Below are positions 1 through 64,000 of a stretch of DNA of 64,000 bases, piece after piece. Position 1 is the first letter of the stretch; every line of letters starts with the position of its first letter. A program made the translations under genes and the position numbers. Location: NCBI GenBank assembly GCA_017622925.1, contig JAGAQC010000062.1:1-64000 (forward strand), in the 5' to 3' direction. This DNA comes from Ruminococcus sp. GTDB taxonomy: Bacteria; Bacillota; Clostridia; Oscillospirales; Ruminococcaceae. The notes under the pieces were generated by a model that did no database searches, was not told where the DNA came from, and saw nothing but the letters and a program-made list of their open reading frames with translations.

Positions 1-163
1 GAAAAAATTCGCAGGCATACTGTCGTATGGCAAGGTGACTCCCCACAGTGTGGGGAGATGTCACGAAGTGACAGAGGGGACGGTTTCCCGTTGGGAATTT
101 TGACGCAGGATTCGGCAAAATTTGCCGAAAAGACGTGCGCGTGGAGATTCTGAACAGGCTCTT
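1..163. repeat. MITE-like inverted-repeat element, family 1, partial copy
   Basis: The right end of a repeat whose left end lies outside the window. Its terminus reads CTGAACAGGCTCT, and the inner part carries the palindrome CGGCAAAATTTGCCG followed by AAGACGTGCGCG, as in the copies near 6.2, 16.8 and 23.8 kb. Additional small hairpins (CCCCACAGTGTGGGG, TGTCACGAAGTGACA) are specific to this copy. It abuts the stop codon of the GH3 gene, so it forms that gene's 3' untranslated region. Confidence 0.6.
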
Positions 164-1391
164 ATATAAGTCCCAATTCCTCTTTCTTTTCAAGGATACG
201 GGTAACGCTCTCGTTTATCCTTTCAAGGGGGATCTTTCCCGTATTTACAGCGGCTTTAAGCCCGTCCACAGCCGTTCTGAGGTCGTAGGGCATAAGTATA
301 ACGTCCACGCCTGCCTTGACAGCCATTATTGCGGCTTCATCGCTTGTATAGACGTTCGTAATTGCGCCCATAGAGTGAGAATCGGAAATAATTATCCCGT
401 CAAATCCCATTTCGCCCCTGAGCCAATCCGTAACGACTACGGGAGACAGGTCGCCGGGAAGATCGTCCCCCGAAGCGGAGGTAACCTGATGACCTACCAT
501 GACGAAATCCGTACCTGCCTCGATACCGCCCTTGAATGCAGGAAATTCCTCGATCGTAAGCTGTTCGTAGGTGCGGTCGATATGAACCGAATCATAGTGA
601 GTGTTGCCGTCGCCTGCGCCGAGTCCGGGGAAATGTTTCAGAGTAGTGCAGATGTCCTGAGATTTAAGCCCCTTGACGACTGCCGCGGACATATCTGAAA
701 CAACGATAGGGTCGCTGCTGAAAATACGATTGCCAAGCTCGTTTGAGGGATTTATATTGACGTCGGCGACAGGAGCGAAGTCCACATTGAAGCCGTAATC
801 CGCCAGATAGCCGCCGATAGTCCGACCTGCTTCATAAGCCTTATCAACGTCGTTGAGCTTACCGTAATGGCTCATATCGTACACGGGATCGGTCCACAGC
901 ATTTTCTGAACACGGGTGATAGAACCGCCCTCCTCGTCAACGGACTGGAAAACGCCGATACCCCTGTCCATAGCCGTTTCCTGAGACCTGCCGAGCAGAT
1001 CGCGGAGCTGCTGGTCGTAGGAAATATTCGCATCAAAGTAGATGAATCCGCCTATTGGATATTCTTCATAGCAGGTGTTGAACCAGTCGTCAACGTAAAG
1101 CATACTGTTGTAGCCGGGGACAGCCTCGGGAACAGCCACGAACATCTGACATATCTTCTCCTGCAAGTTCATTTCTTTAAGCTTTTTAGCGACTTTGGGT
1201 GAAACTGTTTCCTCAGCCTCGGTCGGAGCTTCCGAAGCCGCTTCGGTAGTTTCAGCCTCCGAGGTTTGGGGAACTGTTTCAGGCTCGGAAAAATTCGCAG
1301 CAGGTACGCTGACCGCCGAAAGCTCTACAGGCGAATCGCCGCAGCCTGTCAGCAGCGATAAAATAAGCATGGGCAAAACTAATTTTTTCAA
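162..1391 (-). CDS. Beta-N-acetylhexosaminidase-like GH3 lipoprotein (NagZ family)
   Basis: A glycoside hydrolase family 3 enzyme of the NagZ type, expected to remove beta-linked N-acetylglucosamine from muropeptides or glycans outside the membrane. The N-terminus is a lipoprotein signal ending LLTGCG, followed by a Ser/Thr/Glu-rich linker to about residue 65. The catalytic domain shows KHFPGLG and a downstream D-x-N-x-H dyad segment, the NagZ acid/base loop, and IIISDSHSMGAI, whose Asp matches the family nucleophile. Translation begins at a TTG preceded by AAGGAGA. The start overlaps the stop of the upstream DUF5662 gene (TTGA), so the two are coupled. Family assignment is firm; the natural substrate is inferred. 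Confidence 0.9.
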   Translation of the reverse strand: MKKLVLPMLILSLLTGCGDSPVELSAVSVPAANFSEPETVPQTSEAETTEAASEAPTEAEETVSPKVAKKLKEMNLQEKICQMFVAVPEAVPGYNSMLYVDDWFNTCYEEYPIGGFIYFDANISYDQQLRDLLGRSQETAMDRGIGVFQSVDEEGGSITRVQKMLWTDPVYDMSHYGKLNDVDKAYEAGRTIGGYLADYGFNVDFAPVADVNINPSNELGNRIFSSDPIVVSDMSAAVVKGLKSQDICTTLKHFPGLGAGDGNTHYDSVHIDRTYEQLTIEEFPAFKGGIEAGTDFVMVGHQVTSASGDDLPGDLSPVVVTDWLRGEMGFDGIIISDSHSMGAITNVYTSDEAAIMAVKAGVDVILMPYDLRTAVDGLKAAVNTGKIPLERINESVTRILEKKEELGLI

Positions 1392-1939
1392 TGCAAATTT
1401 CTCCTTTTCATTTTAACTCTTTTTCTGATATAGCGGAACGTTTCATCTTCGCCCTTATCGGCGAGAAGATGCAGCAGAAATTCCAGTTTTGCAGCCGTAA
1501 GCGGCTCTATATCACGCTTTGCTTTCCTTGCATTGTAATATTCAAGGGGACAGCGGTCGTTGTATTCGGACTTATTGTATATTTTTGAAGCCGCCACACG
1601 GTCGCAGAACATCTCGAAAATGTATTCGTCGGGCATTCTCACAGGGTCGAGCGTACCCGTTTTCATGGAATAGTCGGTCCAGTATTCAAAATGGTGACGA
1701 TTTCTGCCTTTGTGGTGCATCCATGCTTTTGAGAAGCCGCTTACCTCACGTTCGCGTTCGTTGGGACTGCGGCTGCCCTGATAGTACAGTACGCCGGGGA
1801 TAAATTCCACGGGGGAAAATTTTGACAGGTCGTGGAGAAGTCCTCTGCGGAAAATACCTGCCTTAAAGCAATGTTTCATGACCATATGTCTGTGTTTCAG
1901 AATAGTATTCAGGTGTCCGAAGAAATTTCTGATAAGCAA
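1388..1939 (-). CDS. DUF5662 family protein
   Basis: A 183-residue soluble protein with the DUF5662 pattern: an N-terminal helix, GLLHDLSKFSPVEF (an HD-like His-Asp pair), then W-x-HHKGRNRHHFEYW. The HD and HH residues suggest a metal-dependent phosphohydrolase-like fold, but the function is not established. The start is a TTG with AAGAAGG upstream; an internal Met at residue 19 would remove part of the conserved N-terminal helix. It is coupled to the GH3 gene downstream and follows the LacI gene on the same strand. Confidence 0.75.
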   Translation of the reverse strand: MLIRNFFGHLNTILKHRHMVMKHCFKAGIFRRGLLHDLSKFSPVEFIPGVLYYQGSRSPNEREREVSGFSKAWMHHKGRNRHHFEYWTDYSMKTGTLDPVRMPDEYIFEMFCDRVAASKIYNKSEYNDRCPLEYYNARKAKRDIEPLTAAKLEFLLHLLADKGEDETFRYIRKRVKMKRRNLH

Positions 1940-1993
1940 TTTGCAGCCTTCTTTCGGGAGATAATATATAAAGTAATGAGAATAAACAAACTC

Positions 1994-3016
1994 CTATCCC
2001 GATATATCAAGCACGCTGTTTTTTTCAATAAGTTTGCCGCTTATAATGCGTCTGCCCTCGCTGAAATGGGGATCTTCAAGTTTTTTGATTATCATATCCA
2101 CTGCTCCTGCCGCCATTTGTTCAATATCGACCTCTACGGTGGTAATGGCAGGTATACAGATGTTCGACACGGTGTAGTTGTCGTAGCCCACCACCGAAAT
2201 ATCGTCGGGAACGCGCACGTCCTTTGACCGCAGAGCCGAGATCACACGAAAAGCCGTTTCATCGCTGTTGCAGACGAAAGCCGTAGGCATATCGCTGGGG
2301 AAGTCGATACGTTCAAACAGAGTACCCGTGTCGTCGCGATCCTCTAAAAGCCATTCGCTGCGGTAGGTAAGACCGTTTTCCATAAGGCATTTTATGTAGC
2401 CGAGAAAGCGGTCGTTAATGCTGCTTGTGGCGTTGAGCGAGCCGACAAAGCCGATTTTTTTGTGACCCTTTTCAACAAGGTAGTCGGTGAGCATATATCC
2501 GCCGTAGTAGCTGTCCGAATTTATGGAGTCCACATTGCAGCGGCTGACGTAAAAATCCACAAAAAGCATGGGAATATCCGTTTTGCTCAGTGATAGAGCA
2601 AAATCGCGGCTTATCTGTCCGATAACGATAACGGCGTCCACACGTTCTTCAGTCACGGTCGGCGGAAGAACGAGCTTTTTCTCGTTTTCTCTTGTAATAC
2701 ATTCATAGACCGTCAGCACGTTCATGGCGGAAAGCTTGTTGGAAATATTTGCGGTAAGCTCCCAGTAAAAAGTTCCCATAGAGCCTACGAAGCGTTCGGA
2801 AGTAAGTATCCCCACGCTTTTTCCGAGTTTGGGCAGCTCGGATTTTTTTCTGCCGTTTGTATTTGAGGGCTTATAGCCCATTTCCTCGGCAGTTTCGCAG
2901 ATCTGCTGTCTGACCTGTTCGCTTACGCCGTCCCTGCCTGCAAGCGCATTGGAAACAGTAACAACGCTTACCCCCAGTTTTTCGGCGATGTCGAGCATAC
3001 GCACACCGTTTTTCAT
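1994..3016 (-). CDS. LacI family transcriptional regulator
   Basis: A LacI/GalR repressor of about 340 residues. The N-terminus has the DNA-binding helix-turn-helix and hinge (LDIAEKLGVSVVTVSNALAGR, then VRQQICETAEEMGY). A periplasmic-binding-protein-like effector domain follows, with VVGYDNYTVS and ITTVEVDIEQMAAGAVDMI near the end. The start at 3016 is preferred because GAGGGTG sits at proper spacing; an upstream in-frame ATG would only add 17 atypical residues. It lies between a solute-binding lipoprotein and a glycosidase, so a sugar effector is plausible, but no operator was identified. Confidence 0.88.
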   Translation of the reverse strand: MKNGVRMLDIAEKLGVSVVTVSNALAGRDGVSEQVRQQICETAEEMGYKPSNTNGRKKSELPKLGKSVGILTSERFVGSMGTFYWELTANISNKLSAMNVLTVYECITRENEKKLVLPPTVTEERVDAVIVIGQISRDFALSLSKTDIPMLFVDFYVSRCNVDSINSDSYYGGYMLTDYLVEKGHKKIGFVGSLNATSSINDRFLGYIKCLMENGLTYRSEWLLEDRDDTGTLFERIDFPSDMPTAFVCNSDETAFRVISALRSKDVRVPDDISVVGYDNYTVSNICIPAITTVEVDIEQMAAGAVDMIIKKLEDPHFSEGRRIISGKLIEKNSVLDISG

Positions 3017-3192
3017 ATATAACACCCTCTGCATTTCCGTAGTTCGTATTGTTTTCTGCATTATCAATTAAATTATAGCATAGTTTAAGTAAAAAATAAA
3101 GAGTTTTTTTAATTTTTGTTGATTCCGATATTTTTACCTTGAATTTTAGGTAATATTATACAATTTTAACGGTTGAGAAATTCCCGATTGCT

Positions 3193-3245
3193 AAAATAAA
3201 GGCAACACCGTACAAATCCGTAAGGCGGTCTTTGTGCGGTGCTGC
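3193..3245 (-). terminator. Hairpin terminator after the 64-residue small gene
   Basis: On the minus strand GCAGCACCG pairs with CGGTGTTGC and is followed by CTTTATTTT. The stem contains an extra internal pairing around CACAAAG/TTTGTA. It lies just downstream of the small ORF at 3255-3449. Confidence 0.55.
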
Positions 3246-3254
3246 ATAAAGTAT

Positions 3255-3449
3255 TTAATAGCTGTCTCTTGCTTCCGGTGTCGGGAGATACGGGTAAAGC
3301 TCCTCGTACTCCTCGGAAATCGTTTCGGGAGAATTATTCGCAGGGATAAGACCTGTCATATCGCCCCATGAAGCCGAGGGGCAGACGTACTCCATATCGC
3401 TTGAATCAGGGTCGGGAACGGGAATGTTTTTTCTGTTTTTCTTGTTCAT
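3255..3449 (-). CDS. Small acidic protein of unknown function (64 aa)
   Basis: I do not recognise this gene. It encodes 64 residues beginning MNKKNRKNIPVPDPDSSD and ending in an acidic, Pro/Tyr-rich tail (EEYEELYPYLPTPEARDSY). The start at 3449 has AAAGGCGG upstream, and the gene is bounded by a terminator. It has one Cys (YVCPSASWGD) and no membrane segment or signal peptide. The short PxP and Y-rich composition is faintly like small spore-coat accessory proteins such as CotJA, but the similarity is too weak to name it. Confidence 0.55.
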   Translation of the reverse strand: MNKKNRKNIPVPDPDSSDMEYVCPSASWGDMTGLIPANNSPETISEEYEELYPYLPTPEARDSY

Positions 3450-3554
3450 AGCAATACCGCCTTTCAAAGCTTTGGCGAGCCGTTATCAGACTCTAAGGCA
3501 TAGTATTTGCTGTTTTTTTCTGAAAATTCATTGCTTTTCAGTTTCAGGGGAGGT

Positions 3555-5816
3555 CTATTGCTGTTCTCCGAGAAGAATTTCTACACGGTCCTGAATGTAA
3601 GAAGCGCATTGTTCGGCTGTAATTTCATCGTTGATGAAACGGTTGTATTCTTCGTAAAGAATATTGTTCACATCATTGTTATCGTATTTGAGCTTTGTGC
3701 AGTTCATGACGAAGCTGCGGTATTCCTCAGCCTGTTCAGCGGTGACCGTACAAGGATAATCAATTTTAAAAGTAAAGTCATTTCCGTCATATACTATGCT
3801 GCTCATTTCAGGCTCTGAACCCTCGTGAATACATTGGCTGAGAGATAAATCAAACGCCTTTTTGTTGACCCAGTTAAAGCCGCTGCCCATTTTGGCATTG
3901 TTGCATTGACGTTCTTCGCCGAGCAGAAAAGAAACGTAAGCCCATGCGCCCTCCTTGCAGTCGCTGCTTTCCATTACGGATATGGAGTTATTTGCCAAGA
4001 CCGTGCCTGTTCCGCCGTTTTCGGGAAAATTGAGTAAAGACGCAGTATCGAAAGTCAGATTTTTTCTGCCTTCTTCTGCTATGATCGAAACGATACCTGC
4101 ATCTCCTATTCCCCCTGCGCATAACATGGCTGTATGATCTTTTAGTGAGACTGAAATCTGCTTCTGATAAAGAAGATCGGCGTTTCCCTCAGCGCTGTTA
4201 GGCTCGGGAATATAGGAATCTTTCGTTTCCTTGCAGAATTCAAGAAATTTCACAAATTCGGGCGTTCCGAATTTGCAGGTATTATTTTTCGTATCTATCC
4301 ACGCAGAAAGATTGTTCATGCAAAACAGATTAAATGCTCCGTCCCAACTTTCGGTGAAAAGGTACATTCCCTCGGGACGTTCTTCATAAAAACGATAGAG
4401 GTCGTCATATGTCCAGTTAATATATTCTTTACCTATATAATCGCTGTTTGCAAAAAGGGTTTTAATGGAGAAGTGTTCGGGCAGAGCGTAAATATGTCCG
4501 TCCATATCAAAGGCTTCAAGAACGTTCGGCATAAGCTCCTCACGCTCCAGACTGCCGTATTCGTCCATAAGCTCGTTCATATCCGCCAATGCGCCGAGGT
4601 TCGTAAGCTTGCGTATAAGATCGCTGCTGCCGTATTCTATAACATCGGGAGCTTTATCGGTGAGGACTGCTTTTGTAAGATCGTCGGGAGTTTTAAGCGA
4701 GGGATTCAGCTTGCAGAGATACTTGTCGTTAGATTTGTTGAACTCCGTTATTTTTTGTCCTCCGTCGCCTCCGCTTATGTACCATATATCAACAATTTCT
4801 CTGTCCTCCGTATAGTCGTCGGGACGGCGGGTATATAACAGCAGGGAGTTTGACGAATTGCCTGCCGTGAGGAACATTCCGTCGCCGCATGGCGTAAAGC
4901 ATGTAATATCAGAGTCCTTGACGAGCGATTGTGTAAAATCAAATACAAGAACAAGCTCTCCGCTTTCCGTAAGACCGTAAATACCGTCGCTGCGCTTGAA
5001 ATACGCCTTGAATCCGTTGTTTCCGGGCATAGCGCAACTGTCGATCTTTAGCATTTCGTCGTACTCTCCAAGCAGTTCTTCGGGAAGAGCGAGCGTTTCA
5101 CCGTCCATATGACCGAATCCGTGAAATTCCGACGCTATAACTTTTCCGTCGCTGTCGCAGCCGAGGTCGATGAGCTGCATCTCATATCGCTGAGATTCGA
5201 GAAGCGAACCGTCCGTACCGATAACTGCAAGACCGTTTCCGTAGGAGAGAATAAGCTTTCCCTCACCGTAAGGGCAGAGGTCGCCGAGCCGTGAGCCTTT
5301 TTTGTCAAATTCCTTATCCAGTCCGATAATTTCATGTTCCGAGACTACCTTTCCCGAGCTGTCGTAATTGGTGAGAATAAAGCCGAGACTGCCGTTTTCG
5401 AGGAAGTCCTCGTAGTTTTCGATGTTTCCCGATTCGCTCATTTCAAATTCAAAATCCGTGACAGCCGAGATAACGCAGAAGCTGCCGTCCTCGTTCACAT
5501 TTACCGAGAATCCCATATTGATAGAACCGCAAAGCGCAGTATCGCTTACAATATTAAATTCGCTGTCCAGAACGGCAAGCCGCAGTTCGTCTTTATCGCT
5601 CTTGTAAAAATAGTAGTATCCGTTGCTGAACGACGATACTTTTATCGGCGTATCGACTGTGTTTTCAAGGGCTATTTTTCTTTCCTTGTAAAGGGTCTGC
5701 TTGACCTCGACAGTCTCGGAAACAGGCTCGGCTGTGCTTGAAGCGTTTTTTTCAGCCGAACACGAAACAGATGTGAGCATGGCAAGCGCGATCAGAAATA
5801 ATTTGATTTTTTTCAT
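3555..5816 (-). CDS. Large extracellular solute-binding lipoprotein (family 1), orphan
   Basis: A 753-residue lipoprotein with a lipobox (LTSVSCSAEK). The first 350 or so residues are beta-rich, with repeated segments like FSNGYYYFYKSDKDELRLAVLD, suggesting a propeller-like extension. The C-terminal half resembles a family 1 sugar-binding protein: KAPDVIEYGSSD, ADMNELMDEYGSLEREELMPNVLEAF, IYALPEHF and a late GAWAYVSFLLGEERQ. No ABC permease or ATPase gene is adjacent, so it may share a transporter elsewhere or act as a sensor. The start at 5816 has AAGGAGA upstream; the longer open frame has no RBS. The nearby LacI gene may control it. Confidence 0.8.
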   Translation of the reverse strand: MKKIKLFLIALAMLTSVSCSAEKNASSTAEPVSETVEVKQTLYKERKIALENTVDTPIKVSSFSNGYYYFYKSDKDELRLAVLDSEFNIVSDTALCGSINMGFSVNVNEDGSFCVISAVTDFEFEMSESGNIENYEDFLENGSLGFILTNYDSSGKVVSEHEIIGLDKEFDKKGSRLGDLCPYGEGKLILSYGNGLAVIGTDGSLLESQRYEMQLIDLGCDSDGKVIASEFHGFGHMDGETLALPEELLGEYDEMLKIDSCAMPGNNGFKAYFKRSDGIYGLTESGELVLVFDFTQSLVKDSDITCFTPCGDGMFLTAGNSSNSLLLYTRRPDDYTEDREIVDIWYISGGDGGQKITEFNKSNDKYLCKLNPSLKTPDDLTKAVLTDKAPDVIEYGSSDLIRKLTNLGALADMNELMDEYGSLEREELMPNVLEAFDMDGHIYALPEHFSIKTLFANSDYIGKEYINWTYDDLYRFYEERPEGMYLFTESWDGAFNLFCMNNLSAWIDTKNNTCKFGTPEFVKFLEFCKETKDSYIPEPNSAEGNADLLYQKQISVSLKDHTAMLCAGGIGDAGIVSIIAEEGRKNLTFDTASLLNFPENGGTGTVLANNSISVMESSDCKEGAWAYVSFLLGEERQCNNAKMGSGFNWVNKKAFDLSLSQCIHEGSEPEMSSIVYDGNDFTFKIDYPCTVTAEQAEEYRSFVMNCTKLKYDNNDVNNILYEEYNRFINDEITAEQCASYIQDRVEILLGEQQ

Positions 5817-6011
5817 GGCAATTTCTCCTTTAATTTTCTGAGTTTTATTATTATGTAAGTGTCGCAAATTCTTAATGTCTATATATAAGTGATTTAAAAT
5901 GGCAAAAAAGACGAAATAATTTTTAAAATTTCAAAACTTTGTAGGAAGTCACAAAAAACCGAACTAAAATTTGTACCTGTTTTACAAAATTTACACTATT
6001 TATTCGGTATC

Positions 6012-6040
6012 TTTACATTGTGGTGAGGAAAGTTTATAAT
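6012..6040 (+). promoter_or_regulatory. SigmaA-type promoter of the ECF sigma operon
   Basis: TTTACA, a 17-nt spacer and a perfect TATAAT. The family 1 element at 6183-6395 lies between this promoter and the RBS at 6402. Apart from this promoter and the element, the 0.6 kb spacer 5817-6415 is AT-rich with nothing else recognisable. Confidence 0.6.
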
Positions 6041-6182
6041 AGAATCATGGCAGACAGTGAAAAATAATTCTGATCGAAAACCTGCCATACAGTTTATTTT
6101 TATTAAATGAAAAAATTATTTAGCTCGTTGATAAAAACGGCAGAAATGCTTCGTATTGGTAAGTGAAGGAGGTAAAAATCTA

Positions 6183-6395
6183 AGAGCCTGTGCAGAATCT
6201 CCCCGTGCACGTCAGCTCTGCATATAGCATTGTCATCCAAATCAAAGATTTGGGACACTGCTTATTTTCGGCAAATTTTGCCGATCGCTACGTTGAAAAA
6301 GTTCACCATACGACAGTATGCTTTCACTTTTTCGCCTTGCTCTCGACAAAATTATGCTCGAAAATCCGCACACGCTGAGATTCTGAACAGGCTCT
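6183..6395. mobile_element. MITE-like element, family 1 (213 bp)
   Basis: Imperfect terminal inverted repeats AGAGCCTGTGCAG and CTGAACAGGCTCT bound the element. It shares with the 16.8 kb copy a core reading CACCATACGACAGTATGCTT and TTATGCTCGAAAATCCGCA, and carries about 50 extra bases near the left end. It has no coding capacity, so it would be mobilised by a transposase elsewhere. It begins just after one AGGAGGT sequence (6167-6173) and ends just before another (6404-6409), both resembling ribosome binding sites. Confidence 0.75.
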
Positions 6396-6415
6396 AAAGT
6401 CAAGGAGGTACTGAA

Positions 6416-6967
6416 TTGAAAATCAATGACAATAATTTCATTAAAGAATTAAAACGAAAAAACGAGGACGCTCTTGAATTCGTTTTAATAAAATACGGCG
6501 GATTGCTGAGATCCGTTATATGCCGTATACTATACGATCATCCGCAAGATGCTGAGGAATGTCTGTATGATACGATACTTAAAATATGGGAGCATATCGA
6601 AAGCTATGATGCTTCTGTTCCGTTCAAGGGCTGGGCGGTTGTTGTGGCAAAGCATACCGCGCTCGATAAGCTGAGAAAGCTGAAACGCCTTGAGCCTGCG
6701 GTCGATATTGACGAGCTTCCGATCGCTGATATATCGGGACTTACAGGTGACGCGCTGTTCGATAATGTTTTTTCGGAGCTTATTTCCTGTCTGAACGATA
6801 CTGATAAGACGCTGTTTACAAGAATTTTCTGGAACGGCGAGGACATCGAAAAGGTATCAGGCGAATTGGGAATGTCGCGTTCTATCGCATATAATCATAT
6901 TTCAAGAGGTAAAAAGAAGATCATACAAAATAATCCGACACGCTTTGCAGGAGGTAGCAAAAAATGA
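6416..6967 (+). CDS. ECF-type RNA polymerase sigma factor
   Basis: A 183-residue sigma-70 family protein of the ECF group. Region 2 covers about residues 25-95 (ALEFVLIKYGGLL, DAEECLYDTILKIWEHI, GWAVVVAKHTALDKLRKLKR). Region 4 ends the protein with KVSGELGMSRSIAYNHISRGKKKI, a helix-turn-helix. It starts at a TTG with AAGGAGGT at 6402-6409. The stop overlaps the ATG of the DUF4179 gene (ATGA), the usual arrangement of a sigma factor with its membrane anti-sigma partner. Confidence 0.92.
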   Translation: MKINDNNFIKELKRKNEDALEFVLIKYGGLLRSVICRILYDHPQDAEECLYDTILKIWEHIESYDASVPFKGWAVVVAKHTALDKLRKLKRLEPAVDIDELPIADISGLTGDALFDNVFSELISCLNDTDKTLFTRIFWNGEDIEKVSGELGMSRSIAYNHISRGKKKIIQNNPTRFAGGSKK

Positions 6968-8139
6968 GAGATACACTATATGAGCTGCTCAATAAATGCG
7001 CAGACGACAATATCGAAAATGCAGAACCGCTTTCTGCACAGGAGGTAAATAACTACATGAAAAGATTCAGAAACGAAATATCTTCAAGGGAAAATAAAAA
7101 GACAAGGAAATTCAAGCCGAGCATTGCTGTTTCTGTTGCAGTGGCAATTGCCGCTTGTCTCGGAACTACGGCTTATGCTGCCGAAAAGCTTGGCGCGTTC
7201 GATAAGCTCAAAAATGAAACGCGTACCGTTGAGGACGCTGCCGGAGACGTGTTCCCCATTAAAAAAAATGACCGTATTGATTATGAAAATATCGGCAGCG
7301 CAGCAGAATCGCTTGCAGAGCCGATACAGTCTGAAAATGAGAATATTTCTCTTGCTGTTGACAGCATTTATTGCGACGGTCAGATGCTCCTTGTCGGCAT
7401 TACAGGCAGTCTCCTCAATGATAATGCCAATGGCTGCGGCTATCTTCATCTTTACGATTTCGACCTTGAAATAAACGGCGAACCGTATACTTTTTCAGAC
7501 AGCGAAAGAAATAACCGCTATGGTTATATGACGCTCGATTATGGCGCAAAAAACAGCTTCACGGGAAGTATCAGATGTGTATTCGACACTGAAAATAAGC
7601 TTACAGAAACTACCGATATAAAGGTAAATTTCGGGAATATCGAATGCTCTGAAAAATATTTTACCGACAGAACGCCCGTAGGTTCGGCAAGCGTGCAGTT
7701 TACCGTGACCCCCGATTCATCGCATACAAAGCAGATCGGCAGACTTTATGAGAACGACGGCTTTACATTTACAGTTCATGAGGTAACGCCTGCGATGATG
7801 ACCGCCTCGTTCACATATCCCGATGATTACCGTTATTTCAGAAAAGACGGTTCGGAAGACCCTGAAAATATCGTGTTTGTCTATGACGAAAACGGAAATG
7901 TTGTTGACAGGTATCCGAAGTACAGCATCATGGCTATGGTTTATGATGAATACGGCAACAGACTTGAACGAGTCCTTGATTCGCCTGTTGTTCTGGACAA
8001 CGGTATCAATGCGGAAACGTTCGCCGCTCCGCCTACTGATACGATAATTGTAAAATTCTGTAATAAGCAGGAATCCGATGAAAACGGTATGCCTGTTGTA
8101 ATGAAAGAATTGACGATCGACCTTACGGATACGGAATAA
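6964..8139 (+). CDS. DUF4179 membrane protein, probable anti-sigma factor
   Basis: A 391-residue protein with a cytoplasmic N-terminus of about 50 residues (YELLNKCADDN, PLSAQEVNNYMKRFR), one transmembrane helix (about 55-75, SIAVSVAVAIAACLGTTAYAA) and a large beta-rich extracellular domain. This is the DUF4179 layout found in partners of ECF sigma factors. Translational coupling to the sigma gene supports an anti-sigma role, which is inferred rather than shown. The ectodomain has paired segments such as VDSIYCDGQMLLVGITGSL, as in the DUF4179/DUF5643 ectodomains. Confidence 0.8.
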   Translation: MRDTLYELLNKCADDNIENAEPLSAQEVNNYMKRFRNEISSRENKKTRKFKPSIAVSVAVAIAACLGTTAYAAEKLGAFDKLKNETRTVEDAAGDVFPIKKNDRIDYENIGSAAESLAEPIQSENENISLAVDSIYCDGQMLLVGITGSLLNDNANGCGYLHLYDFDLEINGEPYTFSDSERNNRYGYMTLDYGAKNSFTGSIRCVFDTENKLTETTDIKVNFGNIECSEKYFTDRTPVGSASVQFTVTPDSSHTKQIGRLYENDGFTFTVHEVTPAMMTASFTYPDDYRYFRKDGSEDPENIVFVYDENGNVVDRYPKYSIMAMVYDEYGNRLERVLDSPVVLDNGINAETFAAPPTDTIIVKFCNKQESDENGMPVVMKELTIDLTDTE

Positions 8140-8141
8140 CA

Positions 8142-8180
8142 AAAAGCCTGCGTTCTCTTTTGAACACAGGCTTTAGTTTT
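8142..8180. terminator. Bidirectional terminator between convergent operons
   Basis: AAAGCCTG pairs with CAGGCTTT around a 14-nt loop, with an A run on one side and TTAGTTTT on the other. It can stop the DUF4179 transcript on the plus strand and the ECF transporter transcript on the minus strand. Confidence 0.85.
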
Positions 8181-10815
8181 AATCCAATAATCTATATTTT
8201 ACCTTTAATCTGTCAAGCTTTTGGAGCATTGGTTCTGCGCCGTACCACAGGAAGATAACGGTAGCGGCTGCGTGGATAAGGTCCATAGGAAAGCCTGTAA
8301 CATAATAGGTCATTATTATTTTGAGGTTCAGCGTTTCGCTTCCCCATATCAAAGCCGATGCGGGATTCATAATTCCGCCGTAGATAAGAATGACCGCCAA
8401 AGCTCCGAAAATACACATAGAAAGCCTTGTTCTCCTCATTAGCCCTTTGCGGAACAATATGCCTGCAAGAAATCCTATCATGCCCATTGCAAACATCTGA
8501 AAGGGAGTCCACGGACCCTGCGAAAAAAGTATATTTGAAGCGAGCATGGTGACTGCCCCGACAAGAAAGCCCGTTTCGCCGCCGAGCGCGACCCCCGATA
8601 TTATTGTAAGAGCCGCAACGGGTTTGAATTGCGGAAGCATGAAAAATGCCGCGCGTCCCGCAATTCCCAAAGCGCATAACGAGGCTATTGTAACAAGCGT
8701 GCGAGCCTGCGGTTTTCTGCCCTCAAAAATCATGAAAAAGGGCAGCATACATTCTGTCAGTATTGCGAGCGAGATCGCATAATATTGCTTTACCCCGACA
8801 TAGTAAACGCCGATGTACAAGGTCAGCGGTATAAGCATGAGTATCAGCGAACCTGCGGCGACCGTTCTCTTGGAAAGCCGTCTTTTTTCCTTTGGAGTTT
8901 GTACCGCTGCCGACTGATCGGATTTTCGATAAACCGAAAGCGCGCATATAAAAAGCGCGAAAATTAATGCGGCATATATTTTAAGCTGTTCTCTGCCCGA
9001 ATCAGTTATCCCAAAAGCATTAACGCTTTTGGTGAGGTCGGTTATTTTTGTTGCGTAAAGAAATATCAGTAATGCCGAAGTTCCCGATAAAGCGGCGGTA
9101 ATTTTTCTCCACACGGGCAGCTTATCGGTACTTTTGGGACTGACAGTTTCCTGCATTATCAGTTCGGGCAGATCGCATTTTAACGGCTTATTTTCAATCG
9201 GTTCACCGCCGCATGCCGATATAACGTCGTGGACGGTAATTGCGTTTGGTATCACGTCCCTTGCGATACGGTTTGCGGAGGTCGTATAAAAACTGTTTCC
9301 GCTGAAAAATTTTTCGGGCGTACCCTCCGTTACAATGCTCCCGTAAAAAAACATGGCGCACCGCTGCGAATATTCCGCGCAAAACTCGATGTCATGGCTG
9401 ACCATTATTATTGTTTTTCCACGTTCAAGGAGAGTTTCGAGAATGTCGCCGAAAAGCTGTTTGAACTCCGCATCGAAGCCTTTTGTAGGCTCGTCAAGGA
9501 GCAGTATATCGGCATCGGTCATGAGAATTTTTGCAAGAGCAGCTCTCTGCTGTTCGCCTCCCGACAGGTCGTATGGGTGACGGTCAAGAAGCTTTTCAAG
9601 CCTGCAAAGAGCTGTGACATAAGCAAACCGATTCTGCCCGATCTCCTTTGAAAGTCCCTTTGTCATTTCAAGCAAGTCCTCGCGGACAGTTTTTTTAACA
9701 AATAATGTCTGCGGATTTTGCGGCAGAGAGGCTGTTTTTCCGTTTACTGCGACCTCTCCACGATACGGCTTTTTTAGTCCGCTTATAAGCTTTAGCGTTG
9801 TTGTTTTGCCTGCGCCGTTTCCGCCTAATACAGCTAAAAACTCGCCTTTTCGCACTTTCAGGTCAAGTCCTCGTATAACGTCTGTTCCGTTTTTTGTGTA
9901 GCGAAACCATGCTTCTGAAACGTCAACCGCAGTTTCGTCCGAACATCGCGTGATACGCCTTGTGGGAAGTTCGGAAACATGATTTTTTTCCGCAAATTCA
10001 TTGAACCATTTTTTGCCCTCCGCAGCCGTTACGGGACATTCCGCGTCCGACTTCACCGCCGCCCATATCCGCATCGGAGCAGGCATTGCAAGGAACATTT
10101 TGTTTTCTGCGGATTTCAGCATACCGCCGACCTCTTTCGGAGTACCCGTGCAGATTATTTTTCCCTTTTCCATTACGGCTGTTCGGTTTGCCATCGGGAA
10201 CGCTTCTTCAAGGCGATGTTCCGTCAGTATGACCGTTATTCCAAGCTCGGCGTTTATCTTTTTCAGCACGTTAAGAAATTCCGAAGCGGCTATGGGGTCA
10301 AGCTGACTTGTAGGCTCGTCAAGTATCAGAATATCGGGGTGCAGCGTCATTACAGACGCCAGATTCAAAAGCTGCTTCTGACCTCCCGAAAGCTCCGTCA
10401 CGCTTTTGTGAAACCATTTCTCAATGCCGAAAAACGCCGCCATTTCCGCAGTACGCCCACGAATTTCCGCCGTACCGTATCCAAGACTTTCAAGTCCGAA
10501 TGCCAGCTCGTGCCAGACCTTATCCGTAGCTATCTGATTTTCGGGGGATTGTCCCACAAATCCGATCTTTTCCGATTGCGTTCTTCGCTGTACCGTATCG
10601 AGCGGCAGTCCCTCGAACATAATTTCCCCCGACCTGATACCGTTCGGGGCAAGGTCGGTTTTAAGCTGTCGGAGCAGGGTCGATTTTCCGCTGCCCGATG
10701 TTCCGCAGAGGACAAAAAATTCGCCCTGTTCAACGGTCAGACTTACATTATCAAGAGCCTTTTCGGTGCATTCTGGATATGAAAAGCTCAGATCTTTGAT
10801 CTCAACGACCGCCAT
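8179..10815 (-). CDS. ECF transporter triple fusion: two ATPases and an S component (probable cobalamin importer)
   Basis: A protein of about 878 residues joining modules that are normally separate in energy-coupling-factor transporters. ATPase 1 (about 1-235) has GTSGSGKST, LSGGQKQLLNL and ILILDEPTS. ATPase 2 (about 275-500) has GGNGAGKTT near 330, LSGGEQQRAAL and LLLDEPTKG. A hydrophobic C-terminal part (about 595-870) resembles a substrate-binding S component (GRAAFFMLPQFKPVAAL, GGETGFLVGAVTMLASN). The start at 10815 has GGAGGG; the longer open frame runs back into ecfT. Cobalamin as substrate is inferred from the upstream riboswitch and the DUF4430 neighbours. It is the last gene before the terminator. 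Confidence 0.88.
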   Translation of the reverse strand: MAVVEIKDLSFSYPECTEKALDNVSLTVEQGEFFVLCGTSGSGKSTLLRQLKTDLAPNGIRSGEIMFEGLPLDTVQRRTQSEKIGFVGQSPENQIATDKVWHELAFGLESLGYGTAEIRGRTAEMAAFFGIEKWFHKSVTELSGGQKQLLNLASVMTLHPDILILDEPTSQLDPIAASEFLNVLKKINAELGITVILTEHRLEEAFPMANRTAVMEKGKIICTGTPKEVGGMLKSAENKMFLAMPAPMRIWAAVKSDAECPVTAAEGKKWFNEFAEKNHVSELPTRRITRCSDETAVDVSEAWFRYTKNGTDVIRGLDLKVRKGEFLAVLGGNGAGKTTTLKLISGLKKPYRGEVAVNGKTASLPQNPQTLFVKKTVREDLLEMTKGLSKEIGQNRFAYVTALCRLEKLLDRHPYDLSGGEQQRAALAKILMTDADILLLDEPTKGFDAEFKQLFGDILETLLERGKTIIMVSHDIEFCAEYSQRCAMFFYGSIVTEGTPEKFFSGNSFYTTSANRIARDVIPNAITVHDVISACGGEPIENKPLKCDLPELIMQETVSPKSTDKLPVWRKITAALSGTSALLIFLYATKITDLTKSVNAFGITDSGREQLKIYAALIFALFICALSVYRKSDQSAAVQTPKEKRRLSKRTVAAGSLILMLIPLTLYIGVYYVGVKQYYAISLAILTECMLPFFMIFEGRKPQARTLVTIASLCALGIAGRAAFFMLPQFKPVAALTIISGVALGGETGFLVGAVTMLASNILFSQGPWTPFQMFAMGMIGFLAGILFRKGLMRRTRLSMCIFGALAVILIYGGIMNPASALIWGSETLNLKIIMTYYVTGFPMDLIHAAATVIFLWYGAEPMLQKLDRLKVKYRLLD

Positions 10816-11684
10816 ATTTTGTCCTCCCTCCGATCTATTATAATTGGCGTCATGCAAAGAAAAAAATATACGATAAAAAAGCATATCGTGAACGGCTCGG
10901 TCAGCGTTCCCTTGATAGAGGGGAAATAACGCCATTTCAAGCCCTTTGCCAATATTCCGCAGATAAGAAAAACGCCGCAGAATATCAGCCATGTCAACGC
11001 TGTTTTGTCCCTGCTGTCGAATCTGTATATCGAAAACGCGGTCCGCCCTTTTAAGCCGTAACCTCGGCTTTTCATGCTTTCAGCCGTTTCAACGGCATTT
11101 TCAAGCGACCATGTTATCATAATTGAAACGATAGTGACAGCGTTTTTTATACGCCTGAAAATACTGCCGTTGGAAACGTCCCGACCTATGCAGAATTGCG
11201 TGTCACGAACAGCTTCAAGCTGAGACATGAATTTCGGCACGAACCGCAGCGTCATACTTAATACGAGCGACAGTGAGGGGATAAATTTTCCGAAAAGATA
11301 AACGAACTTGTCGGAGGTCATGACGGCTGTATAGCAGCGAAACCACAGCGTTACAGCTCCGAGCATGACAGCGGCGGATATTCCGTAAATAATGCTTTCG
11401 AGAGTGAGCGGATTGCCTGACGGAAGATAGCGTAATATGGTCATTCCCTCATGGCTGAATGCCGGATTTATAATTGCGGCGGCAAGCGTCATGGGCAGCA
11501 GAAATTTCAGACAGAACATCAGCGTTCTCTTGCCGTCAAGGTATACGGCGTACATCAGCGCGGCTGTTAGAGAGATAACAAGCATGACGGGGTGCATTAT
11601 AAACATTGAAAATGCAAAAACAAGTCCGAAAAACAGAAAATTTACGGTCGGGTGAAAGGACGAAAACGTATCGCGGTACATCAT
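10788..11684 (-). CDS. ecfT: ECF transporter transmembrane subunit EcfT (CbiQ family)
   Basis: A 298-residue integral membrane protein of the EcfT/CbiQ family, the scaffold linking ATPases to the S component. Several hydrophobic helices are visible (FLFFGLVFAFSMFIMHPVMLVISLTAALMYA region). The coupling region includes AVETAESMKSRGYGLKGRT, matching the conserved A-R-G motifs of EcfT that bind the ATPases. The ATG overlaps the stop of the preceding DUF4430 gene (ATGA). Its last 28 bases overlap the fusion gene downstream, so the three genes are translationally coupled. Confidence 0.9.
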   Translation of the reverse strand: MMYRDTFSSFHPTVNFLFFGLVFAFSMFIMHPVMLVISLTAALMYAVYLDGKRTLMFCLKFLLPMTLAAAIINPAFSHEGMTILRYLPSGNPLTLESIIYGISAAVMLGAVTLWFRCYTAVMTSDKFVYLFGKFIPSLSLVLSMTLRFVPKFMSQLEAVRDTQFCIGRDVSNGSIFRRIKNAVTIVSIMITWSLENAVETAESMKSRGYGLKGRTAFSIYRFDSRDKTALTWLIFCGVFLICGILAKGLKWRYFPSIKGTLTEPFTICFFIVYFFLCMTPIIIDRREDKIWRSLRSKI

Positions 11685-12853
11685 GTTCCCGACACCGCAT
11701 AACCGCCGCCGACATCGTTTCCGAGGTCGCAGGTATACCGCCATTCCACTGTTTCTCCGTCGGTGAGCTGATAACGGCTGCAACCGTAATTGGGGTACCA
11801 GCCGTTTACACGGTACATCCAGCCGGACAAACTTCCGCAGTCAAATTCGTACAGATTATTTATCCCCTCGACATATGCGCTGTTGTAAATAGGAGTCCAC
11901 GAAGCCTCCATGTGAATATTATTTTCCTTGCAGATTCGCTGTAATACGTCGTATACCGATTCTCCCTCATAGAATTGCACCTCGCAGGCAGGGAGAATAA
12001 TTCCGTCGGCAGGCAGTACGTCGATTTTTTCGGGATTCAGTTCGGCAAGATTATTGAGAATAGTGGAGCATTCTATGGAAAAAGTGCAGGTATAGGTCTT
12101 GCTGCTGTCTATTTGGGTATCTTCGGGCTCTACAGGCATTGGTCTGCCCTCGGGAACAGGGTCAGTCTTGTACTTGTCCTGCTCAGTCGCCGAGCCGTCC
12201 GAAATAACACGATTGCCGCCGCCCGTAACAGCGTTCGGAGTATCAGGCTCTACAGGCGTAAGATAAGGGTCGGTTTTTGTATTTTTTGTTTCGGTCGAAA
12301 CGGGAGAAGCTTTTGTTTCCGTTGGCGTTTCGGCAATTATCGGAGCGTTTTCGCTTTCGTTATCGGCTCGGACAATAAATTCTCCAACGCTGTTGTCAAC
12401 GGAAAAATTGATAATGCTGTTTTCGCTCCCCGTTACAGAAGCTCCGCAGACAGCCTTGTTGCCGCTGTCATATACCGTAGCGTTTTGGCAATCCCAGTTT
12501 GAATTGAGGTGTACGGACAGTACGGGAGCAAAACCAAAGCCGTCCTCCGATCTGAAGCTTAATCCCGAGGAACGCTCCTCCTGTTTTTCATTAATTTCAA
12601 CGGCTAAATTCAAGGTTTTCGGCTCGGGAATATCGTCGCCGAAAATGACCCATTCGTAATCGCAGCCGTTGGAGTTCCCCTTAAAGGTCACAACTGCGCT
12701 GTCGTCTTTTATCTGCTTGAAAATTGAAACGTCAACTATGCCGTTTTCGGGAATTTCCATAGTTCCCTGATAATTTTTTCCGCCTTTAAGGTCGCAGCCG
12801 CAGAGAAGAAACATGATGCAGATAAATACAGGAAAAATTTTTATACGCTTCAC
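11681..12853 (-). CDS. DUF4430 (transcobalamin-like C-terminal domain) lipoprotein
   Basis: A 390-residue lipoprotein (lipobox FLLCGC). A beta-rich domain (about 25-165) and a Thr/Pro/Glu-rich linker (about 170-245) precede a C-terminal DUF4430 domain (about 250-390). Its hallmarks are GESVYDVLQRICKENNI, LSGWMYRVNGWYPNYG and VEWRYTCDLGNDVGG. DUF4430 corresponds to the small beta domain of animal transcobalamin and intrinsic factor. It starts at GTG overlapping the stop of the cohesin-like gene (GTGA). It probably holds cobalamin at the membrane for the ECF transporter encoded downstream; that role is inference from the domain and the B12 riboswitch. Confidence 0.85.
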   Translation of the reverse strand: MKRIKIFPVFICIMFLLCGCDLKGGKNYQGTMEIPENGIVDVSIFKQIKDDSAVVTFKGNSNGCDYEWVIFGDDIPEPKTLNLAVEINEKQEERSSGLSFRSEDGFGFAPVLSVHLNSNWDCQNATVYDSGNKAVCGASVTGSENSIINFSVDNSVGEFIVRADNESENAPIIAETPTETKASPVSTETKNTKTDPYLTPVEPDTPNAVTGGGNRVISDGSATEQDKYKTDPVPEGRPMPVEPEDTQIDSSKTYTCTFSIECSTILNNLAELNPEKIDVLPADGIILPACEVQFYEGESVYDVLQRICKENNIHMEASWTPIYNSAYVEGINNLYEFDCGSLSGWMYRVNGWYPNYGCSRYQLTDGETVEWRYTCDLGNDVGGGYAVSGT

Positions 12854-13491
12854 TCCTTGACCACCACCTTTCCGTTTTCTGTTTTAAGCGTATTTTTAAT
12901 GCTTGCAAGGCTTTTGCTTTCGTCCGACGCCGCAAAAGCTGCGTCCGCAAATGTCAGGTCGTACACATCTCCCGCCTTTGCGCTGCCTCTTAAACGGAAC
13001 GACAGCCGCATAAGCAAGCTGTCGTCCTCGTCAAGGCAATCTTTGGAAAATGCGTATTTTCCGCCTGTCAGGTCAAGATACATAACGTTTATCTGTCCTA
13101 TCTCGTTGGAGCGTTTTACGTCAACGCTCCAATCGGGGAGCTGATACGAACTTCCGTCTGCGCGTTCATCGCCGAGGGTCATGACGTTTCCCTCCTCGAT
13201 GCCCATAAATTCAAGGTGTGAAGAATCGAAAACGATGCTCAGGCTTGCGGCAGGATAAAGAACGTCGCCCAAGTCGGAAAGCTCAACGTCAACAGTAAAG
13301 TTTTCCTTAGCGGATATACTTTGTTTTGCAGGCGTTACAATAGTCAGTGTCGGAATATTTTTATCGGTATGCTTTTTCTTAATGATGATAAACAGTAATA
13401 TTATCAGAACAATGATAAGAACGGCAATTACAGCGATAAAAATCTTCTTTTTCTTTGATAGTTTTTTCTTTTGCGTTGCTTCATTTTCCAT
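12850..13491 (-). CDS. Membrane-anchored cohesin-like domain protein
   Basis: A 213-residue protein with a Lys-rich cytoplasmic head, one transmembrane helix (about 18-38, IFIAVIAVLIIVLIILLFIII) and a single extracellular beta-sandwich. The domain matches the cohesin pattern: ENFTVDVELSDLGD, SIVFDSSHLEFMGIEEG, then LMRLSFRLRGSAKAGDVYDL and a closing GKVVV strand. Cohesins bind dockerins; the gene just upstream encodes a dockerin protein and another dockerin protein (GH5) is encoded nearby. I infer that it tethers the B12-binding protein to the membrane. The cohesin call rests on pattern only and needs a profile search. Confidence 0.7.
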   Translation of the reverse strand: MENEATQKKKLSKKKKIFIAVIAVLIIVLIILLFIIIKKKHTDKNIPTLTIVTPAKQSISAKENFTVDVELSDLGDVLYPAASLSIVFDSSHLEFMGIEEGNVMTLGDERADGSSYQLPDWSVDVKRSNEIGQINVMYLDLTGGKYAFSKDCLDEDDSLLMRLSFRLRGSAKAGDVYDLTFADAAFAASDESKSLASIKNTLKTENGKVVVKE

Positions 13492-13506
13492 GATAAAAAT
13501 TTCCTT

Positions 13507-16203
13507 TTATTCCACGGGTGAATAAGCCATAGCCGCTTTATTTACAATGATGTACTCGGAGCCGTGAACGAACTGCTCAACGATTCCCAAAGCGTCGAAT
13601 GTATTTATCCTTGAATCGGAGTTCACGTTCAGTCGGAGTATTTCAATATCTGTGGGAGCGTCGGTTTTTCTCAGCCATGTGTTTACCGAATTAAGAGCGT
13701 CCTGCGCGTTGATAACGCCGTCGCCGTTTACGTCGCCGAAGTTCAGGGAATCTCCTGCTTTTGTGCCTATCGTGAAGTTGTCGGCATTAACAAAGCTTTC
13801 GACCGCAATAGAACTGTCAACAAGCGCAACGTAGCTCATAACGCCTGTTTTCTGCGTTATCTCATCGCTGTAAAGGAAGTTATAACTGTTTGTGCCGTCA
13901 TTGTATGTAAGTTCGGACTGTTTGTCAAGATTTGCGACAGATACGCAAACAGCCATTTTGTTTTCGGGGATAAGGTCGATCCCGTCGCCCTGATAAAGTA
14001 CGCATGCGCTGAACGATACGGATTCCACAACATTAACAGTTCCGCTTGCTTTAGAAGTATCTACAACATTGATAGAAACTTCGCTTTCGGAATCGGAGCT
14101 GAACTTCATGGACATTCCCGAAACAGCGACATTGAGCTTATCTGTTGTCAGTCTGTCCTTTGCTTCAAAACCGATGATAAAAAATTCCGCAGGGAAGTCC
14201 GTTCCGCTGATAGAAATGCTGTTGTTCTTCTCTGGGTCGAAATAAACGATACGGAGCTTGCCCGTTGCTTCTTCAAGATTATAGCTTATCTGTCCGCCTG
14301 AAACGCGTTCGCCCATTGTAACGCTTGTTACCGCAAGGGACTCGGGAACGTCAACGATACAGTCCATAAGCTTATAATTCGCTTCATTGTCCCAGCCGTC
14401 AATATTTACAACAGCGTTGAACGTCGTACCCTTTTTATTGCTTATTTCCTGCGGCAGACCGAGAGTTGCGGTAAGACCGTCAGCCTTTTCGCTGTCAAAG
14501 CTTACATCGGACATATCGTAAAGGGAAGTCTGACCGTTCAGGAATCTGTTGTATGCGGCAAGGGCATAGATCGCCTGATCTGTAGCCATTGCGTTTCCTG
14601 CCGTATCAGCCGTATGCTTGAACATTCTCGAATCAGCATCATAGAAAGTGAGAAGTGCGTCAACAGCGGAATTGCCGTTCTTGACGAATCTTTCATCTGT
14701 ATCGGGATCTATTCCGAGAGTGGTACATGCAACGATGACCTGCGCTATGCTTTCTGAATTTATCGAACCCCATGAAGTATAGCCGCCTGTTTCCTGCTGG
14801 ATCGTCGAAAGCGCGCTGATACCCTTATCAACGGCAGCTTTTACCTTGCTGTCGTCCGTATATCTTGCAAGAGCCTGAATAGTCATACTTGTCATGTCAG
14901 GGTCTGCGGCAGTTCCAGACATTGCCCAGCCGCCGTCCGCAGTTTGCTTGCTGAGAAGATAATCAATGCACTGTTGACGGATAGTAGGGTCTGTTGTCTG
15001 ATAATTATTTGAATCGAGGGCGATCAATGCCCATACAGGACCGTTGATACCCTGTTTTTTTATCCAACTGAAATCATTGTACGGCGTAATGAGATTCCAG
15101 TCACCCACGCTTTCGGCATTTTTGCCGATAGAAGAAAGCGCAACGATAAGACGAGAATTTTCCGTTGATTTGACTTTATGCAAAGCTCCGTTCATATTAA
15201 CGGACGCCGCTTTTTCATTTACGGTTGCAACGATGCGGTCATAGTAATCCGTGAAATATTTGTTGTTCTTGTCGAAGTAGCCTCCGCGAGCAAGGCAAAG
15301 TACGCTCCATTCGCCTGCTGTAGTGCCGAAAACAGGGGCGTTCACGGTTTCTGAAAGCTGTGCCATAGCTTCGTTGAGAATTGCCGAAACGTCCTGAGAC
15401 TGCGCAGGAGCGGAAGCTTCTTTTTTTACTGTGATAGTATATGTATTTGCTTCACCGTCGGTATTCATGCTGAGCGAGCCTTCATAGTTGCACTCGACAA
15501 TAATTTCCGTGCCGTCGGAAACGGGTACTTGCGCAGTACGCTTATAAGCTGTATCGCCTATTCTTGTGCGTACCTGATAGTTCTTGTTGCTTGCCGTCGG
15601 AGTTATTGTGAGCTTGTCCGCATCGGACGGAACAGTGAGAGTATATTCATGCGTATTTTTATCGAAAGCAGGGGAAAGCTCGCCCTTATCAAAAGCAATA
15701 TCCTTGATCGTTGAGTCGCTGTTTTCCCAACTGCCGCCCAGATCGTCGCCGTATGAGCAGGTATACATTACGCGTATCTCATCGCCTGCTTCAAGTTCGC
15801 CCTCGGCAACAGTCCAACTGTCAAAGCCTTCGTTGGTGAACCAGTCGTTGAGAGTACCCATCCAGCCCGACATAAAACCGCCGTCAAATTCGCTCAGACC
15901 GTCAATACTTGAAATATAATTGTTTTCCGCGCCCTCTGCCGTATGACCGTCTGCTTCAAGAGCGTCAATGATACAGGTCATCATGGTGGAATTTTCATCG
16001 AGCGTTACCCACGTATCAACGAGCGTGCCGTACCAGAAGCTGTCGTTCCAGTCCTCCGATTCGGGAGTAAAGGTAGTGTTTTCAACAATTACGTGAACTG
16101 CGTCGTCATGCTGCGAAACGGCAACGGTTGTAAATGCCGCGCATGGGACGAAGTTCACCGCTGCGGCACACGCCGTCAGAAAGCTGACAAATTTTTTCTT
16201 CAT
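13507..16203 (-). CDS. Secreted transcobalamin-like protein: DUF4430, alpha/alpha toroid, cohesin-like region and dockerin
   Basis: An 898-residue exported protein (signal peptide about 1-30). Modules in order: a DUF4430 domain (about 37-155, GGFMSGWMGTLNDWF and VMYTCSYGDDLGGSW); a cadherin-like beta sandwich (about 165-268); an alpha/alpha-toroid of the prenyltransferase/squalene-oxidase repeat type (about 272-562, CIDYLLSKQTADGGWAMSG and DQAIYALAAYNRF); a cohesin-like beta region (about 570-715); and a C-terminal dockerin (about 820-885) with calcium loops DVNGDGVINAQDAL and NVNSDSRINTFDAL. Toroid plus DUF4430 is the architecture of animal intrinsic factor, here with the beta domain first. 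RBS AAGGAG. The B12 riboswitch upstream supports a cobalamin-binding role. Confidence 0.85.
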   Translation of the reverse strand: MKKKFVSFLTACAAAVNFVPCAAFTTVAVSQHDDAVHVIVENTTFTPESEDWNDSFWYGTLVDTWVTLDENSTMMTCIIDALEADGHTAEGAENNYISSIDGLSEFDGGFMSGWMGTLNDWFTNEGFDSWTVAEGELEAGDEIRVMYTCSYGDDLGGSWENSDSTIKDIAFDKGELSPAFDKNTHEYTLTVPSDADKLTITPTASNKNYQVRTRIGDTAYKRTAQVPVSDGTEIIVECNYEGSLSMNTDGEANTYTITVKKEASAPAQSQDVSAILNEAMAQLSETVNAPVFGTTAGEWSVLCLARGGYFDKNNKYFTDYYDRIVATVNEKAASVNMNGALHKVKSTENSRLIVALSSIGKNAESVGDWNLITPYNDFSWIKKQGINGPVWALIALDSNNYQTTDPTIRQQCIDYLLSKQTADGGWAMSGTAADPDMTSMTIQALARYTDDSKVKAAVDKGISALSTIQQETGGYTSWGSINSESIAQVIVACTTLGIDPDTDERFVKNGNSAVDALLTFYDADSRMFKHTADTAGNAMATDQAIYALAAYNRFLNGQTSLYDMSDVSFDSEKADGLTATLGLPQEISNKKGTTFNAVVNIDGWDNEANYKLMDCIVDVPESLAVTSVTMGERVSGGQISYNLEEATGKLRIVYFDPEKNNSISISGTDFPAEFFIIGFEAKDRLTTDKLNVAVSGMSMKFSSDSESEVSINVVDTSKASGTVNVVESVSFSACVLYQGDGIDLIPENKMAVCVSVANLDKQSELTYNDGTNSYNFLYSDEITQKTGVMSYVALVDSSIAVESFVNADNFTIGTKAGDSLNFGDVNGDGVINAQDALNSVNTWLRKTDAPTDIEILRLNVNSDSRINTFDALGIVEQFVHGSEYIIVNKAAMAYSPVE

Positions 16204-16409
16204 AATTTTTTCTCCTTAATATTTCGTTTTTTGCCTTGCCGAGGTTTCTTTTCTTTCAGACCCGCCGCTTCCAATGCTCTGTTCCACGGACCGAGCCTGC
16301 TTTTTATCCTTGCAACGTCTGCGCCCTCAAAATCCTCTTTTTTCGGCAGACGTTCAAGCTCGTCAAATTTTTTCCTCAGCATTTCTACAGCCATTTCTTC
16401 GGTAAACAT
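16200..16409 (-). CDS. Small protein with a homing-endonuclease-associated (HNH) repeat-like segment
   Basis: A 69-residue ORF with a perfect AGGAGG six bases before the ATG, and a stop that overlaps the ATG of the 898-residue protein (ATGA). Both signs indicate that it is translated. The sequence AVEMLRKKFDELERLPKKED, then RIKSRLGPWNRALEAAG, fits the short helical repeat found near HNH and homing endonucleases. The tail is very basic (KEKKPRQGKKRNIKEKKL). It is the first gene after the B12 leader. Its function is unknown; it could regulate or simply couple translation. Confidence 0.65.
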   Translation of the reverse strand: MFTEEMAVEMLRKKFDELERLPKKEDFEGADVARIKSRLGPWNRALEAAGLKEKKPRQGKKRNIKEKKL

Positions 16410-16423
16410 ATCGACCTCCTATG

Positions 16424-16579
16424 TACTCTCCGCTATTGCAAAATATCCGTTAATGCAGACATAAAATCCGTCTGTCTGCGTCATCCTCCTCACCATACGA
16501 CAGTATGCTTTCGTCGTCTTCCTTGACATACGAATTTTCTGTTCGGCATTCTTTGGACATTTTGCAATAGCAGAGAGTA
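16424..16579. mobile_element. MITE-like element, family 3 (156 bp)
   Basis: Terminal inverted repeats TACTCTCCGCTATTGCAAAAT and ATTTTGCAATAGCAGAGAGTA (with small differences) enclose a core GTCTGTCTGCGTCATCC, a CATACGACAGTATG palindrome and CTTGACATACGAATT. The core is shared with the copy at 60.1-60.3 kb. It lies directly between the T run of the riboswitch terminator and the AGGAGG of the small ORF, so it is transcribed in the leader. Confidence 0.75.
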
Positions 16580-16616
16580 AAAAGCAAAAAAGCGTCCCCG
16601 CTAAAAACGAGAACGC
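16580..16616 (-). terminator. Intrinsic terminator in the B12 leader, probable expression platform
   Basis: On the minus strand GCGTTCTCG pairs with CGGGGACGC (two G-U pairs) around a TTTTTAG loop, followed by TTTTTTGCTTTTT. It lies between the cobalamin aptamer and the first gene, so it is the likely off-switch of the riboswitch. It is about 310 nt from the aptamer because a family 1 element lies between them. Confidence 0.65.
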
Positions 16617-16752
16617 ACAACTGAATATCAGGGCATAACAGCAAAAACTCCTTATTACAGCAAAAAAAGCGAAAAGAGCCGAAATATAAGGAGAATAAAT
16701 ATCTCTGATAAATCGGTTGCACTCTTCTCGCCCAAGCCCGTGATAAACCATC

Positions 16753-16913
16753 AGAGCCTGTTTAGTATCTCCCCGCACGCGTAATTCGGCAAAATCTGCC
16801 GATTACTGCGTTGAAAAAACTCACCATACGACAGTATGCTTTCGCTTTTTCGCCTTGTACTCGACAAATTTATGCTCGAAAATCCGCATACGCCGAGATA
16901 CTAAACAGGCTCT
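16753..16913. mobile_element. MITE-like element, family 1 (161 bp), inside the B12 leader
   Basis: Terminal inverted repeats AGAGCCTGTTTAG and CTAAACAGGCTCT are perfect over 13 bp. The core carries CGGCAAAATCTGCCG, CATACGACAGTATG and TATGCTCGAAAATCCGCATA. It begins ten bases after the 3' box of the cobalamin aptamer on the transcribed strand, separating the aptamer from the terminator. The stretch between this element and the terminator (16617-16752) holds no convincing gene. Confidence 0.8.
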
Positions 16914-16923
16914 TAGAAATTAC

Positions 16924-17125
16924 GGCAGGTCTCCTGACTAATGACAAAGCAGCGTAATATAACGCCGCGCGAAAAACGCCTTCTCAGATCTTCGCCCGCA
17001 GACTAAATCCAATGGCTGTTGTTTTTCATTCATCAAACACAGTAATGGCGGTTGTTCCGGATTTGAACCGGATTCCCTTTTGATCTACTCAGTCAACAAC
17101 TTTTCAAACCGTATTTTCTTTCTTG
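16924..17125 (-). ncRNA. Cobalamin (vitamin B12) riboswitch aptamer
   Basis: Read on the minus strand, the region has the conserved cobalamin aptamer parts in order: GGGAATCCGGTTCAAATCCGG (G-to-T changes in loop positions), then ACCGCCATTACTG, a GCGGGCGAAGATCTGAGAAGG segment, and the B12 box AGTCAGGAGACCTGCC at 16939-16924. This box is essentially diagnostic. Binding of adenosylcobalamin or another cobalamin normally represses downstream genes. The controlled genes are the DUF4430/toroid/cohesin/ECF operon ending at 8179. Confidence 0.93.
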
Positions 17126-17141
17126 CTATTCAATTTGTTTT

Positions 17142-17170
17142 AGTATACCACTTTTGAGATTATTTGTCAA
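17142..17170 (-). promoter_or_regulatory. Promoter of the B12-riboswitch operon
   Basis: On the minus strand TTGACA, a 17-nt spacer and TATACT. The predicted start near 17135 lies immediately upstream of the aptamer. Confidence 0.8.
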
Positions 17171-17274
17171 GTGCAAATTTTTTTCTTCGTCTATCGCACA
17201 GCTTGCAGTAGTGTTTAGCACAATAAATTTTATCATTTTTCACGCAATTTTCATTATTTTTTCACACATAAATA

Positions 17275-17303
17275 TTGAAATTTCAGAAATTATGCAGTAT
17301 AAT
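17275..17303 (+). promoter_or_regulatory. Promoter of the secreted 158-residue protein gene
   Basis: TTGAAA, a 17-nt spacer and TATAAT, 22 bases before the start codon at 17326. It diverges from the B12 operon promoter. Confidence 0.65.
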
Positions 17304-17325
17304 TAAATTATGGAGGTGTATGCAG

Positions 17326-17802
17326 ATGCGTAAAAAACTTTTTGCTTTATTAGGCGTTGCGTCTTTAGTTGGCGTTCTTTCGACATCAATATTTGTTAGC
17401 TATGCAGACGGCGACGATAAAAGTGTACCCGAAACTAAAAATGAATCCGTTGACTATGAAGCTATACTTTCTCCTTACAGAAACGTTTTTGATGATTTTA
17501 ACAAATCGCATGGAACAACATACGGCTTTATGACAGACGAACAGTTGACTTTGCATAACATTGACAAGGAAGAGTATCTTCAAGATGTTGTGAATGAGTA
17601 TTCTAATATGACAGCAGAGGAATTTTGGGCTGTTTTAGAAGAAGCGTACTCCAACGATGTAGGTTCACAATCTGATGAGGGAAAAATATCGGCAGACATT
17701 ATGCCGTATTATCCGAATGAAACGCAATCGGGAACTAAGGTGACCGTTCATTCTCAAAAACCCGATCCAAACGGTAATAACATTTTCTTACTTAAAGACT
17801 GA
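17326..17802 (+). CDS. Secreted protein of unknown function (158 aa)
   Basis: I do not recognise this gene. The product has a Sec signal peptide (MRKKLFALLGVASLVGVLS, then SYADG) and a mature part of about 130 residues that is acidic and helical in the middle (YRNVFDDFNKSHGTTYGFMT, EEYLQDVVNEYSNMTAEEFWAVLEEAY). The N-terminal third resembles short secreted Firmicute proteins with an F-D-x-F-N-x-x-x-G-T-x-Y-G-x-M segment. The start at 17326 has GGAGGT at 8 nt; an ATG 6 bases earlier is too close. Its base composition is AT-richer than its neighbours. Confidence 0.75.
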   Translation: MRKKLFALLGVASLVGVLSTSIFVSYADGDDKSVPETKNESVDYEAILSPYRNVFDDFNKSHGTTYGFMTDEQLTLHNIDKEEYLQDVVNEYSNMTAEEFWAVLEEAYSNDVGSQSDEGKISADIMPYYPNETQSGTKVTVHSQKPDPNGNNIFLLKD

Positions 17803-17876
17803 TTGAAGCAAACCCATATTGACTACTATTAAGTACATTTCCCACTCGCAAGCTCGTTAAATGTGCGATGCACAAT

Positions 17877-17920
17877 TTTTTTCCGCGACTGTTGCAATTT
17901 TGAAACTTTTATTACATAAG
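17877..17920 (+). promoter_or_regulatory. Copy of the CCGCG-TTGCAA promoter block (weak -10)
   Basis: A T run followed by CCGCGACTGTTGCAA, then 17 nt and CATAAG. It is preceded by CACTCGCAAGCTCGTTAA, as in the copies near 20.2 and 27.4 kb. The -10 is poor and a repeat element follows, so it may be inactive. Confidence 0.45.
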
Positions 17921-17982
17921 AGGTCGTGTCGCTGCACCCAAAAATTCAGGCATATTTTATATTGTTCCTGCGATTTCCCGAT

Positions 17983-18128
17983 GTAGGGACACGGCGTGCC
18001 GTGTCCGCTCAAAGAGATTACAGGAACATATAATTATAGATAGAAACGTACAGCCGAAATAACAATATACACGAATATTTACGGGTCACATAATACTATT
18101 TGCGGACACGGCACGCCGTGTCCCTACA
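17983..18128. repeat. MITE/REP-like element, family 4, copy A
   Basis: Terminal inverted repeats TGTAGGGACACGGCGTGCCG and its complement flank a core with ATATAATTATAGATAGAAACGTACAGCC (given here in part: ATAATTATAGATAGAAACG). Copies B (20.2 kb) and C (26.8 kb) share ends and core. Each end is itself a palindrome (GGACACGGCGTGCCGTGTCC). The rest of the 17803-18261 spacer holds two copies of the promoter block. Confidence 0.75.
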
Positions 18129-18154
18129 TCGGGGAATAATTATTTAATCAGAAA

Positions 18155-18198
18155 ATTTTTCCGCGCCTATTGCAATTTTGCAGCGGATATGGTATAAT
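18155..18198 (+). promoter_or_regulatory. CCGCG-TTGCAA promoter block upstream of the GH5 cellulase
   Basis: A T run, CCGCGCCTATTGCAA, a 17-nt spacer and TATAAT, 64 bases before the cellulase start codon. Strong match to the shared promoter block also found before the DUF4430 gene at 27465 and the ArsC-like gene at 43533. Confidence 0.7.
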
Positions 18199-18261
18199 AT
18201 AATTAATATGAACAAATTATGTATGCAACGATGTGAATTTGTTTTAAGAGAGGGAATATTT

Positions 18262-19995
18262 ATGAATTTAATTATTAAAAAGGCGGCGGCAGCTATAGCG
18301 GCGGTCGTAACGCTCGGTACGGCTTTATCGGTCAAGCTCCCGACCGAAGTTTCCAACGCTGCGCCCGACGAGTATCATGACGACTGGCTTCACGTAAACG
18401 AGAACGCCGAGATCGTTGATATGAACGGCAACCCCGTGTGGCTTACGGGCTGTAACTGGTTCGGCTACAACGTGGGAAGTCAGGTCTTTGACGGCGTATG
18501 GTCGCAGAACATGCACAAAATGCTCAACGAAATAGCCGACCACGGCTTTAATCTGCTTCGTGTGCCAATGTCCACTGAAATTCTGCTTCAATGGAAAAAC
18601 AACGAACCCGACCCCATGATAAAAATAAACGAGTACGAAAACCCCGAGCTTACTCTCGAGGGGGTCGAGGGCGGTACGCCTATGTACAGCTTTGATATAT
18701 GGAACAAGGCTGTTGAATGGTGCAGAGAAAACGGCATTAAAATCATGATAGATATTCACAGCGCAACTACCGCATCGAGCGGACATCAGGTGCCGTTGTG
18801 GTATGACAGCAATTTCTCGACCGAGGACTGGATAGAGGCTCTTACGTGGTTTGCCGATTACTATAAGGACGACGATACGGTCTTGGCGATCGACCTGAAA
18901 AACGAACCTCACGGAAAGAATGACGGTCAGGGAATGGCTATATGGGACGATTCTACCGCTCCGAATAACTGGAAGCACGCCGCCGAGACTTGCGCCGAGG
19001 CGATACTCGACATTAATCCGAATCTTCTCATTATGGTCGAGGGAATCGAGGTATATCCGAAATTTGAGATAGGCAGCACATGGGATTCTCCCTCCGTTGA
19101 CTATGCGCATTACGGCGATGAAAGCAAACAGCCTTATCACGGAGCATGGTGGGGCGGAAATTTCCGCGGCGCAAGAGATTATCCTATTGATTTTGGCAAG
19201 TATCAGTCGCAGCTTGTGTATTCTCCCCACGATTACGGTCCGCTTGTATGGCAGCAGACGTGGTTTGATAAGGACTTTACCCGTCAGACGCTCCTTGACG
19301 ATTACTGGTACGACACATGGGCGTACCTTGTCGAGGAAAATATTTCGCCGCTTCTTATGGGCGAATGGGGCGGATTTATCGACGAGGAACACGACCCCAC
19401 AGGCGATAATCTCAAATGGATGACTTTGCTCCGTGATTACATGATAGAAAAGCGCATTCACCATACTTTCTGGTGCTTCAATGAGAACTCGGGCGACACG
19501 GGCGGACTTGTCTATGATAATTTCGGCAAATGGGACGAGGCTAAATACGCTTTCGTTGAACCCTCTCTCTGGCAGGACGAAAACGGCAAGTTTATCAGCC
19601 TTGACCATAAGATAAAGCTGGGTCAGTCGGGCAACGGTATTTCCCTTTCCGACTACTACAGCGGAAGTCCTCAGCCGCCAACGCAGGATAAAACAGACCC
19701 GACCCCGACAGCAGAGCCTACGACCGTTCCCACAAAGCCTGTTGAAGTTCCAACAAGCTCGGATAAGGAGCTTTTAGGCGACGCTAACTGCGACGGACAG
19801 GTGACTATTGCCGATTCTACGGCGATTTTGCAGGCTCTCGGAAATCCCGACAAATACGGACTTTCCGAACAGGGCGCAAAAAATGCCGACTGCTGCGACC
19901 CCGGAAGCGGTATTTTGCCGTCAGACGCGCTTGCGATACAGAAAATAGACGCTAAGGTAATATCAAAGCTCCCCGAGATAACTGCTGAGAAATAA
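18262..19995 (+). CDS. GH5 endoglucanase with dockerin (cellulosomal)
   Basis: A 577-residue secreted glycoside hydrolase family 5 enzyme, expected to cleave beta-1,4-glucan in cellulose or related polymers. After a signal peptide (about 1-30) the catalytic domain (about 40-455) shows the acid/base Glu in AIDLKNEPHG, VYSPHDYGP, and the nucleophile Glu in LLMGEWGGF. A Pro/Thr linker (about 475-495) leads to a C-terminal dockerin with DANCDGQVTIADSTAIL and a divergent second repeat (DCCDPGSGILPSDALAI). The start at 18262 follows AGAGAGGG; upstream ATGs lack an RBS. It stands alone in its own transcription unit. Confidence 0.92.
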   Translation: MNLIIKKAAAAIAAVVTLGTALSVKLPTEVSNAAPDEYHDDWLHVNENAEIVDMNGNPVWLTGCNWFGYNVGSQVFDGVWSQNMHKMLNEIADHGFNLLRVPMSTEILLQWKNNEPDPMIKINEYENPELTLEGVEGGTPMYSFDIWNKAVEWCRENGIKIMIDIHSATTASSGHQVPLWYDSNFSTEDWIEALTWFADYYKDDDTVLAIDLKNEPHGKNDGQGMAIWDDSTAPNNWKHAAETCAEAILDINPNLLIMVEGIEVYPKFEIGSTWDSPSVDYAHYGDESKQPYHGAWWGGNFRGARDYPIDFGKYQSQLVYSPHDYGPLVWQQTWFDKDFTRQTLLDDYWYDTWAYLVEENISPLLMGEWGGFIDEEHDPTGDNLKWMTLLRDYMIEKRIHHTFWCFNENSGDTGGLVYDNFGKWDEAKYAFVEPSLWQDENGKFISLDHKIKLGQSGNGISLSDYYSGSPQPPTQDKTDPTPTAEPTTVPTKPVEVPTSSDKELLGDANCDGQVTIADSTAILQALGNPDKYGLSEQGAKNADCCDPGSGILPSDALAIQKIDAKVISKLPEITAEK

Positions 19996-20006
19996 TTTAA
20001 CATAAT

Positions 20007-20037
20007 AAAAGCGAATCCTCTGTGGGTTCGCTTTTTT
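20007..20037 (+). terminator. Terminator after the GH5 cellulase
   Basis: AAAAGCGAA pairs with TTCGCTTTT around a short loop, followed by a T run. Confidence 0.85.
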
Positions 20038-20049
20038 GTAGGGGACGGC

Positions 20050-20112
20050 GGCAGCGTGTCGCTGCACCCATTGCCGACCGTATTCTTATGAACGGGATAT
20101 GTGTCCCCGTAG
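20050..20112. repeat. Left arm of a nested inverted repeat (partner at 20352-20413)
   Basis: The sequence starting GGCAGCGTGTCGCTGCACCC, then CATTGCCGACCGTATTCTTA and TGAACGGGATATG, recurs as its reverse complement at 20352-20413. A third partial copy lies at 29908-29946. The outer part is itself a palindrome (CAGCGTGTCGCTG). Confidence 0.65.
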
Positions 20113-20177
20113 GCAGCGTGTCGCTGCACCCTGTGTCACGTGACCGCTCGCAAACTCGCTAATATTTTTAAACTCAA

Positions 20178-20200
20178 ATTTTTTCCGCGTCTGTTGCATT
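20178..20200 (+). promoter_or_regulatory. Truncated copy of the CCGCG-TTGCAA block interrupted by a repeat
   Basis: A T run, CCGCGTCTGTTGCAT and TTTTCCCAA, then the sequence changes to the end of the family 4 element at 20209, with no -10 box at the expected position. It is also preceded by a CGCTCGCAAACTCGCTAA segment like the other copies. Confidence 0.4.
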
Positions 20201-20208
20201 TTTCCCAA

Positions 20209-20441
20209 TGTAGGGACACGGCGTGCCGTGTCCGTTCAAATAAATTACAGGAACATATAATTACAGGTAGAAACGTACAATCGAAATAACCATATATCCG
20301 TATTTTTACGTGTCATGAAATATTACGTGCCTTTTCCTGTGAATTGCTGCTACGGGGACGCATATCCCGTTCATAAGAATACGGTCGGCAATGGGTGCAG
20401 CGACACGCTGCCGTGCGGACACGGCACGCCGTGTCCCTACA
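20209..20441. repeat. MITE/REP-like element, family 4, copy B, with an internal insertion
   Basis: The same ends as copy A (TGTAGGGACACGGCGTGCCG) and the same core, but the right part is interrupted by about 85 bases that include the inverted partner (20352-20413) of the block at 20050-20112. This gives a repeat inserted within a repeat. The spacer 19996-20597 otherwise holds a terminator, promoter copies and repeats only. Confidence 0.65.
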
Positions 20442-20533
20442 TCGGGAGATTTTAGCGAAAATAAAATTTGTTGTCTGAAATTTTGTACAATTTTGTGCAA
20501 ATAAAGTATAAAATATAATTTTTTTTGCGGATA

Positions 20534-20562
20534 TTGAAATTTTCACTTGATTATGATATAAT
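20534..20562 (+). promoter_or_regulatory. Promoter of the LRR protein gene
   Basis: TTGAAA, a 17-nt spacer and TATAAT. The preceding T run with GCGGATA resembles a degenerate form of the CCGCG-TTGCAA block. Confidence 0.6.
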
Positions 20563-20597
20563 ATAAATATCAAATACACAGGAGGTACTGACAAGAC

Positions 20598-21350
20598 ATG
20601 GAACTTAATGATTTTATCCAGATCGTCTGCCCGAAATGCAAGGCGCTTCTTTTTGCGGAAAAAAGGCGCGATAGCTGGTATTGCGGACATTGCGGAGAAA
20701 AAATTGATATTATAAATGACGAGGAGGAGAAAACCGACGAAAAGGCTGCGCCTGTTCTGACGGGAGATATTTTCCTTTGCAATAAGGATATTCTTGTAAA
20801 ATATGCGGGACACGATGAGGACATCGACATTCCAGAATACATAACGAAGATCGACTCGGGCGCATTCAAGGGCAATACGGAAATAAAAACCGTTAATATC
20901 CCCGACACCGTTACGGAGATCGGCGATTCCGCTTTTGAGGGCTGCAATTCGCTTTCAAACGTTCGCCTGCCCAATAAAATAAAAAATATAAAATATAAGA
21001 CCTTCGCCGACTGTGAAAGTCTGAGAGCGATAACCATTCCGGCTTCCGTTGAGCAGATCATGTATAACGCCATGTGCTGCGGATTGAAGGAAATAGTGTT
21101 TGAAAGCAGCCATACCACATGGGAGCCTGAGAACGATTATACGAATCCCTCGTTTGAAATAAGCAGAAAAGCTTCTGAAAACGGCGTAAAAAGCATTTTC
21201 TTCAAGGGAACTGCATACGAGGCTTCCGACGTTTACCGTTTCAAGTGTATTTCGGCTTACTTGAAATCGCAGGGGCTTTGTCCGAATTGCGGCGGAAAGT
21301 TCGGCATGTTCGGCAAATGCAAGCTTTGCGGCACAAAAAAGGAACAATAA
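20598..21350 (+). CDS. BspA-type leucine-rich-repeat protein with terminal zinc ribbons
   Basis: A 250-residue cytoplasmic protein with an N-terminal zinc ribbon (CPKCKALLFAEKRRDSWYCGHCG), a central block of LRR_5/BspA repeats (SGAFKGNTEIKTVNIPDTV, DSAFEGCNSLSNVRLPNKI, KTFADCESLRAITIPASV) at about 88-165, and a C-terminal ribbon (CPNCGGKFGMFGKCKLCG). There is no signal peptide, unlike most BspA proteins. Such ribbon-LRR proteins are common in gut Firmicutes and have no settled function. RBS AGGAGGT. It lies just upstream of pyrK, possibly in one transcript. Confidence 0.85.
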   Translation: MELNDFIQIVCPKCKALLFAEKRRDSWYCGHCGEKIDIINDEEEKTDEKAAPVLTGDIFLCNKDILVKYAGHDEDIDIPEYITKIDSGAFKGNTEIKTVNIPDTVTEIGDSAFEGCNSLSNVRLPNKIKNIKYKTFADCESLRAITIPASVEQIMYNAMCCGLKEIVFESSHTTWEPENDYTNPSFEISRKASENGVKSIFFKGTAYEASDVYRFKCISAYLKSQGLCPNCGGKFGMFGKCKLCGTKKEQ

Positions 21351-21359
21351 GGAGTTTAT

Positions 21360-22130
21360 ATGAAATATACACAGGGAAAATATTTGATAACGGCTAAAAC
21401 GGCTATAGCAAGGGAAATATACAGCTTTGAGATAAGCTGTCCCGAGGTCGCAGAAATTGCCGTTCCCGGACAGTTCGTCCACATAAGAACAGGCAGCTTC
21501 ACACTCCGCAGACCTATTTCCATTTGCGGTATCGACAGGGAAAAGGGAACGCTCCGCATCGTTTTTGAAGTAAGAGGCGAGGGAACGGCGGAAATTGCGC
21601 AGCTTAAAAAGGGCGACACAGTGGACATGCTTGCACCTCTCGGTCACGGATTTACGGTTGACCCGAAGTTTAAGAAAGTCGTTCTTATCGGCGGAGGTAT
21701 CGGAACTCCTCCCATGCTGCCGCTTGCTCAGTTTTACGGCGAAAAAGCAGTTGCAATATGCGGTTTCCGAAACAGCTCGGCTGTTATACTTCAGGACGAC
21801 CTCAAAAAAAGCGGAGCTGAAACGATACTGTGTACCGACGACGGTTCGGCAGGAGTTCACGGATTTGTTACCGAGCCTTTCTCGGAATTGGCGGAAAAAG
21901 GCGGTATAGACGCTGTTTTCGCCTGCGGACCAATGCCCATGCTCAAACGTATCGCGGCTATTTGCAGGGAAAAAAATATTTACTGCGAGGTTTCCCTTGA
22001 AGAACGTATGGCATGCGGAATAGGCGCATGTCTCGGCTGCGCATGCCGTACAGTGCGGAATGACGAAGAATATTTTGCGCACGTATGCAAGGACGGTCCT
22101 GTATTCAACGCTGAGGAGGTGCTTTGGTAA
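21360..22130 (+). CDS. pyrK: Dihydroorotate dehydrogenase B, electron transfer subunit
   Basis: PyrK passes electrons from dihydroorotate oxidation in PyrD to NAD+. The 256-residue protein has the FAD domain motif RRPISICGID (about 45-55), an NAD-binding GGGIGTPPMLPLA segment (about 110), and a C-terminal 2Fe-2S cluster with cysteines in CGIGACLGCACR and HVCKDGPVF. RBS AAGGAG. Its TAA overlaps the pyrD ATG (TAATG), so both subunits are made together. Confidence 0.95.
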   Translation: MKYTQGKYLITAKTAIAREIYSFEISCPEVAEIAVPGQFVHIRTGSFTLRRPISICGIDREKGTLRIVFEVRGEGTAEIAQLKKGDTVDMLAPLGHGFTVDPKFKKVVLIGGGIGTPPMLPLAQFYGEKAVAICGFRNSSAVILQDDLKKSGAETILCTDDGSAGVHGFVTEPFSELAEKGGIDAVFACGPMPMLKRIAAICREKNIYCEVSLEERMACGIGACLGCACRTVRNDEEYFAHVCKDGPVFNAEEVLW

Positions 22131-23041
22131 TGGCTGACATGTCTGTGAATATATGCGGCGTTGACTTTAAAAACCCCGTTATCCCTGCGTCGGGAGCGTT
22201 CGGCTATGGACGGGAATACGAGGAACTGTTTCCTCTCGGCAAGCTCGGCGGCATTGCGACAAAAGGAACTACGCTTCACAAGCGAACGGGTAATCTTTCG
22301 CCGAGGATAGCCGAAACTCCTGCCGGAATGCTTAATTCCGTCGGACTACAGAACCCCGGTATAGACCACTTTATCGACGTCGATCTTCCGTATCTGCTGA
22401 CTAAGGACGTTGTGATATTGGCTAATATTGCAGGTTCGACCCCCGAGGAATGCGCCGAAGCTGCGGCTAAGCTCGACGATACGGAAGTTCACATGATAGA
22501 GCTGAATATTTCCTGCCCCAATGTCAAGCAGGGCGGAGCGGCGTTCGGCACAAGCTGTGAAATGGCTGCCGAGGTCACAAAAAGGGTAAGAGCGGCTACA
22601 AAAAAACCTCTTATCGTTAAATTATCGCCCAATGTTACGAGTATTGCCGACATTGCAAGATCTGTCGAGGCGGCAGGTGCGGACGCAGTATCGCTGATAA
22701 ATACGCTTCTCGGCATGAGGATAGACATAAACACAGGCAGACCGATACTGCGCAATAATGTGGGAGGTCTGAGCGGTCCTGCCGTTTTCCCCGTAGCTGT
22801 GCGCATGGTATGGCAGACTGCTAATGCCGTCAAAATTCCCGTAATAGGCATGGGCGGCGTATCATCGGGACGTGACGCTATCGAAATGATGATGGCAGGA
22901 GCGTCCGCCGTACAGGTCGGAGCTGCGCTGTTTACAGACCCCTATGCGCCTGTAAGGATAGTTGAGGAAATGAACGAATTTCTCGATAATAAGGGCATCG
23001 CTTCTGTTCGTGATATTATCGGCAGCGTCAAGCCGTGGTAA
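22130..23041 (+). CDS. pyrD: Dihydroorotate dehydrogenase B, catalytic subunit
   Basis: PyrD (class 1B) oxidises dihydroorotate to orotate in pyrimidine synthesis. The 303-residue barrel shows FKNPVIPASGAFG, GTTLHKRTGN, ELNISCPNVKQGG (with the class 1B active-site Cys), VSLINTLLGM and VIGMGGVSSGRDAIEMMMAGA for FMN phosphate binding. The start at 22130 is chosen because GAGGAGG is at proper spacing and the ATG overlaps the pyrK stop. ruvX follows after 6 bases. Confidence 0.96.
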   Translation: MADMSVNICGVDFKNPVIPASGAFGYGREYEELFPLGKLGGIATKGTTLHKRTGNLSPRIAETPAGMLNSVGLQNPGIDHFIDVDLPYLLTKDVVILANIAGSTPEECAEAAAKLDDTEVHMIELNISCPNVKQGGAAFGTSCEMAAEVTKRVRAATKKPLIVKLSPNVTSIADIARSVEAAGADAVSLINTLLGMRIDINTGRPILRNNVGGLSGPAVFPVAVRMVWQTANAVKIPVIGMGGVSSGRDAIEMMMAGASAVQVGAALFTDPYAPVRIVEEMNEFLDNKGIASVRDIIGSVKPW

Positions 23042-23047
23042 GTCCGC

Positions 23048-23473
23048 ATGATAATTATGTCTGTTGATTTCGGGGATTCACGCACAGGTCTTGCCGTCTG
23101 CGGAAAAAGCGAACTCATGGCAAGTCCTGTCGGTGTCATTTCCGAAAAAGATTTTGATAAATGTATTGAAAAAACGGCGGCTGCCGCAAAGGAACAGCAT
23201 GCCGAGCTGATAGTTGTGGGTTATCCGAAAAACATGAACAACACGATAGGGGAGCGGTGCGAAAAATGCCGTTTGTTTGCGGAAAAACTCCAAGAGCTTA
23301 CAGGCTGTCCCGTTGAACTTTGGGACGAGCGGTGTACCACAGTCTCAGCCCATAACTATATGAACGTTACCAATACAAGAGGTAAAAAGCGTAAAGCTGT
23401 GGTAGACGCCGTTGCCGCAACGATAATTCTTGAAAGCTATTTGGGATTCAGAAAAAACAATAAGTCCGAATAA
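23048..23473 (+). CDS. ruvX: Putative Holliday junction resolvase / pre-16S rRNA nuclease RuvX (YqgF)
   Basis: A 141-residue RNase H-fold protein of the YqgF/RuvX family, thought to process pre-16S rRNA ends and proposed as a Holliday junction resolvase. Motifs visible are the N-terminal SVDFGDSRTGLAV with its catalytic Asp, VVGYPKNMNNTIGERCEK, LWDERCTTVSA and KAVVDAVAATIILESYL. The gene follows pyrD by 6 bases and is probably cotranscribed with pyrKD. Confidence 0.9.
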   Translation: MIIMSVDFGDSRTGLAVCGKSELMASPVGVISEKDFDKCIEKTAAAAKEQHAELIVVGYPKNMNNTIGERCEKCRLFAEKLQELTGCPVELWDERCTTVSAHNYMNVTNTRGKKRKAVVDAVAATIILESYLGFRKNNKSE

Positions 23474-23479
23474 TATGTA

Positions 23480-23504
23480 CGGAACGGCAGCTCATACCGT
23501 TCCG
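23480..23504. terminator. Hairpin between convergent ruvX and the 57-residue gene
   Basis: CGGAACGG pairs with CCGTTCCG around a 9-nt loop. No long T run follows on either strand, so it is at best a weak bidirectional terminator. Confidence 0.5.
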
Positions 23505-23516
23505 AGCAGGTCAAAA

Positions 23517-23690
23517 TCAGCCGATAATAGAGGTAATATCTTCAAGGAGATTTCCTGCGGCTTTAAGGGTCTTGCCTGCGTTTTTCTTGATGCTGTGGCG
23601 TTTTCTTGCGCCTGTTGACGCTAAGGCATACCATGCGAAGCCCACGGCTGCTCCTGCGGTAACGCCTGTTGTAATAGCTTTTATATTCAT
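23517..23690 (-). CDS. Small conserved-looking protein (57 aa)
   Basis: A short ORF with GGAG seven bases before its ATG. It encodes MNIKAITTGVTAGAAVGFAW, YALASTGARKRHSIKKNAGK and a helical end. A single Gly/Ala-rich helix (about 5-26) could insert in the membrane, followed by a basic amphipathic stretch resembling short YtxH-like proteins. It is convergent with ruvX and closed by the shared hairpin. Function unknown. Confidence 0.6.
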   Translation of the reverse strand: MNIKAITTGVTAGAAVGFAWYALASTGARKRHSIKKNAGKTLKAAGNLLEDITSIIG

Positions 23691-23739
23691 ATCTTACTCC
23701 ATAACAATTATTTAACCGTTTTGTGTCTTGAACGGTTAC

Positions 23740-23902
23740 AGAGCCTGTTCAGTACCTCGACGTGTGCGGATTTTCGAGCATAAATTTGTCGAGTACAAGG
23801 CGAAAAAGCGAAAGCATACTTGGTGTATGGTAAGCTTTTTCAACGCAGTAATCGGCAAAATTTGCCGAAAAGACGTGCGCGGAGAGGTGCTGAACAGGCT
23901 CT
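23740..23902. mobile_element. MITE-like element, family 1 (163 bp)
   Basis: Perfect 13-bp terminal inverted repeats AGAGCCTGTTCAG and CTGAACAGGCTCT. It is inverted relative to the 16.8 kb copy: the core reads TGCGGATTTTCGAGCATAAA, then AAAGCATACTTGGTGTATGG and CGGCAAAATTTGCCG. It lies 45 bases upstream of trmL, between any upstream promoter and the trmL ribosome binding site. Confidence 0.8.
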
Positions 23903-23946
23903 ATTATTTTCTGAAAAAAATTATTTTTTATTCATAAGGAGAGAAA

Positions 23947-24444
23947 ATGCCTTATCTTAACATAGTTCTTGTTGAACCGCAGATTCCGCAGAATACAGGC
24001 AATATTTCACGTACCTGCGCCGTTACGGGTGCAAAGCTTCATCTTGTCCGCCCTTTCGGTTTTGAAATTACGGACAAGCATCTGAAACGCGCAGGACTTG
24101 ATTACTGGGATAAACTGGATATTACGTATTACGACAGTCTCGACGATTTTTTTGAAAAAAATAAGGGCGGTCACTTTTTCTATTTCACTACAAAAGGCAG
24201 GCGCGTTCACAGTGATGCGGAATATCCCGATAACAGCTACCTTATTTTCGGGAGAGAGGATAAGGGACTTCCCGAGCCGCTGCTGTACGAAAATCCCGAA
24301 AGCTGCGTGAGGATTCCGATGCGCAATGAACTCAGAAGTCTTAATCTTTCAAATTCAGTCGCTATAGCCGTATACGAGGTGCTTCGTCAATGGGATTACC
24401 CCGATTTGTCCCGTGAGGGAAAGCTGACGAAATATGAATGGTAA
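23947..24444 (+). CDS. trmL: tRNA (cytidine(34)-2'-O)-methyltransferase TrmL
   Basis: A SPOUT-class RNA methyltransferase that 2'-O-methylates the wobble base of tRNA-Leu isoacceptors using S-adenosylmethionine. The 165-residue protein is the size of TrmL and has the family segments IVLVEPQIPQNTGNISRTCA, LHLVRPFGFEI, YLIFGREDKGLPE and IPMRNELRSLNLSNSVAIAVYE, which form the trefoil-knot cofactor site. RBS AAGGAG. Confidence 0.92.
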   Translation: MPYLNIVLVEPQIPQNTGNISRTCAVTGAKLHLVRPFGFEITDKHLKRAGLDYWDKLDITYYDSLDDFFEKNKGGHFFYFTTKGRRVHSDAEYPDNSYLIFGREDKGLPEPLLYENPESCVRIPMRNELRSLNLSNSVAIAVYEVLRQWDYPDLSREGKLTKYEW

Positions 24445-24470
24445 AAATATTAAAACAGGGAGATGATAAT

Positions 24471-25343
24471 ATGTCAAAAATTATGATAATGACCGATAGT
24501 TGCTGCGACCTTACCAAGGAAACTATCGAGGAACTCGGAATAACCGTTCTGCCCTTTGAAATAAATTTCTGCGGCGAGACTTTTCGTGAGACTTTTGATA
24601 AGTCAGCCGATGAATTTTACGAAATGATGGCTAAAACGGACGAGATACCCAAGCATTCGCAGATAAATCCGTCTGTTTTTGAGGAAACGTACAAAAAGCT
24701 TTACGATGAGGGCTACACGGATATTATTAATGTATCTATCAACAGCACAGGTTCGGGAACTTATAACAATTCCATTATCGGAAAGAACGATTTCTTTGAA
24801 AATAATCCCGATGCTGAGGGGAAAATCCGTATTTTCAATATGGATTCCCGATGCTATACGGTTTTCTACGGCTATCCTATCATGGAGGCAATGAAGAAGA
24901 TTCGCAAAGGCGCAGAGGCTGAGGATATTGTGGCTTACCTTGAAGATTGTTTCAACGTGTGCGCCGTTTACGCCGTTCCGTATAACCTGAAATACGCGAG
25001 AAAGTCGGGCAGGATATCCGCAGCGGCAGCGTTTGCAGGGGAGCTTCTCGGACTTAAACCGATCATAGAGTTCGCCGATAACAAGACCACTACCGTTGAG
25101 AAAATACGGGGCGAGAAAAATATCGTAACTAAGCTTGTTGATTGTGTTGAAAAACGCATGACGCCTCAGACTCCGTACCTTATCATTCACGGCAGGGACG
25201 ACACTCTTGCCAAAGAGGTCGAAAAGGAAATGGTCAAGAGGGTCGGCAGAAAGGCTGAAATGTTTTCAAAAATAGGCTGCGCAGTCGCTTCAAATATAGG
25301 TCCCGACCTTGTGGCTGTGCTGATAAGAAGAAAAAATAAGTAA
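24471..25343 (+). CDS. DegV family fatty-acid-binding protein
   Basis: A 290-residue DegV protein. This family binds fatty acids; FakB members present them to the FakA kinase. The opening MSKIMIMTDSCCDLTKE has the family TDS motif, followed by SQINPSVFEETYKKL, INSTGSGTYNNSI, SGRISAAAAFAGELLGLKPI and a closing IGPDLVAVLIRR. The start at 24471 has GGGAGAT upstream; the trmL end overlaps the longer open frame. Whether it is a fatty acid kinase partner here is not shown. Confidence 0.93.
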   Translation: MSKIMIMTDSCCDLTKETIEELGITVLPFEINFCGETFRETFDKSADEFYEMMAKTDEIPKHSQINPSVFEETYKKLYDEGYTDIINVSINSTGSGTYNNSIIGKNDFFENNPDAEGKIRIFNMDSRCYTVFYGYPIMEAMKKIRKGAEAEDIVAYLEDCFNVCAVYAVPYNLKYARKSGRISAAAAFAGELLGLKPIIEFADNKTTTVEKIRGEKNIVTKLVDCVEKRMTPQTPYLIIHGRDDTLAKEVEKEMVKRVGRKAEMFSKIGCAVASNIGPDLVAVLIRRKNK

Positions 25344-25352
25344 ATTTTTTTC

Positions 25353-25382
25353 ACTCCCCTGAGCATAAGGGGAGTTGTTTTT
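25353..25382 (+). terminator. Terminator after the DegV gene
   Basis: ACTCCCCT pairs with AGGGGAGT around GAGCATA, followed by TGTTTTTG. Confidence 0.8.
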
Positions 25383-25402
25383 GTAAAAACTTGCTATAAA
25401 AA

Positions 25403-25565
25403 TAGACCTACTCGGGAACTGGGAAGTGCTGTATGACGCAGGATTTTTTGTGATGTGCAAAGTCAGGTTTCCGCAGGAATACTGTATGTATTGCAAGGAA
25501 AGCTGACAAAGCACAGTGCGAAAAAGACAAGTCAGACAGTGCTTTTCAGTTTCCGAGGAGGTCTA
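25403..25565. mobile_element. MITE-like element, family 2 (163 bp)
   Basis: Ends TAGACCTACTCGGGAACTG and a related inverted end finishing in GAGGTCTA. The core CGCAGGATTTTTTGTGATGTG, TTCCGCAGGAATACTGTATG and ACAAGTCAGACAG recurs, reverse-complemented, at 43127-43292. It sits immediately upstream of the azlC ribosome binding site (25573). Confidence 0.75.
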
Positions 25566-25586
25566 ATGTAAAAAGGAGAAGTAGAA

Positions 25587-26288
25587 TTGGGTTCACGTTT
25601 TTTAAAGGGCGTATCGCACGGAATACCTATAGCTCTCGGGTATCTTTCGGTATCGTTCGGATTCGGGATAACGGCGGCGGCGTCGGGATTATCAACGCTT
25701 GAAGCGGCGGTCATATCAGCTTCAAATCTTACGTCGGCAGGACAGGCGGCAGGAGTTGGAATAATTGCGGCAGGGGGAACTCTGCTTGAAATGGCTCTTG
25801 TTCAGCTTACCATAAACATACGATACGCATTAATGGGACTTTCGCTTTCGCAGAAGCTCGACAAAAGATTTACAGCTTCCCACAGACTTATCGCATCTTA
25901 CGGGATAACAGATGAGATTTTCGCCGTATGCTCGGCGCAGGATAAGCCCCTCACGCCTGCGTACATGTACGGAATGATTCTTATAGCAATGCTCGGCTGG
26001 GTCACGGGAACTTTCCTCGGAGCGTCGGCAGGCGAACTTCTGCCACAATCCGTATCTTCGGCATTGGGGATAGTCCTGTACGGAATGTTCCTTGCGATAA
26101 TCGTTCCGCCCTCTCGGAAAAACAAAAGCGTGCTGTGCGTAGTCGTGGCGGCGGCTTTGCTGAGTATCGTTTTCAGGTACGCTTTGTCGTTCGTTTCGGC
26201 AGGATTTGCGGTTATGATATGCGCAATTGCGGCGGCGGCTCTTGGCGCGCTGCTTTTCCCGATAAATGACGAGGAGGCGGAAGAATGA
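25587..26288 (+). CDS. azlC: Branched-chain amino acid exporter subunit AzlC
   Basis: The large subunit of an AzlCD-type exporter for branched-chain amino acids and analogues. The 233-residue protein has about six hydrophobic helices, and the family segment GIPIALGYLSVSFGFGITAA near the start. It also has NIRYALMGLSLSQKL and YGITDEIFAVCSAQ. It begins at a TTG with AAGGAGA at 25574-25580. The stop overlaps the azlD ATG (ATGA). Confidence 0.9.
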   Translation: MGSRFLKGVSHGIPIALGYLSVSFGFGITAAASGLSTLEAAVISASNLTSAGQAAGVGIIAAGGTLLEMALVQLTINIRYALMGLSLSQKLDKRFTASHRLIASYGITDEIFAVCSAQDKPLTPAYMYGMILIAMLGWVTGTFLGASAGELLPQSVSSALGIVLYGMFLAIIVPPSRKNKSVLCVVVAAALLSIVFRYALSFVSAGFAVMICAIAAAALGALLFPINDEEAEE

Positions 26289-26584
26289 GCGTTGCGGCAT
26301 ATATTTTTGTTATGGCTGCTGTTACATATATTATAAGAATGATACCTTTTACTTTTTTTAATAAAAAGATAAAATCAAGGTTTATCCGCAGTTTCCTGAA
26401 ATATATCCCTTACACGGTGCTTAGCGCAATGACTATTCCTGCGATTTTTTACAGCACGGGCAGCGTTGTTACGGCTGCTGTCGGAACTATAGCGGCTGTG
26501 GTTCTGGCGTTTTTCGATCTTCCGCTTATTGTGGTGGCGTTGTTTGCATCGCTGGCGGCTTATCTCGTCGGACTTTTTCTCTGA
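26285..26584 (+). CDS. azlD: Branched-chain amino acid exporter subunit AzlD
   Basis: A 99-residue small subunit with three to four hydrophobic helices (YIFVMAAVTYIIRMIPFTFF, FLKYIPYTVLSAMTIPAIFY, then a C-terminal VVALFASLAAYLVGLFL). Size, position and coupling to azlC identify it. No terminator follows; a large palindrome begins 18 bases downstream. Confidence 0.88.
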   Translation: MSVAAYIFVMAAVTYIIRMIPFTFFNKKIKSRFIRSFLKYIPYTVLSAMTIPAIFYSTGSVVTAAVGTIAAVVLAFFDLPLIVVALFASLAAYLVGLFL

Positions 26585-26602
26585 CGTGATCTCTATATTC
26601 GG

Positions 26603-27184
26603 GGAGTTTTGTCACGTTTTTTTTAGTTTTGTCACTTTTTTATAAATGCCGCTTTTTGCCTATATTTCGTGGTTTTAGGGACTTTTGTCACTTTTGTCAC
26701 TTTTGTCACCCTGCTGACGAAGTATAAAATAAAATCGGTTGTATAAATTTATATATATTTTAACTAAATCCCTTTATTAATATTGTTCCTACATCGAGAG
26801 ATTTTTACGAATATTCTTTCTGCAAATACAAAATGTAGGGGACGGCGCCCTCGACGTCCCGCTCAAAAAGATTACAATATCATATAATTATAGATAGAAA
26901 TGTACAGCCGAAATAACGATATATCCGTATTTTTACGTGTCACATAATGCTACGTGCGGACACGGCACGCCGTGTCCCTACAACGGGGAATCGCAGGAAT
27001 AATATTAATAAAGGGATTTGGTTAAAATATATATAAATTTATACAACCGATTTTATTTTATACTTCGTCAGCAGGGTGACAAAAGTGACAAAAGTGACAA
27101 AACTCCACCAAACCACGTAATATAGGCAAAAAGCAGCATTTATTAAAAAGTGACAAAACTAAAAAAAACGTGACAAAACTCCAA
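26603..27184. repeat. Large inverted repeat (arms about 190 bp) with TTTTGTCAC direct repeats
   Basis: The left arm (26603-26790) and right arm (26995-27184) are near-perfect reverse complements over about 188 bp. Each arm holds about five copies of TTTTGTCAC, three of them in direct tandem, then CCTGCTGACGAAGTATAAAA and an AT-rich stretch. About 200 bases separate the arms, filled largely by a family 4 element. No ORF was found inside. It could be the two ends of a larger element that lost its middle, or a replication or regulatory structure. Confidence 0.8.
26834..26982. repeat. MITE/REP-like element, family 4, copy C, nested in the palindrome
   Basis: Its right end and core match copies A and B (AATTATAGATAGAAATGTAC, then GCGGACACGGCACGCCGTGT). 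The left end is a variant (GTAGGGGACGGCGCCCTCGA) matching the inverted pair at 44764-44845, so it looks like a hybrid of two end types. Confidence 0.7.
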
Positions 27185-27265
27185 AAAACAACGTAATAAG
27201 CTGACAGCTTTTTTCAATTTTTACCCTGTGTGACACGTGTCAATATGAAAAACTTGACACATACA

Positions 27266-27310
27266 AATTTTTCCGCGACTGTTGCAATTTCAGGACTTTT
27301 ATGATATAAG
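27266..27310 (+). promoter_or_regulatory. CCGCG-TTGCAA promoter block, distal copy
   Basis: A T run, CCGCGACTGTTGCAA, 17 nt and TATAAG. It lies 110 bases upstream of a second copy, giving a tandem pair ahead of the DUF4430 gene. Confidence 0.55.
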
Positions 27311-27373
27311 CAGCGTGTCGCTGCACCCTGTGTCACGTTACCACTCGCAAGCTCGTTAATTTTGTGAAACACA

Positions 27374-27420
27374 AATTTTTTTCCGCGCCTGTTGCAATTT
27401 CCACCATAATATGATATAAT
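27374..27420 (+). promoter_or_regulatory. CCGCG-TTGCAA promoter block, proximal copy
   Basis: A T run, CCGCGCCTGTTGCAA, 17 nt and TATAAT, 45 bases before the DUF4430 gene start. The conserved CACTCGCAAGCTCGTTAA segment precedes it. Confidence 0.7.
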
Positions 27421-27464
27421 TAATTATATTTGCGATTGCAAAAATAACCGAAAGGATATTAAAA

Positions 27465-27881
27465 ATGGAAAAAAAGACAAATTCAAAAAAACTCGTTATA
27501 AGTATTGTGGGAATTGTCGTTCTCATTGCGCTTTGTGTGGTAATGTGGCTCGTTCACGATTCCGCGCAGAAAGAGCCTGATGAGAACATAAAGACTATCA
27601 CGGTACAGGTGAAGTCCGAACGTGACAGCTACTCCTTTGAGCAGGAATACACAACCGATGCCAAGTGTTTTGGAGACTTCCTTGAAACGGCAGACCTCAT
27701 AGGCTTTGACGACACGGAATACGGGCGTTACATAACTTCCGTACAGGGCATGGAGGCTAACGATGAGGAGCAGTCATGGTGGAGTATTTCGGTAAACGGA
27801 GAATCCGCCGTAACGGGAGTTGACGAGATCGTAGTGGAGGACGGCTCGGTTTACCTGCTTGAACTGAAAATCGGATGGTAA
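27465..27881 (+). CDS. Membrane-anchored DUF4430 protein (138 aa)
   Basis: A short protein with a cytoplasmic Lys-rich start, one transmembrane helix (about 10-29, VISIVGIVVLIALCVVMWLV) and a single extracellular DUF4430 domain (about 43-138). The domain shows FGDFLETADLIGFDDTEYGR, WWSISVNGESAVTG and a closing DGSVYLLELKIGW. Its stop overlaps the start of the S-component gene (ATGGTAA), so the two act together. By analogy with the operon at 8-17 kb it may hand a cobalamin-like ligand to the S component. No riboswitch is visible here, so the ligand is uncertain. Confidence 0.8.
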   Translation: MEKKTNSKKLVISIVGIVVLIALCVVMWLVHDSAQKEPDENIKTITVQVKSERDSYSFEQEYTTDAKCFGDFLETADLIGFDDTEYGRYITSVQGMEANDEEQSWWSISVNGESAVTGVDEIVVEDGSVYLLELKIGW

Positions 27882-28375
27882 AAAAAGAACGGGTACTTCG
27901 GCTGACCCGTATCGCTGTCATGGGAGCGTTGCTGTACACGGCGCAGGTCGCGTTGGCGTTTCTCCCGAACATAGAGATAGTAACGCTGTTGATAGTGATC
28001 TTCACGAAAAATCTCGGACGCGAGGGGACGGCGGCATGTTTTGTATATGTCTGCCTGACCCTGCTTATCGGCGGTTTTGGATTGTGGTGGGTGACTTATT
28101 TGGTGGTGTGGCCGTTGTTTTCGCTTGTAGTCTACGGACTGCGCCGCATAGACAGTTGGCTGATGTGGGCGGTCATTGACGGCGCATTCGGACTGTGCTT
28201 CGGCGCGCTGTTTGCCGTGCCGTATATTTTTGTATCGCCTGCGTATGCCCTGAGCTACTGGATAGGCGGCATTCCCTTTGACATTATTCACTGTATCGGG
28301 AACTTTTCGGCGGCGGTAATATTAGGCAAGGCTCTTGACTGCTCTTTCAAGTACATACTTAAATATGTTAAGTAA
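27875..28375 (+). CDS. ECF transporter S component
   Basis: A 166-residue integral membrane protein with five or six helices and the S-component start LTRIAVMGALLYTAQVALAFLP. It also has GFGLWWVTYLVVWPLFSLVV, WAVIDGAFGLCFGALFAVPY and GIPFDIIHCIGNFSAAVILG. No ATPase or EcfT gene is adjacent, so it would use a shared energising module. It is translationally coupled to the DUF4430 gene. The C-terminal GIPFD-I-H segment resembles GFPMDLIHAAATV in the fused S domain at 8179-10815, suggesting related substrates. Confidence 0.85.
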   Translation: MVKKERVLRLTRIAVMGALLYTAQVALAFLPNIEIVTLLIVIFTKNLGREGTAACFVYVCLTLLIGGFGLWWVTYLVVWPLFSLVVYGLRRIDSWLMWAVIDGAFGLCFGALFAVPYIFVSPAYALSYWIGGIPFDIIHCIGNFSAAVILGKALDCSFKYILKYVK

Positions 28376-28384
28376 TATATCGAA

Positions 28385-28417
28385 TAAGGCTCGACTAATG
28401 CGAGCTTTATTTTTTTA
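28385..28417 (+). terminator. Terminator after the S-component gene
   Basis: AAGGCTCG pairs with CGAGCTTT around ACTAATG, followed by a T run. A second hairpin, AAAGCCGTTAG with CTAACGGCTTT, follows at 28443-28477. Confidence 0.8.
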
Positions 28418-28499
28418 CTATAAATGAGCATTGTACAGTAAAGCCGTTAGCTGCGGACACCATAAACTAACGGCTTTCTCAAAATATCACAAAAATATC

Positions 28500-28528
28500 T
28501 TGACAAACCATATCAGATGTGTTATAAT
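28500..28528 (+). promoter_or_regulatory. Promoter of the MFS transporter gene
   Basis: TTGACA, a 17-nt spacer and TATAAT. About 240 nt separate it from the start codon at 28777. This long leader contains only a possible 36-codon ORF near 28580, with no strong RBS; I see no known riboswitch in it. Confidence 0.75.
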
Positions 28529-28776
28529 AAACGCATAGAACGTGCAAATCAAAGCAAAAATCAGATAAGAGGTCAAGTTTATGTTTTGGAAAATGACAAA
28601 TGTACAACTGCAAAAAGGTTCCATTTTTCCCATTTACGGGGATAGTGCGCCCTTTTTTAAGTTGATTTGTTATAAACATACTCTGATTTAGTCGCATTCG
28701 AGGTGTTTCTTCAAATTAAATAATATAGCGCATTATCTTCTTAACGATCACAAAATTTAGTTAAGGAGATTTTTTT

Positions 28777-29871
28777 ATGTTTAAAATAAAGAAGCAATTA
28801 TGGAAATTGTATTCCTCGTCCGTACTTGGCAACTTGTCACTGACAGGCGCATGGGTCGCAATTCTTGCGTCAAGAGGATATAGCCTTGTTGAGATCGGTA
28901 TTGCCGAGACCGTATTCCACATAACAAGCCTTATTTTTGAGATACCCTCGGGCATTCTTGCTGATGTTTTCGGCAGAAAGAAAATGCTGATGGTCAGCAC
29001 AGTTATGCGAATGATCGGTAACATCGTAATGATTTTTTCCAACGATCTTTTTATGGTGTGTACGTCTATCGCTTTTATGGCTTTGAGCTATAATTTCTCG
29101 TCGGGAACAGGGGACGCTTTGGCTTATGACTCCCTTAAACTTGCCGATATGGAAAGCAGCTTTGAAAGATATGAGTCGAACCAGTTGATTATTTATCGCC
29201 TTTGCAGCGGTATTTCAACGCTTTGTGCAGGCTTCGCCCTTGCCGTCGGACATAGGCTCGCCTACGGAACAGACCTGCTTACAGGTCTGATACAAATAAT
29301 TGTTATTTCCTCTCTGCATGAGGTTTACGCTATGAATCCTGAAAAAGATACGAACGTCAAAATAGGCAGGCGGTTGATTGCGTGTATTAAGGAGAGTTTT
29401 TCTTTTCTAAAGGAAGTTCGTAAGGTCATAGGGTTAATGCTTTGCAACTCTTTTGTAGGCGCAGTTGATATTCTGCTGTTATTTTTCTTACAGGCAAAAC
29501 TGCCCGAAAAAGGGATTCCCGAATGGAGTCTTGGTCTGGCATTGCTATTTATGGAAATGGGCGGCATTGTCGGTTCAAAGCTGATACTAAAATTTTCGAA
29601 ACTCAGCTATAAGCGGATATTTGCTGTGACGTCCGCACTGGTACTGACAGGATTTCTTGCAGAACACTCGCCGTTGTATTTTGTAATGATTCTTGGCGGT
29701 TTTATTGCGGCAGTCGGCGACGACGCTTTGCAGGTACGTACTAACGCAATTATGCAGAGTATGTTTCCCTCGGAACAGCGCGCAACGCTCACATCTGTTG
29801 AGTCGTTCAGTTTTTTGGTCATTATGATAGTATTGTCTCCGCTTGCAGGAGTTGTTTTCACTTACTGGTAA
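28777..29871 (+). CDS. MFS transporter
   Basis: A 364-residue major facilitator superfamily permease with about ten to eleven hydrophobic helices. The loop after helix 2 has the MFS signature-like FEIPSGILADVFGRKKMLMVS. The SSGTGDALAYDSLK segment in the first half is typical of the drug-efflux/unknown-substrate group of gut Firmicutes. It is slightly shorter than a full 12-helix MFS protein. RBS AAGGAG. Substrate unknown; a drug or metabolite exporter is likely. Confidence 0.88.
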   Translation: MFKIKKQLWKLYSSSVLGNLSLTGAWVAILASRGYSLVEIGIAETVFHITSLIFEIPSGILADVFGRKKMLMVSTVMRMIGNIVMIFSNDLFMVCTSIAFMALSYNFSSGTGDALAYDSLKLADMESSFERYESNQLIIYRLCSGISTLCAGFALAVGHRLAYGTDLLTGLIQIIVISSLHEVYAMNPEKDTNVKIGRRLIACIKESFSFLKEVRKVIGLMLCNSFVGAVDILLLFFLQAKLPEKGIPEWSLGLALLFMEMGGIVGSKLILKFSKLSYKRIFAVTSALVLTGFLAEHSPLYFVMILGGFIAAVGDDALQVRTNAIMQSMFPSEQRATLTSVESFSFLVIMIVLSPLAGVVFTYW

Positions 29872-29883
29872 GTATAATTAGCC

Positions 29884-30058
29884 GTTAGCGCGGCGAGCCG
29901 CCGCAGGCATTGCCGACCGTAATCTTATGAACGGGATATGCGTCCCCGAAGCCGCAAGTCACAGGTGAAGTTATGTAGTGACATGACATGTTGTGTCTTT
30001 GTGATTTTTCGATTAAATAAAATATTCCCTGTTGTAGGGACACGGCGGCTCGCCGCTT
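29884..30058. repeat. Inverted-repeat element with CGGCGAGCCGCCG ends
   Basis: GCGGCGAGCCGCCGC near 29888 is mirrored by GGCGGCTCGCCGC near 30043. Inside is a copy of the CATTGCCGACCGTA and TTATGAACGGGATATG block seen at 20.07 and 20.37 kb. It fills the space between the MFS gene and its terminator. Confidence 0.55.
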
Positions 30059-30060
30059 AA

Positions 30061-30097
30061 ATAAAGCTCGTTCGATGCGGGCTTTATTTTTTTATTG
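30061..30097 (+). terminator. Terminator before the P-type ATPase gene
   Basis: ATAAAGCTCG and CGGGCTTTAT form a stem around a short loop, followed by TTTTTTTATTG. It separates the MFS and ATPase transcription units. Confidence 0.75.
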
Positions 30098-30126
30098 AAA
30101 TTTTAGAAAATTTTTTTCAAAACCCC

Positions 30127-30155
30127 TTGACAAACGGCAAATAATATGTTATTAT
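30127..30155 (+). promoter_or_regulatory. Promoter of the metal P-type ATPase gene
   Basis: TTGACA, a 17-nt spacer and TATTAT. The ArsR-type operator begins 7 bases after the -10 box. Confidence 0.75.
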
Positions 30156-30161
30156 AAACAC

Positions 30162-30177
30162 ATGAACAGTTATTCAT
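30162..30177 (+). promoter_or_regulatory. ArsR/CzrA-type metal repressor operator
   Basis: The inverted repeat ATGAACAGTTATTCAT (ATGAA-N6-TTCAT) matches the core of operators bound by zinc/cadmium sensors such as CzrA and CadC. Placement over the transcription start would let metal binding by the repressor induce the ATPase. No ArsR gene lies in this window. Confidence 0.6.
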
Positions 30178-30211
30178 ATGTTTGAATGACAATTTGTAAG
30201 GAGGGAAACAC

Positions 30212-32479
30212 ATGGAGAAAAATTATGAGATACGCAATTTGGGCTGCGCTCATTGCGGAGGAAAAATTGAAGAAGCTATAAAAAAACTTGACGGCGTTGA
30301 GGACGCTGCGCTGAATTTTCCCATGAGGAAAATCAAAATAAAGGGGGAGCTGACGGACGAACTGCTTGCCGAGATAAACCGTATCGCAGGCAAAATAGAG
30401 GCAGGGGTCTCGATAGTTCCCTTGAACGCAGGAAGCCGTCAACATGAACATGACCACGAGCATGAACATGAGGGGGACTGCTGCTGCGGTCACGAACATC
30501 ACCACGAGCATGAACACGAGCATATCCACGGAGAGGACTGCTGCTGCGGTCATGAACATCACCATGAACACGAACATGAGCATAACAGCGAGACAGCGAC
30601 ACATGAACATCAGCACGCTCATGAAGGCGGATTGAAGAAAGAGCTTATACCGTTAATACTCGGAGTGGCGATATTTGCGGCGGCATTGGCTGTACATCAC
30701 ACGCTGCACATTCTTCCGCTGTCTTTGGGACTTTTCGGGGCGGCATATCTGCTGTTGGGCTATAATGTGCTTATCGCCACGTTTAAAAATATCCGTGTCG
30801 GAAATTTCTTTGATGAAAATTTTCTTATGACCGTGGCGACTGTCGGCGCATTCATTCTCGGGGAATATTCCGAAGCCGTGGGGGTCGTACTTTTCTTCAA
30901 GATAGGCGAACTTTTCGAGGACTATGCCGTTGCGAGAAGCCGAAAAGCGATAACGGACGTGGCGGCTCTGCGTGTGGACGAAGCGGAGGTTTTGAGAAAC
31001 GGCGGATTTGTCCGTGTTGATTCCGACGAAATAGAAGTCGGCGACATACTCAGGATAAAGGCAGGGGAGCGAATCGCTGCCGACGGCGTTGTTGAAAGCG
31101 GAGAATCCCGAATTGATACGTCTGCGGTAAACGGCGAGCCTGTGCCTGTGACTGTCCGCGCTGGGGATAAGGTCATGTCGGGCTGCATAAATCTTTCGGA
31201 GACATTTACGCTTAAAGCGACTGCGGCGGCGTCCGAGTCGATGATCTCGAAAATTGCTCAGGCTGTGGAGGACGCTTCTGCCGAAAAGCCGAAAATAGAC
31301 AGATTTATCACCCGTTTTTCCAAAATATACACGCCTATCGTTATCGCCGTGGCGGTGCTGACGGCGGTAATCGGCTCGGTAGTTACGGGGGACGTTGGAA
31401 AGTGGATATACTCGGCTTTGACGTTCCTTGTAATAAGCTGTCCGTGCGCATTGGTACTCAGCGTGCCGCTTGCCTATTTTTCGGGTATCGGAGCTGCTTC
31501 AAAGCTCGGAATACTTTTCAAGGGCGGAGACTCTATTGAAGCTTTGGGAAAAATAAAGTCTGTTATATTTGACAAAACGGGAACTCTGACAAACGGAAGC
31601 TTCACCGTAACGGAAATAACCTCATGCGGCAGACTTTCCGAAAAGGAGCTTCTTCGGGTATGCGGAAGCTGCGAGCAAGTCTCGTCGCACCCCGTTGCGG
31701 AAAGCATTGCTGCAAAATGCGGCGAGCAGGAAATTCTTCTTGCGTCCCCCGAAAAGTCGGGAGAGCTTGCAGGCAGGGGCGTATATGCCGAAATTGGCGG
31801 AAATACCGTACTTTGCGGCAACGAAAAGCTCATGAAAGAAAAGAACGTCGTAATTCCCGATATGCCTGAAACTGCGTTCGGCAGCGTTGTGTATGTGGCG
31901 GTAAACGGCAGGGCAGAGGGCAGGATAATAGTTTCGGATTCGGTTAAAAAGACGTCGAAAAACGCTGTTGCGGAGCTTAAAGGAATGGGTATACACACGG
32001 CAATGCTGACAGGCGATAAGCCCGAAAATGCGGCGGTCATAGGCAAAGAACTGGGAGTTGACTTTGCAAAGGGCGGACTTATGCCCGATGAAAAGCTCAG
32101 CGAGCTTAACAAGATACGCGAGCAGAAAGGCTCAGTCATGTTTGTCGGGGACGGTATCAACGACGCTCCCGTACTTGCAGGAGCGGACATCGGCGGAGCT
32201 ATGCAGTCGGGAGCAGACCTTGCCCTTGAAGCCGCCGACGCGGTATTCATGAGCAGCGAGCCTGCGGCTATAGTTTCGGCGAAAAAAATTGCCGACAAGA
32301 CCCTGCGCATTTCGTATCAGAACATAATTTTTGCATTGGCAGTAAAGGCGGCTGTGCTTGTTCTCGGACTGATAGGTCACCCGAATATGTGGCTTGCGGT
32401 GTTTGCCGACTCGGGCGTTGCGATGCTGCTGATACTTAATTCAATTCGTGCTTTGAACACAAAAAATTATCGCAGTTAA
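30212..32479 (+). CDS. Heavy-metal-translocating P1B-type ATPase (Zn/Cd/Co type)
   Basis: A 755-residue metal pump. The N-terminal HMA domain has GCAHCGGKIEE. It is followed by a His/Cys-rich linker (about 73-140) with two near-identical units containing DCCCGHEHHHEHEHEH. The membrane core has the metal-site motif SCPCALVLS (about 409), the phosphorylation site DKTGTLTNG (about 453), the HP motif (SSHPVAES) and GDGINDAPVLA (about 646). CPC plus His-rich linkers are typical of Zn/Cd/Pb exporters. RBS AGGAGG. The ArsR-type operator supports metal-induced export. Confidence 0.93.
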   Translation: MEKNYEIRNLGCAHCGGKIEEAIKKLDGVEDAALNFPMRKIKIKGELTDELLAEINRIAGKIEAGVSIVPLNAGSRQHEHDHEHEHEGDCCCGHEHHHEHEHEHIHGEDCCCGHEHHHEHEHEHNSETATHEHQHAHEGGLKKELIPLILGVAIFAAALAVHHTLHILPLSLGLFGAAYLLLGYNVLIATFKNIRVGNFFDENFLMTVATVGAFILGEYSEAVGVVLFFKIGELFEDYAVARSRKAITDVAALRVDEAEVLRNGGFVRVDSDEIEVGDILRIKAGERIAADGVVESGESRIDTSAVNGEPVPVTVRAGDKVMSGCINLSETFTLKATAAASESMISKIAQAVEDASAEKPKIDRFITRFSKIYTPIVIAVAVLTAVIGSVVTGDVGKWIYSALTFLVISCPCALVLSVPLAYFSGIGAASKLGILFKGGDSIEALGKIKSVIFDKTGTLTNGSFTVTEITSCGRLSEKELLRVCGSCEQVSSHPVAESIAAKCGEQEILLASPEKSGELAGRGVYAEIGGNTVLCGNEKLMKEKNVVIPDMPETAFGSVVYVAVNGRAEGRIIVSDSVKKTSKNAVAELKGMGIHTAMLTGDKPENAAVIGKELGVDFAKGGLMPDEKLSELNKIREQKGSVMFVGDGINDAPVLAGADIGGAMQSGADLALEAADAVFMSSEPAAIVSAKKIADKTLRISYQNIIFALAVKAAVLVLGLIGHPNMWLAVFADSGVAMLLILNSIRALNTKNYRS

Positions 32480-32480
32480 A

Positions 32481-33428
32481 CTATACAGCGTCCCCTTGAC
32501 TAAGTCTACCCTGCCATGTGTTTTTTTCGGCAAGAGCTTTGTCGATACCGCCAAGTACGGCAATTTTATCCGCGCTCCACAAAGGCGCAATAAGCTTTGA
32601 TTTGTCGCCGTCGCCTGTTATTCGCTCGATAACGGTTTGCGGAGGGAGCAGTTCAAGCTGACGGACAATAATATCAATATACTCATCACGGCTCAGCAGA
32701 GTGACATCGCCCTTAGCGTACATCCCTGCAAGCCGTGTTCCTTTTATCACATGGAGCATTTGAAGCTTTATTCCGTCGGGGGAAAGCTCGGCAGCCTGTC
32801 TTGCTGTTTCGACCATCATTTCGGGAGTTTCGTTCGGCAGACCGTTAATAATATGCAGGCAGACGCGGATACCCTTGCTTTTCAGCTTATTATAGCCTTC
32901 GAGGAACTCCGCATGAGTGCAGCAGCGATTTATTTGTCTGACCGTTTCCTCGTGAACGCTCTGCATTCCCAGCTCAACGGTGAGATTTGTTTTTGCATTT
33001 ATCTCGCAGAGCAGTTCCACAACATCGTCGGGAAGGCAGTCTGCTCGTGTGCCGACAGAAACGCCCTCGATATTCGGGAACTCCAAAGCCTCGGTGTAAA
33101 CCTTTCTTAATTTACCGACAGGAGCGTAGGTGTTTGTGTTTGCCTGAAAATATGCGATAAGCGGAACGACACCGTTTTTGCGGAAAATGCGTTCGGATTC
33201 AAGCTTTAGCTGTTCTGTCACGGATAGATTTTTGTTTGTAAAGTAGCCGCTGCCGCTGTCACAGAAAATACAGCCGTTCGTACCTTTTGAGCCGTCAATG
33301 TTCGGACAGGTGAAACCGCAGTCTATCACCGCTTTGTAAAATTTTTTTCCGAAAACTGTCTTAAAATAGTAGTTAAGCGTATGATAGCGTTTATTGTCAA
33401 AAGAAAATTCAAATGGATTGGTAATCAT
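32481..33428 (-). CDS. TIGR01212 family radical SAM protein (YhcC-like)
   Basis: A 315-residue radical SAM protein of the YhcC group. The cluster cysteines lie in CGFTCPNIDGSKGTNGCIFC, the longer spacing characteristic of this subgroup. Later motifs are YFQANTNTYAP, VSVGTRADCLPDDVV, ELGMQSVHEETVRQINR and LHIINGLPNETPEMM. The biochemical function is not established for most members. The start at 33428 has AGGAGAT upstream. It is convergent with the P-type ATPase with almost no gap and follows aspS on the minus strand. Confidence 0.9.
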   Translation of the reverse strand: MITNPFEFSFDNKRYHTLNYYFKTVFGKKFYKAVIDCGFTCPNIDGSKGTNGCIFCDSGSGYFTNKNLSVTEQLKLESERIFRKNGVVPLIAYFQANTNTYAPVGKLRKVYTEALEFPNIEGVSVGTRADCLPDDVVELLCEINAKTNLTVELGMQSVHEETVRQINRCCTHAEFLEGYNKLKSKGIRVCLHIINGLPNETPEMMVETARQAAELSPDGIKLQMLHVIKGTRLAGMYAKGDVTLLSRDEYIDIIVRQLELLPPQTVIERITGDGDKSKLIAPLWSADKIAVLGGIDKALAEKNTWQGRLSQGDAV

Positions 33429-33442
33429 ATTATCTCCTGTAA

Positions 33443-33480
33443 AAAATCGCTTTTGAGTTGAAAGTCTCAAAAGCGATTTT
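33443..33480 (-). terminator. Strong hairpin terminator after aspS
   Basis: AAAATCGCTTTTGAG and CTCAAAAGCGATTTT form a 15-bp stem with an 8-nt loop; T-rich sequence flanks both sides. It starts right after the aspS stop. Confidence 0.85.
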
Positions 33481-33484
33481 AGTT

Positions 33485-35257
33485 TTACTGATTTTCTGTA
33501 AGTTCGATACCGAGAACGTCAAGACTTGCCTTGTCCACAGCCGAGGGACATTCGGACATAAGCTCGCTTGCGTTCTGAACCTTTGGAAACGCCGTAACGT
33601 CACGCAGACTGTCAGCCTTGCACATTATCATGGCAAGACGGTCAAGACCGATACCCATACCGCCGTGTGGGGGAGAAGCGTAACGGTAAGCGTCCACAAG
33701 GAATCCGAATTTAGCCTGAATTTCCTCGTCGGTCATGCCGAGAGCCTCGAACATTTTCTGCTGAAGCTCGTAGTCGGTGATACGCATTGATCCGCTGGAA
33801 AGCTCCGTACCGTTGAGAACGAGGTCCCACGCCTTTGCGCGGACGTTCGCAGGGTCGCTGTCGAGATATTCCAGACACTCGTCCATAGGCATGGTGAACG
33901 GGTGATGAGCGGCTACCCACGTATTATTTTCCTCGTCAAATTCAAAGAACGGCATTTCTGTTATCCACAGGAAGTTGTACTTGTCCTCGTCAATAACTCC
34001 AAGACGTTTGCCGCATATCAGACGTATTGCGCCGAGGGTCGAAAGGACTGTTTTTGTTTTGTCTGCGCATATAAGTACAAGGTCGCCGCATACAGCATCT
34101 ACTGACGCAAGTATATTTTCAAGTTCATTTATCTTGAGGAATTTCTTGAAGCTGCAATTAGGTTCTTCCACACAGCGTATATATGCCAATCCCTTTGCGC
34201 CGATTCCCTTTGCGTGTTCAATAAGCTTGTCAATTTCCTTTCGGGTATAGGTTGCCGCGCCGTTTTTGACGTTAATTGCGCGGACAGTACCGCCGTCCTC
34301 AATGGCGTTTTTGAATACAGGGAAGTCAATATTCTTGACTGTATCGGTAATATCATTTATTTCAAAGCCGAATCGGGTATCGGGTTTATCCGAGCCATAG
34401 CGGTTCATAGCGTCCGCAAAGGTAATGCGTGGGAGCGGCAGGGGAATATCAACGTTCATAATTTCCTTGAAAACACGCTGAACGAAGCCCTCTACGCAGG
34501 TTTGGATGTCCTCTGCGTCAACAAACGACATTTCGAGGTCTATCTGCGTAAACTCGGGCTGACGGTCGGCACGTAGATCCTCATCGCGGAAGCAGCGAGC
34601 AAGCTGGATATATCTGTCGTATCCGGCTATCATAAGGAGCTGCTTATATATCTGCGGCGACTGCGGAAGCGCATAGAACTTACCCTGATGTACTCTTGAC
34701 GGGATAAGGTAGTCTCTTGCGCCCTCGGGAGTCGATTTCATCATCATCGGAGTTTCTATTTCAAGGAATCCGTTTTCGTAAAAATATTCACGGGTAACTC
34801 TTGCGATGTTATGCCGCATAATTATATTCTGCTGCAAGGGAGCTCGGCGCAGGTCAAGATAGCGGTATTTCAGGCGGAGTTCTTCGTTTACCTTTGTCTC
34901 GTTAGTAATTTCAAAGGGAGGCGTTTGAGCCTTTGAAAGAATGCGAAGGTCGGTAACGAATATTTCAACGTGACCTGTTTTCAGCTTCTCGTTTTTGCTT
35001 TCACGCTCGATGACATCGCCTTTAGCCATGAGAACGTATTCGCTTTTGCAGGACGCAGCCTTTTCAAAGACAGCGGGGTCTGATTTGTCGCTGAAAGCCA
35101 ACTGCACAACGCCTGTTCTGTCACGCAGGACGATAAAAATAACGCCGCCTTTATTTCTTACTCTTTCAACAAAGCCGCCGACTACGACCTCCTGACCTAT
35201 TTCGGTAACGTCGCCGCAGTAATGCGTTCTTTTAAGCCCGTTCATATTATCAGCCAT
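33485..35257 (-). CDS. aspS: Aspartyl-tRNA synthetase
   Basis: A 590-residue bacterial-type class II synthetase charging tRNA-Asp (or tRNA-Asn if non-discriminating). It has an N-terminal OB-fold anticodon domain (VGGFVERVRNKGGVIFIVLRD), motif 2 (FRDEDLRADRQPEFTQIDLEMSF), an inserted GAD domain, and motif 3 (GIGLDRLAMI) near the end. The start at 35257 has GGAGGAG, which lies inside the end of hisS. hisS-aspS is a common synthetase pair in Firmicutes. Confidence 0.97.
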   Translation of the reverse strand: MADNMNGLKRTHYCGDVTEIGQEVVVGGFVERVRNKGGVIFIVLRDRTGVVQLAFSDKSDPAVFEKAASCKSEYVLMAKGDVIERESKNEKLKTGHVEIFVTDLRILSKAQTPPFEITNETKVNEELRLKYRYLDLRRAPLQQNIIMRHNIARVTREYFYENGFLEIETPMMMKSTPEGARDYLIPSRVHQGKFYALPQSPQIYKQLLMIAGYDRYIQLARCFRDEDLRADRQPEFTQIDLEMSFVDAEDIQTCVEGFVQRVFKEIMNVDIPLPLPRITFADAMNRYGSDKPDTRFGFEINDITDTVKNIDFPVFKNAIEDGGTVRAINVKNGAATYTRKEIDKLIEHAKGIGAKGLAYIRCVEEPNCSFKKFLKINELENILASVDAVCGDLVLICADKTKTVLSTLGAIRLICGKRLGVIDEDKYNFLWITEMPFFEFDEENNTWVAAHHPFTMPMDECLEYLDSDPANVRAKAWDLVLNGTELSSGSMRITDYELQQKMFEALGMTDEEIQAKFGFLVDAYRYASPPHGGMGIGLDRLAMIMCKADSLRDVTAFPKVQNASELMSECPSAVDKASLDVLGIELTENQ

Positions 35258-35258
35258 A

Positions 35259-36599
35259 TTATTTATCTCCTCCCATGAACGAGAGCAAGCCGCCGTCGCC
35301 GGATTCCGCTTCCATAACGTCCATTATTTTATTGAAGTAAATTTCTTCAAATGCCGCCGCAAATTTATCGTCAAGAGCGATCTGAGTTTCCTCGCCCTTT
35401 TCCATTTCTTTGAGCTTGGCTTTGCCCTCGGAAAGCTCGTTGTCGCCTAAAACCACGGTAAAGGCTGCGCCGATCTTGTTGGCGTATTTCATCTGAGCTT
35501 TCAGACCTCTGTTCATCATATCGTACTCGGCAAAGTAGCCGTACTCACGGAGCGACTTTGAAAGCTCCATAGCCTTTTCAAGCGCGGCGTCGCCCATAGT
35601 TGCGAAATAAATGTCGCACTTTTTGGGCGAAAGGTAATCGCAGCCCTGCTTGTCCATAACGAGCAGCAGACGTTCGATACCCATAGCGAAACCGAGCGCA
35701 GGGGTTTTCTGACCGCCTAACTGCTCGATAAGTCCGTCGTATCTTCCGCCGCCGCATACAGTACCCTGCGCGCCGATCTCGGTAGTAACAAATTCAAAGA
35801 CGGTTTTGGTATAGTAATCGAGTCCCCGAACGATTTTCGGGTTCACAGTGTACTCGATACCGAGTTTAGTAAGGTAGCTTTTCAGGCTTTCAAAGTGACT
35901 GCTGCATTCCTCGCAGAGATAATCGAGGATTATGGGAGCGTCTTTGGCAATTTCCTGACATATGGGACTTTTGCAGTCAAGTATCCTCATGGGGTTCTTG
36001 ACGAGCCTGTCCTGACACGTTTCGCAAAGCTCAGTCTTATGGGCAGAAAAATACGTTCTGAGGGTATCGTGATACTTTGCGCGGCATGTGGGACAGCCGA
36101 TAGAGTTTATGTAGAGCTTGATATTTTTCAAGCCGAGCCTGTTTAGCAGGGTCTGGGCGAGGGAAATTACTTCGGCGTCGGCAGCAGGGGAGGAGCTGCC
36201 TGCCATTTCCAGTCCGAACTGGTGGAACTCACGCAGTCTGCCTGCCTGAGGTCTTTCGTGACGGAAACAGGAAACTATATAGTATACCCTCTGAGGGAGA
36301 GCCTCGTTGAGCAGACCGTTCTGAAGCATAGCGCGGATAGCTCCGGCAGTACCCTCGGGGCGCAGCGTGAACTTTGATTCCTTAGCCATGACGGTATACA
36401 TTTCCTTCTGCACAACATCGGTAGTCTCGCCCACAGAGCGAAGAAACAGATCGGTGCTTTCAAATGTGGGAAACCGTATTTCACCGAATCCGAAGCTTTC
36501 GGCAGTATCTCTTGCGATTTTTTCAACGGTGTGCCATTTGTGAACGTTTTTTGGGATAACGTCCTCCGTACCGTTGGGGCGTTTTATATTGAGAGCCAT
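35259..36599 (-). CDS. hisS: Histidyl-tRNA synthetase
   Basis: A 446-residue class II synthetase charging tRNA-His. Visible features are RPNGTEDVIP at the start, motif 2 (FRHERPQAGRLREFHQFGLE), the histidine-specific segments VRGLDYYTKTVFEF and CGGGRYDGLIEQLGG, and motif 3 (GFAMGIERLLL). The C-terminal anticodon domain is followed by an acidic/Gly tail (about 430-446). It is cotranscribed with aspS. No T-box leader was found upstream. Confidence 0.97.
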   Translation of the reverse strand: MALNIKRPNGTEDVIPKNVHKWHTVEKIARDTAESFGFGEIRFPTFESTDLFLRSVGETTDVVQKEMYTVMAKESKFTLRPEGTAGAIRAMLQNGLLNEALPQRVYYIVSCFRHERPQAGRLREFHQFGLEMAGSSSPAADAEVISLAQTLLNRLGLKNIKLYINSIGCPTCRAKYHDTLRTYFSAHKTELCETCQDRLVKNPMRILDCKSPICQEIAKDAPIILDYLCEECSSHFESLKSYLTKLGIEYTVNPKIVRGLDYYTKTVFEFVTTEIGAQGTVCGGGRYDGLIEQLGGQKTPALGFAMGIERLLLVMDKQGCDYLSPKKCDIYFATMGDAALEKAMELSKSLREYGYFAEYDMMNRGLKAQMKYANKIGAAFTVVLGDNELSEGKAKLKEMEKGEETQIALDDKFAAAFEEIYFNKIMDVMEAESGDGGLLSFMGGDK

Positions 36600-36626
36600 A
36601 GTATCAGCCTTTCTTGATTACATGAA

Positions 36627-36681
36627 AATTGTCCCGATAAAGGGACAATTACGGATGCCGCAAAGCTTAACATACGGCATC
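36627..36681 (-). terminator. Tandem hairpins between mgsA-like gene and hisS
   Basis: AATTGTCCC with GGGACAATT (36627-36650), and GATGCCG with CGGCATC (36654-36681). On the minus strand the first is followed by TTTTC, a weak terminator; on the plus strand the second is followed by a T run. They probably end the minD transcript or attenuate hisS-aspS. Confidence 0.5.
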
Positions 36682-36706
36682 ACGCTTTTTTTAATAATTT
36701 TATTTG

Positions 36707-37108
36707 TTATATGGTAACATTCCCAGCCTGACGCCAGTCGAGGTCTCCTCTTTCAAGAGCGAGTATGAGAGCCTCGGCGGTAGCGATATTTGTGGCTACG
36801 GGGACATTATGAACATCGCAGAGTCTGAGAAGATCAATATCGTTTGCATCGGTTACTTTCGGATTAATGGGGTCTCTGAAAAACAAGAGAACATCGACTT
36901 CATTGCAGGAAAGCAGAGCAAGGATCTGTTCTGCGCCGCCGCGACCGCTGAGATAGCGGATTATGGGAAGTCCCGTAGCCTCGCTGACCTGTTTTCCCGT
37001 AGTATTTGTAGCCATAAGAGTATGCTTTGAAAGGATCCCGCAGTAAGCGCTGCAAAACTGGACCATAAGCTCTTTTTTAGCGTCGTGTGCTATAATTGCG
37101 ATTTTCAT
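36707..37108 (-). CDS. Methylglyoxal synthase-like protein with substituted active site
   Basis: A 133-residue protein clearly homologous to methylglyoxal synthase (MKIAIIAHDAKKELMVQFC, TGKQVSEATGLP, DVLLFFRDPI, RLCDVHNVPVATNIATAE). The family segment GPLGGDQQ, whose Asp is the catalytic base, is replaced here by SGRGGAEQ. The PHxPD stretch with the active-site His is replaced by PKVTDAND. If read correctly, dihydroxyacetone-phosphate conversion is doubtful, and the protein may be a regulatory paralogue. The start at 37108 has AAAGGAC. It overlaps no gene but follows minD by 40 bases. Confidence 0.8.
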   Translation of the reverse strand: MKIAIIAHDAKKELMVQFCSAYCGILSKHTLMATNTTGKQVSEATGLPIIRYLSGRGGAEQILALLSCNEVDVLLFFRDPINPKVTDANDIDLLRLCDVHNVPVATNIATAEALILALERGDLDWRQAGNVTI

Positions 37109-37148
37109 TTTTATGTCCTTTCCCCGTTTAGCGGAATTATATTTTTTA

Positions 37149-37886
37149 TCATGCGGTTTTGACGGTAAGAGGAACAAAATCTCCGCCGAGACGCTTTGAG
37201 ATAGCGTCGAAGGCTTTAAGAGCGGAGGAATCCGTTGGAATCGGCGTACCCTTTCCGGTAGCGACCGTCATTTTGAAATCATCGGGAATTACTCCGATAA
37301 GCTGAACTCCTATCTTGTCGATTATCTCGTCGAGGTTGTTGACGAGAGCTTCACCGATGACCTTTTTGCTTATTTTGTTGATGATAAGACGCTGGCTCTT
37401 GTTGCCTCTGTTGTAGAACTCATCCGACATAAGGCTTGCGTCCCTGATGCAAACGGGGTCGGGGGTAGAAACAACGAGGATAAGGTTAGCCTGCTCCACA
37501 ATATCGAATACATGAGAGCTTATACCTGCTCCCGTGTCGATAATTATGTACTCGAAATACTTCTTGACGCTGCGGCAGATGTCAACGATCTGCTCGGCAG
37601 TAACGGTCGTAAGAGTTTTCGGAGCGCATAAAAGGTTGAGATTTGAAGCCATAGGGACCTGTGCTACAGCGTCAAGAGCGGTTTTTCTGCCGCTGAGGAC
37701 ATCGCCCAGATCGTAATTTATTTCGTTTTCGATGCCGAACATAATATCGAGACATCTCAGACCAAAATCCAATTCTATAAGGAGAGTTCTGTGACCCTGT
37801 TTTGCCAGAGTATATCCGAGACCTGCGCACACGGTAGATTTACCTGTGCCGCCCTTGCCGGAAGTTACAGCGATAATTTTTGACAT
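37149..37886 (-). CDS. minD: Septum site-determining ATPase MinD
   Basis: A 245-residue MinD/ParA-type ATPase that helps position the division septum. It has the deviant Walker A motif SGKGGTGKST, IELDFGLRCLDIMFG, the switch segment YIIIDTGAGIS and ANLILVVSTPDPVCIRDA. The C-terminus (KAFDAISKRLGGDFVPLTVK) is shorter and less amphipathic than the usual membrane-targeting helix. Neither minC nor minE lies beside it. The start at 37886 has AAAGGAA. Its own promoter is at 37962-37990. Confidence 0.9.
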   Translation of the reverse strand: MSKIIAVTSGKGGTGKSTVCAGLGYTLAKQGHRTLLIELDFGLRCLDIMFGIENEINYDLGDVLSGRKTALDAVAQVPMASNLNLLCAPKTLTTVTAEQIVDICRSVKKYFEYIIIDTGAGISSHVFDIVEQANLILVVSTPDPVCIRDASLMSDEFYNRGNKSQRLIINKISKKVIGEALVNNLDEIIDKIGVQLIGVIPDDFKMTVATGKGTPIPTDSSALKAFDAISKRLGGDFVPLTVKTA

Positions 37887-37961
37887 AGCATTTCCTTTCA
37901 TATCTTCTGCATAATTGATTTCAGAAGCTTAAATCATAAATAAACTATAATCCTAATGTAT

Positions 37962-37990
37962 ATTATACCTCAAAAAAAGCAATTTGTCAA
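37962..37990 (-). promoter_or_regulatory. Promoter of the minD operon
   Basis: On the minus strand TTGACA, a 17-nt spacer and TATAAT, about 75 bases before the minD start codon. Confidence 0.75.
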
Positions 37991-38105
37991 AGGCTTTTTG
38001 TGCGGACAGCGTAAAATTGGATAGTTTAATATTTTTCCTGTGTCGTATTTGTACATATTGCACAAGTGATTGGTTATTTTTTTGAACGAACGCTGTCCGT
38101 TTTTG

Positions 38106-39845
38106 TCAGGTAGCAAATTGGCTGTTATAAAGCTGAGCATAGAATCCGCCTTTTTCCATAAGCTCACGGTGGCTGCCCTGCTCGATGATATTTCCGCTGT
38201 TCATAACAAGTATCACATCGGAATTTTTTATAGTTGAAAGTCTGTGGGCGATTATGAAGCTTGTTTTGCCGTTCATAAGTTTCGTGAACGCTCTTTGAAT
38301 GCGGTGTTCCGTTCTGAGGTCGATAGAGCTTGTGGCTTCGTCAAGGATAAGCATAGGGGGATTCATAAGCATTATCCGCGCGATACATATAAGCTGCTTC
38401 TGACCCTGCGAAAGTCCGCTGTCCTCGGATATTACCGTATCGTAGCCCTGCGGAAGGCGTTTTATAAATCCGTGGGCGTGTACTGCCTTTGCCGCAGCTA
38501 TAATGTCCTCTCTCGAAGCCGTATCCGAACCGTAGCTGATATTTTCGGCGACAGTTCCAGTAAATACCCATGTTTCCTGTAGAACCATACCGAAGCTGCT
38601 TCTGAGACTGTCTCTGGTGACGTCCATAGCGTTGTGACCCGAGATCGTAATTTTTCCGCTGTCAATGTCGTAGAATCTCAGCAGCAGATTTATTATGGTA
38701 GACTTTCCGCAGCCTGTCGGACCTACTATGGCGATACGCTGTCCCGACTTTACGTCGAGACTGAAATTCTTGATAAGCTCGACTTCGGGAACATAAGAAA
38801 AGCATACGTTTTCAAAGGTGAGACCTCCCGAGCAGTTCGTCAGTTTTTCCTTATGGGAATCGTCGTCCACTTCCTCCTCGTCGAGAACGTTGAAAACTCT
38901 CTGAGCCGATGCGACAGCGTTCTGAAGCTCCGCAAAAACTCCAGATATTTCATTGAACGGCTTTGTATACTGATTTGAGTAGGCGAGAAAGCTCGAAAGA
39001 CTTCCCACGGTCATTTTTCCCACAAAGGAGAAGCCGCCTACTGCTCCCATAGCTCCCATAAGACCTACGGCTGCATAGATAAGTCCGTTCACGAAACGGG
39101 TAGTCGGATTGGTCATGGAACTGAAAAACGTTGCTTTTGTGCCGATTTTTCCGTATTCGCTGTTTATTTCGTTGAATCTGTCCTCTGCGCGTTTATCGTA
39201 AATGAACGCCCGTACAAGCTTTTGATTTCCTGCAAACTCCTCCGCAAAGCTAACCATGTCTCCTCGCATTTTGGACTGCTTCATGTATGAGTTGTGCGTC
39301 GCCTTTGTTATTTTTGAAGCGGCAAGAAACGAAAGGGGCGTGAGCAGAACTACGACTATCGCTATTTTGAAATTTATGAACATCATGAATACAAGAGTTC
39401 CCAATATAGTGATAACTCCGCTGAAAAACTGCGTAAAGCCCTGCAAAAGTCCGTCCGAAATAATTTCAACATCGTTTATTACACGGCTCGTAAGTTCGCC
39501 CTTTGTCGAACCGTCAATGTATTTCAGGGGAACTCTTTCAAGCTTTGCAAAAACGTCGGCTCGAAGATCGCGTACAGTGAGAAACGCAAGCTTATTTGTA
39601 CAAAGGCTCATGAGCCATTGGAAAAGTCCGCTGAAAACGACCACGCCGCCGAGTACTACGGCAATTTCCCCGAGCCTTGCAAAATCAACGTCGCCCCTGC
39701 CGATACAGCAGTCAACAGCTTTTCCTATGAATATCGGAACGGTGAGGGAAAGCGAAACTCCCACAGCGGCGCATATTATCGTAAAAACGAAATAAACGAT
39801 GTAAGGCTTTGCGTAGGAGAAAATTCTCGATAAGGTCTTAAACAT
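38106..39845 (-). CDS. ABC exporter half-transporter, second subunit
   Basis: A 579-residue fusion of a six-helix type IV membrane domain (about 1-310) and an ATPase domain (about 335-575). The ATPase shows GPTGCGKST, LSQGQKQLICIARIML (with Q in place of the second G of the LSGGQ signature) and LILDEATSSID. Together with the gene upstream it should form a heterodimeric exporter of the BmrCD/TM287-288 type for drugs, lipids or peptides. The start at 39845 has AAGGAGG and overlaps the end of the upstream gene by 8 bases. Confidence 0.9.
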   Translation of the reverse strand: MFKTLSRIFSYAKPYIVYFVFTIICAAVGVSLSLTVPIFIGKAVDCCIGRGDVDFARLGEIAVVLGGVVVFSGLFQWLMSLCTNKLAFLTVRDLRADVFAKLERVPLKYIDGSTKGELTSRVINDVEIISDGLLQGFTQFFSGVITILGTLVFMMFINFKIAIVVVLLTPLSFLAASKITKATHNSYMKQSKMRGDMVSFAEEFAGNQKLVRAFIYDKRAEDRFNEINSEYGKIGTKATFFSSMTNPTTRFVNGLIYAAVGLMGAMGAVGGFSFVGKMTVGSLSSFLAYSNQYTKPFNEISGVFAELQNAVASAQRVFNVLDEEEVDDDSHKEKLTNCSGGLTFENVCFSYVPEVELIKNFSLDVKSGQRIAIVGPTGCGKSTIINLLLRFYDIDSGKITISGHNAMDVTRDSLRSSFGMVLQETWVFTGTVAENISYGSDTASREDIIAAAKAVHAHGFIKRLPQGYDTVISEDSGLSQGQKQLICIARIMLMNPPMLILDEATSSIDLRTEHRIQRAFTKLMNGKTSFIIAHRLSTIKNSDVILVMNSGNIIEQGSHRELMEKGGFYAQLYNSQFAT

Positions 39846-41568
39846 TGCCGCCGTCCTCCTTTTCATTCATTTGCGAGCTGTATATTTCGCTGTAAACGCC
39901 GCAGGTTTTCAGCAGTTCTTCGTGCTTTCCGATACCTACGGGCTGACCGTCGTCCATTACGATTATCTTGTCTGCGTCCTTTAGCGACGTTGTACGCTGA
40001 GAGATCATAATTACGGAAGAACCGTTCATATCGCTTTTTAACGCTTTCCGCAGCTTCAAGTCGGTGGAGTAGTCCAGCGCGCTTGTTGAATCGTCGAGAA
40101 TTATTATTTCCGGTCGTCCGACCAATGCCCTTGCTATGGACAGACGCTGCCGCTGACCGCCGGAAAGATTTCGTCCTCCCTGCGCTACGGAAGTATCGAG
40201 CTTTTTAGGCATTTTCTCAACAAATTCCCATGCCTGAGCGGTTTTGAGAGCGGCGATAATTTCCTCGTCCGAAGCGTCCGCTTTTCGCCATTTCATATTG
40301 TCCCTGACCGTTCCCGTAAATAAAACGGCTTTCTGCGGAACATAGCCTATTATACTTCTGAGAGCGTCCATGTCGCAGTCCTTGACGTTTTTTCCCGAGA
40401 CTATAACTTCGCCCTCTTTAGCTCGGTAAAAGCAGGGTATAAGCGAGGCGGCTGTGGATTTTCCGCTGCCCGTTCCGCCTATGATGCCGAGCATTTCTCC
40501 ACGTTTAAGCGTGAAAGAAAGTCCGCTTACAGAGTTTTCGCCCGCACCATCGTATCTGAAAGAAACGTTTCGGAACTCTATGATGTTTTCGATGTTGCTG
40601 TCGGGCAGTTCAGTGCCGTTTTCCTCCGAAGCAAGGTCGAACACTTCGCTTACTCTGTTTGCGGAGGCAAAGGCTTTTGTAAAGGTAACTATCAGGTTGG
40701 CAAGCACCACAAGCGCAAGGAGTATCTGCGTCATATAATTGGTGAACGCCGTAAGTTCGCCTTGTGTAAGGTCGCCTGCGTTTATGCGGACTCCGCCGAA
40801 CCATAAGATAGCGACTATTCCGAGATTCATTATCATGAATGCGGCAGGATTGAGTATTGCGGAAATTTTTCCTACCGCAATTGAACTTGCGGATATTTCG
40901 TCAACAGCCTTGTTGAACTCGTCCGTTTCCTCCTGCTGACGTGAAAAGGCACGTATAACTCGTGTACCCTCGATATTTTCCCTTGTAAGGAGAGCCGCGC
41001 GGTCAAGCTTCTGCTGAGTTTTTTTGTACATGGGAACGGTTTTGCGCATAATAACAAAAATAATTGCTGTGATAAGCGGAGCGGCGGCAAAAAAGATAAG
41101 CGAGAGCTTAGCGTCTATAGTTACAGCCATAACGGCAGCTCCGATAACGAGAAACGGCGCTCTTACGGCAAGACGTATGAACATGTTTACGCCGTTCTGC
41201 ACCGTATTGGTGTCGTTTGTAAGCCTGTTCACAAGAGAAGCCGTGCCGATCTTGTCAACGCTGCTGTGGGAAAGGGTGTTGATATGTTTATAAAGCGACT
41301 CTCGAAGTTCCGTTCCGAATCCGTATGCGCACCTTGCGGCGAGATACTGACATGTCAGCGCAAAGCCCAGTCCGCATATACCGAGAACAACGATAACTCC
41401 GCTCATTTTCAGGATATATCCGCTGTCGTTATTGCCGATACCCTTGTCGATTATGTTTGCCATTACGACAGGTACGATAAGTTCAAAAATTGCTTCAAGA
41501 AGCTTGAAAAAAGGACCGAAGATCAGTTCCTTTTTGTAATTTTTCAAATATTTTAACAGCTTTTTCAT
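39838..41568 (-). CDS. ABC exporter half-transporter, first subunit
   Basis: A 576-residue partner of the next gene, with the same layout. The ATPase has GGTGSGKST, the canonical signature NLSGGQRQRLSIARAL and IIILDDSTSALDYS. The residue after the Walker B aspartate is Asp, not Glu, so this nucleotide site is probably the degenerate one, as in heterodimeric exporters. The start at 41568 has GGAGA. The pair is preceded by a spacer with hairpins. Confidence 0.9.
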   Translation of the reverse strand: MKKLLKYLKNYKKELIFGPFFKLLEAIFELIVPVVMANIIDKGIGNNDSGYILKMSGVIVVLGICGLGFALTCQYLAARCAYGFGTELRESLYKHINTLSHSSVDKIGTASLVNRLTNDTNTVQNGVNMFIRLAVRAPFLVIGAAVMAVTIDAKLSLIFFAAAPLITAIIFVIMRKTVPMYKKTQQKLDRAALLTRENIEGTRVIRAFSRQQEETDEFNKAVDEISASSIAVGKISAILNPAAFMIMNLGIVAILWFGGVRINAGDLTQGELTAFTNYMTQILLALVVLANLIVTFTKAFASANRVSEVFDLASEENGTELPDSNIENIIEFRNVSFRYDGAGENSVSGLSFTLKRGEMLGIIGGTGSGKSTAASLIPCFYRAKEGEVIVSGKNVKDCDMDALRSIIGYVPQKAVLFTGTVRDNMKWRKADASDEEIIAALKTAQAWEFVEKMPKKLDTSVAQGGRNLSGGQRQRLSIARALVGRPEIIILDDSTSALDYSTDLKLRKALKSDMNGSSVIMISQRTTSLKDADKIIVMDDGQPVGIGKHEELLKTCGVYSEIYSSQMNEKEDGGNV

Positions 41569-41587
41569 ATACATCTCCACACAATTT

Positions 41588-41613
41588 CAGCGGACCTTTT
41601 AAAGTCCGCTGAT
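41588..41613. terminator. Hairpin upstream of the ABC exporter genes
   Basis: TCAGCGGAC pairs with GTCCGCTGA around a short loop. On the plus strand it is followed by TCAAAAGTTTTTG. It may be a processing or attenuation hairpin in the exporter leader. Confidence 0.4.
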
Positions 41614-41711
41614 CAAAAGTTTTTGAATCACTGTTTACAACTTTAGAGGAGTTCGTTTCCTGTATTTTCTGTTAAAGAAGTAACTCTCGGTGTCCGTTCT
41701 CGTGAATTGGA

Positions 41712-41850
41712 CTGTGAAAATCATGGCGACTAACAGCATTGTGATGATTATGGGATTTTCACAGTCCAATTTACGACAACAGAGATTCCAAAGGGGTCAC
41801 CCCTTTGGCAGGGGGTGCAGGGGGACAGCGTCCCCCTGCTAAAGTTGTGG
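41712..41850. repeat. Palindromic module array between the pyrophosphorylase and ABC genes
   Basis: AATTGGACTGTGAAAATC and GATTTTCACAGTCCAATT form a large inverted repeat (41712-41775). Next come short palindromic modules CCAAAGGGGTCACCCCTTTGG and CAGGGGGACAGCGTCCCCCTG (each written within 21 bases), then AAAGTTGTGGATAGTG. The last piece and the module style recur at 53820-54050. The spacer 41569-41872 holds no gene. Confidence 0.65.
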
Positions 41851-41872
41851 ATAGTGATTTTTAAACAAGTTC

Positions 41873-43102
41873 TTAAAGTTCAACGCCGTTTTCTTCAAGC
41901 AAAGCTCTTGCGGACTCCACGGAATCCACTCCTTCCGCATTCTTTACGGGAGCAAATTCCTTGCTGCGAATGACCTCATATGGAATGCAGCTATCGTTCA
42001 TGTGAATCATATCGAGGATAAGCGTTTCAAACTTGCAGCCGTTGGGAGCTTTGGGCGTTATAAGTTCGCCGTTTTCGTTGATGCAGGGTATCTTTTTATC
42101 CACTATATGCACGGGCATTTTCTGCTTGTTTATTTCAACGAGCTTGTCAGTCCTGAAAAGATAATTAAGGATAACGCCGAATTTGTACGCAAGCTCGCCG
42201 TCAGCCATACGCTGATTAGCCATTTCATCGGTAAGCTCGTAATATTCAACGATAGACGGCTTTTCATCTTCAAGGCACATTGCGCCAACTCTTTCATACG
42301 GGTCAGCCTTTGCGACTACCTTTCCGCCCGAGTCGTTGCCTGTGCAGATGACCGCTCCGATGAACATGGGGTCGGCTATTTTTTGAAGAACGTTATCAAC
42401 TGCAAACACGTTCAGCCATTCAACACCCTGCGAAGTCAGCTTGTCGAAAATTCCAGAGCGTACAAGGGACGAGAACCAACCGCCGTTTCCGTTAGGCGAT
42501 GAGGATATGCGCGATTTGCTCTCCATGAGTATTTTTCCGCTGAAATCCACCGACGGAGCCATATCCTGTATGAAAAAGCTTACATATTCGCTGTTGTAGC
42601 CGAAATAATTATGTTCCTTTAAAAAATTGACCGTATCCTCGTTATTTTTTTCGCTTGTCATGATGACAAGAGGAATCCATGTGTCTGTGAGTTCGACTAC
42701 CTTCATAAGATTGTTTATAAGGCATTCAAAGATATACAGCTCTTTGGTGACGCCGATATTGAACATGCCCTTTGGTTTGTCGAAACCGAGCCTTGTACCC
42801 TGTCCGCCGGCAAGCAGAACGGCTGCGACCTTTCCTGCTTTAATGGCGGAAATTCCCGTGTTCAGATAATCTTCGCTGTTTCTTGCAATATCGTCTATGG
42901 TTACTGCTTCGATAGGTTCTATTTTTCCTCTGTTGGCGGCTAATCTTTTTTCGGCATCGAGATTTTCAAGAAGCGAAAAGTCTATGGATCCGATCTGTTT
43001 GAGAAGCTCCGAACGTTCTGTTTCGGTAAGCTCGTCATAAAATTTAAGAAGATGCCCCTGATCGTACTTATCAAGGAGCTGCTTGGCTGTTTCGTAGTTC
43101 AT
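41873..43102 (-). CDS. UTP-dependent sugar-1-phosphate uridylyltransferase (UDPGP family)
   Basis: A 409-residue nucleotidyltransferase of the UDPGP family (UDP-GlcNAc pyrophosphorylase or UTP-glucose-1-phosphate uridylyltransferase). It makes a UDP-sugar for cell-wall or polysaccharide synthesis. The glycine-rich nucleotide site LLAGGQGTRLGFDKPKGMF is at about 93-111. Other family segments are VIMTSEKNNEDT, FFIQDMAPSV and NVFAVDNVLQKIADP. The eukaryote-like UDPGP fold is distinct from GalU and GlmU. The RBS is GGGAG, and a family 2 element lies 25 bases upstream of the start. Confidence 0.9.
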   Translation of the reverse strand: MNYETAKQLLDKYDQGHLLKFYDELTETERSELLKQIGSIDFSLLENLDAEKRLAANRGKIEPIEAVTIDDIARNSEDYLNTGISAIKAGKVAAVLLAGGQGTRLGFDKPKGMFNIGVTKELYIFECLINNLMKVVELTDTWIPLVIMTSEKNNEDTVNFLKEHNYFGYNSEYVSFFIQDMAPSVDFSGKILMESKSRISSSPNGNGGWFSSLVRSGIFDKLTSQGVEWLNVFAVDNVLQKIADPMFIGAVICTGNDSGGKVVAKADPYERVGAMCLEDEKPSIVEYYELTDEMANQRMADGELAYKFGVILNYLFRTDKLVEINKQKMPVHIVDKKIPCINENGELITPKAPNGCKFETLILDMIHMNDSCIPYEVIRSKEFAPVKNAEGVDSVESARALLEENGVEL

Positions 43103-43126
43103 TCTTTTTTCTCCCTTAGTCCTTTA

Positions 43127-43292
43127 CTGGACCTGTTCAATAACCTTCAAAACGCTGCCTGACTTGTCTTTTTTGCGTTGTGCTTTGTCGGCTTTCCTTG
43201 AAATACATACAGTATTCCTGCGGAAATCCGACTTTGCACAGCACAAAAAATCCTGCGTCATTCAGCATTTTTCAGGTTACTGAACAGGTCTA
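43127..43292. mobile_element. MITE-like element, family 2 (166 bp)
   Basis: Ends GGACCTGTTCAATAACCTT and TACTGAACAGGTCTA. The core is the reverse complement of the 25.4 kb copy (GCTTTGTCGGCTTTCCTTG, ACATACAGTATTCCTGCGG, AATCCTGCGTCAT). It lies between the predicted promoter (43333-43361) and the ribosome binding site of the pyrophosphorylase gene. Confidence 0.75.
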
Positions 43293-43332
43293 TTATAAGT
43301 ATCATATACGTAATGTATTCACATTTACAACA

Positions 43333-43361
43333 ATTATATCATATTCCTTTCAAAAGGTCAA
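43333..43361 (-). promoter_or_regulatory. Promoter of the UDPGP gene, upstream of a MITE
   Basis: On the minus strand TTGACC, a 17-nt spacer and TATAAT. The predicted leader runs through the whole family 2 element. Confidence 0.7.
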
Positions 43362-43451
43362 CATGCTTTTATAAAATTAAATATTTTGTTAAAACCCTGC
43401 TTATGAAAATCAATTTACGAGGTATGCGTAAAGTTTTAGCAGGCATGTGAA

Positions 43452-43496
43452 ATTTTTTCCGCGACTGTTGCAATTTTGTGCTTAATATGCTATAAT
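43452..43496 (+). promoter_or_regulatory. CCGCG-TTGCAA promoter block upstream of the ArsC-like gene
   Basis: A T run, CCGCGACTGTTGCAA, 17 nt and TATAAT, 36 bases before the start codon. It is one of the best-preserved copies. Confidence 0.7.
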
Positions 43497-43532
43497 TTGG
43501 TTATCATAAGACTATAAAACGGAGGAATCAAA

Positions 43533-43880
43533 ATGATATTTTTATGCTATCCAAAATGCACAACGTGCAAAAAAGCTCAGAAGTGGCTTGACGACAACGG
43601 CATTTCATACGAGCTTCGGGACATCAAGGAAAACAACCCTGCATACGAGGAGCTTGCCGAATGGTACAAAAAGAGCGGACTGCCCCTAAAAAGATTTTTT
43701 AACACAAGCGGACTGCTGTACAAGTCCATGAGCTTAAAGGATAAGCTGCCCGACATGACGGAGGAGGAACAGCTAAAGCTTTTGGCGTCGGACGGTATGC
43801 TTGTAAAAAGACCTATTGCAATAAGCGGCGATACGGTTCTTGTGGGCTTCAAGGAAACAGAGTGGCAGAAGCTCATTTAA
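43533..43880 (+). CDS. ArsC/Spx family thioredoxin-fold protein
   Basis: A 115-residue protein of the ArsC/Spx/YffB group, with CYPKCTTCKKAQKWLDDNGI carrying the redox C-x-x-C pair. RDIKENNPAYEELAEWYKKS and VKRPIAISGDTVLVGF include the conserved R-P segment of the family. The order fits arsenate-reductase-like proteins of unknown partner more than the RNA polymerase regulator Spx, but the two are hard to separate by eye. RBS CGGAGG. It stands alone between two terminators. Confidence 0.85.
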   Translation: MIFLCYPKCTTCKKAQKWLDDNGISYELRDIKENNPAYEELAEWYKKSGLPLKRFFNTSGLLYKSMSLKDKLPDMTEEEQLKLLASDGMLVKRPIAISGDTVLVGFKETEWQKLI

Positions 43881-43883
43881 CAA

Positions 43884-43920
43884 AAAAGCAGCTTTCGGCA
43901 TAACGCTGAAGCTGCTTTTT
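43884..43920 (+). terminator. Terminator after the ArsC-like gene
   Basis: AAAAAGCAGCTTTC pairs with GCTGAAGCTGCTTTTT (with one mismatch), followed by AATTATTTT. It is bidirectional and also faces the TM2 gene. Confidence 0.8.
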
Positions 43921-43948
43921 AATTATTTTGAAAATCAAATAAGTTCGA

Positions 43949-44161
43949 TCACTGGAGCGGATTTCCGTTAGCGTCGGTATTGATGCTTCCGCAGAGGATC
44001 ATAATGCCCTCAACGAAGCCCCAGATTCCGGCAAGACCGCAGGTGCAAAGGGACAGCACAAGCTGGATAACAGCTTTCTTTGTATATCCGAGATAAAAAT
44101 TATGTATGCCGTATGCTCCGAGGAAAATTCCGAGAAGTCCGGCTGCCATTTTTGATTTCAT
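43949..44161 (-). CDS. TM2 domain protein (70 aa)
   Basis: A small membrane protein that is essentially one TM2 domain: GIFLGAYGIHNFYLGYTKKA forms the first helix and loop with the conserved G-x-H-x-F-Y-L-G motif. A second helix (VLSLCTCGLAGIWGFVEGI) and the tail GSINTDANGNPL follow. The start at 44161 has GGAGGT. It lies 30 bases after a larger paralogue, pointing to a recent duplication. Function unknown. Confidence 0.88.
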   Translation of the reverse strand: MKSKMAAGLLGIFLGAYGIHNFYLGYTKKAVIQLVLSLCTCGLAGIWGFVEGIMILCGSINTDANGNPLQ

Positions 44162-44191
44162 ATTAAACCTCCACAAATAACGTTATCTTTA

Positions 44192-44602
44192 TCAGTCGCC
44201 GAGGGGATTTCCGTCAGCGTCGGTATTGATGCTTCCCGTAAGGATCATGATACCTTCGATAAGACCCCATATCTCGCTTGCAATGGCAAGTGTACCGCAG
44301 CTGAGAACGGAGATAAGAAGCTGCGCAAGAGCCTTGCCCTTAAATCCGAGGTAGAAGTTGTGTACTCCGAAAGCTCCGAGGAAGATACCGAGGAGACCTG
44401 CCGCCATTTTTGACTTTGCGCCGGGAGCGGCAACAGTTTTGTTCTGAACGGCAAAGCCGCACGACATGCAGACAGCAGCGCCGGGAGCTACTTCGTTTCC
44501 GCAGTTTCCGCAATATTTTACGCCCTGACCTACGGGAGTACCGCAGTTTACGCAGACAGCCGCATTTGAGTCAACAGCGTTTCCGCAATTTTTACAATAC
44601 AT
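44192..44602 (-). CDS. TM2 domain protein with two N-terminal zinc ribbons
   Basis: A 136-residue protein with two short zinc ribbons (YCKNCGNAVDSNAAVCVNCG and YCGNCGNEVAPGAAVCMSCG), followed by a TM2 domain (GIFLGAFGVHNFYLGFKGKA, EIWGLIEGIMILTGSINTDA). Ribbon-TM2 fusions are common in Firmicutes with unknown function. The start at 44602 has GGAGGG; the longer open frame runs through the promoter. The paralogue downstream lacks the ribbons. Confidence 0.88.
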   Translation of the reverse strand: MYCKNCGNAVDSNAAVCVNCGTPVGQGVKYCGNCGNEVAPGAAVCMSCGFAVQNKTVAAPGAKSKMAAGLLGIFLGAFGVHNFYLGFKGKALAQLLISVLSCGTLAIASEIWGLIEGIMILTGSINTDADGNPLGD

Positions 44603-44675
44603 AATATAGACCCTCCATATATATTTATTAAAAATTAATAAGTGCAGTTTGTACCCCAAACCATACCATGATTTA

Positions 44676-44704
44676 ATTCTATCACGAAACGTCAAAAAAG
44701 TCAA
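44676..44704 (-). promoter_or_regulatory. Promoter of the TM2 genes
   Basis: On the minus strand TTGACT, a 17-nt spacer and TAGAAT. Confidence 0.6.
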
Positions 44705-44762
44705 TAGTATCACAATTTTTTGCAAATAAATTTTTTATGAATACATTAAGGTAAGTGAATTT

Positions 44763-44845
44763 TGTAGGGGACGGCGCCCACGACGTCCCGAAATAGGGTG
44801 ACGTTTACAGTTCGGAAACGGGACATCGTGGGCGCCGTCCCCTAC
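44763..44845. repeat. Short inverted-repeat element with GTAGGGGACGGCGCC ends
   Basis: TGTAGGGGACGGCGCCCACG is mirrored by CGTGGGCGCCGTCCCCTACA with about 40 bases between. The left end of the family 4 copy C at 26.83 kb is of this type. It lies between divergent TM2 and riboflavin promoters. Confidence 0.75.
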
Positions 44846-44910
44846 ACTTTGTATTTGCAGAAAAAATGTTCACCAACTTTTTTTTACACATACAAAATTT
44901 AAAAATCGTA

Positions 44911-44939
44911 TTGACATAAAATTAACGTTATGATATAAT
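44911..44939 (+). promoter_or_regulatory. Promoter of the riboflavin operon
   Basis: TTGACA, a 17-nt spacer and TATAAT, directly upstream of the FMN riboswitch. Confidence 0.85.
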
Positions 44940-44947
44940 TAGAGTAT

Positions 44948-45117
44948 GATCTTCGGGGCAGGGTGAGATTCCCTACCGACAGTATACTTTTCTTTTTTGA
45001 GATAGAGGAAAGTATGTAGCCTGTGAGCCGCTTTTGCGGTTGATTCGGTCAAATTCCGAAGCCGACGGTGAGTGCGGAGCTGTTCGCGCAAGTCCGGATG
45101 AGAGAGGATCGTCTGCT
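44948..45117 (+). ncRNA. FMN riboswitch (RFN element)
   Basis: The conserved RFN parts appear in order: ATCTTCGGGGCAGGGTGAGA and TTCCCTACCGACAGTA, a variable stem (TACTTTTC...GAAAGTATG), GTAGCCTGTGAGCC, then GATTCGGTCAAATTCCGAAG with CCGACGGTGAG, and AGTCCGGATGAGAGAGGATC at the end. FMN binding should promote the terminator that follows and shut off ribD-ribE-ribBA-ribH. Confidence 0.96.
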
Positions 45118-45132
45118 TCTATAGACAGATTT

Positions 45133-45159
45133 TTCCCCGAATTTTCGGGGATTTTTTTG
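45133..45159 (+). terminator. FMN-riboswitch terminator
   Basis: CCCCGAA pairs with TTCGGGG around a short loop, followed by ATTTTTTT, 11 bases before the ribD start codon region. It is the expression platform of the riboswitch. Confidence 0.85.
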
Positions 45160-45170
45160 TGGAGGTGAAT

Positions 45171-46283
45171 ATGTCTCACGAGGAATATATGAAAGCCGCT
45201 CTGGAGCTTGCGGAAAAAGGACTCGGATTTGTGAACCCCAATCCAATGGTGGGAGCTGTCATCGTCCGTGACGGAGAGATCATCGGCAGAGGGTATCATC
45301 ATAAGTGCGGTGAACTTCATGCCGAGCGCAACGCTTTTGCCGACTGTGACAGCCGTGGTATTGATTGCAGCGGAGCGGATATGTACGTTACGCTTGAACC
45401 GTGCTGTCACTATGGGAAAACGCCCCCGTGTACCGAAGCTGTGATCGGGCATAAGATAAAACGCGTGTTTATTGGTTCTGCCGACCCGAATCCGCTTGTT
45501 GCAGGAAAAGGCGTAAAGCTGCTTCGGGAAAACGGCATAGAGGTCACGGAAAACGTCCTCCGCAGCGAATGCGACGAGCTGAACGAAATATTTTTCCATT
45601 ACATTACATCAGGTACGCCCTTTGTGACTATGAAATATGCCATGACTGCGGACGGCAAGATCGCCTGTCATACGGGTGAATCGAAATGGATAACGGGAGA
45701 AGCGGCACGGCGTAACGTGCAGCGTGAAAGGCTGAAACACTCTGCTATAATGGTCGGTATCGGGACTGTCCTTGCAGACGACCCGATGCTGACGTGCAGA
45801 CTTGAAAACGGTCGGAATCCGATAAGAATCATATGCGACACACATCTGCGTATTCCGCTCGACTGCAATATTGTCCGCACAGCGAAGGAGGTCACGACAA
45901 TTATCGCTACTTCCTCACAAAATGAAGAAAAAAGACTTGCGCTTTCCGAATCGCACTGTAATACGCTTGTGGTCGGTGAAAAAAACGGTCATATTGATTT
46001 AAACGAACTTATGAGTGAGCTAAGCGCTTTGCAAATCGACAGCATACTCTTAGAGGGTGGAGGAGAACTCAACTGGTCTATGCTGAATGCAGGACTTGTG
46101 AATAAAGTTCAGGCTTATATCGCGCCGAAAATTTTCGGCGGAGCTGATGCAAAGTCGCCTGTTTCGGGAATCGGAGTACCAACGCCGTCCGACGCTTTTA
46201 TGCTTGAAAATACAAAAGTAAAGCGTATCGGCGATGATATTTTAATTGAAAGCAGGGTGAGAAATGTTCACGGGAATAATTGA
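45171..46283 (+). CDS. ribD: Bifunctional pyrimidine deaminase/reductase RibD
   Basis: It carries out deamination and then NADPH reduction of the pyrimidine intermediate in riboflavin synthesis. The deaminase domain (about 1-145) has the zinc motifs HAERNAF and PCCHYGKTPPC; the reductase domain (about 148-370) has TMKYAMTADGKIA, SKWITGEAAR and ILLEGGGELNWSM. The 370-residue length is typical. The start at 45171 has GGAGGT. It overlaps ribE by 20 bases. Confidence 0.96.
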   Translation: MSHEEYMKAALELAEKGLGFVNPNPMVGAVIVRDGEIIGRGYHHKCGELHAERNAFADCDSRGIDCSGADMYVTLEPCCHYGKTPPCTEAVIGHKIKRVFIGSADPNPLVAGKGVKLLRENGIEVTENVLRSECDELNEIFFHYITSGTPFVTMKYAMTADGKIACHTGESKWITGEAARRNVQRERLKHSAIMVGIGTVLADDPMLTCRLENGRNPIRIICDTHLRIPLDCNIVRTAKEVTTIIATSSQNEEKRLALSESHCNTLVVGEKNGHIDLNELMSELSALQIDSILLEGGGELNWSMLNAGLVNKVQAYIAPKIFGGADAKSPVSGIGVPTPSDAFMLENTKVKRIGDDILIESRVRNVHGNN

Positions 46284-46914
46284 GGAAGTCGGAACTGTAA
46301 AAGAAGTCCGCCGTAACGGTAGCAATTCTTTTATACGTATTCAGGCTGAAAAAATTCTTGCCGATGTTAATATAGGCGACAGCATTGCAGTCAACGGAGT
46401 ATGTTTAACAGCCACAAAGCTTGACGGCGGTATATTTCAGGCTGACGTAATGAACGAAACGCTGAAACGTTCCTCGCTGGGTATGCTCAAACAGGGAAGT
46501 CCCGTAAATCTCGAACGCGCAATGGCGGCAAACGGACGGTTCGGCGGACATATCGTATCGGGACACATTGACGGCACAGGTACGATAACAGGCATAAAAA
46601 ACGACGGTATCGCCGTATGGTATACCATATCCGCAAACGCCGATATTATGCGGTATATCGTGGAAAAAGGCTCTATTGCCATTGACGGCATAAGTCTTAC
46701 TGTAGCGGAGGTAAATAAAAATAATTTCAGCGTATCAATAATTCCGCATACGGCGGCTCAGACAATATTGTCGTCGAAAAAAGCAGGCGATATTGTGAAT
46801 CTTGAAAATGATATTATCGGAAAGTACGTGGAGAAGCTGCTCGGACCCAAAGCGGAGAATACCGCCGCCCACGGGATAGACAAAGGCTTTCTTGCGGAAA
46901 ACGGATTTTTTTAA
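46264..46914 (+). CDS. ribE: Riboflavin synthase, alpha subunit
   Basis: The last enzyme of the pathway, dismutating lumazine to riboflavin. The 216-residue protein shows two tandem lumazine-binding repeats: MFTGIIEEVGTVKEV and IGDSIAVNGVCLTATK in the first, GHIVSGHIDGTGTI and KGSIAIDGISLTVAEV in the second. The start has GGTGAG and lies inside ribD. Confidence 0.96.
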   Translation: MFTGIIEEVGTVKEVRRNGSNSFIRIQAEKILADVNIGDSIAVNGVCLTATKLDGGIFQADVMNETLKRSSLGMLKQGSPVNLERAMAANGRFGGHIVSGHIDGTGTITGIKNDGIAVWYTISANADIMRYIVEKGSIAIDGISLTVAEVNKNNFSVSIIPHTAAQTILSSKKAGDIVNLENDIIGKYVEKLLGPKAENTAAHGIDKGFLAENGFF

Positions 46915-46926
46915 AGGGGATATGAT

Positions 46927-47679
46927 ATGAAAAAAGCGATGATAATAAGCGCGGCTATACCGCTTATCACACTTGTATCGTGCAATATAAGCGTGAACGG
47001 CTTCAATGTTGACACGTCCTTTGATTTTGAAAAGACAAATTCGGAAACGCTGGAAATTTCGGGAGAAAATATTACAGGTCTGGACGTTGACGTAAGCGTC
47101 GGCAAACTTAAAATAAGTTACGGAGATTCCGAAAAAGTCAGAATTGCAGGCAGCTATACATGCCGAGGTATCAATGAGAAAAAGACGGACGCCGCGCTGG
47201 AAAAGGTCAAAATACAATATAACACAAGCGGTCAGACTTTAAATATTACTATGGCGGGGGAGGATTTCAATTCAAAATTCGTGAACCTGTCAACAGACCT
47301 TGACATTACGCTGCCGAAAAGCTTTGCGGACTTTAGCGTTTCCTCAGACGTGGGCGATATAGAGATAGTGGGACTTTCGGGCGGCTTTGATATTTCGGCG
47401 GACGTGGGTCAGATAAACTGTCGGGATATATCGCTTACAGGCGATTCAAAAATATCTGCCGATGTGGGAGATATTGACGTTACTCTTGTCGAGACAGCCG
47501 AATGCGAGCTTGAAATTTCCGCAGACGTCGGGGACATCGACCTCGATACGCAGGGTCTTGATTTTACCGTTACCGACAAATCAGAGGACTACGTCAGCAA
47601 GAAAAAGGACGTTCTTATCGCCGACAAGTGCAAGGCTGAGCTTTCGGCTGATGTCGGAGATGTAAAGATCAATAAATAG
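46927..47679 (+). CDS. DUF4097-type lipoprotein inside the riboflavin operon
   Basis: A 250-residue lipoprotein (lipobox LVSCN) with a right-handed beta-helix-like domain of the DUF4097 adhesin type. The repeats are [43 protein letters not shown] and [13 protein letters not shown], spaced about 20-35 residues. It has no known link to riboflavin synthesis. Its position between ribE and ribBA suggests insertion into the operon and FMN-controlled expression. RBS GGGGAT. Confidence 0.85.
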
Positions 47680-47690
47680 GAGTGATAACA

Positions 47691-48899
47691 ATGCCCGAAA
47701 ACTTTAAGTACAATACGGTGGAGGAGGCTGTTGAAGCTCTCAGGAACGGCGAAATTATTCTTGTCACCGATGACGAGGACAGGGAAAACGAGGGCGACAT
47801 GATATGCGCCGCCGAGTTCGCTACAACAGAAAACGTCAACTTCATGGCGGCTCATGCAAAAGGACTTATCTGCATGCCCATGAGCGTTGAACTGTGCGGC
47901 AAGCTTCACCTGCCGCAAATGGTGGACTATAATACCGATAATCATTCAACGGCGTTTACCGTGTCTATCGACCATGTTGAGACAACTACGGGAATTTCAG
48001 CGCAGGAACGTGGATTCACGGCGAGAATGGCGGTTGACGACAGCGCAAGACCCGAGGATTTCCGCCGTCCCGGTCATATGTTTCCGCTGACTGCAAAGAA
48101 AAACGGCGTTCTGGAGCGTGAGGGACATACCGAAGCCACGGTTGACCTTATGCGGCTTGCAGGGCTGAAAGAATGCGGTCTTTGCTGTGAGATAATGCGT
48201 GACGACGGCACAATGATGAGAGCCGCCGAATTGCAGGAAAAAGCCAAAGAATGGGGCTTGAAGTTCATTACCATTCAGGCTCTCAAGGAGTACAGAAAAG
48301 TACACGAGACATTTGTTGAATGTGTTGCCAATACAAAGCTGCCTACGAAATACGGGGAATTCAGGGCAGTATGCTTCGTCAACAGGCTTAACGGCGAACA
48401 CCATGTTGCTCTTGTAAAGGGCGACATCGGGGACGGCGAAGATATTCTGTGCCGTGTTCATTCCGAGTGCCTTACGGGGGACGCGTTCGGCTCTTTGAAA
48501 TGCGACTGCGGACAGCAGTTTGCGGCGGCTATGACTCAGATAGAAAAGGAGGGCAGGGGAGTTCTCCTTTACATGCGGCAGGAGGGCAGAGGTATCGGAC
48601 TTGTGAACAAGCTGCGAGCCTACGAATTGCAGGACGGCGGTATGGATACTCTCGATGCTAATTTGGCTCTCGGATTCCCCGGCGATATGAGGGAATACTA
48701 TATCGGAGCGCAGATACTTCGTGAGCTGGGCTGCAAAACCCTGCGTCTGCTTACGAATAATCCCGATAAGGTGTACGGTCTCAGCGGATTCGGTCTTGAA
48801 ATAAAGGAGCGTATCCCTATCCAAATGGACGCTACTGCATATGACTTGTTCTATCTGAAAACCAAACGTGACAGAATGGGGCATATTCTCGATTATTAA
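47691..48899 (+). CDS. ribBA: Bifunctional DHBP synthase / GTP cyclohydrolase II RibBA
   Basis: It provides both entry substrates for riboflavin synthesis. The N-terminal 3,4-dihydroxy-2-butanone-4-phosphate synthase (about 1-200) has [19 protein letters not shown] and the late [13 protein letters not shown]. The C-terminal GTP cyclohydrolase II (about 205-402) has the zinc site [17 protein letters not shown] and RQEGRGIGL. The length is 402 residues. RBS AGGAGTG. Confidence 0.97.
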
Positions 48900-48913
48900 A
48901 AGGGGAAAATGAT

Positions 48914-49423
48914 ATGAGATTATTGGATCATTTAATGATGGCTTTGATGTTGATCTTAATAGGGTTATTTTTGTATGAGTTCATTTGTGTACTCATAAAT
49001 GTGCCGAAAATAAAGCTGCATGAGAATAAGGTCAGAGTTAAGGAGAAAGTTGCTTTATATGTAACATGGATAATTATATCAGTTTCTAATATGTTGATGA
49101 ACTTTTTACAATATTCAGACGATGATGAGGATAAGCTTTTTCATCTCATGGCTGCTGTTATGTGGGCAGTTTTTGCAATTCATTATATATTCATGGTTTT
49201 GTTTGCAAGAGATGTTTATATAACCGCCGATGGCGTTCTTTATAAATACAGGAGAAAACTGAAAGTAAGCTGTGACGAATATAAATATATAATAGACGGC
49301 GATGTTCTGGAGCTTTATTTCAAAAAGGCGGTAAGTCCGGTAAAATTTAAAATCACCGAAAACAAAGACGAGTTAATTAAGCTGTTGGAGGAGAATTACA
49401 CTCCGTACAGCGATGAAATTTAA
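48914..49423 (+). CDS. Membrane protein of unknown function inside the riboflavin operon
   Basis: I do not recognise a named family. The 169-residue protein has three predicted transmembrane helices (about 5-27, 46-66 and 76-98). A C-terminal soluble part (about 100-169, YITADGVLYKYRRKLKVSCD, YKYIIDGDVLELYFKK) has the strand pattern of small PH-like membrane-associated domains. It sits between ribBA and ribH with short gaps and a GGGGA ribosome binding site, so it is transcribed under FMN control. It is AT-richer than its neighbours, hinting at a later insertion. Confidence 0.7.
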   Translation: MRLLDHLMMALMLILIGLFLYEFICVLINVPKIKLHENKVRVKEKVALYVTWIIISVSNMLMNFLQYSDDDEDKLFHLMAAVMWAVFAIHYIFMVLFARDVYITADGVLYKYRRKLKVSCDEYKYIIDGDVLELYFKKAVSPVKFKITENKDELIKLLEENYTPYSDEI

Positions 49424-49438
49424 AGGAGAGTTTATATT

Positions 49439-49906
49439 ATGAAAACTTATGAGGGAAATTTAATTCCGAAGGACGTGAGGATCGGCATTGTAGTTGCGCG
49501 ATTCAACGAATTTATCACAAGCAAGCTCTTGGGCGGAGCGATAGACACGCTGAAAAGACACGATGTTTCCGAGGACTCGATAGACGTTGCATGGGTCCCC
49601 GGCGCGTTTGAAATTCCGCTTATTGCTCAGAAAATGGCAAAGTGCGGCAAGTACGATGCCGTTATCTGTCTCGGAGCAATAATTCGCGGCAGCACGTCCC
49701 ATTACGACCTTGTATGCAACGAGGCTGCAAAGGGCATTGCTCAGGTGTCCCTTAACAGCGATATTCCCGTTATGTTCGGCGTTATCACGACTGAGAACAT
49801 CGAGCAGGCTATAGAGCGCGCAGGCTCAAAGGCAGGCAACAAGGGCAGCGAATGTGCCGAGGGCGCAATCGAGATGATAAATCTTATACGTGAAATAGAG
49901 GACTAA
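49439..49906 (+). CDS. ribH: Lumazine synthase
   Basis: A 155-residue 6,7-dimethyl-8-ribityllumazine synthase, the penultimate riboflavin enzyme, normally assembling into 60-mer shells. Family segments are [49 protein letters not shown] with the catalytic His region, and [28 protein letters not shown]. The next gene begins immediately after its stop. Confidence 0.97.
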
Positions 49907-50563
49907 ATGGCGAATCTTATTTTTGATTATGACGGAACGCTTCACCGTTCCATGCTGACGTATGCGCCCGCTTTTCGGACGACCTGCAAATGGCTTTCCG
50001 ACAACGGCTATATGCCGTATAAAGAGTATACAGACAAGGAAATAAGCTATTGGTTGGGATTTAATTCCACGGATATGTGGAGCAGCTTTCTGCCCGACGC
50101 TTCGCTCGATATACGTGAAAAGGCGCGTATAATGCTCGGCGAGGACATGGCTCGCCGTGTTGAAAACGGCGAGGGAGCGTTGTTTCCTCATACCGAAGAG
50201 GTTTTGTCGGAGCTGAAAGCGGCAGGGCATACCCTGATCTTCCTGAGCAACTGCCGCATAAAGTATATGGAGCGTCATTCGAGAGTGTTCGGACTTGACC
50301 GCTTTTTCGACTTTTTCTACTGCTGCGAGGAGTATGATTTTATTCCGAAATATCAGATATTCCGTATGTTCAGCTTGCAGCATGAGGGACAGTATATAGT
50401 TATCGGCGACCGTTTCCACGATATAGAAACGGCTGTTGAAAACGGCTTGAAGTCCATAGGCTGCGGTTACGGCTACGGAACTCCCGAGGAGCTTGCGGCG
50501 GCTGATATTATTATAAACGATATGACTGAACTCCCGAAAGCTGTTGAAAAACTGCTTATTTAA
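49907..50563 (+). CDS. HAD family phosphatase
   Basis: A 218-residue haloacid-dehalogenase-fold hydrolase. Motif I is IFDYDGTLHRS (D-x-D), motif II LIFLSNC, motif III the Lys in FIPKYQIF, and motif IV VIGDRFHDIETA. A cap of about 80 residues lies between motifs I and II. Starting directly after ribH, it is a candidate for the unassigned phosphatase that dephosphorylates the pyrimidine intermediate in riboflavin synthesis; this is inferred from position only. Confidence 0.88.
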   Translation: MANLIFDYDGTLHRSMLTYAPAFRTTCKWLSDNGYMPYKEYTDKEISYWLGFNSTDMWSSFLPDASLDIREKARIMLGEDMARRVENGEGALFPHTEEVLSELKAAGHTLIFLSNCRIKYMERHSRVFGLDRFFDFFYCCEEYDFIPKYQIFRMFSLQHEGQYIVIGDRFHDIETAVENGLKSIGCGYGYGTPEELAAADIIINDMTELPKAVEKLLI

Positions 50564-50572
50564 AATAACATT

Positions 50573-52159
50573 ATGAGAAAATACAAATTTTTAACGATTA
50601 TTGTGGCGGCTTCTCTGCCCGTTTCTCTTTGTTCGTGTTCGCTTGAAAATTTCGGATACGATTCGGAGTCGTCGGAGGTCGAGAATACTTCGGAAACGCC
50701 TGTTTATAGCTATGACACCGTGGATATAGCCGATGTAAACGAGGATATACGAAAGCTCCTTGAAGATATAAAAACGTCCGACAACGAAAAGGCTGTCCAA
50801 GACGATATTGACGTTCTTTTAAAGTATGCGGACACGGCTTCCGATGCAATGACGTACAAGTGTATCGAATCTTATCTTGACTGGGATAATTACGATTTGG
50901 AAAGCGAATATGAGGAACTCAGCGAGACCTTTTACGTTATCGGGGACGCGCTCAGCTATGCCTTTGCTAAGGGCAGCAAATCGCAGTATTCCGAGCTTTT
51001 CAAAGAGCTTACCGATGATGAAGCGGCGGAATACTACACGCAGAGGGGCATGAATCTGTCGCGTGTTGAGGGATATGCTTCGGTCGATTACAACGTGAAC
51101 GACGAAAATGTTGACAGTTATTTTGACGTTGCGTATGACGATTCACTCAGCGATGATGAAAAAAATCTTAAATGCGCTGAAATATATCTTGAAGTCCTGT
51201 CAAATATTGACCCCGAGAGTTATTACGAATACTACAATCGTGACTATACTCCCGAGGATATTCTGAAACTCTCAGACAAAGTGGACGAAAAAATCAAGCC
51301 TGTAGTATCGGAGCTTTACGACAGGTTTGAGGAAAACAAATATTCCGATGACGTATTTGATTCGCCTGTAGTTTTTGACGATCCGTTTGAGAAAATGAAG
51401 GAGTACACTTCGAGACTTTCTTCGGGTATAAAAAAGTCCGCAGACCGCCTTATAAACGAGGAGCTTTACACCATAGCCGAGGGAGATAATTGCTACACAG
51501 GCTCGTTTACTACCGATCTTCCGACGGACAATACTGCGCTGATCTATATTTATACGGACGGCTCGTATTACGATATGTCATCGGCTATTCACGAGTTCGG
51601 TCATTTTCACGCCTCTTTCAGCGACGATACGAACGCTTATCTGACGGAAACAAATCTTGACGTTGCGGAAATACAGTCTCAGGGCATGGAGCTTATGTTC
51701 ATGCAGTTTTACGATGAAATATACGGCAAGCAGTCCGAGGCTATGAAGCTGAAATTGCTGTGCGACCTTGCAGACGCCGTAGTTTCGGGATTTCAGGTCG
51801 GCGAATTTGAATACCGCGCTCTTGAAAAAGCTGAGGAACTCACGCCCGAGGAAGTATTGGAGCTGTACGATGAGGTCATGGGCGACGATGCGGAGGGCTA
51901 TCCGTTTTACTATATGACGCATATTTTTGAAGCTCCCGGCTACTATATAAGCTACGGAGTATCGGCGCTTGCGGCGTTGGATATGCTTGACGAGGTTCGC
52001 AGCGACCCTGCGGCTGCGCTTGAAAAGTACGAAAAAATAGCCGCAGTACCTGCAAATTCAAAGGACTGCGGATTCAGGGATTCATTAAAGGAATGCGGCT
52101 TCAGCGACGTTCTCACAGAAGAATATATAGACGAACTTGCGGAAGAATTATTAAAATAA
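50573..52159 (+). CDS. Zincin-like metalloprotease lipoprotein
   Basis: A 528-residue lipoprotein (cysteine in SLCSCSL after the signal). The N-terminal half is acidic and helical. A gluzincin-like active site appears at about 341-375: IHEFGHFHASF (H-E-x-x-H) followed by TNLDVAEIQSQGMELMF with the third ligand Glu. This order resembles M3/M32-like peptidases. I infer a peptidase acting outside the membrane; the substrate is unknown. No clear RBS is present, so it may depend on reinitiation from the HAD gene nine bases upstream. Confidence 0.75.
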   Translation: MRKYKFLTIIVAASLPVSLCSCSLENFGYDSESSEVENTSETPVYSYDTVDIADVNEDIRKLLEDIKTSDNEKAVQDDIDVLLKYADTASDAMTYKCIESYLDWDNYDLESEYEELSETFYVIGDALSYAFAKGSKSQYSELFKELTDDEAAEYYTQRGMNLSRVEGYASVDYNVNDENVDSYFDVAYDDSLSDDEKNLKCAEIYLEVLSNIDPESYYEYYNRDYTPEDILKLSDKVDEKIKPVVSELYDRFEENKYSDDVFDSPVVFDDPFEKMKEYTSRLSSGIKKSADRLINEELYTIAEGDNCYTGSFTTDLPTDNTALIYIYTDGSYYDMSSAIHEFGHFHASFSDDTNAYLTETNLDVAEIQSQGMELMFMQFYDEIYGKQSEAMKLKLLCDLADAVVSGFQVGEFEYRALEKAEELTPEEVLELYDEVMGDDAEGYPFYYMTHIFEAPGYYISYGVSALAALDMLDEVRSDPAAALEKYEKIAAVPANSKDCGFRDSLKECGFSDVLTEEYIDELAEELLK

Positions 52160-52168
52160 GAATATGAA

Positions 52169-52203
52169 ATAAGGACACGGGAATGCCGTGTCCTTATTTT
52201 TTT
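52169..52203. terminator. Bidirectional terminator
   Basis: ATAAGGACACGG pairs with CCGTGTCCTTAT around GAATG, with a T run after it. It closes the riboflavin-side genes and, on the minus strand, the Thr-rich protein gene. Confidence 0.88.
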
Positions 52204-53101
52204 ATGTAGCTCCAGACATGAATTTATCGTCGTAATAGATCACTTGCGGGGCAGACGGAATTTCTTCTTCTATCGGTGTGGTAGTTGTTTCGGTATCGGG
52301 AAATGCGGTTGCAGTTACCGTAGTTGTCGTTGTCGTAGTTGTTGCGAATGTCATAGTTGCGGAAGTGACGAAACTGCCTGTCAAAAATGGACTTGTTGTC
52401 ACGGTAGACAGCGGTATAGAGCCTGTTCCCATAGGAATCTGGGGATATGTTGAGATAACGGTCGTAGCGTATGTTTCAACAGGCGCTGTATCCATAACGG
52501 GCGGGTCTGTTTCCATAGGCGGCGCGCCCGTACCTCCGCCGTGATGGCTTTCGGTAGTAGACGGTAAAGCGGTCAAATGAGTAAAAGGCAGGGATACTAT
52601 AGTAGTTGCTATATGCGTTTGTACGGGCGAGGTGGGTTTGTTTTGTATTGAGGTAGTTTTAAATGTTGGGGGATCAGTTTCAGTAACGGGAGTTGTTTTC
52701 TTTGATGTGGCTGACCTTGTTTCTTCGGGAATGGTTTCCTTTGTTGTGGCAGACTTTGTTTCCTCGGGAGCGGTCGTTGTAGCCGAAGTTTTTTCGGTTC
52801 GTGCGTGTGAATGTTCGCTTTCCGGTCGGCATACCTGCGTTGTGACTGTTTCGTTTGTTTCAGGGTGAGACGGAGCTGTTGCGACTGCTTCCGTGGTAGT
52901 ATATCGGCTGCCGTAGCGGTCGGGCTTTATGTCTTGCAGAATGGTGTTGTTGTATATCATAAATCCGATAACTGCCGCCGCCGCTGTTCCCATTACGGAA
53001 GAAGCTGTCTTGATAATTAATGCGCGTCTGCGCTTTTTGGCTTTGAAATACTCATCTCTACGTTTCAGAACGCTGTCGGCAATTTCCTTATAGCTCTTCA
53101 T
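52202..53101 (-). CDS. Thr/Pro-rich single-pass membrane protein, partner of an ECF sigma factor
   Basis: A 299-residue protein with a basic cytoplasmic head of about 30 residues (EIADSVLKRRDEYFKAKKRR), one transmembrane helix (about 33-51) and a long low-complexity extracellular region rich in Thr, Pro, Ser and Glu. The latter includes repeats such as EETKSATTKETIPEETRSAT and a run of Thr near 265-275. It has no folded domain I can name. The start at 53101 overlaps the end of the sigma gene, which suggests an anti-sigma or signalling role. The DNA of the tail is prone to slippage. Confidence 0.7.
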   Translation of the reverse strand: MKSYKEIADSVLKRRDEYFKAKKRRRALIIKTASSVMGTAAAAVIGFMIYNNTILQDIKPDRYGSRYTTTEAVATAPSHPETNETVTTQVCRPESEHSHARTEKTSATTTAPEETKSATTKETIPEETRSATSKKTTPVTETDPPTFKTTSIQNKPTSPVQTHIATTIVSLPFTHLTALPSTTESHHGGGTGAPPMETDPPVMDTAPVETYATTVISTYPQIPMGTGSIPLSTVTTSPFLTGSFVTSATMTFATTTTTTTTVTATAFPDTETTTTPIEEEIPSAPQVIYYDDKFMSGAT

Positions 53102-53642
53102 AACTGAACCCTCCCTTCTCAAGTGACGCTTTGAGGGACTGTTTGGCCCTATACAAAAGGTTATTTACCTGCTTCTTGTTTTTCTTCATTATATTTGCGG
53201 TCTCGTCAATGGAAAAATCCTCAAAGAAAGTGAGGTAAAGCACCTGACGGTAATCGCTGCTGAGATTTTTCATTGCTCTGTGCAGATGCAGCCGTTGTTC
53301 CTCTTTGAGCAAGTCGGCTTCGATGTCGGATTCGTCGTATATATCGGTATATTCCTCCAACGGAATATCTGATATTCTGGAGTTTTTTCTCATACCGTCG
53401 ATAGCGGCGTTTCTGCCTATTGTGTAAAGCCATGTCTTGAAGCTGCTTTTTCCTCGGAAAGCGGGTTTTTTTACGGCAAGCTTGAAAAAGGTTTCCTCAG
53501 CGTATTCCTCAGAAAGTCCGATATTTCCGGTAATTCCGTATAAATAAAGAAGAAGTCCGTCCTTGTAATCACGTATTATTTCAACGAGACCCTCATCGTC
53601 GCCGTTTATGTATCGCTGATAACAAAGTTCTCCGTTATCCAT
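53088..53642 (-). CDS. ECF-type RNA polymerase sigma factor
   Basis: A 184-residue sigma factor. Region 2 includes YCYQRYINGDDEGL-like helices (about 5-60, LSEEYAEETFFKLAVKKPAF) and FKTWLYTIGRNAAIDGMRK. Region 4 includes LSSDYRQVLYLTFFEDFSID and ETANIMKKNKKQVNNLLYRA. The start at 53642 has AAAGGGGG. Its last 14 bases overlap the Thr-rich membrane protein gene, its probable partner. Confidence 0.92.
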   Translation of the reverse strand: MDNGELCYQRYINGDDEGLVEIIRDYKDGLLLYLYGITGNIGLSEEYAEETFFKLAVKKPAFRGKSSFKTWLYTIGRNAAIDGMRKNSRISDIPLEEYTDIYDESDIEADLLKEEQRLHLHRAMKNLSSDYRQVLYLTFFEDFSIDETANIMKKNKKQVNNLLYRAKQSLKASLEKGGFSYEEL

Positions 53643-53818
53643 AGAATCCCCCTTTCGGAAAATAATCATACTTTTATAATTAGACGTATAATGCGACAAA
53701 TTTTCTCACTTTATCTGAAATTTTATTAAAATTCGATTCTGAAGAATTATCTGCGCCGTAAAATAATGGGATTCTAATTATAGTAATTATAAATGCACTA
53801 TTTACAATTTAAGGAATT

Positions 53819-54045
53819 ATGTTCCTATTAAGGGAACGCCCTCTCTTGCAGGGCGTTCCCTCTTTCACAACAGTTTGTCAAACTGTTGTGAAATTCACCC
53901 TTTGCGGAGCGCTTAAAAGCTATGCAGGGCTTTGCCCCGCACCCCACCAGAGGCGCTGCCTCTGGACTCCGCCAAAGGGACACCGTCCCTTTGGAATCCC
54001 GATATTAGAACGCTTTAATAACAGGGAACAGCTTAAGTTGTGGAT
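53819..54045. repeat. Palindromic module array in the spacer upstream of the sigma gene
   Basis: Successive palindromes: GGGAACGCCCTCTCTTGCAG with its mirrored half (53837-53872), ACAACAGTTTGTC with its mirror (53877-53894), then GCAGGGCTTTGCCCCGC, CCAGAGGCGCTGCCTCTGG and CCAAAGGGACACCGTCCCTTTGG (the last 23 bp, named here as two halves). AAGTTGTGGATAGTGG closes the array as at 41.84 kb. Two hairpins could terminate transcription. No gene lies between 53643 and 54109. Confidence 0.65.
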
Positions 54046-54109
54046 AGTGGTAAAATAATGGGATTCTGTATGAATAAAATCGGGAACATCGAAATGCTCC
54101 CGATTATAT

Positions 54110-54610
54110 TCATGGTTCTATCTCGATCGCGTGACCTGCCGCAAGACTTGCAGGGCAGTCGATATAACGCTGATTGCTGCTTCCTCTGAATTTGATCTCC
54201 CAGTCTTTTTTTTCAAGAATGAACGGTCCGTCCACAAGGTGATCCGTAACGTCAAGAAGCTCGCCCCATGAGTTTTTCTCACGGTTATTGTAAAGCTCCT
54301 CAAAGGTAAATCCCGTGTAGGTCACGATATTCAGTCCGAGGGCTTTTATTTCTCGTCCCAGTGAGGCAAGAGCCTTAGCCTGCATAAACGGTTCTCCTCC
54401 GCTGAACGTAACGCCGTCCAACAGCGGATTTGACTTGATCTTTTCAAGAAGCTCCTCGGTATCAGCATCTTTGCCGCCGTCAGGGTCGTGAGTTTGGGGA
54501 TTATGGCAGCCCTCGCAATGATGAGGGCAGCCCTGAGTAAAGATCGTAAATCTGATTCCCGGTCCGTCAACGATAGAATCATTGGCGATACCTGATATTC
54601 TTAAAACCAT
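54110..54610 (-). CDS. nrdG: Anaerobic ribonucleotide reductase activating protein
   Basis: The radical SAM activase that creates the glycyl radical on NrdD. The 166-residue protein has GPGIRFTIFTQGCPHHCEGC with the C-x3-C-x2-C cluster motif, and GVTFSGGEPFMQ. It follows nrdD by 12 bases on the minus strand. The ATG at 54610 has only a weak purine-rich region (AAGGAAAT) upstream. Confidence 0.95.
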   Translation of the reverse strand: MVLRISGIANDSIVDGPGIRFTIFTQGCPHHCEGCHNPQTHDPDGGKDADTEELLEKIKSNPLLDGVTFSGGEPFMQAKALASLGREIKALGLNIVTYTGFTFEELYNNREKNSWGELLDVTDHLVDGPFILEKKDWEIKFRGSSNQRYIDCPASLAAGHAIEIEP

Positions 54611-54622
54611 AATATTTCCTTA

Positions 54623-56941
54623 TTATACGTTATGCTTAACTCTGTCATGCTCCTCGGCGCGCTTTCCGTCGTTGAAGCGGTCAAGAGTTCCTACAAGGTA
54701 GCCTGTGATTCGTCTGATACGGTCGAACGCCACGTTGTCCTTATGCTCGCTTCGTCCGCAGCAGGGACATACGTCGCCGATAATGCCTGTATATCCGCAG
54801 CAGGGGTCGCGGTCAACGGGGTGATTGATAGCTCCGTAGCCGATACCCGACTCCTTCATGCAGCGTACTACCTTTTCAAATGCCGAAAGGTTCTCCAGAG
54901 GGTCGCCGTCAAGCTCGATATAGCTGATGTGACCTGCGTTTGTAAGCTCGTGATAGGGAGCTTCTATCTTTATTTTTTCAAATGCGCTTATGTGGTAGTA
55001 AACGGGGACATGGAATGAATTGGTGTAGTAATCCCTGTCGGTAACGCCCTCGATAATGCCGTATTTCTTTGCGTCCATGCGGACAAAGCGTCCTGAAAGT
55101 CCCTCTGCCGGAGTTGCAAGCAGGGAGAAGTTAAGTCCTGTGCGAGCTGATTCCTCGTCAAGACGTTTTCTCATAGCCGTGATTATTTCAAGTCCAAGCT
55201 CCTGCGCTTCTTCGCTTTCGCCGTGGTGACTGCCTATGAGAGCCTTTAAAGTCTCCGCAAGTCCGATAAAGCCGACGGAAAGAGTGCCGTGTTTAAGTAT
55301 CTCGCCTACCGTATCATCGGCGGAGAGCTTATCGGAATCTATCCATATGCCCTGTCCCATGAGAAAAGGATAATTTCTTACACGCTTCTGTGCCTGTATA
55401 CGATAGCGGTGCATAAGCTGATCTATGGCAAGATCCATCATTTCGTCGAGCTTATCGAAGAAAAGTCCGACATTGTGATTCGATTTGATAGCAAGACGTG
55501 GAAGATTGATCGAAGTAAAGCTGAGGTTACCTCTGCCTGTAACGATCTCCTTGTCCTTATCGTAGTTATTGCCGATAACTCTTGTACGGCAGCCCATATA
55601 GGCTATCTCGGTATCGGGATTGCCCTCCTTGTAATACTGCAAGTTAAAGGGAGCGTCAATGAAAGAGAAGTTGGGGAAAAGTCTCTTTGCGGAAACTCTG
55701 CACGCAAGCTTGAAAAGGTCGTAGTTCGGGTCGGTGGGATTGTAGTTCACGCCGTCCTTGATCTTGAAAATATGAATGGGGAATATCGGTGTTTCGCCGT
55801 TTCCGAGACCTGCCTCCTGAGCGAGAAGAACGTTTTTTATAACCATTCTTCCCTCGGGAGAGGTGTCCGTACCGTAGTTTATCGAGCTGAACGGAGTCTG
55901 CGCGCCGGCACGGCTGTTCATTGTATTGAGGTTGTGGATAAGGGCTTCCATAGCCTGATAAGTAGCGCGGTCAGTTTCTTTTTCAGCGTTTCTGCGTGAA
56001 AAATCCTGTATTTTAAGAGCGGTATCATTATCGACATACGAAGCGAGCAGTTCAAGCTCCTTTTCACGGTAGCCGTTATCGTCGGCTAAGTTTGGTTTGA
56101 GGTCATACTTTTCAAGCATTTCCTTTTTTATGAGCTTTGAAGCTTCAATGCCGTTTTCAATGCCGCCGATAAGCTCAAGCGCTCTGCCGACGTTCTGAAT
56201 GTATTTTGCGGCATACGTTTTCTTTACGCCGTCCGCCATTGCGTAGTCAAAGGTCGGAACGCTTTGTCCGCCGTGCTGGTCGTTCTGATTGGACTGGATA
56301 GCGATACACGCAAGCGCGGAATAGCTGGAAATATCGTTAGGCTCTCTCAAAAAGCCGTGTCCTGTGGAGAAGCCGTTGGTAAAGAGCTTTTTAAGGTCTA
56401 TCTGAGTGCAGGTAGTGGTCAGAGTGTAGAAATCGAGGTCGTGGATGTGAATATCGCCGTTTCTGTGAGCCTTTGAATGCTTTGGGTCAAGAACGTACAT
56501 TCCGTAGTATTCTTTCGCCGAAACGGAGCCGTATTTGAGCATCGTACCCATTGCGGTATCTCCGTCGATATTGGCGTTTTCACGTTTTATATCGCTGTCC
56601 TTTGCGTCGCTGAAGGTCAGCTCGTTAAGAACGCACATGAGATTCGTTTTCATTTCTCTCGAACGAGTTCTCTCGTAGCGGTAAAGTATGTAAGCCTTAG
56701 CCGTTTTCGCGTGACCGTTTTCGATAAGGACTTTTTCAACGAGGTCCTGAATTTCTTCAACGGTAGGAATTTTGCCGGGGTTCTCCTTTTCATAAAGGCT
56801 GCACACCTCGGCGGCGATCTCCATAGCGGTCGTCATATCTGTGCCGCCGCAGGACTGAGCCGCCTTAAAAATAGCGTTTGCTATTTTTTCAACATTAAAT
56901 GGAACTTTTCTTCTGTCTCTTTTAATAATATGAATTATCAT
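54623..56941 (-). CDS. nrdD: Anaerobic ribonucleoside-triphosphate reductase
   Basis: The oxygen-sensitive class III ribonucleotide reductase supplying deoxynucleotides. The 772-residue protein starts with an ATP-cone (about 1-95, IIHIIKRDRRKVPFNVEKI), followed by the glycyl radical domain. The C-terminal zinc ribbon has CCGYTGIIGDVCPCCGR, and the glycyl radical site is the Gly in RRITGYLVGTLDRFN. The start at 56941 has GGAGGT; the upstream open frame crosses the promoter. A NrdR box lies in the leader. Confidence 0.96.
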   Translation of the reverse strand: MIIHIIKRDRRKVPFNVEKIANAIFKAAQSCGGTDMTTAMEIAAEVCSLYEKENPGKIPTVEEIQDLVEKVLIENGHAKTAKAYILYRYERTRSREMKTNLMCVLNELTFSDAKDSDIKRENANIDGDTAMGTMLKYGSVSAKEYYGMYVLDPKHSKAHRNGDIHIHDLDFYTLTTTCTQIDLKKLFTNGFSTGHGFLREPNDISSYSALACIAIQSNQNDQHGGQSVPTFDYAMADGVKKTYAAKYIQNVGRALELIGGIENGIEASKLIKKEMLEKYDLKPNLADDNGYREKELELLASYVDNDTALKIQDFSRRNAEKETDRATYQAMEALIHNLNTMNSRAGAQTPFSSINYGTDTSPEGRMVIKNVLLAQEAGLGNGETPIFPIHIFKIKDGVNYNPTDPNYDLFKLACRVSAKRLFPNFSFIDAPFNLQYYKEGNPDTEIAYMGCRTRVIGNNYDKDKEIVTGRGNLSFTSINLPRLAIKSNHNVGLFFDKLDEMMDLAIDQLMHRYRIQAQKRVRNYPFLMGQGIWIDSDKLSADDTVGEILKHGTLSVGFIGLAETLKALIGSHHGESEEAQELGLEIITAMRKRLDEESARTGLNFSLLATPAEGLSGRFVRMDAKKYGIIEGVTDRDYYTNSFHVPVYYHISAFEKIKIEAPYHELTNAGHISYIELDGDPLENLSAFEKVVRCMKESGIGYGAINHPVDRDPCCGYTGIIGDVCPCCGRSEHKDNVAFDRIRRITGYLVGTLDRFNDGKRAEEHDRVKHNV

Positions 56942-56956
56942 TTTATCCAACCTCCA

Positions 56957-56972
56957 ACACAATATATTGTAT
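56957..56972 (-). promoter_or_regulatory. NrdR-type operator
   Basis: ACACAATATATTGTAT matches 15 of 16 positions of the NrdR box consensus ACACwATATATwGTGT. NrdR boxes usually occur in pairs about 31 bp apart; a second, very degenerate half-match overlaps the -10 box. Placement after the transcription start fits repression of nrdDG when deoxynucleotides are ample. No nrdR gene lies in the window. Confidence 0.75.
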
Positions 56973-56994
56973 CTCCGTTTCTCTATCTTATAAT

Positions 56995-57023
56995 AGTATA
57001 ATCTAAAATCCGTCATTTGTCAA
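56995..57023 (-). promoter_or_regulatory. Promoter of nrdD-nrdG
   Basis: On the minus strand TTGACA, a 17-nt spacer and TATACT, with the NrdR box about 22 bases downstream. Confidence 0.75.
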
Positions 57024-57137
57024 TTGTATATTTTAACAGCAGATTATCCATATTTCACTATTTTTCTATGCAATAAGCACAATAAAATCATTTAAAAATA
57101 AAAAAACGGCTATATACCGTTATTTCCCAAAAGCTGT

Positions 57138-57173
57138 GAAAATAAAAAAGCCGCCACAATATATTGTGTGGCG
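57138..57173 (-). terminator. Terminator of the SGNH-like gene with a NrdR-box-like stem
   Basis: On the minus strand CGCCACACAATATATTGTGG and CGGC form a stem that is almost entirely palindromic, followed by TTTTTTATTTT. The stem core ACACAATATATTGTG is the same as a NrdR box, and nrdD lies downstream. Confidence 0.75.
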
Positions 57174-57188
57174 ACTAATAAACAGACA

Positions 57189-58034
57189 TTAAGCCGTATG
57201 AGTTAAAATATATTCGATTATCTTATCATATCCCTGCTCCGACAAAGCAAGCAGCTCGTATGACCAGTATTCTTCCTGTAGCTTTCCGTCCTCCGATTTG
57301 AGGGCGGTATTTGTGTCGATACAATAAATTCCCAGATTATCGCACATCATAAGGAGCTTGTTGTTATAATCGTTGATAATTTCGTTTGTAAGAGTATCCG
57401 AATCGTATATAACAGGCGGATATTGCATTACGTATATTTTCATATCGGGAAGAGCCGAACTGAGACTGCTTACAAGATTTGTGTACGCCGCGATCATATC
57501 GTCCGCCGAAGCCGTGCCGAGTTCGCTGCCCAGCATTATATAAAGTATCTGCGGCTTCTTATTCTTCACAATATCGTATGCCGAAAGCGAACCAAAGCTG
57601 CTTTCAAGCTTTTCCGACATTACGTTGGAAGTATTTATGCTGTTTCCGCCGAATATGCAGTCCTTACCGAAGCCCTTGTTCATGCCTGCAAGGGTAGAGT
57701 CCGTTATAAGACAGCAGTTGTCGAAATAGGTATTTTCAGCCTTTGCGGACTGCGGAACAGGGTTAGCCGCTTCTTCGGCTCCGCTGTTGGGTTCAGCCGC
57801 GTCGGACGTTTCATCGGGAGTGACCTCCGATTCCTCCGAAACAGGTTCGGCGGTGGAAATCCCGAATTCATCGTTTAAAAAATTATCGTTAAGATTAGCG
57901 GCTGACATATATAATACAAAGCAAGCGGCAAAGGACAAAATGAATATCATCATCAGCGTTCCCAAGCGAAAGCGCACTTTCGGACGCCCTTTTTTCCTGC
58001 CCTTTCCGCGCTGAACTGTTCTGTTTTTTTCCAT
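57189..58034 (-). CDS. Membrane-anchored SGNH/GDSL-like protein
   Basis: A 281-residue protein with a basic N-terminus, one transmembrane helix (about 27-47), an acidic Glu/Ser/Pro linker (about 55-95) and an SGNH-like domain. Block I reads CLITDSTLAG (Ser in place within a TDS variant of GDS), and a later segment is ILYIMLGSELGTASADDM, where the usual Asn of G-x-N-D is absent. Related domains O-acetylate or de-acetylate cell-surface glycans. The missing Asn makes activity uncertain. The start at 58034 has GGAG. Confidence 0.75.
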   Translation of the reverse strand: MEKNRTVQRGKGRKKGRPKVRFRLGTLMMIFILSFAACFVLYMSAANLNDNFLNDEFGISTAEPVSEESEVTPDETSDAAEPNSGAEEAANPVPQSAKAENTYFDNCCLITDSTLAGMNKGFGKDCIFGGNSINTSNVMSEKLESSFGSLSAYDIVKNKKPQILYIMLGSELGTASADDMIAAYTNLVSSLSSALPDMKIYVMQYPPVIYDSDTLTNEIINDYNNKLLMMCDNLGIYCIDTNTALKSEDGKLQEEYWSYELLALSEQGYDKIIEYILTHTA

Positions 58035-58065
58035 ATACACTCTCCGAAGTATTTTCTTCTATTCT

Positions 58066-58094
58066 ATTATACCCTCTTTTCGCAAAATTTGCAA
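58066..58094 (-). promoter_or_regulatory. Promoter of the SGNH-like gene
   Basis: On the minus strand TTGCAA, a 17-nt spacer and TATAAT, close upstream of the start codon. Confidence 0.7.
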
Positions 58095-58266
58095 GTGTTT
58101 TTTGCCAATTTATGAATTTTTATATTTTTTACTGTATTCATAAAGGCGATCCTTAAAAAAATGTCGTGATTTTAGGGTAAAATATCGGAAATTTACGGTA
58201 CTATTCATTTGCTTTCAGTGATAGAATAAGAGTATAGTACATGATAACTTCTTCAAAACATTCCAT

Positions 58267-58320
58267 AATACTGAAACGCCGTATCGAGGGGGAAATTCCT
58301 TGATTCGGCGTTTCGGTATT
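58267..58320 (-). terminator. Hairpin downstream of the GT-C membrane protein gene
   Basis: AATACCGAAACGCCG and CGGCGTTTCAGTATT pair over 15 bp with one mismatch around a 24-nt loop. No strong T run follows, so termination is plausible but weak. Confidence 0.5.
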
Positions 58321-58322
58321 CT

Positions 58323-58482
58323 TATAGTAACCCTACTTGAAAACCAAACAAGTTCACTGATAAAAATTCTCCATAGCTGCGTTGTCGTCGTCACCGTGCG
58401 ACAGCACGCTTTCCTCCTCCGCCTTGCTATGAAAAATTTTTATTCAGTTCCTTTTGTCTGCTTTTCAAGTAGGCTTACTATA
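58323..58482. mobile_element. MITE-like element related to family 3, with TACTTGAAAA ends
   Basis: Ends TATAGTAACCCTACTTGAAA and TTTCAAGTAGGCTTACTATA (one mismatch) flank a core with GCGTTGTCGTCGTCACCGTG and GCGACAGCACGCTTTCC, related to the core at 60.2 kb. It overlaps the 3' end of the GT-C membrane protein gene, providing its last four codons and stop. Confidence 0.75.
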
Positions 58483-60315
58483 TTCTGAAATTCTTACCGC
58501 CGTATAGCCGCCGAGCCGATATGATTCAAAATAAGCGTTATTTGTAGGAACATCGCTTTCATCAAAGAAAACGTACAAAGCGTTCGCATCGCCTTTACCG
58601 TTTATCAGCTTATCGTATTCGTCCTCGGAAGTGCTTTTAAGGGTCTTATAATCCTGCCGAGCCGTGTAGAATACGTTCATTTCCAGACCGAGAGCGCAGG
58701 CATACTCGCCGAAGCTGTAGTACATTTTTTTGTAATGAAGAAAATTTTTGGGTACGGGCAGGAAAACTATCCTATCCGCTCCCTCGGACGCTCTCTCAAA
58801 ATCATCGTATGCTATCTCGTTTTCATACACAACGTCCGCCGTGAATTTTTGGCGTTTTTCCGCAAAAAATCCTCTGAGGTCAAACATCTGCACACAAACG
58901 CACAAGGCTGCCGCAGCTATCATGGTTTTCTTTCCTTTAAGTCTCGATAAAGCCGCAAATATCAGCGTATAAAGAAGATATACGTCCACCCATATAAATC
59001 TTCCCGACGCTCTGAAAATTTTCAGAACATGCTCAACAGCTTCGGGATAGTCTATCTCATAAACAACACTTTTGTTCAGCGTACCCTTTGGACTTGCCGC
59101 CGCAAACATCGCAAGCGCAAGAACAATGACAACAGGTACGGCAGTTTTTGAGACCTCGATAAAACGGCTCTTGAAACTACGGTCTGAACGTATATTTTTT
59201 GCCGAAAGCCATACAGCGATTATTAACGCCGCCGCTCCGGCAGCTATCATGCCGAGACCCATGTAACCAAAGCCGCCCCGCTGTCCCTCGAAGTAATCCA
59301 GAGGCTTCAAAAAATCGGAATTTCCCATTGAATTGAACAGCGCATTGTAATTTGAACTGTACTTGCCCAGTCCTATTGCCTCCATGTCGCTGCTGCCGTG
59401 AAACATACCGAAAGCGAACATTGTAATAACGGTGCAGACGGTAGTTGAAGCAAAGCACAAAAGCGAACGCCTTATCTTCTTTGTCTTTAAAATATCAGTC
59501 AGGATATATCCGAGCAAAACGGCGTATATCATTGGTATAAAATAAAAGTGTATCGTAACAGCCGCCGCACTCAGCGCAGACCACAAGATCACGGGAGTAT
59601 GCCGATATTTCCATTGGTGATCCCGATATGCCCAAAAAGCTATCGCAAGCACGATTATCCATTGCGCCGCCAAAGCTTCATGGTGAAACAGCCGCTGAAT
59701 GACAGTAGGGGACAACGTAAAAACTATGCTCCCCAAAAGGCAGAAGATGTTGCTTTTGCTGAACCTGTGCAGAAGAACCGCCGAAGTTCCGCCCATCATC
59801 GCAAAGCAGAATAACGCCCATATCCCGATATACTGAAACGTTTCGGGAAGTATCGGGGACAGGAGCTTGAAGAAAAGTCCGACTATCGGTATACAGTCCA
59901 AAAACACGGCTGAAACGTCCCCCGACGCGCTTATACCGTCTATCAAGCCGAAAGGGAAATGCCATGAAGATCGTCGCAGAAACTTCCAGCCGAAATAGTG
60001 CTGCGTAAGATCGTCGCCCTCCGCAAGCAGCCAGTCATCGTATGTCGGGTCGAGTACACGGAAGCCGTATATCATCGGAAACAGCAGCATTCCCAGTATC
60101 GCTCCGACAGCGAAAAGTTTGTATACATACTTGCCTCTATTACAAAATATACAATATCTTTCGGAATAAATTCCGTCTGTCTGCGTTGTCCTCCTCACCG
60201 TGCGACAGCACGCTTTCGTCGTCCGCCTTGACATACAGAATTTCTTCTCGAAATCTTTTGCACATTTTGCAATAGAGTCAAGTATATGTCCGAACTTAAA
60301 ACGTCCTTTTTTCAT
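58465..60315 (-). CDS. DUF6311-like GT-C membrane protein carrying an in-frame MITE
   Basis: A 616-residue membrane protein with about eleven helices, resembling the DUF6311/GT-C glycosyltransferase group (YGFRVLDPTYDDWLLAEGDD, HYFGWKFLRRSSWHFPFGLI). Residues about 13-61 (AKDFEKKFCMSRRTTKACCR, TVRRTTQTDG) are encoded by a family 3 repeat inserted in frame. The native protein appears to be the first 12 residues joined to GKYVYKLFAVGAILG. The stop codon comes from a second repeat. The start at 60315 has GGAGG inside ligA and lies one base after the ligA stop. Confidence 0.75.
   Translation of the reverse strand: MKKGRFKFGHILDSIAKCAKDFEKKFCMSRRTTKACCRTVRRTTQTDGIYSERYCIFCNRGKYVYKLFAVGAILGMLLFPMIYGFRVLDPTYDDWLLAEGDDLTQHYFGWKFLRRSSWHFPFGLIDGISASGDVSAVFLDCIPIVGLFFKLLSPILPETFQYIGIWALFCFAMMGGTSAVLLHRFSKSNIFCLLGSIVFTLSPTVIQRLFHHEALAAQWIIVLAIAFWAYRDHQWKYRHTPVILWSALSAAAVTIHFYFIPMIYAVLLGYILTDILKTKKIRRSLLCFASTTVCTVITMFAFGMFHGSSDMEAIGLGKYSSNYNALFNSMGNSDFLKPLDYFEGQRGGFGYMGLGMIAAGAAALIIAVWLSAKNIRSDRSFKSRFIEVSKTAVPVVIVLALAMFAAASPKGTLNKSVVYEIDYPEAVEHVLKIFRASGRFIWVDVYLLYTLIFAALSRLKGKKTMIAAAALCVCVQMFDLRGFFAEKRQKFTADVVYENEIAYDDFERASEGADRIVFLPVPKNFLHYKKMYYSFGEYACALGLEMNVFYTARQDYKTLKSTSEDEYDKLINGKGDANALYVFFDESDVPTNNAYFESYRLGGYTAVRISEYSKPT
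60133..60281. mobile_element. MITE-like element, family 3, inside a coding sequence
   Basis: Ends CCTCTATTACAAAATAT and ATTTTGCAATAGAGTC flank a core GTCTGTCTGCGTTGTCCTCC, CACCGTGCGACAGCACGC and TTGACATACAGAATT, matching the copy at 16424-16579. It keeps the reading frame of the host gene open and adds about 49 residues. Confidence 0.75.
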
Positions 60316-60316
60316 T

Positions 60317-62272
60317 TTATGCCTCCGCTATAGCCTTAAATTCCTCCTCGGTGATTATCGGCACGCCGAGAGACTTTGCAGTTTTGTTCTTTGTTGAATT
60401 TGAAGCCGAATCGTTATTTATAAGGTAATCGGTCTTGGACGATACAGCCGACGATACCTTTCCGCCCTTAGTTTCGATAAAGGCTTTAAGCTCGTTGCGG
60501 TTTTTCCACAGCTTTACCGAACCTGTGATAACAAACGTCTTTCCCGATACGGGCGAATCGCTGTCTGCCGCTTCGGGGGGAACTATTTCAAGCTCGTTCA
60601 GAAGCTCGTGAAACTCCCTGACATTATCGGGGTCTTTAAAGAAGCCGACAAAATCCTTAGCAAGAACATCGCCTATCGTATCTATGGAAGTCAGCTCCTC
60701 CTCGGTAAGTTTTTCGAGCATTTCAGCCTCGGGATAGACCGAGCATATAAGCCTTGACGACGCTCTGCCGATATTCGGTATTCCCATAGCGTACAGCACA
60801 CGGCTAAGCTCCGTATGACGTGAAGCCTCCACCGCTTCATGCAGCTTTTGGTACGATTTTTCTCCGAAGCCCTCGAGAGAGGTTATCTTCTCCATATGAT
60901 CGTCAAGGTGGTAGAAGTCCCTGAAACTGTGGATAAATCCCTCCCTGACAAGCATTTCTATAGTTGCGGTGGAAAGCCCGACAATGTTCATAGCGTCACG
61001 CTGAACGAAATGCTCGAATTTTCCGATATGCTTTGCGGCGCATTCGGGATTTGCGCATACGAGCGTTTCCACTTCTTCGTCGGACGTCTTTATTTCCGTT
61101 CTTCCGCCGCAGACAGGACAGCTTTCGGGTATTTTCAGACTGTCCGAACACGTTTTGTTTTCGAGTATCTGCGGAATTATCATGTTTGCCTTGTATACCG
61201 AAACAGTATCGCCGATACCGAGCTTTAACTGTTTAACAATGCTCAGATTATGAACGGACGCGCGGGAAACAGTAGTTCCCTCCAGCTCCACAGGCTCAAA
61301 AACGGCTACGGGATTCAGCAGACCAGTTCGGCTCGCCGACCACTCGACCTCTATCAGCTTTGTATCCGCCGTTTCGTCACGCCATTTGAACGCCATTCCG
61401 TTTCTCGGGGCATGGGAAGTCACGCCGAGACTGAGACCGTATGCAACATCGTCAAGCATAAGCACAAGACCGTCCGAGGGTAACTCGTTTTCCGCTATGC
61501 CCGATTCAAATTCCTTTACCGAGGCTTCAAGAGTTTCTTTTGTGACGGTTATTCCGTGAACGGTCTGAAAACCGTGCGCTTCAAGCCATTTTATACGCTC
61601 GGAAAAAGAATTTTCGTCATATCCGTCGGCTGAAACAAGATTAAAGGCAAAAAAATTTATATTTCTCTCCGCAGTTATCCTTGAATCGAGATTACGAACA
61701 GTGCCTACGCAGAGATTTCGGGGATTTTTATACCTTGCCCCCTCCTCTATCTCGGCGTTGACCTTTTCAAAATCGGAATACTTCATAAGAGCTTCTCCGC
61801 GGATAACAAGCTTTCCCTTAAACGGTACAGCCGCAGGTATACCTTTAATATGACGCGCGTTGGCGGTTATATCCTCGCCTACTTCGCCGTTTCCCCGTGT
61901 TACCGCCTGTGCGAGCCTGCCGTTTTCATAGGTGAGAACTATTGTAAGACCGTCAAGCTTCCAACTGAGGAATCCTTTGTTTTCACCAAGCCATTCTGTA
62001 AGCTCCGATATGCTTTTCGTCTTGTCGAGGGAAAGCATTTTTGAAGTATGTTTTACCTTTTTAAGAGCCGAAGATACTTCGTAGCCGACTTTCTGAGTAC
62101 GGCTTCCGCTCAGTATTACGCCTGTTTCCTTTTCAAGCTCCGAAAGCTCGTCGTAAAGCGTATCGTATTCATGGTCGGACATTATCTCAACGCCCGTATT
62201 ATAATAGGCGTCCGACGCCTTTTCAAGAAGCCTGTTAAGTTCTTTCATTCTTTCTATTTTAGTTATGTCCAT
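60317..62272 (-). CDS. ligA: NAD-dependent DNA ligase
   Basis: Seals nicks in replication and repair using NAD+. The 651-residue protein has domain Ia (about 1-60, AYYNTGVEIMSDHEYDTLYDEL), the adenylation site Lys in SWKLDGLTI, an OB fold, a four-Cys zinc finger (CPVCGGRTE and CANPEC), helix-hairpin-helix repeats, and a BRCT domain (about 575-651). The adenylation motif is KLDG and the N-terminus is somewhat shorter than standard, so it may be a second, divergent LigA. The start at 62272 has GGAGC. The GT-C membrane gene is coupled downstream. Confidence 0.93.
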   Translation of the reverse strand: MDITKIERMKELNRLLEKASDAYYNTGVEIMSDHEYDTLYDELSELEKETGVILSGSRTQKVGYEVSSALKKVKHTSKMLSLDKTKSISELTEWLGENKGFLSWKLDGLTIVLTYENGRLAQAVTRGNGEVGEDITANARHIKGIPAAVPFKGKLVIRGEALMKYSDFEKVNAEIEEGARYKNPRNLCVGTVRNLDSRITAERNINFFAFNLVSADGYDENSFSERIKWLEAHGFQTVHGITVTKETLEASVKEFESGIAENELPSDGLVLMLDDVAYGLSLGVTSHAPRNGMAFKWRDETADTKLIEVEWSASRTGLLNPVAVFEPVELEGTTVSRASVHNLSIVKQLKLGIGDTVSVYKANMIIPQILENKTCSDSLKIPESCPVCGGRTEIKTSDEEVETLVCANPECAAKHIGKFEHFVQRDAMNIVGLSTATIEMLVREGFIHSFRDFYHLDDHMEKITSLEGFGEKSYQKLHEAVEASRHTELSRVLYAMGIPNIGRASSRLICSVYPEAEMLEKLTEEELTSIDTIGDVLAKDFVGFFKDPDNVREFHELLNELEIVPPEAADSDSPVSGKTFVITGSVKLWKNRNELKAFIETKGGKVSSAVSSKTDYLINNDSASNSTKNKTAKSLGVPIITEEEFKAIAEA

Positions 62273-62419
62273 ATATCTGCTCCTTTCTGATCGCCGCCAT
62301 TACAGCGAATATATATATTTTACCATTTTTCTCACGGAAATGCAATATCAGGGAAATAACCTCTGAAATTTATGGTACAATCACCAAAAATTAGTGTATA
62401 AGAACATGAAAAATCATGC

Positions 62420-62498
62420 TATAATTTATCTATAGAATTTATAAACGACTATTTTCGACAGTTCTCACAAATCAAACGAAGAAAATCGTTCGTTTATA
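62420..62498 (+). promoter_or_regulatory. Putative -10 box and 5' leader hairpin of the transglutaminase-like gene
   Basis: TATAAT at 62420-62425 has no good -35, though CATGAAAAATCATG just upstream is a small palindrome that could be an operator. Downstream, TATAAACGA-CTATTTTC and GAAAATCG-TTCGTTTATA form a long imperfect stem (62440-62498), which would sit at the 5' end of the transcript. Confidence 0.45.
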
Positions 62499-62538
62499 GC
62501 TTATGGAATGATAATTTTTTGGAAAGAAGTGATTTTTT

Positions 62539-64000
62539 ATGAACAAAAAGTTAAGATTTATACTTTCGGCTATCACAGCGGCTTCACTTACGGCAGGTCT
62601 TGCGCCGTCCGCTGCGTATGTTTCTCAGCCGAACGCTTCGTCAATAACGGCGAACGCTATCGAAGCCGAAAACAGCTACAGCTTTAAATCTCAGCTTAAA
62701 ACTCCGCTGGAAGTGAATATATACAACGTCCTCAGCGATATGAAGAACAACGGCGACTTTATCCGAGGTACTGCTCGAATAGAGCTTGATGTGGAACAGG
62801 CGGTCATCGAGGACTACATGAACGGAAACGCTACTCTTATACAGGCGTTCCATAATGCCCGTGACGCTTTTATGTTCGACAGCAGCGACCTGTTCTACGT
62901 TGACTGGACTAAGCTTTCTCTGCGTGCGGGATTTGACGGAAGCGGCACGTATCACGCATATATCGGCAACGGCGCATACAAGAATTTCTACTGCGACAAC
63001 GGATATACCGACGAGGACTCCATACTTGAAGCCATTTCCCTTATCGAAGCGGCGGCGGACGAGATAATCAGCGGCGCAGAGCAGTATACAACCGATACCG
63101 AAAAAATTCGTTACGTTCACGATACGCTCATAAATAAGTCGGACTATCTGAATCCCGGCGATTTCAGTACATACCACGGCTCAAACATATGCGGTATACT
63201 GCTTCATGACGAGGCATGGTGCGAGGGCTATTCACGTACTTTCCAGTATATCTTGCAGCGTATGGGCTTTGACTGCATTATCGTTTCGGGCAGCGGTATC
63301 CCGAACGCAGGAAGAAATGCGGAAAGCGGTCAGCTTTACGTCCCCACTGTGGAGGAACACATGTGGAACTACGTCCGCCTTTCAAATAACAAATGGTACG
63401 CTGTTGACGTGACATATGACGACCCTACGATAATTACGGCAAGCGGAAATTTGTCCGCGCTCAGCCATAAATTCTTCCTTAAAGGCTCGGAAGCGTTTAT
63501 GTCAAATCATATCGAGTCGGGACAGTTTTCACAGGGCGGCCGTGAGTTTTTCTATCCGACATTGAGCGAGTGCGATTACGGACAGGAAAGCGGAGCTGAA
63601 CTGACCTTTAACGTTTCATATCAGGATTGGGGTGAGAACGCTTCCTATACTTTTATGTACCCGACTTTCATAACAGAGGACGGAAACGTTTTCAAGGGAA
63701 AGCAGATCGTTGACGAGGGCTACTACCTTGCATGGAGACCTGTTTTCAGCGATGACGACGGAAATATCACCACGCAGGACTGGACTGACGCTTCAAAGGC
63801 AGGCTTCACATACGGCGATGATTTTGTGGTCGGAATGGCTGTAAGAGACAGCGACACGGGAAAAGTACAGGTCGCTTATGATTTCGCGATCGCCACAAAT
63901 GCGCCCGACGGAACGACTGCGACTTCATGGAACAACGATCCCGAACTGATAGCCACGTCGGAAAGAGTGTACCTCAGAGATATGTACATTGACGAGAGAA
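62539..64000 (+). CDS. Secreted transglutaminase-like protein, partial (runs off the window)
   Basis: An open frame of at least 487 codons with no stop in the window. It begins with a signal peptide (MNKKLRFILSAITAASLTAG, then LAPSAAYVS). A transglutaminase-like cysteine protease domain lies at about 190-300. The catalytic triad order is the Cys in EAWCEGYSRTFQYIL, the His in EEHMWNYVRL and the Asp in WYAVDVTYDDPT. A beta-rich region follows (about 330-487). Such proteins are common surface proteins of Ruminococcus-like bacteria and often carry repeats or dockerins further on; the C-terminus is not visible here. Confidence 0.88.
   Translation, partial: MNKKLRFILSAITAASLTAGLAPSAAYVSQPNASSITANAIEAENSYSFKSQLKTPLEVNIYNVLSDMKNNGDFIRGTARIELDVEQAVIEDYMNGNATLIQAFHNARDAFMFDSSDLFYVDWTKLSLRAGFDGSGTYHAYIGNGAYKNFYCDNGYTDEDSILEAISLIEAAADEIISGAEQYTTDTEKIRYVHDTLINKSDYLNPGDFSTYHGSNICGILLHDEAWCEGYSRTFQYILQRMGFDCIIVSGSGIPNAGRNAESGQLYVPTVEEHMWNYVRLSNNKWYAVDVTYDDPTIITASGNLSALSHKFFLKGSEAFMSNHIESGQFSQGGREFFYPTLSECDYGQESGAELTFNVSYQDWGENASYTFMYPTFITEDGNVFKGKQIVDEGYYLAWRPVFSDDDGNITTQDWTDASKAGFTYGDDFVVGMAVRDSDTGKVQVAYDFAIATNAPDGTTATSWNNDPELIATSERVYLRDMYIDER

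Follow-up and report, generated by a model that had tools for sequence, protein, structure and literature searches.

The vitamin B12 carriers of animals, transcobalamin-1, transcobalamin-2 and gastric intrinsic factor, have a helical toroid domain followed by a domain of the DUF4430 type. In bacteria, uptake of both cyanocobalamin and cobinamide has been demonstrated for ECF-CbrT of Lactobacillus delbrueckii (PDB 6FNP), for which an E. coli strain without btuF, btuC and metE was employed; the gene setting is given as nrdJ-cbrS-cbrT-pduO (PMC5997447). A table in the available part of another paper carries the annotation label "Additional lipoprotein component of putative cobalamin ECF transporter", and that paper also has a DUF4430 gene beside rtpR (PMC9963975). 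In Bacteroides, BtuH and BtuG are surface-associated B12-binding accessory proteins from B12-uptake loci, and the available text describes the BtuH binding domain as being without known structural homologues (PMC8941943). Tethering of secreted proteins by cohesins and dockerins is the hallmark of cellulosomes, with their calcium-type dockerins, and has been put forward for a non-cellulosomal planctosome (available part of PMC6461901). In the open-licence literature, outside which subscription papers mostly fall, we found no paper that connects a bacterial ECF operon with proteins of the DUF4430 or transcobalamin-like kind, and none that connects dockerins with cobalamin riboswitches.

The window, by which we mean the whole 64,000-nucleotide stretch of Ruminococcus sp. 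DNA that was analysed, contains a minus-strand operon at 8179–17170 that runs from a cobalamin riboswitch through an intrinsic terminator into six tightly packed genes. It shares with ECF-CbrT (PMC5997447) an EcfT, two ATPase domains and an S component that profile comparison assigns to one family, but differs in being a single riboswitch-led operon in which ATPases and S component are fused, and in which a secreted carrier, a cohesin and a lipoprotein are added. The lipoprotein of PMC9963975 is likewise tied to a cobalamin ECF transporter by its annotation label. BtuH and BtuG correspond by description to the role proposed for the window proteins, as surface-associated B12-binding accessories, but belong to Gram-negative, TonB-type uptake (PMC8941943, available part). 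Compared with the cellulosome and the planctosome, the cohesin–dockerin pair of the window is linked to vitamin uptake, and a one-cohesin membrane protein is encoded in the same operon. We suggest, with a probability of roughly 0.6, that this is an operon for acquisition of cobamides (vitamin B12), combining a CbrT-type ECF importer with a surface-tethered carrier, a lipoprotein and a cohesin. Its features are as follows.

8179–10815, minus strand: EcfA-EcfA'-S fusion, 878 aa (TIGR04520, 324.9 bits; S profile A7)
10788–11684, minus strand: EcfT (PF02361, 26.4 bits)
11681–12853, minus strand: DUF4430 protein, 390 aa, likely lipoprotein (PF14478, 63.9 bits; alignment A4)
12850–13491, minus strand: membrane-anchored cohesin, 213 aa (PF00963, 24.8 bits; family profile; N-terminal hydrophobic stretch)
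13507–16203, minus strand: secreted carrier, 898 aa (DUF4430, cadherin-like, toroid, weak cohesin-like domain, conserved segment, dockerin)
16200–16409, minus strand: HNH_repeat protein, 69 aa (PF18780)
16422–16584, minus strand: second leader insert, ends approximate (not in L080, the nearest relative)
16592–16616, minus strand: intrinsic terminator, likely expression platform (11-pair stem and TTTTTT)
16754–16912, minus strand: insert with terminal inverted repeat GAGCCTGTTTAGTATCTC, between aptamer and terminator (not in L080)
16907–17128, minus strand: cobalamin riboswitch aptamer (RF00174)
17142–17170, minus strand: promoter-like site TTGACA-17-TATACT (consensus match)

The riboswitch leader and the gene series

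A covariance-model search placed RF00174 at 16907–17128 (minus strand); the match scores 87.3 bits, well over the cut-off (31.5), at E 3.6e-20. This score rules out a chance riboswitch and bears out the sequence-only reading, which had placed a canonical cobalamin aptamer at the head of the operon; regulation by B12, which it had also proposed, is probable from the aptamer. No second RF00174 match was found in the genome, the assembly of which is 87.8% complete. The terminator, an 11-pair stem followed by TTTTTT (−16.9 kcal/mol, z −2.48), is retained in sequence in L080 and is likely to be the expression platform of the riboswitch. At high B12 the ligand would bind the riboswitch and the leader terminator would halt transcription, while low B12 would allow read-through. 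Both leader inserts are missing from L080, and the repeat GAGCCTGTTTAGTATCTC has five matches in the window at up to two mismatches, with 0.00 expected. The promoter-like site has 11 of 12 consensus bases and a TG ahead of the second hexamer, and is suggestive only, because the scan returned 6 sites against 2.6 in shuffled sequence.

The five proteins that had been read from the sequence were all found, but a sixth gene had been overlooked, namely that of the HNH_repeat protein ahead of the carrier (PF18780, 44.9 bits against a cut-off of 26). Its stop overlaps the ATG of the carrier, and relatives of it occur in 25 of the 106 sources scanned, the window counted among them. By analogy with L080, the coding sequence of EcfT likely begins at 11684 and that of the A-A'-S fusion at 10815. 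Profile searches also upheld the earlier domain calls, with DUF4430, dockerin, EcfT and, marginally, cohesin above their Pfam cut-offs.

The probable importer, lipoprotein and carrier

The operon would make a complete ECF importer, as had been proposed, and one that is CbrT-like, from EcfT (CbiQ, PF02361, cut-off 25), two fused ATPase domains (ABC_tran in two stretches; TIGR04520 cut-off 315) and an S component. The S domain (8182–8727) stays below Pfam cut-offs (ECF_trnsprt, 27.0 against 30.7 bits), and its profile A7 has 6fnp, the ECF-CbrT structure, as the best PDB match (2.4e-18), followed by 4hzu (2e-5) and RibU (3.4e-4). A nickel or cobalt importer was considered and rejected: EcfT matches CbiQ, yet the S profile matches CbrT. 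The genome has a MetH-like gene, and no CbiD match was found in it, an absence that is not firm because the assembly misses about 12%; taken together the two suggest that the cell may need B12.

The DUF4430 protein at 11681–12853 exceeds the PF14478 cut-off of 23.8 by a wide score (63.9 bits), and LLCGC, read by eye, makes lipoprotein status likely. We take the ECF lipoprotein labelled in the earlier annotation table to be a DUF4430 protein as well. When PDB sequences were searched with A6, the profile of the DUF4430 domain, four of the eight distinct sequences at E ≤ 10 were human cobalamin carriers, with weak E-values (TCN1 0.0042, TCN2 0.31, intrinsic factor 0.65 and 0.66), so that the proposal of a transcobalamin-like DUF4430 domain finds support. 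A6 was the sole profile to reach transcobalamin: in PDB sequences, no cobalamin carrier was found with the full lipoprotein profile (A4), and no transcobalamin was among the matches listed for the toroid family profile (A1) or for that of the fused toroid–DUF4430 protein of locus L139 (A5). Since the aptamer, the nearness of the S component to CbrT and the weak finding of animal carriers by A6 coincide, we suggest a B12-type cargo.

In the secreted carrier, DUF4430 (32.0 bits, cut-off 23.8), Cadherin-like (39.4) and Dockerin_1 (32.4) stand above their Pfam cut-offs, and there is a weak cohesin-like domain (24.0 bits) as well as a conserved segment preceding the dockerin. From the carrier sequence by itself the toroid is only weakly recognised, with SQHop_cyclase_C at 25.3 bits and Prenyltrans at 21.8 bits, each below cut-off, but the profile of its family finds squalene-hopene cyclases (9e-18). 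The toroid also keeps a D-x-D-x-T motif, which recalls the DxDD motif of these cyclases. The earlier comparison with animal B12 carriers thus stands by sequence for DUF4430 but not for the toroid, the profiles of which match terpene cyclases, with no transcobalamin among the matches listed. The window carrier further differs from the transcobalamins in having DUF4430 ahead of the toroid, a dockerin, and a place at a bacterial surface, whereas in about 18 genus and order relatives DUF4430 lies behind the toroid in the same protein. The carrier and the lipoprotein would bind cobamides and hand them to the S component, perhaps in the relay that had been proposed, from carrier to lipoprotein to S component.

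The cohesin–dockerin pair and its relatives

The operon cohesin (12850–13491, minus strand) is marginal when taken alone (24.8 bits against 24.1), while two orthologues score 33.2 and 27.6 bits. Its family profile has four PDB matches at E ≤ 0.1, the best at E 0.0044; two of them are chains named endoglucanase, and the others are a scaffoldin and a scaffoldin-anchoring protein. The type I dockerin of the carrier (32.4 bits against 22.9) has two calcium-loop repeats visible by eye. Among 80 toroid loci, a cohesin gene directly follows the toroid gene in 17 of the 18 cases where the toroid protein matches a dockerin, and all 17 membrane cohesin genes come after a dockerin-bearing carrier; in the exception, L117, no cohesin was seen and the contig ends inside the gene. 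The toroid tree shows eight changes of the dockerin label, of which well-supported branches force at least five. Compared with 40 dockerins sampled from the same genome, all taken by profile extraction, the operon dockerin reaches no more than 31% identity, as against 52–98% with 18 other operon dockerins, and so the pair looks private to the operon. The operon dockerin has AQ/TF at positions where many own-genome dockerins have SS/SS or ST. The proposed pairing is in keeping with these results, and the product of the adjacent cohesin gene is the most likely partner of the carrier's C-terminal dockerin, an attachment that would keep the carrier on the cell surface and separate from the cellulosome.

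Clostridia commonly have operons of toroid, DUF4430 and ECF genes, and a cobalamin riboswitch often precedes them. At least 3 kb of downstream sequence is present at 63 of the 80 loci, with EcfT there in 50 and absent in 13. Of 50 loci examined among the 80, 36 have an RF00174 match, mapped by coordinates without contig identity, that shares the strand of the operon and lies no more than 2 kb ahead of the first toroid gene; a B12 box at up to 4 mismatches of 16 accompanies 30 of these, and the box is poor in six. No upstream same-strand match was mapped in the other 14, in some for want of upstream sequence. An aptamer regex on the 80 upstream stretches gave 23 on the operon strand against 3 on the opposite strand, but it is too strict, missing matches above 100 bits (a check regex found 21 of 50), and the riboswitch counts were therefore taken from the RF00174 search mapped by coordinates together with B12-box distance. 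In a set of 23 toroid loci from relatives, 10 have a cobalamin-clan match above cut-off near the operon, 11 more have a sub-threshold match (E 9e-5 to 1.8) on the strand of the operon, and two have none.

Alternative explanations and meaning

The genome carries 78 dockerin matches and, away from the operon, scaffoldin cohesins, and the operon could encode a B12 importer whose dockerin joins a cellulosome scaffoldin, the operon cohesin then serving something else. We regard this as improbable, the least probable of the alternatives, given the low identity to the own-genome dockerins, the AQ/TF residues in place of SS/SS or ST and the cohesin gene that follows in 17 of 18 cases; the operon cohesin, moreover, is at most 28% identical to four other cohesins of its own genome but 41–98% to 14 operon cohesins (L009 left out). 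On the same dockerin identities we rejected the view that the dockerin serves mainly for docking to the cellulosome.

A different division of labor would leave cobamide import to the S component and the lipoprotein, and make the toroid protein a co-regulated adhesin or an enzyme of terpene-cyclase fold. The cyclase matches, the D-x-D-x-T motif and the lack of transcobalamin among the toroid profile's PDB matches speak for this, but the protein is secreted, its gene regularly accompanies DUF4430 genes and ECF genes of the CbrT type in the loci compared, and the toroid-then-DUF4430 proteins of relatives have the order of the animal carriers; we think it unlikely. Slightly less unlikely, though still doubtful, is that the cargo is mainly a precursor or a corrinoid other than B12, for instance cobinamide or an analogue, since ECF-CbrT imports cobinamide besides cobalamin (PMC5997447, available part). 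Against this, the aptamer class argues for a cobamide, although as end product only. We favor cobamide acquisition through a tethered carrier over these options.

More broadly, and tentatively, at a little under even odds, Firmicutes may have widespread surface cobamide carriers built of the two modules found in animal transcobalamins and tied to CbrT-type importers. Their anchor would be exchangeable, being an S-layer domain in some, a neighbour of sortase type in others, and in Ruminococcus, among others, a private cohesin–dockerin pair; a common origin with the animal carriers is conceivable. This would add a bacterial relative of the DUF4430 domain of animal B12 carriers in a clear genetic context. 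B12 capture by Gram-positive gut bacteria is poorly known, and the operon gives concrete candidates with one cargo. If true, vitamin capture would join the known uses of cohesin–dockerin tethering, and the private pair in a B12 operon would be a vitamin-capturing counterpart of the cellulosome.

Gene order, leader and spread of the operon

The genome containing the window comprises 2.5 Mb in 76 contigs (87.8% complete), and the window is part of contig C39. The nearest named relative here is L080, a MAG of an uncultured Ruminococcus, whose carrier is 91% identical over its length. Computation establishes the regulatory element, the gene set, the domains and their linkage: the minus strand carries, in this order, a promoter-like site, a cobalamin aptamer, a terminator and six genes, most of which overlap at their ends.

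upstream of the aptamer (-): promoter-like site
16907-17128 (-): cobalamin aptamer, 87.3 bits
16754-16912 and about 16422-16584: two leader inserts with terminal inverted repeats, both missing from L080
16592-16616 (-): strong terminator hairpin, -16.9 kcal/mol, z -2.48, kept in L080
six genes in order (-): HNH_repeat protein, carrier, cohesin, DUF4430 protein (the lipoprotein), EcfT, EcfA-A'-S fusion

The inverted repeat of the insert at 16754-16912 recurs at 144-161, 6377-6394 and 23741-23758, and the two inserts may disturb the riboswitch. Between the riboswitch and the carrier lies the gene of a 69-residue HNH_repeat protein (16200-16409, minus strand; 44.9 bits), present in one copy in the genome. 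Relatives of this protein were found in 25 of the 106 sources scanned (the 25 contain two pairs of identical or near-identical DNA), all on the operon strand and, in 21 of the 25, at -97 to +124 bases from the toroid gene start. It is a steady part of the operon, and we guess that it acts as a leader-encoded nucleic-acid-binding regulator. The HNH_repeat family is associated with homing endonucleases.

The carrier has matches in 27 of 60 relatives' genomes, some through the dockerin or DUF4430 only, and the toroid profile, which counts the toroid and not the operon, matches 96 of 291 class-level genomes in 72 of 181 genera. From one scan of named genomes we took the best 80 of 582 confirmed relatives, a sample that leans towards the window and includes Paenibacillus, Ureibacillus, Clostridium and Pseudoflavonifractor besides many MAGs. 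Among these best 80, EcfT is encoded within 8 kb in 50 of the 63 loci having at least 3 kb downstream, a separate downstream DUF4430 gene occurs in 51 and an S component in 49. At three of the loci (L084, L091, L098) the toroid genes lack a dockerin match, and a protein of 563-569 residues matching ABC ATPases replaces the ECF genes within the contig.

A cobalamin-clan match lies above the cut-off at 10 of 23 toroid loci in relatives' genomes and below it, on the operon strand, at a further 11 (E 9e-5 to 1.8); it is absent at two, one of which sits at a contig end. For 13 upstream stretches, no opposite-strand clan match was among the matches listed, a listing from which six overlapping matches had been dropped. 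A search with RF00174 covered the genomes of 50 of the 80 named loci: 43 of the 50 have a match above the cut-off anywhere, and in 36 coordinate mapping placed one on the operon strand, no more than 2 kb ahead of the first toroid gene. Thirty of these 36 carry a B12 box with at most 4 mismatches in 16, the median for random stretches being 7 or 8.

The predicted cargo

Three lines in agreement, namely the aptamer, the S component and the DUF4430 profile, point to a B12-type cargo. The aptamer belongs to the cobalamin class. An S-domain profile built from 28 loci matched the CbrT chain of 6FNP in the PDB at 2.4e-18, with the next S components far behind (2e-5 and 3e-4), and the ECF-CbrT study reports demonstrated import of cyanocobalamin and cobinamide (PMC5997447). 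With the DUF4430 profile (27 rows), eight sequences in the PDB have E values of 10 or less: a DUF4430 protein of Ruminococcus gnavus (0.0034), transcobalamin-1 (0.0042), transcobalamin-2 (0.31), intrinsic factor (0.65 and 0.66) and three unrelated proteins. Each match is weak when taken alone; the telling point is that four of the eight are human B12 carriers. It speaks against this that neither transcobalamin nor intrinsic factor was among the PDB matches listed for the toroid and whole-lipoprotein profiles.

The window's genome encodes a MetH-like protein, of which a fragment scores 394.7 bits with TIGR02082, below that model's cut-off, and which has four MetH Pfam domains above theirs, and CbiD had no match in this 87.8% complete genome. 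Within the limits of completeness, both fit an organism that uses B12 and does not make it.

Elsewhere in the window, 27465-28375 on the plus strand holds a candidate second B12 pair, a membrane-anchored DUF4430 protein (138 residues, 45.3 bits) whose end overlaps a 166-residue S component with CbrT (6fnp, 2.6e-6) as its best PDB match; the riboswitch search of the window found none at this pair. An FMN riboswitch (44945-45113, plus strand, 90.2 bits) comes before a gene series from 45159.

The cohesin-dockerin pair and a possible uptake route

Among the best 80 of 582, 18 toroid proteins match the dockerin profile. The cohesin gene is directly next in 17 of the 18 loci, the remaining one (L117) being cut off by a contig end, and all 17 cohesin genes of the operon family among the 80 loci follow a dockerin carrier. 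Because the dockerin label changes at least eight times on a tree of 88 toroids, five of the changes being forced by well-supported branches, the carrier tail and the cohesin gene come and go, or travel, jointly. The window dockerin is 52-98% identical to 18 other operon dockerins and at most 31% (median 24%) to 40 from its own genome, sampled from 78 matches as the top-scoring plus some weaker ones. For the window cohesin, identity is 41-98% with 14 operon cohesins versus at most 28% with four others of its own genome. Of 295 order-level genomes, three carry an operon-type cohesin, one of the three being the window's own, and the cohesin-dockerin version of the operon is a rare variant.

Divergent from the operon, a secreted GH5 cellulase (18178-19995, plus strand, 173.3 bits) has a C-terminus that is dockerin-like by eye. 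Contigs C46 and C55 of the same genome carry dockerin matches of equal score in mirrored order and are probably a single region assembled twice.

Related carriers are anchored by other means, and the simplest reading is therefore that the dockerin would substitute for an anchor. S-layer homology domains are found in 8 of 27 carriers of related operons (alignment A5). In operons of genus relatives, the gene directly preceding the toroid gene codes for a secreted protein of roughly 310 residues, and in 10 listed cases this protein has SPKTG at its C-terminal end, by eye.

By its tested features the operon is a CbrT-type ECF system. A lipoprotein partner of cobalamin ECF systems is already present as an annotation label in a table of one paper (PMC9963975), BtuH and BtuG of Bacteroides act similarly in principle (PMC8941943), and cohesin-dockerin use outside cellulosomes was proposed previously (PMC6461901). 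In a literature search that covered few subscription papers, we found no description of toroid-DUF4430 carriers with ECF operons, nor of a dockerin in B12 uptake. From the architecture, we suggest that the carrier would sit docked on the membrane cohesin, that the docked carrier and the lipoprotein would bind cobamides outside the cell and hand them on to the S component, and that the ECF importer, by analogy with the established work on CbrT, would take them up.
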